A stretch of 14,125 bases of DNA from an uncultured Bacillota bacterium (GTDB lineage Bacteria; Bacillota; Sulfobacillia; UBA995; UBA9673). A program made the translations under genes and the position numbers. The notes beneath the pieces were generated by a model, which searched no databases, was not told the DNA's origin, and worked only from the letters and a program-made list of their open reading frames with translations. The stretch covers positions 1-14,125 of the forward strand of contig CALMHV010000325.1 in assembly GCA_937863905.1 (NCBI GenBank), given 5' to 3'. Positions 1 through 14,125 of the stretch are shown in pieces (position 1 is the first letter of the stretch; the number at the start of each line of letters is the position of its first letter).

Positions 1-1284
1 CGGCTGGCCATCCTCGGCGACCTCATCTCCGAGGCCCGCGTCTCGGGCGTTCCCGAGATCTACACCCTTCAGAACGACATCCTGCAGCGGGTCATCGCTT
101 TCCGCCCGGTCGTCCGGGGAGGCGAGATCGCCAATTCCGAGCGCATCCGTATCCTCCGCCACGAGCCCGACCGGGCCTGGCGCCGGGAGGCCTGGATGTC
201 CATCGCTCCCTTGTCCATGGAACTGGCCAAACCGACGGTCGAACTCATCCGCCGCCGGAACCACCTCGCCCGCGAGGCGGGAGCGGCCGGTTTCGTCGAA
301 CTCACCCTTGCTCTGGCCTCCCTGACCCCCGCCGAGGTGATGGAGACCATCGAGCGGCTCGAGGCCGCTTCCGCTCCCCTCTGGGCCTCGTTCCTGGAAA
401 GGTCGGCCGCGGCCGAAGGTCTCGACGCCGTGGAACCCTGGGACGTGACCTACCTCGTGGAGAAGGACGCCGCCATTCCGAGCAGCGTTTTCCCCAGCGA
501 GCGTATCGAGCCGAGCCTTGAGGCGTTCGTCCGGGCCTTCGGTCAGGACCCCGTGGCCATCGGCATCAAGATCGTCCGCCAGGACATCCCTTTCGGCGGG
601 CTGTGCGTACCCATCGACCCTCCGACCGATGTCCGTATCCTGGCCAATCCCCGGGACGGGCACGGGTCCTTCTCGACGCTGTTCCACGAATACGGCCACG
701 GCCTCCACGCCGTCTTCGCCGGCGCCAACTCGCGTCTCCTCCAGGAGGAGCCGGGCGTCCTGGCCGAAGGTCTGGCCGAGGTTTGGGGCTGGTTCACCTT
801 CTATCCCGGATGGCTCCGCAGCCTCGGCCTGGACGAGGAACTGGCGGCCACGGTCGTCCGGGCCCAGGGCCTGCGCCTGGCGGCCAGGCACCGCACCCTG
901 TCGGCCGACGTGGTCTGGGAACTTGGCGCCTACCAGGACCCGTATCAGGATTTGACGGCCCTGGCGGCGGCGACGGAGTCGCGCTTCACGCTGGCCGCGA
1001 CCCGACCGGTGCACCGCTGGGCGGGGGGACCCTTTCCTTCGGGGTACCCTATGTACAAACAGAACTACATCCTGGCCGACCTGATTGCGGCGGCCACCCA
1101 CCGCACGCTGGCCGAGGACCACGGGCCGGACGTCCTGGGCAACGCGCAAGTCTGGGAAGCCGTCAGCGCGGCCTACTGGAGACCGGGGGCCTCCATCCCC
1201 TGGCGCGAAAGGCTGCGCCGGTTCACCGGACGGGACCTCGACGCGGCGGCCATCGACTACGGGGCGCCCCTGGGCCCTCGCTAG
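1..1284 (+). CDS. Zinc metallopeptidase, M3-family-like (5' end outside window)
   Basis: This is the C-terminal 427 residues of a gluzincin-type metallopeptidase. The frame is open from base 1, so the gene begins upstream; the ATG at 196 is internal. The zinc motif HEYGH lies at 685-699, preceded by FSTLF and followed by GLHAVF, as in oligopeptidase F/thimet-type enzymes. The candidate third zinc ligand is one of the Glu residues in the [13 protein letters not shown] stretch about 25-30 residues later. In this segment classical M3 enzymes have a different sequence (often ELPSQ-like), so family assignment rests on the overall helical layout and the Tyr-rich C-terminal part (YPMYKQNY). It is expected to be a cytosolic peptidase hydrolysing short peptides. 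A CCCGGC/GCCGGG inverted repeat follows the stop, and glyA starts 59 bp downstream. M2 or another gluzincin clan member remains possible. Confidence 0.75.
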
Positions 1285-1285
1285 A

Positions 1286-1306
1286 CCCGGCGACCCGGGA
1301 GCCGGG
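1286..1306 (+). repeat. Inverted repeat between peptidase and glyA
   Basis: CCCGGC (1286-1291) and GCCGGG (1301-1306) form a perfect 6-bp stem with a 9-nt loop just after the peptidase stop codon. There is no following T run, so it is not a convincing intrinsic terminator. It could be a weak attenuating or mRNA-stabilising hairpin between two co-directional genes, or chance in GC-rich DNA. Confidence 0.3.
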
Positions 1307-1329
1307 ACCGAAGGCGAAGCTGGACCAAG

Positions 1330-1337
1330 AAGGGGAG
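1330..1337 (+). promoter_or_regulatory. Ribosome binding site deciding the TTG start of glyA
   Basis: AAGGGGAG ends 6 nt before TTG 1344. No ATG or GTG in the correct frame lies near the beginning of the homologous region, so this site supports the TTG start over the much longer open frame that runs back into the peptidase gene. Confidence 0.75.
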
Positions 1338-1343
1338 ACGATC

Positions 1344-2618
1344 TTGAACGAAGAGCTGGCCAAAGTCGATCCGGAAGTCTTCGAAGCCATCCGAGCGGAA
1401 CTCGCAAGGCAGAGGAACCACCTCGAGCTCATCGCCTCGGAGAACTTCACGAGCCCCGCGGTCCTCGAGGCCCAGGGGTCGGTCCTGACGAACAAGTACG
1501 CCGAAGGTCTCCCCGGCGCCCGCTACTACGGGGGCTGCGAGTTCGCCGATGTCGTCGAACGCCTGGCCATCGAGCGGATCAAGCGGCTGTTCGCGGCGGA
1601 GCACGCCAACGTCCAGCCCCACTCCGGGGCCTCGGCCAACACCGCGGTCTACCTCGCCGTGCTCCAGCCCGGGGACACCGTGCTCGGCATGGATCTCTCT
1701 CACGGCGGTCACCTGACCCACGGTCACCCGCTCAACATCTCGGGCCGGTACTACCACTTCATCGCCTACGGCGTCGCCAAACACACCGAACTCCTAGACT
1801 ACGAGAACCTCGAGGCCCTGGCCCGCACGCACAAGCCGCGCCTCATCGTGGCCGGCGCCAGCGCCTACTCCCGGTACATTGATTTCGCCCGGATGAAGGA
1901 CATCGCTTCGGCGGTGGGCGCCCTCCTCATGGTCGACATGGCCCACATCGCCGGGCTAGTCTCCGCTGACGAACACCCGAGCCCGGTGCCCTACGCCGAC
2001 TTCGTGACCACGACGACCCACAAGACCTTGCGCGGGCCTAGGGGCGGGGTCATCCTGTGCAAGGAGAAGCACGCCAAATCCATCGACCAGGCCGTCTTCC
2101 CCGGCCTTCAGGGCGGCCCGCTCATGCACGTCATCGCGGCCAAGGCCGTGGCCTTCAAGGAAGCGGCGACGCCCGAGTTCCGCGCCTACCAGACGCGGCT
2201 CAAGCGGAACGCGGCCAAGCTCGCGGCCACGTTCCTGGGCCGCGGCTTCCGTCTCGTGTCCGGCGGCACCGACAACCACCTGATGCTCATCGATGTGACG
2301 GCGGGGAAGCTCGAGGGGCTCGGCCTGACCGGGCGCGCGGCCGAGAAGGTCCTGGCCCAAGCCAAGGTCACGGTGAACTTCAACACCATCCCGTTCGACA
2401 CCAAGCCCCCCAAGGTCGGCAGCGGCATCCGCATCGGCACGCCGGCCGTCACGACCCGGGGCATGGGGGCGAAGGAGATGGTCGTCATCGGCAACCTCAT
2501 CGCCGATGCCCTCCTGGCCCCGGAGGACGAGGCCGTCCTGGCGAGGTCCCGGGAGACGGTGGCCCGCCTGTGCGCGTCGTTCCCGCTCTACCCCGGTCTC
2601 GATGACGGGGGCAACTAA
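1344..2618 (+). CDS. glyA: Serine hydroxymethyltransferase
   Basis: This PLP enzyme of the cytosol interconverts serine plus tetrahydrofolate with glycine plus 5,10-methylene-tetrahydrofolate, the main source of one-carbon units. The 424-residue product has near-full family length (about 410-420). The N-terminal segment [14 protein letters not shown], the motif [16 protein letters not shown], and the PLP-lysine motif [13 protein letters not shown] (Lys227) are all clear, and the C-terminal part contains [14 protein letters not shown]. The open frame extends far upstream, but homology begins at [20 protein letters not shown] at 1344 preceded by AAGGGGAG (1330-1337, 6-nt spacing) fixes the start. 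The stop overlaps the next gene by 17 bp, indicating co-transcription and probable translational coupling. Confidence 0.97.
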
Positions 2619-3387
2619 GGCCGGCGCCGGCCCGGGGCGCCCCTCCAGCGTCTGTCCGGGACGCTTGCTTCTCGTTTTCGCCCACCCGGACGACGAGGCG
2701 TTCTTCACCGCCGGGACGGTCGCCAGGCACGTGCGGGAGGGCGGCGAGGCGGCCCTCGTCTGCGCCACCCCGGGCGACCGCGGCAGCCAGCCCGATCCGC
2801 CGGTGTGCCTTCCGGCCGAACTGGGCCGGGTCCGGACGGCCGAACTCCGGAGAGCCTGCCGCACGATGGGCGCCGGGCAGCTCACCCTTCTCGGCTACGG
2901 CGACGGCCGGTTGGCCGAGGCCGACCCCGAGGAGGCCGCCGGTCGCATCGCCCGGGTGATGGCCCGCTACCGCCCCTCCGCCGTGGTAACCTTCGGCCCG
3001 GAAGGAATCTACCGGCATCCGGACCACATGGCCATCCACCGCTTCACGCTGGAAGCCTTCCGTCAAGCCGCCCCGGAGGGGGCGCGCCTGTGGTACGTGG
3101 CCCTGGCCTCGGCCTTCTGGCGCCACGACGCCCGCGATCCGATGGGCGGGGCGCCCGAGTCGTCCGCCAGCCTCGGCGGCGAAGGGACGCCGGCTGAGGC
3201 GGTCATCGACATCGCCACGACCCTGGAGACCAAGCTGGAGACCCTGCTCTGCCACCGCTCCCAGCGTCACAACGTCGAGAGGGCCTTCGGCGCCCTGTAC
3301 GACTTCGACCGCGGGATCATCGCCGGGCCGGAAGCCAGGGCCTTCCTGGAGCGGGAGTACTTCACCGCTAGTCCAGCGGCCAGTTAG
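2602..3387 (+). CDS. PIG-L / LmbE family N-acetylglucosaminyl deacetylase-like protein
   Basis: This is a zinc-dependent deacetylase-fold protein. Family members remove acetyl groups from GlcNAc-containing small molecules such as mycothiol or bacillithiol precursors, but the substrate here cannot be named. The 261-residue product carries the signature AHPDDE (His28, Asp30, Asp31), the following TAGTVARHV helix, and the second zinc motif HPDH at residues 139-142, followed by His146 (MAIH). The usual glycine before HPDH (GHPDH) is replaced by arginine (YRHPDH). The ATG at 2602 lies inside the end of glyA (17-bp overlap) and has no good SD, so translation is likely coupled to glyA. An earlier frame extension overlaps glyA heavily and is not homologous. 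There is no signal peptide. The 3' end overlaps the convergent HipA-like gene by 20 bp. Confidence 0.88.
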
Positions 3388-4138
3388 CGAAGAGGATGCG
3401 GGGCAGCGCGGCCGCCCGACCGTGTAGGAACCGGCCCAGGGCCTCTCTCTGGTCGGGCGGCACGTCCCACTCCCGCGGTATCCGCTCCACTATCCAGGCG
3501 GCCCTTCCCTCGTCCAGCCGTCCAAGCCGTTCAAACCACGACCGGAAGGCCTCCGCCTTCCCCGCGGCCTGCCGGAGTTCGGGCGCCATCTCGGGGCTGG
3601 GCTCCAGCATGTGGCTGACCAGCGTGGCGTCCCATTCCGGAGTACCGAGGCAACAGGCGAAGTCTACCGGCCAGTAGATGAGCTTCCCGTCCTGCTCCGC
3701 GATAAGGAAATTCCGGGGAAGAAGGGCATCGTAGTTCATCATCAGGGCGTTAAGCATCACGTAACCGGGGAAAGACTCCCGGTTGTCGCACCGGGGAATG
3801 AGAGAGTGGGCGGGCTCAGCGAGAACGGGCGCCACTCGCTCCACCCCAAAGTGCGGACCGGCGGACACCGGCCAGCCCAAGATCTCCCGGATCTCCCGGC
3901 CCCAGGCCAACTGGCGGGGAAGAAAGACCAGGCAATGGCCTGGGAGCGGGACACCGAGGACTCCGGCCACCTCGTGAGCCACCAGGTCATTGACCAGGGG
4001 CCTCATGGCATGGGTGTCCTCGCGGAATCTCACGTGGTACTCCCGGGTCTTGCCCTGGTCGTCCAGGCACTCGGCAAACGCGGTGGCCGTGGAGGCGGCC
4101 CCGAGCAGACGGAAGGCCTGGACGGTTCTGACGCCCAT
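3368..4138 (-). CDS. HipA-like kinase-fold protein
   Basis: This 256-residue protein resembles the compact HipA-like kinase family found in many bacteria (the HipA_2-type Pfam group), which is distinct from the toxin HipA and usually has no antitoxin partner. The catalytic-loop pattern NYDALLPRN (Asn135, Asp137, Asn143) and a metal-binding Asp in PVDFACC (Asp159) fit the kinase fold. The N-terminal LVNDLVAHEVAGVLGVPLPG helix also matches. The lysine expected in the YVVKF-like strand is Arg37 (YHVRF). The ATG at 4138 is chosen over the in-frame GTG at 4156 because GGGGGAGG lies 8 nt before it. The gene follows the MBL gene with an 80-bp gap and may be in its operon. The substrate is unknown, and I see no hipB-like DNA-binding partner. 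Confidence 0.72.
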   Translation of the reverse strand: MGVRTVQAFRLLGAASTATAFAECLDDQGKTREYHVRFREDTHAMRPLVNDLVAHEVAGVLGVPLPGHCLVFLPRQLAWGREIREILGWPVSAGPHFGVERVAPVLAEPAHSLIPRCDNRESFPGYVMLNALMMNYDALLPRNFLIAEQDGKLIYWPVDFACCLGTPEWDATLVSHMLEPSPEMAPELRQAAGKAEAFRSWFERLGRLDEGRAAWIVERIPREWDVPPDQREALGRFLHGRAAALPRILFANWPLD

Positions 4139-4218
4139 GACCGAGCCCTCCCCCACAAACCATCCTATTCAGCAAGGGGGGACTGGCGACGACTCGGCGG
4201 TCATCGCTCGGCGCCGCT

Positions 4219-5061
4219 TCACCCCGAGGAATCTCCCTCCTCGTCGTGCCGGAGACCCAGGCGGCGCCTGAGCCCGAAGAACAGGTTCTCGCGCTGCCGC
4301 TCCGTGAAGCCGAACTCGTCGCCCAAGATGGCCGTGGCCTGCCGCGCCGGCACGCCCTCGGTCCTCAGTTCCTTGGCCCGCGCCAGGAAACACTCAAGCC
4401 AGGCCCGCTGTTCGGCCAGGATCTCCCGGCCGCCCACGGGGCCGTGCCCCGGGACCACGACGTCGACCTCCCAGCTCTCCAGGACCCGGAGGGCCGCGAG
4501 CCATCGCTCGGGACGGATGCCCCCGACCCAGGCCGCCCGGCCCCGGAAGACGAGGTCTCCCGTGAAGAGAACCTTGGCCGACGGCACGTAGACCACGCTC
4601 GAACCCTCGGCGTGCCCGCCGAGTTCGGCGACCACGACCTCCGGGTCCCACGGTAGCCGGACTCTCGTCTCAAAGACCAGGGTCGGGGTCTTGGGAGCGA
4701 TGCCCCGACCGGCGAAGTCCGCGGCCATCCGCTCGAGCTCGACCCTCAGGCCGCGGGTCGTGCCCTCGCTGGCCAGGACGCCGCAAGGCGGGAAATCGGT
4801 GCTGCCGATGGTGTGGTCGCTGTGCTCGTGCGTGTAGACCAGGGCCGTCACGGCGACGACCGCCGGCTTGGCGCCGTCCCCGGCCCCCGCCGCGGCCGAC
4901 CGAGCCGCCTCCAGGAGCGCCAGGCCATCCTCCCGCGTGACCAAGCTGTCAACGACCAGGACACCCTTACCGGTCAGGACGAAACCGGCGTTGACCCGGT
5001 CTTCCTTGTCGCTTCCGGCGAAGACCGGTCCCCCTACTCGCGTGAAGCCGGCCACAACCAT
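4219..5061 (-). CDS. MBL-fold metallo-hydrolase
   Basis: This 280-residue metallo-beta-lactamase-fold hydrolase has the dinuclear zinc motif THEHSDH (His78, His80, Asp82, His83), a second histidine in GGHAEGSS (His150), the bridging aspartate in LFTGDLVF (Asp169), and the last histidine in VVPGHGPVG (His206). All expected metal ligands are present, so it should be an active hydrolase. The overall pattern is that of generic SoxH/quinoprotein-relay-like MBL hydrolases; the substrate is not predictable. The start is ATG 5061 next to AGGTAGGGAGGG. GTG 5055, two codons downstream, has arguably better spacing to the same purine tract. There is no signal peptide. It is divergent from the MATE exporter across about 100 bp and lies upstream of the HipA-like gene on the same strand. 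Confidence 0.88.
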   Translation of the reverse strand: MVVAGFTRVGGPVFAGSDKEDRVNAGFVLTGKGVLVVDSLVTREDGLALLEAARSAAAGAGDGAKPAVVAVTALVYTHEHSDHTIGSTDFPPCGVLASEGTTRGLRVELERMAADFAGRGIAPKTPTLVFETRVRLPWDPEVVVAELGGHAEGSSVVYVPSAKVLFTGDLVFRGRAAWVGGIRPERWLAALRVLESWEVDVVVPGHGPVGGREILAEQRAWLECFLARAKELRTEGVPARQATAILGDEFGFTERQRENLFFGLRRRLGLRHDEEGDSSG

Positions 5062-5092
5062 CCCTCCCTACCTTTCGCAACCCGAAGGAGCC

Positions 5093-5104
5093 GCCCGGCC
5101 GGGC
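5093..5104. promoter_or_regulatory. 12-bp perfect palindrome between divergent MBL and MATE genes
   Basis: GCCCGGCCGGGC is self-complementary and lies near the middle of the roughly 100-bp divergent intergenic region, where an operator controlling both genes would be expected. No clear -35/-10 pair is visible for either direction. A G+C-only palindrome of this size can also arise by chance in this genome. Confidence 0.25.
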
Positions 5105-5147
5105 GCGAAGACCACGGAGTCCTTCGACCCGGCGCCCGAACCCGCCT

Positions 5148-5161
5148 TGAGGAGGTCCTCA
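5148..5161 (+). promoter_or_regulatory. SD site embedded in an inverted repeat before the MATE gene
   Basis: GAGGAGGT (5149-5156) is a near-perfect ribosome binding site 7 nt before CTG 5164. It is contained in TGAGGA-GG-TCCTCA, an almost uninterrupted palindrome. In the transcript this could fold as UGAGG/CCUCA around an AGGU loop and mask the SD. In DNA it could be a repressor half-site pair. It decides the start of the exporter gene. Confidence 0.5.
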
Positions 5162-5163
5162 GC

Positions 5164-6561
5164 CTGCCAGGAGTCGCCCCACCGACCGCCTCCGGCGCCG
5201 TGGCCGTCGAGAGCCGCGCCGATGTCCGCCGGGTCATCTTCCGGCTGGCCTGGCCCGTCTTCGCCGAGAACATCCTTTCCACCTTGACCCAGGTCGTAGG
5301 CATGATCATGGTCGGTCGCCTCGGCGCGGCGGCCATCACGGCCGTCGGTCTGAGCTTCCAGCCCTTCTTCCTCGTCATGGGGTTCTTCATGGGCCTGGGG
5401 ACGGGGACGACCGCCCTGGTCGCCCGGTTCACCGGGGCGGGCAAACCCGACGATGCCGCCCGGGTGACCCACCAATCCTTCCTCCTGGCCGTCGGTCTAG
5501 CCATCGTCTTCACCGTTCTTACCATGCCCCTGGCCCGCCCGATTGTCGCCCTCATGGGCGCCGAGCCCGAGGTCATCGTCCTGGGTACCCGCTACCTCCT
5601 CTGGCTCATCCCCGGCATGCTCTTCATGGACGTGTCCATGGTCCTGGCGGGGGCCTTGCGCGGCGCCGGCGACACCCGGACGCCGATGTGGATCAACGTG
5701 ATGATCAACCTGCTCAACGTGGCTTTCTGCTGGGTGCTCATCTTCGGCAATCTCGGCTTCCCGGCCCTGGGCGTGGTGGGCGCGGGCCTGGCGGCCACCT
5801 TGGCCCGGGTCATCGGGTCCGTCGTCCTCCTGGCCATCATGTTCTCCGGCCGGGCCGCCATCGGCTTCGACCTGAAAGCCTTCCGCCCGTTGAGCGCGTT
5901 CTTCAAGCTGGATCTTGAGGTTGTTGGCCGCGTCATCCGCATCGGCGTCCCGGCCGCCCTGGAGAGGCTCGTCAATAGCCTGGGGATGCTCTTCTACACC
6001 CGCGTCGTGGCCGGTCTCGGGACCGCGGCCTTCGCCGCCCACTCGCTGGCCCTCAACGTCGAATCCCTCTCCTACATGCCCGGCATCGGGTTCGCGGTCG
6101 CGGCCACCACCCTGGTGGGCCAGAACCTGGGCGCCCGCCGGCCCGACCGGGCCGAGTCCAGCGGCTGGGAGTGCAACCGCCTGGCCCTCTGGGTCATGGG
6201 CACCATGGGGGCTGTCTTCTTCGCCTTTCCGGCTTTCCTCCTCCGCCTCTACACTCCCGATGCGGCGGTCATCGCCCTGGGCGTCATCGCCCTACGGGTC
6301 GTGGCCTTCGCCCAGATTCCCGAGGCCGTCGGTTTCGTCTTAAGTGGCGCCCTGCGTGGTGCGGGCGACACAAAGAGCGTTCTCTGGATAACGATGGCCG
6401 GCGTCTGGGTCGTGCGGCTCGGCCTCTCCCTCGTCTTCGTCGTGTGGCTCAGGATGGGTCTTTTCGGCGCCTGGCTGGCCATGGGGCTGGACTGGGTGGT
6501 GCGCGCCCTCTACCTGGTCATCCGCTTCCGGTCCGGCCTCTGGAAGGAAGTGCGCGTCTAG
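5164..6561 (+). CDS. MATE-family multidrug/toxin exporter (probable CTG start)
   Basis: This 465-residue polytopic inner-membrane transporter of the multidrug and toxic compound extrusion family should drive efflux with a Na+ or H+ gradient. About twelve membrane segments are visible. The N-terminal LAWPVFAENILSTLTQVVGMIMVGRLG segment is the family hallmark region. The internal duplication typical of MATE is seen as GALRGAGDT at both 163-171 and 395-403. The frame is open far upstream with no homologous residues. The best start is CTG 5164 with GAGGAGGT 7 nt before it. The next in-frame candidate is GTG 5200, which lacks an SD but would still keep TM1. The gene is divergent from the MBL hydrolase and 109 bp ahead of the next gene. 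The substrate is unknown. Confidence 0.93.
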   Translation: MPGVAPPTASGAVAVESRADVRRVIFRLAWPVFAENILSTLTQVVGMIMVGRLGAAAITAVGLSFQPFFLVMGFFMGLGTGTTALVARFTGAGKPDDAARVTHQSFLLAVGLAIVFTVLTMPLARPIVALMGAEPEVIVLGTRYLLWLIPGMLFMDVSMVLAGALRGAGDTRTPMWINVMINLLNVAFCWVLIFGNLGFPALGVVGAGLAATLARVIGSVVLLAIMFSGRAAIGFDLKAFRPLSAFFKLDLEVVGRVIRIGVPAALERLVNSLGMLFYTRVVAGLGTAAFAAHSLALNVESLSYMPGIGFAVAATTLVGQNLGARRPDRAESSGWECNRLALWVMGTMGAVFFAFPAFLLRLYTPDAAVIALGVIALRVVAFAQIPEAVGFVLSGALRGAGDTKSVLWITMAGVWVVRLGLSLVFVVWLRMGLFGAWLAMGLDWVVRALYLVIRFRSGLWKEVRV

Positions 6562-6583
6562 CCACGAATCCCTGGCGGCACGG

Positions 6584-6593
6584 TTGTGCACAA
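6584..6593. repeat. 10-bp palindrome TTGTGCACAA between MATE and the next gene
   Basis: This is a perfect palindrome with mixed base composition, in a short AT-richer patch (6584-6602) within the 109-bp gap. It could be a transcription-factor half-site pair controlling the downstream gene. No clear promoter hexamers flank it. Length alone does not exclude chance. Confidence 0.25.
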
Positions 6594-6670
6594 GTATTTA
6601 CACAGGGGCGAGCCGCCGCTCTCCACCCCCACCGCTCCCAGGCGACCCGACCCCAGGGGAGGCGCAGGCC

Positions 6671-7573
6671 TTGAAACGTGTGGTGAGCATCAGCTTGGGC
6701 TCGTCGTCCCGCGACAAGCGGGTCGAGGCGGAGTTTCTGGGCGAGAAGTTCATCATCGAGCGCATCGGGACCGACGGCAGCGTCGAGAAAGCCAAGGAGA
6801 TGCTGCACGACTTGGACGGCAAGGTCGCCTGCTTCGGCATGGGTGGTATCGACTTCTACGTCCGGTCCGGCAAGAGGAAGTGGATGCTGAAGGACGCCAT
6901 GCGGATGGCGTCCGTCCCCAAGATCACTCCCATCGTCGACGGGGGTGGGGTCAAGGAAACCCTGGAAAGACAGGTCATCGCCGACCTGGAGCCGGTCTAC
7001 GGCATCCCGGTGCGGGGGAAGAAGGTCGTCGTCGTCTCCGGGGTTGCCCGGTTCGCCCACGCCGAGGCCTTCTTCGCGCAGGGGGCCAAGGTCATGCTGG
7101 GCGACCTCATCTTCATCCTCGAGGTGCCCATCAAGCTCTGGTCGCTCCGGGCCCTGGACATCTTCGCCCGCCTCATCGCCCCTATCGCCGCCCAACTTCC
7201 CATCTCCGTGCTCTATCCGACCGGCGAGAGCCAGAAGAAGTCCAAACCGAAGTTCCGGGACGTCTATGAGTGGGCGGACATCGTGGCCGGTGACTACCAC
7301 TTCATCCACCGCTTCATGCCGGAGCGCCTGGACGGCAAGGTCATCGTCACCAACACGGTCACCGACGCGGACGTGGCTGAACTCAAGGCCAAAGGCGTCT
7401 CCTACCTCGTCACCACCACGCCCGAGATGGAGGGTCGCTCGTTCGCCACGAACGTCATCGAGGCCCTGCTCGTGGCTATGTCCGGCAAGCGGCCCGAAGA
7501 ACTCACCGAAAAGGACTATTTCGACCTGATTAAGAAAGCGAAAATCAAGCCTAGGGTGGAGAAACTGAACTAG
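6671..7573 (+). CDS. Quinate 5-dehydrogenase-family protein (function uncertain)
   Basis: The 300-residue product resembles proteins annotated as quinate 5-dehydrogenase in Firmicutes. It has an N-terminal MKRVVSISLGSS strand, then VEAEFLGEKFIIERIGTDG, then ACFGMGGIDFY (53-63), and a central GKKVVVVSGVARFAHAEAF segment (117-134). The middle segment is the most Rossmann-like part, yet it lacks a GxGxxG or the GAGGA loop of AroE/YdiB-type dehydrogenases, so the enzymatic label should be treated with caution. The central strands around 141-160 are very hydrophobic. TTG 6671 is chosen because AGGGGAGG (6655-6662) lies 8 nt upstream and homology begins exactly there. It is 109 bp after the MATE gene and closed by a strong terminator. 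No shikimate-pathway gene is adjacent. Confidence 0.75.
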   Translation: MKRVVSISLGSSSRDKRVEAEFLGEKFIIERIGTDGSVEKAKEMLHDLDGKVACFGMGGIDFYVRSGKRKWMLKDAMRMASVPKITPIVDGGGVKETLERQVIADLEPVYGIPVRGKKVVVVSGVARFAHAEAFFAQGAKVMLGDLIFILEVPIKLWSLRALDIFARLIAPIAAQLPISVLYPTGESQKKSKPKFRDVYEWADIVAGDYHFIHRFMPERLDGKVIVTNTVTDADVAELKAKGVSYLVTTTPEMEGRSFATNVIEALLVAMSGKRPEELTEKDYFDLIKKAKIKPRVEKLN

Positions 7574-7599
7574 GGCCCGCCGGCGACCGGCGCGACCCG

Positions 7600-7640
7600 G
7601 AGCCCTGTCCCCCAAAGGGGCGGGGCTCTTGGTTTCGTTT
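7600..7640 (+). terminator. Intrinsic terminator after the quinate-dehydrogenase-like gene
   Basis: Arms GAGCCCTGTCCC (7600-7611) and GGGGCGGGGCTC (7617-7628) pair as a 12-bp stem with two G-U pairs and a 5-nt loop. They are followed by TTGGTTTCGTTT, a T-rich tail. The hairpin begins 27 bp after the stop codon and separates this unit from the corA promoter. Confidence 0.8.
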
Positions 7641-7670
7641 CGGCCCTGGCCGGGCCGGAGCGGCTTTCGG

Positions 7671-7700
7671 TTGACCCGGCGTTGGAGCCGTTGGTATAGT
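7671..7700 (+). promoter_or_regulatory. Sigma-A-type promoter of the CorA-like gene
   Basis: TTGACC (7671-7676) and TATAGT (7695-7700) are separated by 18 bp, each one mismatch from consensus. They lie just downstream of the terminator and 43 bp before the ATG, leaving a leader of roughly 35 nt with no room for a metal-sensing riboswitch. This is the clearest promoter in the window. Confidence 0.7.
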
Positions 7701-7743
7701 CGGTGAGTAAGTTAGGCAGGTCTGAAATGAAGGAGGGGACGAC

Positions 7744-8682
7744 ATGCTCCGCTGCTACCTTACCAGCGACACAGGGACCATGGAAAAGGCCGAACCCACG
7801 GCCAAGGGCGCGTGGATCCACCTCACCGCCCCAACCGAGGATGAACTCCGACAAGTCGAGGCGGCCACGGGCGTGTTCCCCGACTTCGTCCGCGCGCCAC
7901 TCGACGATGAGGAACTGCCTCGGGCCGAGACCGATGAGGGCCAGACCCTCATCATCTTCAACGTCCCGATCCTCGAGAACGGGAGTAACGGCGATCCGTC
8001 CTACCGCGTCCTGCCGCTGGGCATGATCATCGCCAACGACCGGCTCATCACGGTGTGCCTGCAACCGCACCCGGTGCTTGAGGACTTCGCGGCCGGGAAG
8101 GTCAAGGGCTTGCACACGCACAAGCGGACCCGCTTCGTATTCTACCTGCTCCTCAAGGCGGCGGGCCTCTACCTCCGTTTCCTGGACCAGGTTGACCGGC
8201 GGACCAACGAGATCGAGGATCGCCTCATGGCCTCCACGCGGAACGAGGAGGTCATCCGCCTCCTCCAGCTCTCCAAGAGCCTGACCTACTTCACGACATC
8301 CTTGCGGTCCAACGCCATCGTCCTTGAGAAGCTGCTGAAGACCAAGATGCTCCCGATGTACCCGGAGGACGAGGACCTCCTCGAGGACGCCATCACGGAG
8401 AACCGCCAGGCCATCGAGGTCGCCGACATCCACTCCAACATCCTGAGCGGAACGATGGACGCCTTCGCCTCCATCATCTCGAACAACCTGGGCCGGGTCC
8501 TGCGGTTCCTGACGTCGGTGACCATCGTCCTGGCCATCCCGACCATCGTGGCCTCCTACTTCGGCCAGAACCTGACCTTGCCGTTCGCCAGCCACCCGCT
8601 CGCCTTCTGGTTCAGCATCGGCATCTCCGTCGTCCTGTCCGTGGCCGCGATTCTCTGGCTGGTGAAAAAGAAGATGTTCTAG
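7744..8682 (+). CDS. corA: CorA-family divalent metal (Mg2+/Co2+) transporter with GQN variant
   Basis: The 312-residue product has the CorA plan: a large N-terminal cytoplasmic alpha/beta domain, a long charged helix (about 145-250), then two C-terminal membrane segments (about 254-273 and 289-308) and the basic tail VKKKMF. The pore signature normally read as GMN is Gly274-Gln275-Asn276 (SYFGQNL), a substitution in the selectivity motif at the periplasmic pore mouth. The ATG at 7744 has an excellent SD, AAGGAGGGG, ending 5 nt before it. The gene has its own promoter and is probably monocistronic, with a GC hairpin downstream. It forms pentameric channels in the family. Whether this variant moves Mg2+ or another ion cannot be read from sequence; Zn2+-exporting ZntB relatives are an alternative. 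Confidence 0.9.
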   Translation: MLRCYLTSDTGTMEKAEPTAKGAWIHLTAPTEDELRQVEAATGVFPDFVRAPLDDEELPRAETDEGQTLIIFNVPILENGSNGDPSYRVLPLGMIIANDRLITVCLQPHPVLEDFAAGKVKGLHTHKRTRFVFYLLLKAAGLYLRFLDQVDRRTNEIEDRLMASTRNEEVIRLLQLSKSLTYFTTSLRSNAIVLEKLLKTKMLPMYPEDEDLLEDAITENRQAIEVADIHSNILSGTMDAFASIISNNLGRVLRFLTSVTIVLAIPTIVASYFGQNLTLPFASHPLAFWFSIGISVVLSVAAILWLVKKKMF

Positions 8683-8730
8683 GGCCTGCCGAGAGGTATC
8701 GGGTCATCGAGCGGGCGAAGACCGCCTCGG

Positions 8731-8753
8731 GGCGCCGGCATCCAGCCGGCGCC
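8731..8753 (+). terminator. GC-rich hairpin after corA, possible terminator
   Basis: GGCGCCGGC (8731-8739) and GCCGGCGCC (8745-8753) form a perfect 9-bp stem with loop ATCCA, extendable by one G-U and one G-C pair. It starts 48 bp after the corA stop. The following TCTCGCTGTC is only mildly T-rich, so termination may be partial or need a factor. A repeat/attenuator role is the alternative. Confidence 0.5.
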
Positions 8754-8790
8754 TCTCGCTGTCGCCGCGCGGGAATACTGCGGGCGGGTG

Positions 8791-9426
8791 ATGCTCGTGA
8801 GCCACGACAGGGTGCCCCCCGGCCAGACGGTGACCGACCAGTTCCCCGTCCTGCACTACGGCCCGGTCCTGCACATAGACCGGGAGAGTTGGCGCTTCCG
8901 GCTCCACGGGCGCGTGGCCAAGGAGAAGGACCTCGCCTGGGACGACTTCCGGGCCCTCCCCCGGACGAAGCTCGAATGCGACATCCACTGCGTGACCTAC
9001 TGGTCCAAACTCGGGACCCGCTGGGAGGGCGTGGCGGGGAGCGTCGTGGCCAAGCTGGCCCGCCCGCTCGGCGACGCGCGGTTCGCCATTGTCCAAGGCT
9101 ACGGCGGGTTCGAGACGAACCTGCCGCTGGCCGACCTCACCGCGGAAGGCGTCCTCTTCGCCGACACCTTCGACGGACAGGACATCTCGGCCGAGCACGG
9201 CGGGCCGGTCCGGCTGGTCGTCCCCCATCTCTACTTCTGGAAGAGCGCCAAGTGGGTGAGCGGCGTGGAGTTCACCGCCACGGAACGCCCGGGCTTCTGG
9301 GAGAAGGCCGGGTACCACATGCACGGCGACCCGTGGAAGGAAGAGAGATACCGGGACCAGACGCCGCCGCCTGACCGCCCGCCCTTGCCAGGAGGCCCCG
9401 GCGCGACGGAGAATGGAGATGGTTAA
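8791..9426 (+). CDS. Cytosolic sulfite-oxidase-like molybdopterin oxidoreductase (YuiH-type)
   Basis: The 211-residue protein is a single molybdopterin-binding domain of the sulfite oxidase/YedY superfamily, most like Bacillus Yui[19 protein letters not shown] opens the domain. [19 protein letters not shown] contains the molybdenum-ligand cysteine (Cys67). [14 protein letters not shown] and [20 protein letters not shown] match the rest of the fold. There is no Tat or Sec signal and no dimerisation or heme domain, so it is predicted cytosolic; the physiological substrate is unknown. The start is ATG 8791, just after an in-frame GTG at 8788, with only a weak SD. GTG 8797 is also possible. Only 13 bp separate it from kbl, which suggests co-transcription. 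Confidence 0.88.
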
Positions 9427-9439
9427 GGGGGAAGACACA

Positions 9440-10626
<1,187 letters not shown>

Positions 10627-10630
<4 letters not shown>

Positions 10631-11397
10631 GCGATCACTGGAACTGCCCCACGAACATCGGGGAGATCGAGAACCCCGACGGCCTCGGCGTCTTCTCCGA
10701 CCCGGGTTGCCAGGACGTCTTCTGGGTCTACATCAAGGTCCAGGCCGGGCGCATCGCCGACATCCGCTGCAAGGTTCTCGGCTGCCACTCCGCGGTCGCC
10801 TGCGGCAGCGCCCTGGCCGAACTGACCAAGGGCAAGACCGTCGACGAGGCCCTGCGGATCACGAACGAGGATGTCCTCCGGGCTCTGGGCGGGACCCCCG
10901 ACCCGGCCGACCCCCGCCCGAACCTCGGCGCCGACGCCCTCCACCGAGCGGTCTTCGACTACCTCGCCCGGACCGTCCCCTCGGCCGGCTGGACCTTCTG
11001 GTCGCAGGCCGTCGGCGAGGTCACGCGCGTGGCTGAGGTGAGCGAGGGCGTTCCGCCGGCTTTCCCCCGGCTGTCCGAGATCACCGTGTTCCCAAGGTTC
11101 GCGCCGGCCCTGGCGAAGATCGAGGAAGCCACCCATCTCTGGATCTTGTGGTGGATGCATGGACTGCCGGCGGAGGCCCGGGACACGCTCGAAGCGCACC
11201 CGCGCGGGGACGAGAACCTGCCGGTCAAGGGTGTCTTCGCCCTCCGCAGCCCGGCCCGCCCGAACCCCATCGGGCTGCGTCTCGTCCGGCTGGTCGAGCG
11301 GCAGGAACACCGCCTTCTCGTGGACGGCCTGGACGCCCGGCCGGGATCGCCCATCCTCGACATCAAGCCCTGGACCGAGGGCGACGCGCCGCGCTAG
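10627..11397 (+). CDS. Fusion: IscU/NifU-like Fe-S scaffold domain + TrmO (TsaA) tRNA methyltransferase domain
   Basis: The 256-residue protein has two recognisable halves in one uninterrupted frame. Residues 1-115 match the IscU/NifU N-terminal scaffold: [26 protein letters not shown] (Cys28, Asp30), [29 protein letters not shown] (Cys53), and an [13 protein letters not shown] helix. The third scaffold cysteine, normally in HCS(I/N)LA, is Arg97 ([10 protein letters not shown]), and CGD reads CQD. Residues about 128-251 match TrmO, which N6-methylates t6A37 in tRNA-Thr(GGU) using S-adenosylmethionine: [44 protein letters not shown]. The TTG start at 10627 overlaps the kbl stop in TTGA, implying coupled translation; the SD is weak. 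The start removes a few residues present in typical IscU. Cluster binding and methylation are both inferred. Confidence 0.85.
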
Positions 11398-11400
11398 TCG

Positions 11401-11847
11401 CTAGGCCGTGAGAGCCGCGACGAGAGCGGCCTCGAAACGCGCTTCGTCTTCCGCCGTCCGCGCCCGTGGTCCGCGCGTCCGGCCCCCGCCCCGTCTCACC
11501 TTCGCCTTGACGTGCCGTTCCTCAAGGAGAAGATCGATGGTCTCGGAGCGGTAGGTGTAGCCGCTCGGCGAGATGGCCCGGCAGCCGCGACCCAGGGCCA
11601 GAGCGGCCAGACCCCAGTCTTGCGTCACGACGACATCCCCGGGACGGGAGCGGTTGGCCACGGCGATGTCGGAGGCCTGGGGCTCGGGACCGACGACCAC
11701 GCGTTCGTGCCAGGGCCCCCAGTCCGAGATGACGTGGCTGATCGAGGCCACCGTGATGACCCGGTACCCGTAGCCAGGCTGGAGGCGCCGGACCGTGTCG
11801 GCCGCGCCGCGCGGGCAGGCGTCGGCGTCGATGACGACCGTCGGCAC
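11401..11847 (-). CDS. DUF188 / YaiI-YqxD family protein
   Basis: The 148-residue product belongs to the UPF0178 family (YaiI, YqxD), small proteins with a PIN/NYN-like nuclease fold and no settled function. It shows the N-terminal acidic motif VVIDADACPRGA, the central ASDIAVANRSRPGDVVVTQDWGLAALALGRG, and the basic C-terminal HVKAKVRRGGGRTRGPRAR segment before a short helix. The conserved acidic residues suggest a metal-dependent nuclease site, but this is inference from the fold. The start is GTG 11847 with GAGGTGA six nt upstream. It follows the DUF1646 gene with an 11-bp gap, so the two form an operon. Its stop lies 3 bp beyond that of the convergent fusion gene. Confidence 0.88.
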   Translation of the reverse strand: MPTVVIDADACPRGAADTVRRLQPGYGYRVITVASISHVISDWGPWHERVVVGPEPQASDIAVANRSRPGDVVVTQDWGLAALALGRGCRAISPSGYTYRSETIDLLLEERHVKAKVRRGGGRTRGPRARTAEDEARFEAALVAALTA

Positions 11848-11858
11848 AGGATGTCACC

Positions 11859-12926
11859 TCACACGAACAAGACCACGAAGTAGATGACCATCACGACGAG
11901 CCCGAGCGGCACCCCGATCGCCGCCCACTCCCGGCTCCCTATCCGCAGCTTGTTCGCCGCGATGATGTTGGGGATGTTCCCGGGGATGAGCATGCCCCCG
12001 GCGATGAGGAGGCCCATGAGGATGCTCTTCAGCTGAAGGGCGGTCATCCTCGGGCTGATTTCGGCCGCCGCGAGGGTGGCGTTGTCGACGACGGCGGAAA
12101 TCATGTTGATCCAGTAGAGCAGCCCGGGCGACAGCGTCAGCACAAAGCGGTCGATGGCCGGTTTGAACCCCTCTCCGAGCAACACCAGGGCCATCACGAA
12201 GAGGTAGACCTTGAGGGCGCGCAGGACAACCTCGCCGTAGGTCTCCGCGCGCCGCAGGTCGTCCAGCCCGCCCGAGGCTGGAGACGGGAGCGCCGCCCGC
12301 CTCTTCCCGCCCGTCACGCGACCGGCCCGGGTCACATAGAAGGCCGCGCCGGCGCCAAGAGCGAGGACGCCGGGCACGACGTAGAGGCCCAGGAGCTTGA
12401 ACAGATACCAGAACCCCTGGCCCAGCTTGCTCACGGCGATAGTCGACAGAGGCTCGCCGACCGGCGTGAGCGCGGCGCCAAGCCCGATGGAGAAGCAGGC
12501 GAAGACGACCAACGCCACCTCTGTCTTGCGCTCCAGGCGGAGCACACCGATGACCTCGACCAGGACGAGCGAGGCGATGATGGCCGTGATAAGACTCGAG
12601 GTCAGCCCCAGGACGACGGTGAGGATGAAGGCGAAAAGACCGGGGGAAACGACCCGGAGGACCGCGGCCATGGCGGCGTGGACCCGCCCCTGGAGGGCCC
12701 GAAAGGTCAGCCCGAACGCCAGCACGGCCAAACTGATGAGGACCGGCTCGCGAACAGCCTTGACGGCCAGTTCCACGCCGAGCCCACCCGAGACGGCGGA
12801 AGCGCCGAGCCCCATAACGAAAAGGAACAGCTCGAGATTGTGCTCGACTTTGCGTGAAACAAACGGTAGGACCAGCACGGCGGCGAGAATCAGCCCCAGG
12901 CCGGCAAGGACGAGGTTCTCAGACAA
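11859..12926 (-). CDS. DUF1646 family membrane transporter (predicted cation transporter)
   Basis: The 355-residue polytopic inner-membrane protein belongs to DUF1646, part of the ion transporter (ArsB/NhaD-like) superfamily, with unknown substrate. Around ten hydrophobic segments fall in two halves separated by a hydrophilic loop at about 200-235. Conserved breaks in the helices are ALTPVGEPLSTI (152-163), VDNATL (280-285) and IPGNIPNIIAANKL (314-327), which resemble re-entrant loops lined with polar residues for ion coordination. The start is TTG 12926 with AGGGAGA about 6 nt upstream. A possible TTGACA -35 lies on this strand at 13039-13034. The DUF188 gene follows in the same operon. Sequence length is normal for the family. 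Confidence 0.88.
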   Translation of the reverse strand: MSENLVLAGLGLILAAVLVLPFVSRKVEHNLELFLFVMGLGASAVSGGLGVELAVKAVREPVLISLAVLAFGLTFRALQGRVHAAMAAVLRVVSPGLFAFILTVVLGLTSSLITAIIASLVLVEVIGVLRLERKTEVALVVFACFSIGLGAALTPVGEPLSTIAVSKLGQGFWYLFKLLGLYVVPGVLALGAGAAFYVTRAGRVTGGKRRAALPSPASGGLDDLRRAETYGEVVLRALKVYLFVMALVLLGEGFKPAIDRFVLTLSPGLLYWINMISAVVDNATLAAAEISPRMTALQLKSILMGLLIAGGMLIPGNIPNIIAANKLRIGSREWAAIGVPLGLVVMVIYFVVLFV

Positions 12927-12990
12927 CGTTGGTCTCCCTTCGCGTTTGGCACCGCCTCCACGCTAACGCGGCGTTTGCCAATCATTGCCC

Positions 12991-13024
12991 TCCAGGCCCA
13001 GCAGGAGAACCGTCCTTCCAGGCC
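12991..13024. repeat. Direct repeat of TCCAGGCC between DUF1646 and GH18 genes
   Basis: TCCAGGCC occurs at 12991-12998 and 13017-13024, a period of 26 bp (about 2.5 helical turns), with further partial match (CAGC/TAAGC) after each copy. It lies in the 168-bp divergent region. On the minus strand TTGACA at 13039-13034 could be a -35 element, but no good -10 is placed at 17-18 bp. CATAAT at 13035-13030 is an alternative -10. The remainder of the gap shows nothing else clear. Confidence 0.3.
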
Positions 13025-13094
13025 TAAGCATTATGTCAACTTCTCGTCCCACCGGACCACCCGGTCGGGCGTAGCCATGCCTCGGAGGTGCGCG

Positions 13095-14125
13095 ATGCAG
13101 AGAACCACCAACCGCGGTCTCGGTCGCCGTCTGGCCTCGATGCTCTTGGCCGTCTTGACCTTGCTCCCTGTCTTCGCCCTGGCCACCGGAACTCCCGCTC
13201 AGGCGGCGGCCAAGTCGCCGCCCGTCTTCCTGGGCTACTGGGCCCTCTGGGGCGACGACGCCAAGCCGGCGGCGTCGCTCTCGGCCAACTTAGACCGCAT
13301 CGACCTTTTCTCGCCCTATTGGTTCACCCTTCGCGGGGATGGTAGTCTCGGCAGCCGGGAGAGCGGGCGCGACGCCCTGACCGCCAAGGTCCAAGATCAG
13401 GGCCACTTGGTCATCCCGCTCATCAACAAGACTTCGGACGATACGCCGTTGGTCGACTCCGGCGTCCGCCGGAAGGCGGTCGACAACATCTATCGTCTTC
13501 TTGTCGACAACGACTACGACGGCGTCAACATCGATTTTGAGGGTATGGAGCCGTACACCCGGGCCGGGGTGACGGCCTTCATGGAGGAACTGTGGGCCAA
13601 GCTGAAGCCGGCCGGGCTCCTGGTAACGATGGCCGTGCCGGCGAAGTGGTCGGCGGATGACTCGACGAACGACTTCGCGGCCTGCTTCGACTACGCCGCC
13701 CTCGGACGGGTCGTCGACTACCTGGTCATCATGACCTACGACCAGCACGCCGGCTGGTCCGGCCCGGGGCCGGTCGCCGACATCAACTGGGTGAGGGACA
13801 CCGTGGAATACACGCTGACGGTCGTTCCGCCCGCGAAGGTGCTCCTCGGCCTCGGCGGGTACGGGTACGACTGGTCCGACGGCCGGTGCCTCGAGGTCGA
13901 GGCGGCCACCGTGCCGGCCGAGGCCGCGCAGCGCGGCGCGACTATCGAGTGGGACGCCACGGCCAAGGTCCCCTACTACGTCTACTACTCCGCCGGCGGC
14001 GCCAAGCACGAGGTCTGGTACGAGAACAGCTACTCGGTGGACCACAAGATCGCCCTCGTCAACGAGTACGGGCTGGGCGGCGTCGCCCTGTGGGTTCTCG
14101 GCCAGGAGGACGCCCGGTTCTGGCA
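13095..14125 (+). CDS. Secreted GH18 family glycoside hydrolase (3' end outside window)
   Basis: This is the first 343 residues of a glycoside hydrolase family 18 enzyme, open to the window edge. A Sec signal is clear: MQRTTNRGLGRR, a hydrophobic core (about 14-30), and AQA before a likely cleavage site near residue 37. The catalytic signature reads DGVNIDFE (142-149) with the acid Glu149 intact, followed by VIMTYDQHAGWSGP and the C-terminal GGVALWVLG, as in the SleL/YaaH/YvbX group of Firmicutes, some of which are N-acetylglucosaminidases acting on spore cortex. No LysM domains precede the catalytic domain here. ATG 13095 follows GGAGG (13084-13088, 6-nt spacing). Cortex, cell-wall or chitin substrate is undecided. 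Confidence 0.88.
   Translation, partial: MQRTTNRGLGRRLASMLLAVLTLLPVFALATGTPAQAAAKSPPVFLGYWALWGDDAKPAASLSANLDRIDLFSPYWFTLRGDGSLGSRESGRDALTAKVQDQGHLVIPLINKTSDDTPLVDSGVRRKAVDNIYRLLVDNDYDGVNIDFEGMEPYTRAGVTAFMEELWAKLKPAGLLVTMAVPAKWSADDSTNDFAACFDYAALGRVVDYLVIMTYDQHAGWSGPGPVADINWVRDTVEYTLTVVPPAKVLLGLGGYGYDWSDGRCLEVEAATVPAEAAQRGATIEWDATAKVPYYVYYSAGGAKHEVWYENSYSVDHKIALVNEYGLGGVALWVLGQEDARFW

Follow-up and report, generated by a model that had tools for sequence, protein, structure and literature searches.

A NifU-type scaffold domain fused to a TrmO-type methyltransferase domain, with scaffold-site residues lost in one uncultured Bacillota genome

A single gene of an uncultured Bacillota bacterium was found to join a NifU-type iron-sulfur scaffold domain to a TrmO-type methyltransferase domain. 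The gene lies within the window, i.e., the whole stretch of 14,125 nucleotides that was analyzed. The fusion, its recurrence in related genera and the loss of scaffold-site residues in the window copy were observed directly. They are best accommodated, with a probability of about one half, by a TrmO-type methyltransferase that carries a pseudo-scaffold no longer assembling clusters in the window, the NifU domain being probably cluster or metal binding in the relatives.

Gene structure, recurrence and neighborhood

The features that define the gene and its surroundings are as follows.

10627..11397, + strand: fused NifU_N-TrmO_N protein, 256 amino acids, TTG start; recurs at L026:3636-4430 and L024:4977-5825
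10633..10974, + strand: NifU_N (IscU-type scaffold) domain, residues 3-116, site degenerate in the window genome; PF01592 at E 2.1e-25, with NifU/IscU chains as PDB relatives
11074..11376, + strand: TrmO_N (UPF0066) domain, residues 150-250; PF01980, the sole TrmO_N match in the window's assembly
9413..10630, + strand: upstream BioF/Kbl-family PLP acyltransferase, its stop overlapping the start of the fusion; 80% identical neighbor in both fused relatives

The frame, its coordinates and both domains are as the earlier note described them, and the Pfam matches were far above their cut-offs. The NifU_N match at residues 3-116 (2.1e-25) scored 89.7 bits against a cut-off of 22, which disposes of the note's own reservation that residues 1-115 might have no such match, and the TrmO_N match at residues 150-250 (5.7e-26) scored 91.5 bits against 26.8. 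With the NCBIfam models, the window protein scored 100.4 bits for tRNA_TsaA (TIGR00104), above the cut-off of 93.25, and 101.4 bits for NifU_clost (TIGR03419), below the cut-off of 187.9. The scores of the two fused relatives (151.1 and 142.7) and of one standalone protein (172.0) were likewise below 187.9. Among solved structures, the first half matched NifU/IscU chains by sequence, and the second half matched four TrmO-type chains, with AF_0241 and RPA0152 foremost. The structure predicted from a three-row alignment had a mean pLDDT of 52, with blocks of the NifU half at 53-90 and residues 118-256 below 50; the prediction for the TrmO half is unreliable. By sequence, that half matches 2nv4 and 3okx. 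No common start codon precedes the TTG at 10627 in the frame, and this TTG shares bases with the stop codon of the gene upstream. A short N-terminal stretch that includes a Tyr is present in both fused relatives and absent from the window protein, which ends six residues past the TrmO_N match.

A first survey of 61 genomes found the fusion in two other genera of the family (G002 and G003), 64 and 67% identical to the window protein, so that three of the four family genomes carry it (the window's own being G000). The remaining one, G001 (81% complete), gave one ordinary NifU, no TrmO_N and no fusion. Among the matches listed, the fusion was present in 3 of 154 genomes of the class, and the window's own was the only one in 398 genomes drawn from the phylum, a draw that did not include G002 and G003. 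Up to 16 candidates per genome were scored in the class survey and up to 6 in the phylum survey, from sorted match lists; a fusion would therefore rank at the top. A scan of genome contigs with exact peptide patterns, which reaches close relatives only, returned one further fusion (L024) and one NifU. L024 comes from an NCBI record labelled Symbiobacterium sp. isolate Tomsk_70_12_70_12 and represents one and the same contig as G002:C73, its gene recurring without a single difference in L027; the fused relatives consequently number two, not three. Viral contigs gave 67 pattern matches, no relative among them. The fusion probably arose once, in an ancestor of at least three genera of this family.

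The BioF/Kbl-family gene precedes the fusion in all three genomes, overlapping it in the window and separated from it by 2 bases in G003 and by 111 in G002. The downstream DUF188 gene, on the opposite strand in the window, has a 77% identical counterpart at the same place in G002; the G003 contig stops just past the fusion. No NifU or TrmO was found beside the kbl-like genes of the sister family at L099-L101 and L103, of which the downstream side is visible in L099 and L101 only, L100 and L103 meeting a contig end. A small molybdopterin-binding oxidoreductase gene (PF00174; 8788-9426) overlaps the start of the kbl-like frame in the window, and the oxidoreductase gene, kbl and the fusion may for this reason form one transcription unit there. 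In G002 and G003 a different gene, on the other strand, takes the place of the oxidoreductase. Further upstream, a 329-residue frame at 6584-7573 had no Pfam match at 0.01 and no NCBIfam match at 1e-5, and is 79% identical over 300 residues to L026:363-1265, which lies upstream of the G003 fusion.

The draft state of the genomes (1.94 Mb in 452 contigs and 93% complete for the window's assembly, about 180 contigs for G003, a metagenome-assembled record for G002) could be taken to favor an assembly or frameshift artefact, and the earlier note had itself raised a sequencing error across two separate genes. This origin was rejected, its probability being practically nil, since the fusion is present in two further genera at 64-67% identity behind the same kbl-like gene. 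The protein is a real fusion.

Scaffold half: site residues, rates and origin

The scaffold half was compared within a set of 37 distinct NifU domain sequences (3 fused, the window's included, and 34 standalone), taken from 80 phmmer matches at E <= 1e-6; these loci are the best matches to the fusion rather than a random sample, and distant SufU-type relatives are under-represented among them. The residues of most concern are listed below.

10708..10716, + strand: Cys28-Gln29-Asp30; CGD in 34/34 standalone sequences and in both fused relatives
10783..10785, + strand: Cys53, second canonical scaffold Cys, kept; C in 34/34 standalone rows
10801..10803, + strand: Cys59, common to the three fused proteins; 3/3 fused, 0/34 standalone
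10912..10920, + strand: Pro96-Arg97-Pro98, replacing the scaffold-site His-Cys-Ser; HCS in 34/34 standalone rows and in both fused relatives

Seven positions were invariant in the 34 standalone sequences: 28 (C), 29 (G), 30 (D), 53 (C), 96 (H), 97 (C) and 98 (S). The window deviates at 29, 96, 97 and 98, whereas the fused relatives deviate at none of the seven and present an unbroken canonical site, with CGD, GC, HCSNL and the N-terminal Tyr. This Tyr occurs in 35 of the 37 rows, both fused relatives included, and is missing from the window and from one standalone sequence (L016). The cysteine pattern reported from the sequence alone, i.e., Cys28 and Cys53 retained, Arg97 as the third position, CQD at 28-30 and additional cysteines at 7, 48 and 59, was present in full. 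Cys7 and Cys48 are found in the window only (0/36 other rows). Cys59 is followed by Gly60 in all three fusions; the standalone sequences have Thr (31), Ser (2) or Val (1) at position 59 and mostly Ser at 60. At the 51 positions conserved in at least 90% of the standalone sequences, the window is changed at 18 and unchanged at 33. The same positions are changed at 7 and 4 in the fused relatives and at 0-11 in the standalone sequences, each left out in turn.

Residues 3-116 align over nearly the whole domain with NifU/IscU scaffolds (PF01592; TIGR03419), the best solved relative being 4eb5 chain C, NifU-1. The window copy differs from these scaffolds by the absence of Gly29, His96, Cys97, Ser98 and the N-terminal Tyr, by Cys59-Gly60 and by its fusion to TrmO_N. 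In PMC11021402, the iron ligands of free human ISCU2 are given as Cys69, Asp71, Cys95 and His137, and the persulfide is accepted directly by Cys138. Judged by the order and spacing of the motifs, these five residues correspond to Cys28, Asp30, Cys53, Pro96 and Arg97 of the window, so that three of five remain. As Cys69 and His137 are described there as dispensable for sulfur transfer, it is the loss of Cys97 that matters, and the loss of the His alone would be of little meaning. In PMC8617193, enzymatic assembly of clusters is shown to require the N-terminal Tyr. With both the persulfide-acceptor Cys and this Tyr missing, cluster assembly by the known chemistry appears unlikely for the window copy; judging from their residues, it is plausible for the copies of both relatives.

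The earlier proposal that the first half is altered and no longer a general scaffold is therefore sustained in part. A general scaffold role is unlikely in the window's genome, but the alteration is specific to the window, and an altered Cys pattern was rejected as a defining trait of the architecture because the fused relatives carry the whole canonical site. With that site intact, the domain of the two relatives probably still binds iron or a cluster, and would serve either to deliver it or to tune the methyltransferase joined to the domain. The window copy retains neither the Cys that accepts sulfur, nor the His beside it, nor the Gly of CGD, nor the N-terminal Tyr, and cluster assembly has most likely been lost as well. 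The NifU half would there be retained as a folded module with a positioning, dimerizing or regulatory function for the methyltransferase; a residual metal site may persist, formed by Cys28, Asp30, Cys53 and possibly Cys59.

A faster change of the window's scaffold half was partly shown. Identity in the NifU half was 65.8% (window-G003), 57.9% (window-G002) and 78.1% (G003-G002), and the three pairs gave 69.4, 70.2 and 71.8% in the TrmO half. Private changes in the NifU and TrmO halves numbered 25 and 14 for the window, 2 and 12 for G003, and 11 and 11 for G002. The asymmetry of the window, which rests on three sequences, gave Fisher p values of 0.021 against both relatives pooled and 0.0018 against G003. 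Against G002 alone (25:11 vs 14:11), p was 0.42 and not significant, and part of the contrast is thus due to the very slow NifU half of G003. The end branches of the trees were 1.4 (window), 0 (G003) and 0.35 (G002) for the NifU half, the window row being flagged by the tree program as long and of odd composition, and 0.42, 0.26 and 0.18, respectively, for the TrmO half. Pairwise dN/dS by NG86, which is crude at such distances (dS 0.57-1.14), was about 0.39 (0.229/0.591) for window-G003, 0.53 for window-G002 and 0.21 for G003-G002 in the NifU half, and about 0.30, 0.21 and 0.36 for the same pairs in the TrmO half. The value of about 0.39 together with the open frame suggests that the window's NifU half is under constraint. 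The pseudo-scaffold reading rests mainly on the site residues, the rate argument being secondary.

The three fused NifU domains formed one clade (support 100/99). With six standalone sequences of a GDPxCGD type, they were separated (100/100) from 28 housekeeping-type sequences, a group that takes in the ordinary NifU of each of the four family genomes. The six (L009, L017, L020, L081-L083), a NifU subtype with GDPxCGD and GCPAAIA, have the GDP, GCP-A and SNLGA motifs in common with the fused domains; unlike the fusions, they stand alone, and no TrmO was found at the loci examined. An Mrp/MinD-like gene adjoins L009, L081, L082 and L083 and lies within 3 kb of L017, these being the five loci examined; the ATPases were named by eye from translated starts. 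The housekeeping-type genes L073, L074 and L076-L078 lie between cysteine-desulfurase-like and MnmA-like genes, also named by eye, and phmmer detected no TrmO in the loci around the standalone NifU genes L072-L079 and L096-L098. Since the fused clade groups with the mostly Mrp-linked subtype and apart from the housekeeping sequences, the scaffold that entered the fusion was probably an Mrp-linked NifU and not a recently copied housekeeping one. The N-terminal domain would accordingly derive from an iron-sulfur scaffold of a subtype whose closest standalone relatives mostly adjoin Mrp/MinD-like ATPase genes.

Methyltransferase half

The 22 matches in the TrmO comparison reduced to 21 genes, since two of them belonged to a single frame, and came from 20 of the 154 class genomes. 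Three residues of the window align with the AdoMet site of TrmO.

11245..11247, + strand: Arg207, aligned with the AdoMet-carboxylate Arg via the motif RSPxRPNPIG; R in 19/21 and H in 2/21 class TrmO_N genes (role from PMC4132733)
11332..11334, + strand: Asp236, aligned with the AdoMet amino-group Asp via its spacing to the Arg and Lys; 21/21
11365..11367, + strand: Lys247, aligned with the AdoMet-carboxylate Lys; 21/21

By this resemblance, the gene is predicted to encode a methyltransferase that uses AdoMet and belongs to the TrmO_N type (class VIII, beta-barrel). According to PMC4132733, AdoMet is contacted by a Gln, an Arg, an Asp and a Lys, and mutants abolish or strongly reduce m6t6A formation in E. 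coli, the Gln mutation sharply lowering activity. That Gln is absent from the loop in all three fusions, and in view of its reported cost in E. coli, methyl transfer by the fusion is not assured. The Gln is also missing, by eye, from 14 of the 18 unfused class genes (L104-L121). It was seen only in L104, L105, L106 and L120, which form one clade (support 100/98).

PMC4132733 also states that the E. coli enzyme requires the Asp and Arg of a C-terminal DPRxxY motif, and that archaeal proteins lacking the C-terminal domain might have another target. TrmO_C was matched in none of the 154 class genomes, although the model is narrow: among 14 controls, 7 of which have TrmO_N, it matched E. coli alone. 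The second half had been identified in the earlier note as the enzyme that methylates t6A37 of tRNA-Thr. As the protein ends before the C-terminal domain and its AdoMet-site Gln is missing, m6t6A synthesis on tRNA-Thr is not supported, and t6A37 methyltransferase was not retained as the assigned function; that assignment is annotation by resemblance. RNA as the methyl acceptor is plausible.

With TrmO/TsaA/YaeB (UPF0066, PF01980; TIGR00104; solved relative 2nv4, AF_0241), the fusion has in common the match to the barrel core and the Arg, Asp and Lys of the AdoMet site. It differs in having no C-terminal domain and no AdoMet-site Gln, and in the NifU-type domain placed in front. With the short TrmO_N proteins (the AF_0241 type and the 18 other class genes), it has in common the absence of TrmO_C, seen throughout the class, and, with 14 of those 18 genes by eye, the absence of the Gln. 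Fusion to NifU distinguishes it from these: 3 of the 21 class TrmO_N genes are fused, and a search for NifU found none at the other 18 loci. Two standalone Gln-less TrmO-like genes (L033:2083-3044 and L035:1177-2118) overlap or abut a gene that was named by eye as nucleoside-deaminase-like, a neighbor that may hint at a substrate other than the t6A of tRNA-Thr.

Alternative explanations and implications

The same residues could be read as a redox or iron sensor that turns the methyltransferase on or off through a rebuilt site of Cys28, Cys53 and Cys59, joined in the window by Cys7 and Cys48. In its favor, Cys59 is kept in 3/3 fusions and absent from 34/34 standalone sequences, the joining of the domains suggests coupling, and the window has its two extra cysteines while His96 and Cys97 are gone. 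However, Cys7 and Cys48 occur in a single genome, the site of the relatives is ordinary and leaves nothing but Cys59 as a common rebuilt element, and a placement of Cys59 facing the site is hypothetical. A sensor is therefore considered unlikely. The window's NifU half might instead be a neutral, decaying remnant on a working methyltransferase. It has lost site residues and accumulated more private changes, its N-terminal stretch is gone where the gene overlaps the upstream neighbor, and the assembly encodes a separate NifU with a full site, the only other one (G000:C74). The intact frame, the dN/dS of about 0.39 and the 33 of 51 strongly conserved positions kept all argue against decay, which is rated as rather improbable.

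Supply of clusters by the NifU half to a partner acting at the same tRNA position, e.g., a methylthiotransferase of the MiaB/MtaB type, would couple cluster supply to methylation of A37. It is consistent with the full scaffold set of the fused relatives and with the Mrp/MinD-like genes (named by eye) that mostly adjoin closely related standalone NifU genes. All four family genomes also match the MtaB model TIGR01579 at E <= 0.001, two of them (G001 and G003) above its cut-off. The window's genome, however, has no match above that cut-off, and sub-cut-off matches are unspecific because all 14 controls match in the same search. Moreover, the Cys that accepts sulfur is gone from the window copy, the protein lacks a C-terminal TrmO domain, and inspection of stretches around the fusion revealed no adjacent MiaB or MtaB gene. 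Delivery to such a partner is considered improbable. The preferred explanation remains the methyltransferase with a pseudo-scaffold in the window and a probably metal- or cluster-binding domain in its relatives.

Both domains are known. In the literature searched, which covers few subscription journals, no paper with both TrmO and NifU and no pairing of NifU with UPF0066, YaeB or TIGR00104 was found; within that coverage, the architecture and the degeneration of the scaffold in one lineage appear undescribed. A bolder proposal, which we put forward as speculative and unlikely, is a new two-domain enzyme class whose built-in scaffold couples iron-sulfur status to the methylation of RNA or another target. 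In one lineage, the scaffold would be on its way to a regulatory domain that relies on the fusion-specific Cys59 and assembles no clusters. If this coupling were true, it would constitute a direct physical link from iron-sulfur supply to a methyl modification, and would give a handle on the methylation targets of short TrmO-like proteins that lack the C-terminal domain. The intact scaffold halves of G002 and G003 and the degenerate one of the window form a natural experiment on what the scaffold half contributes.
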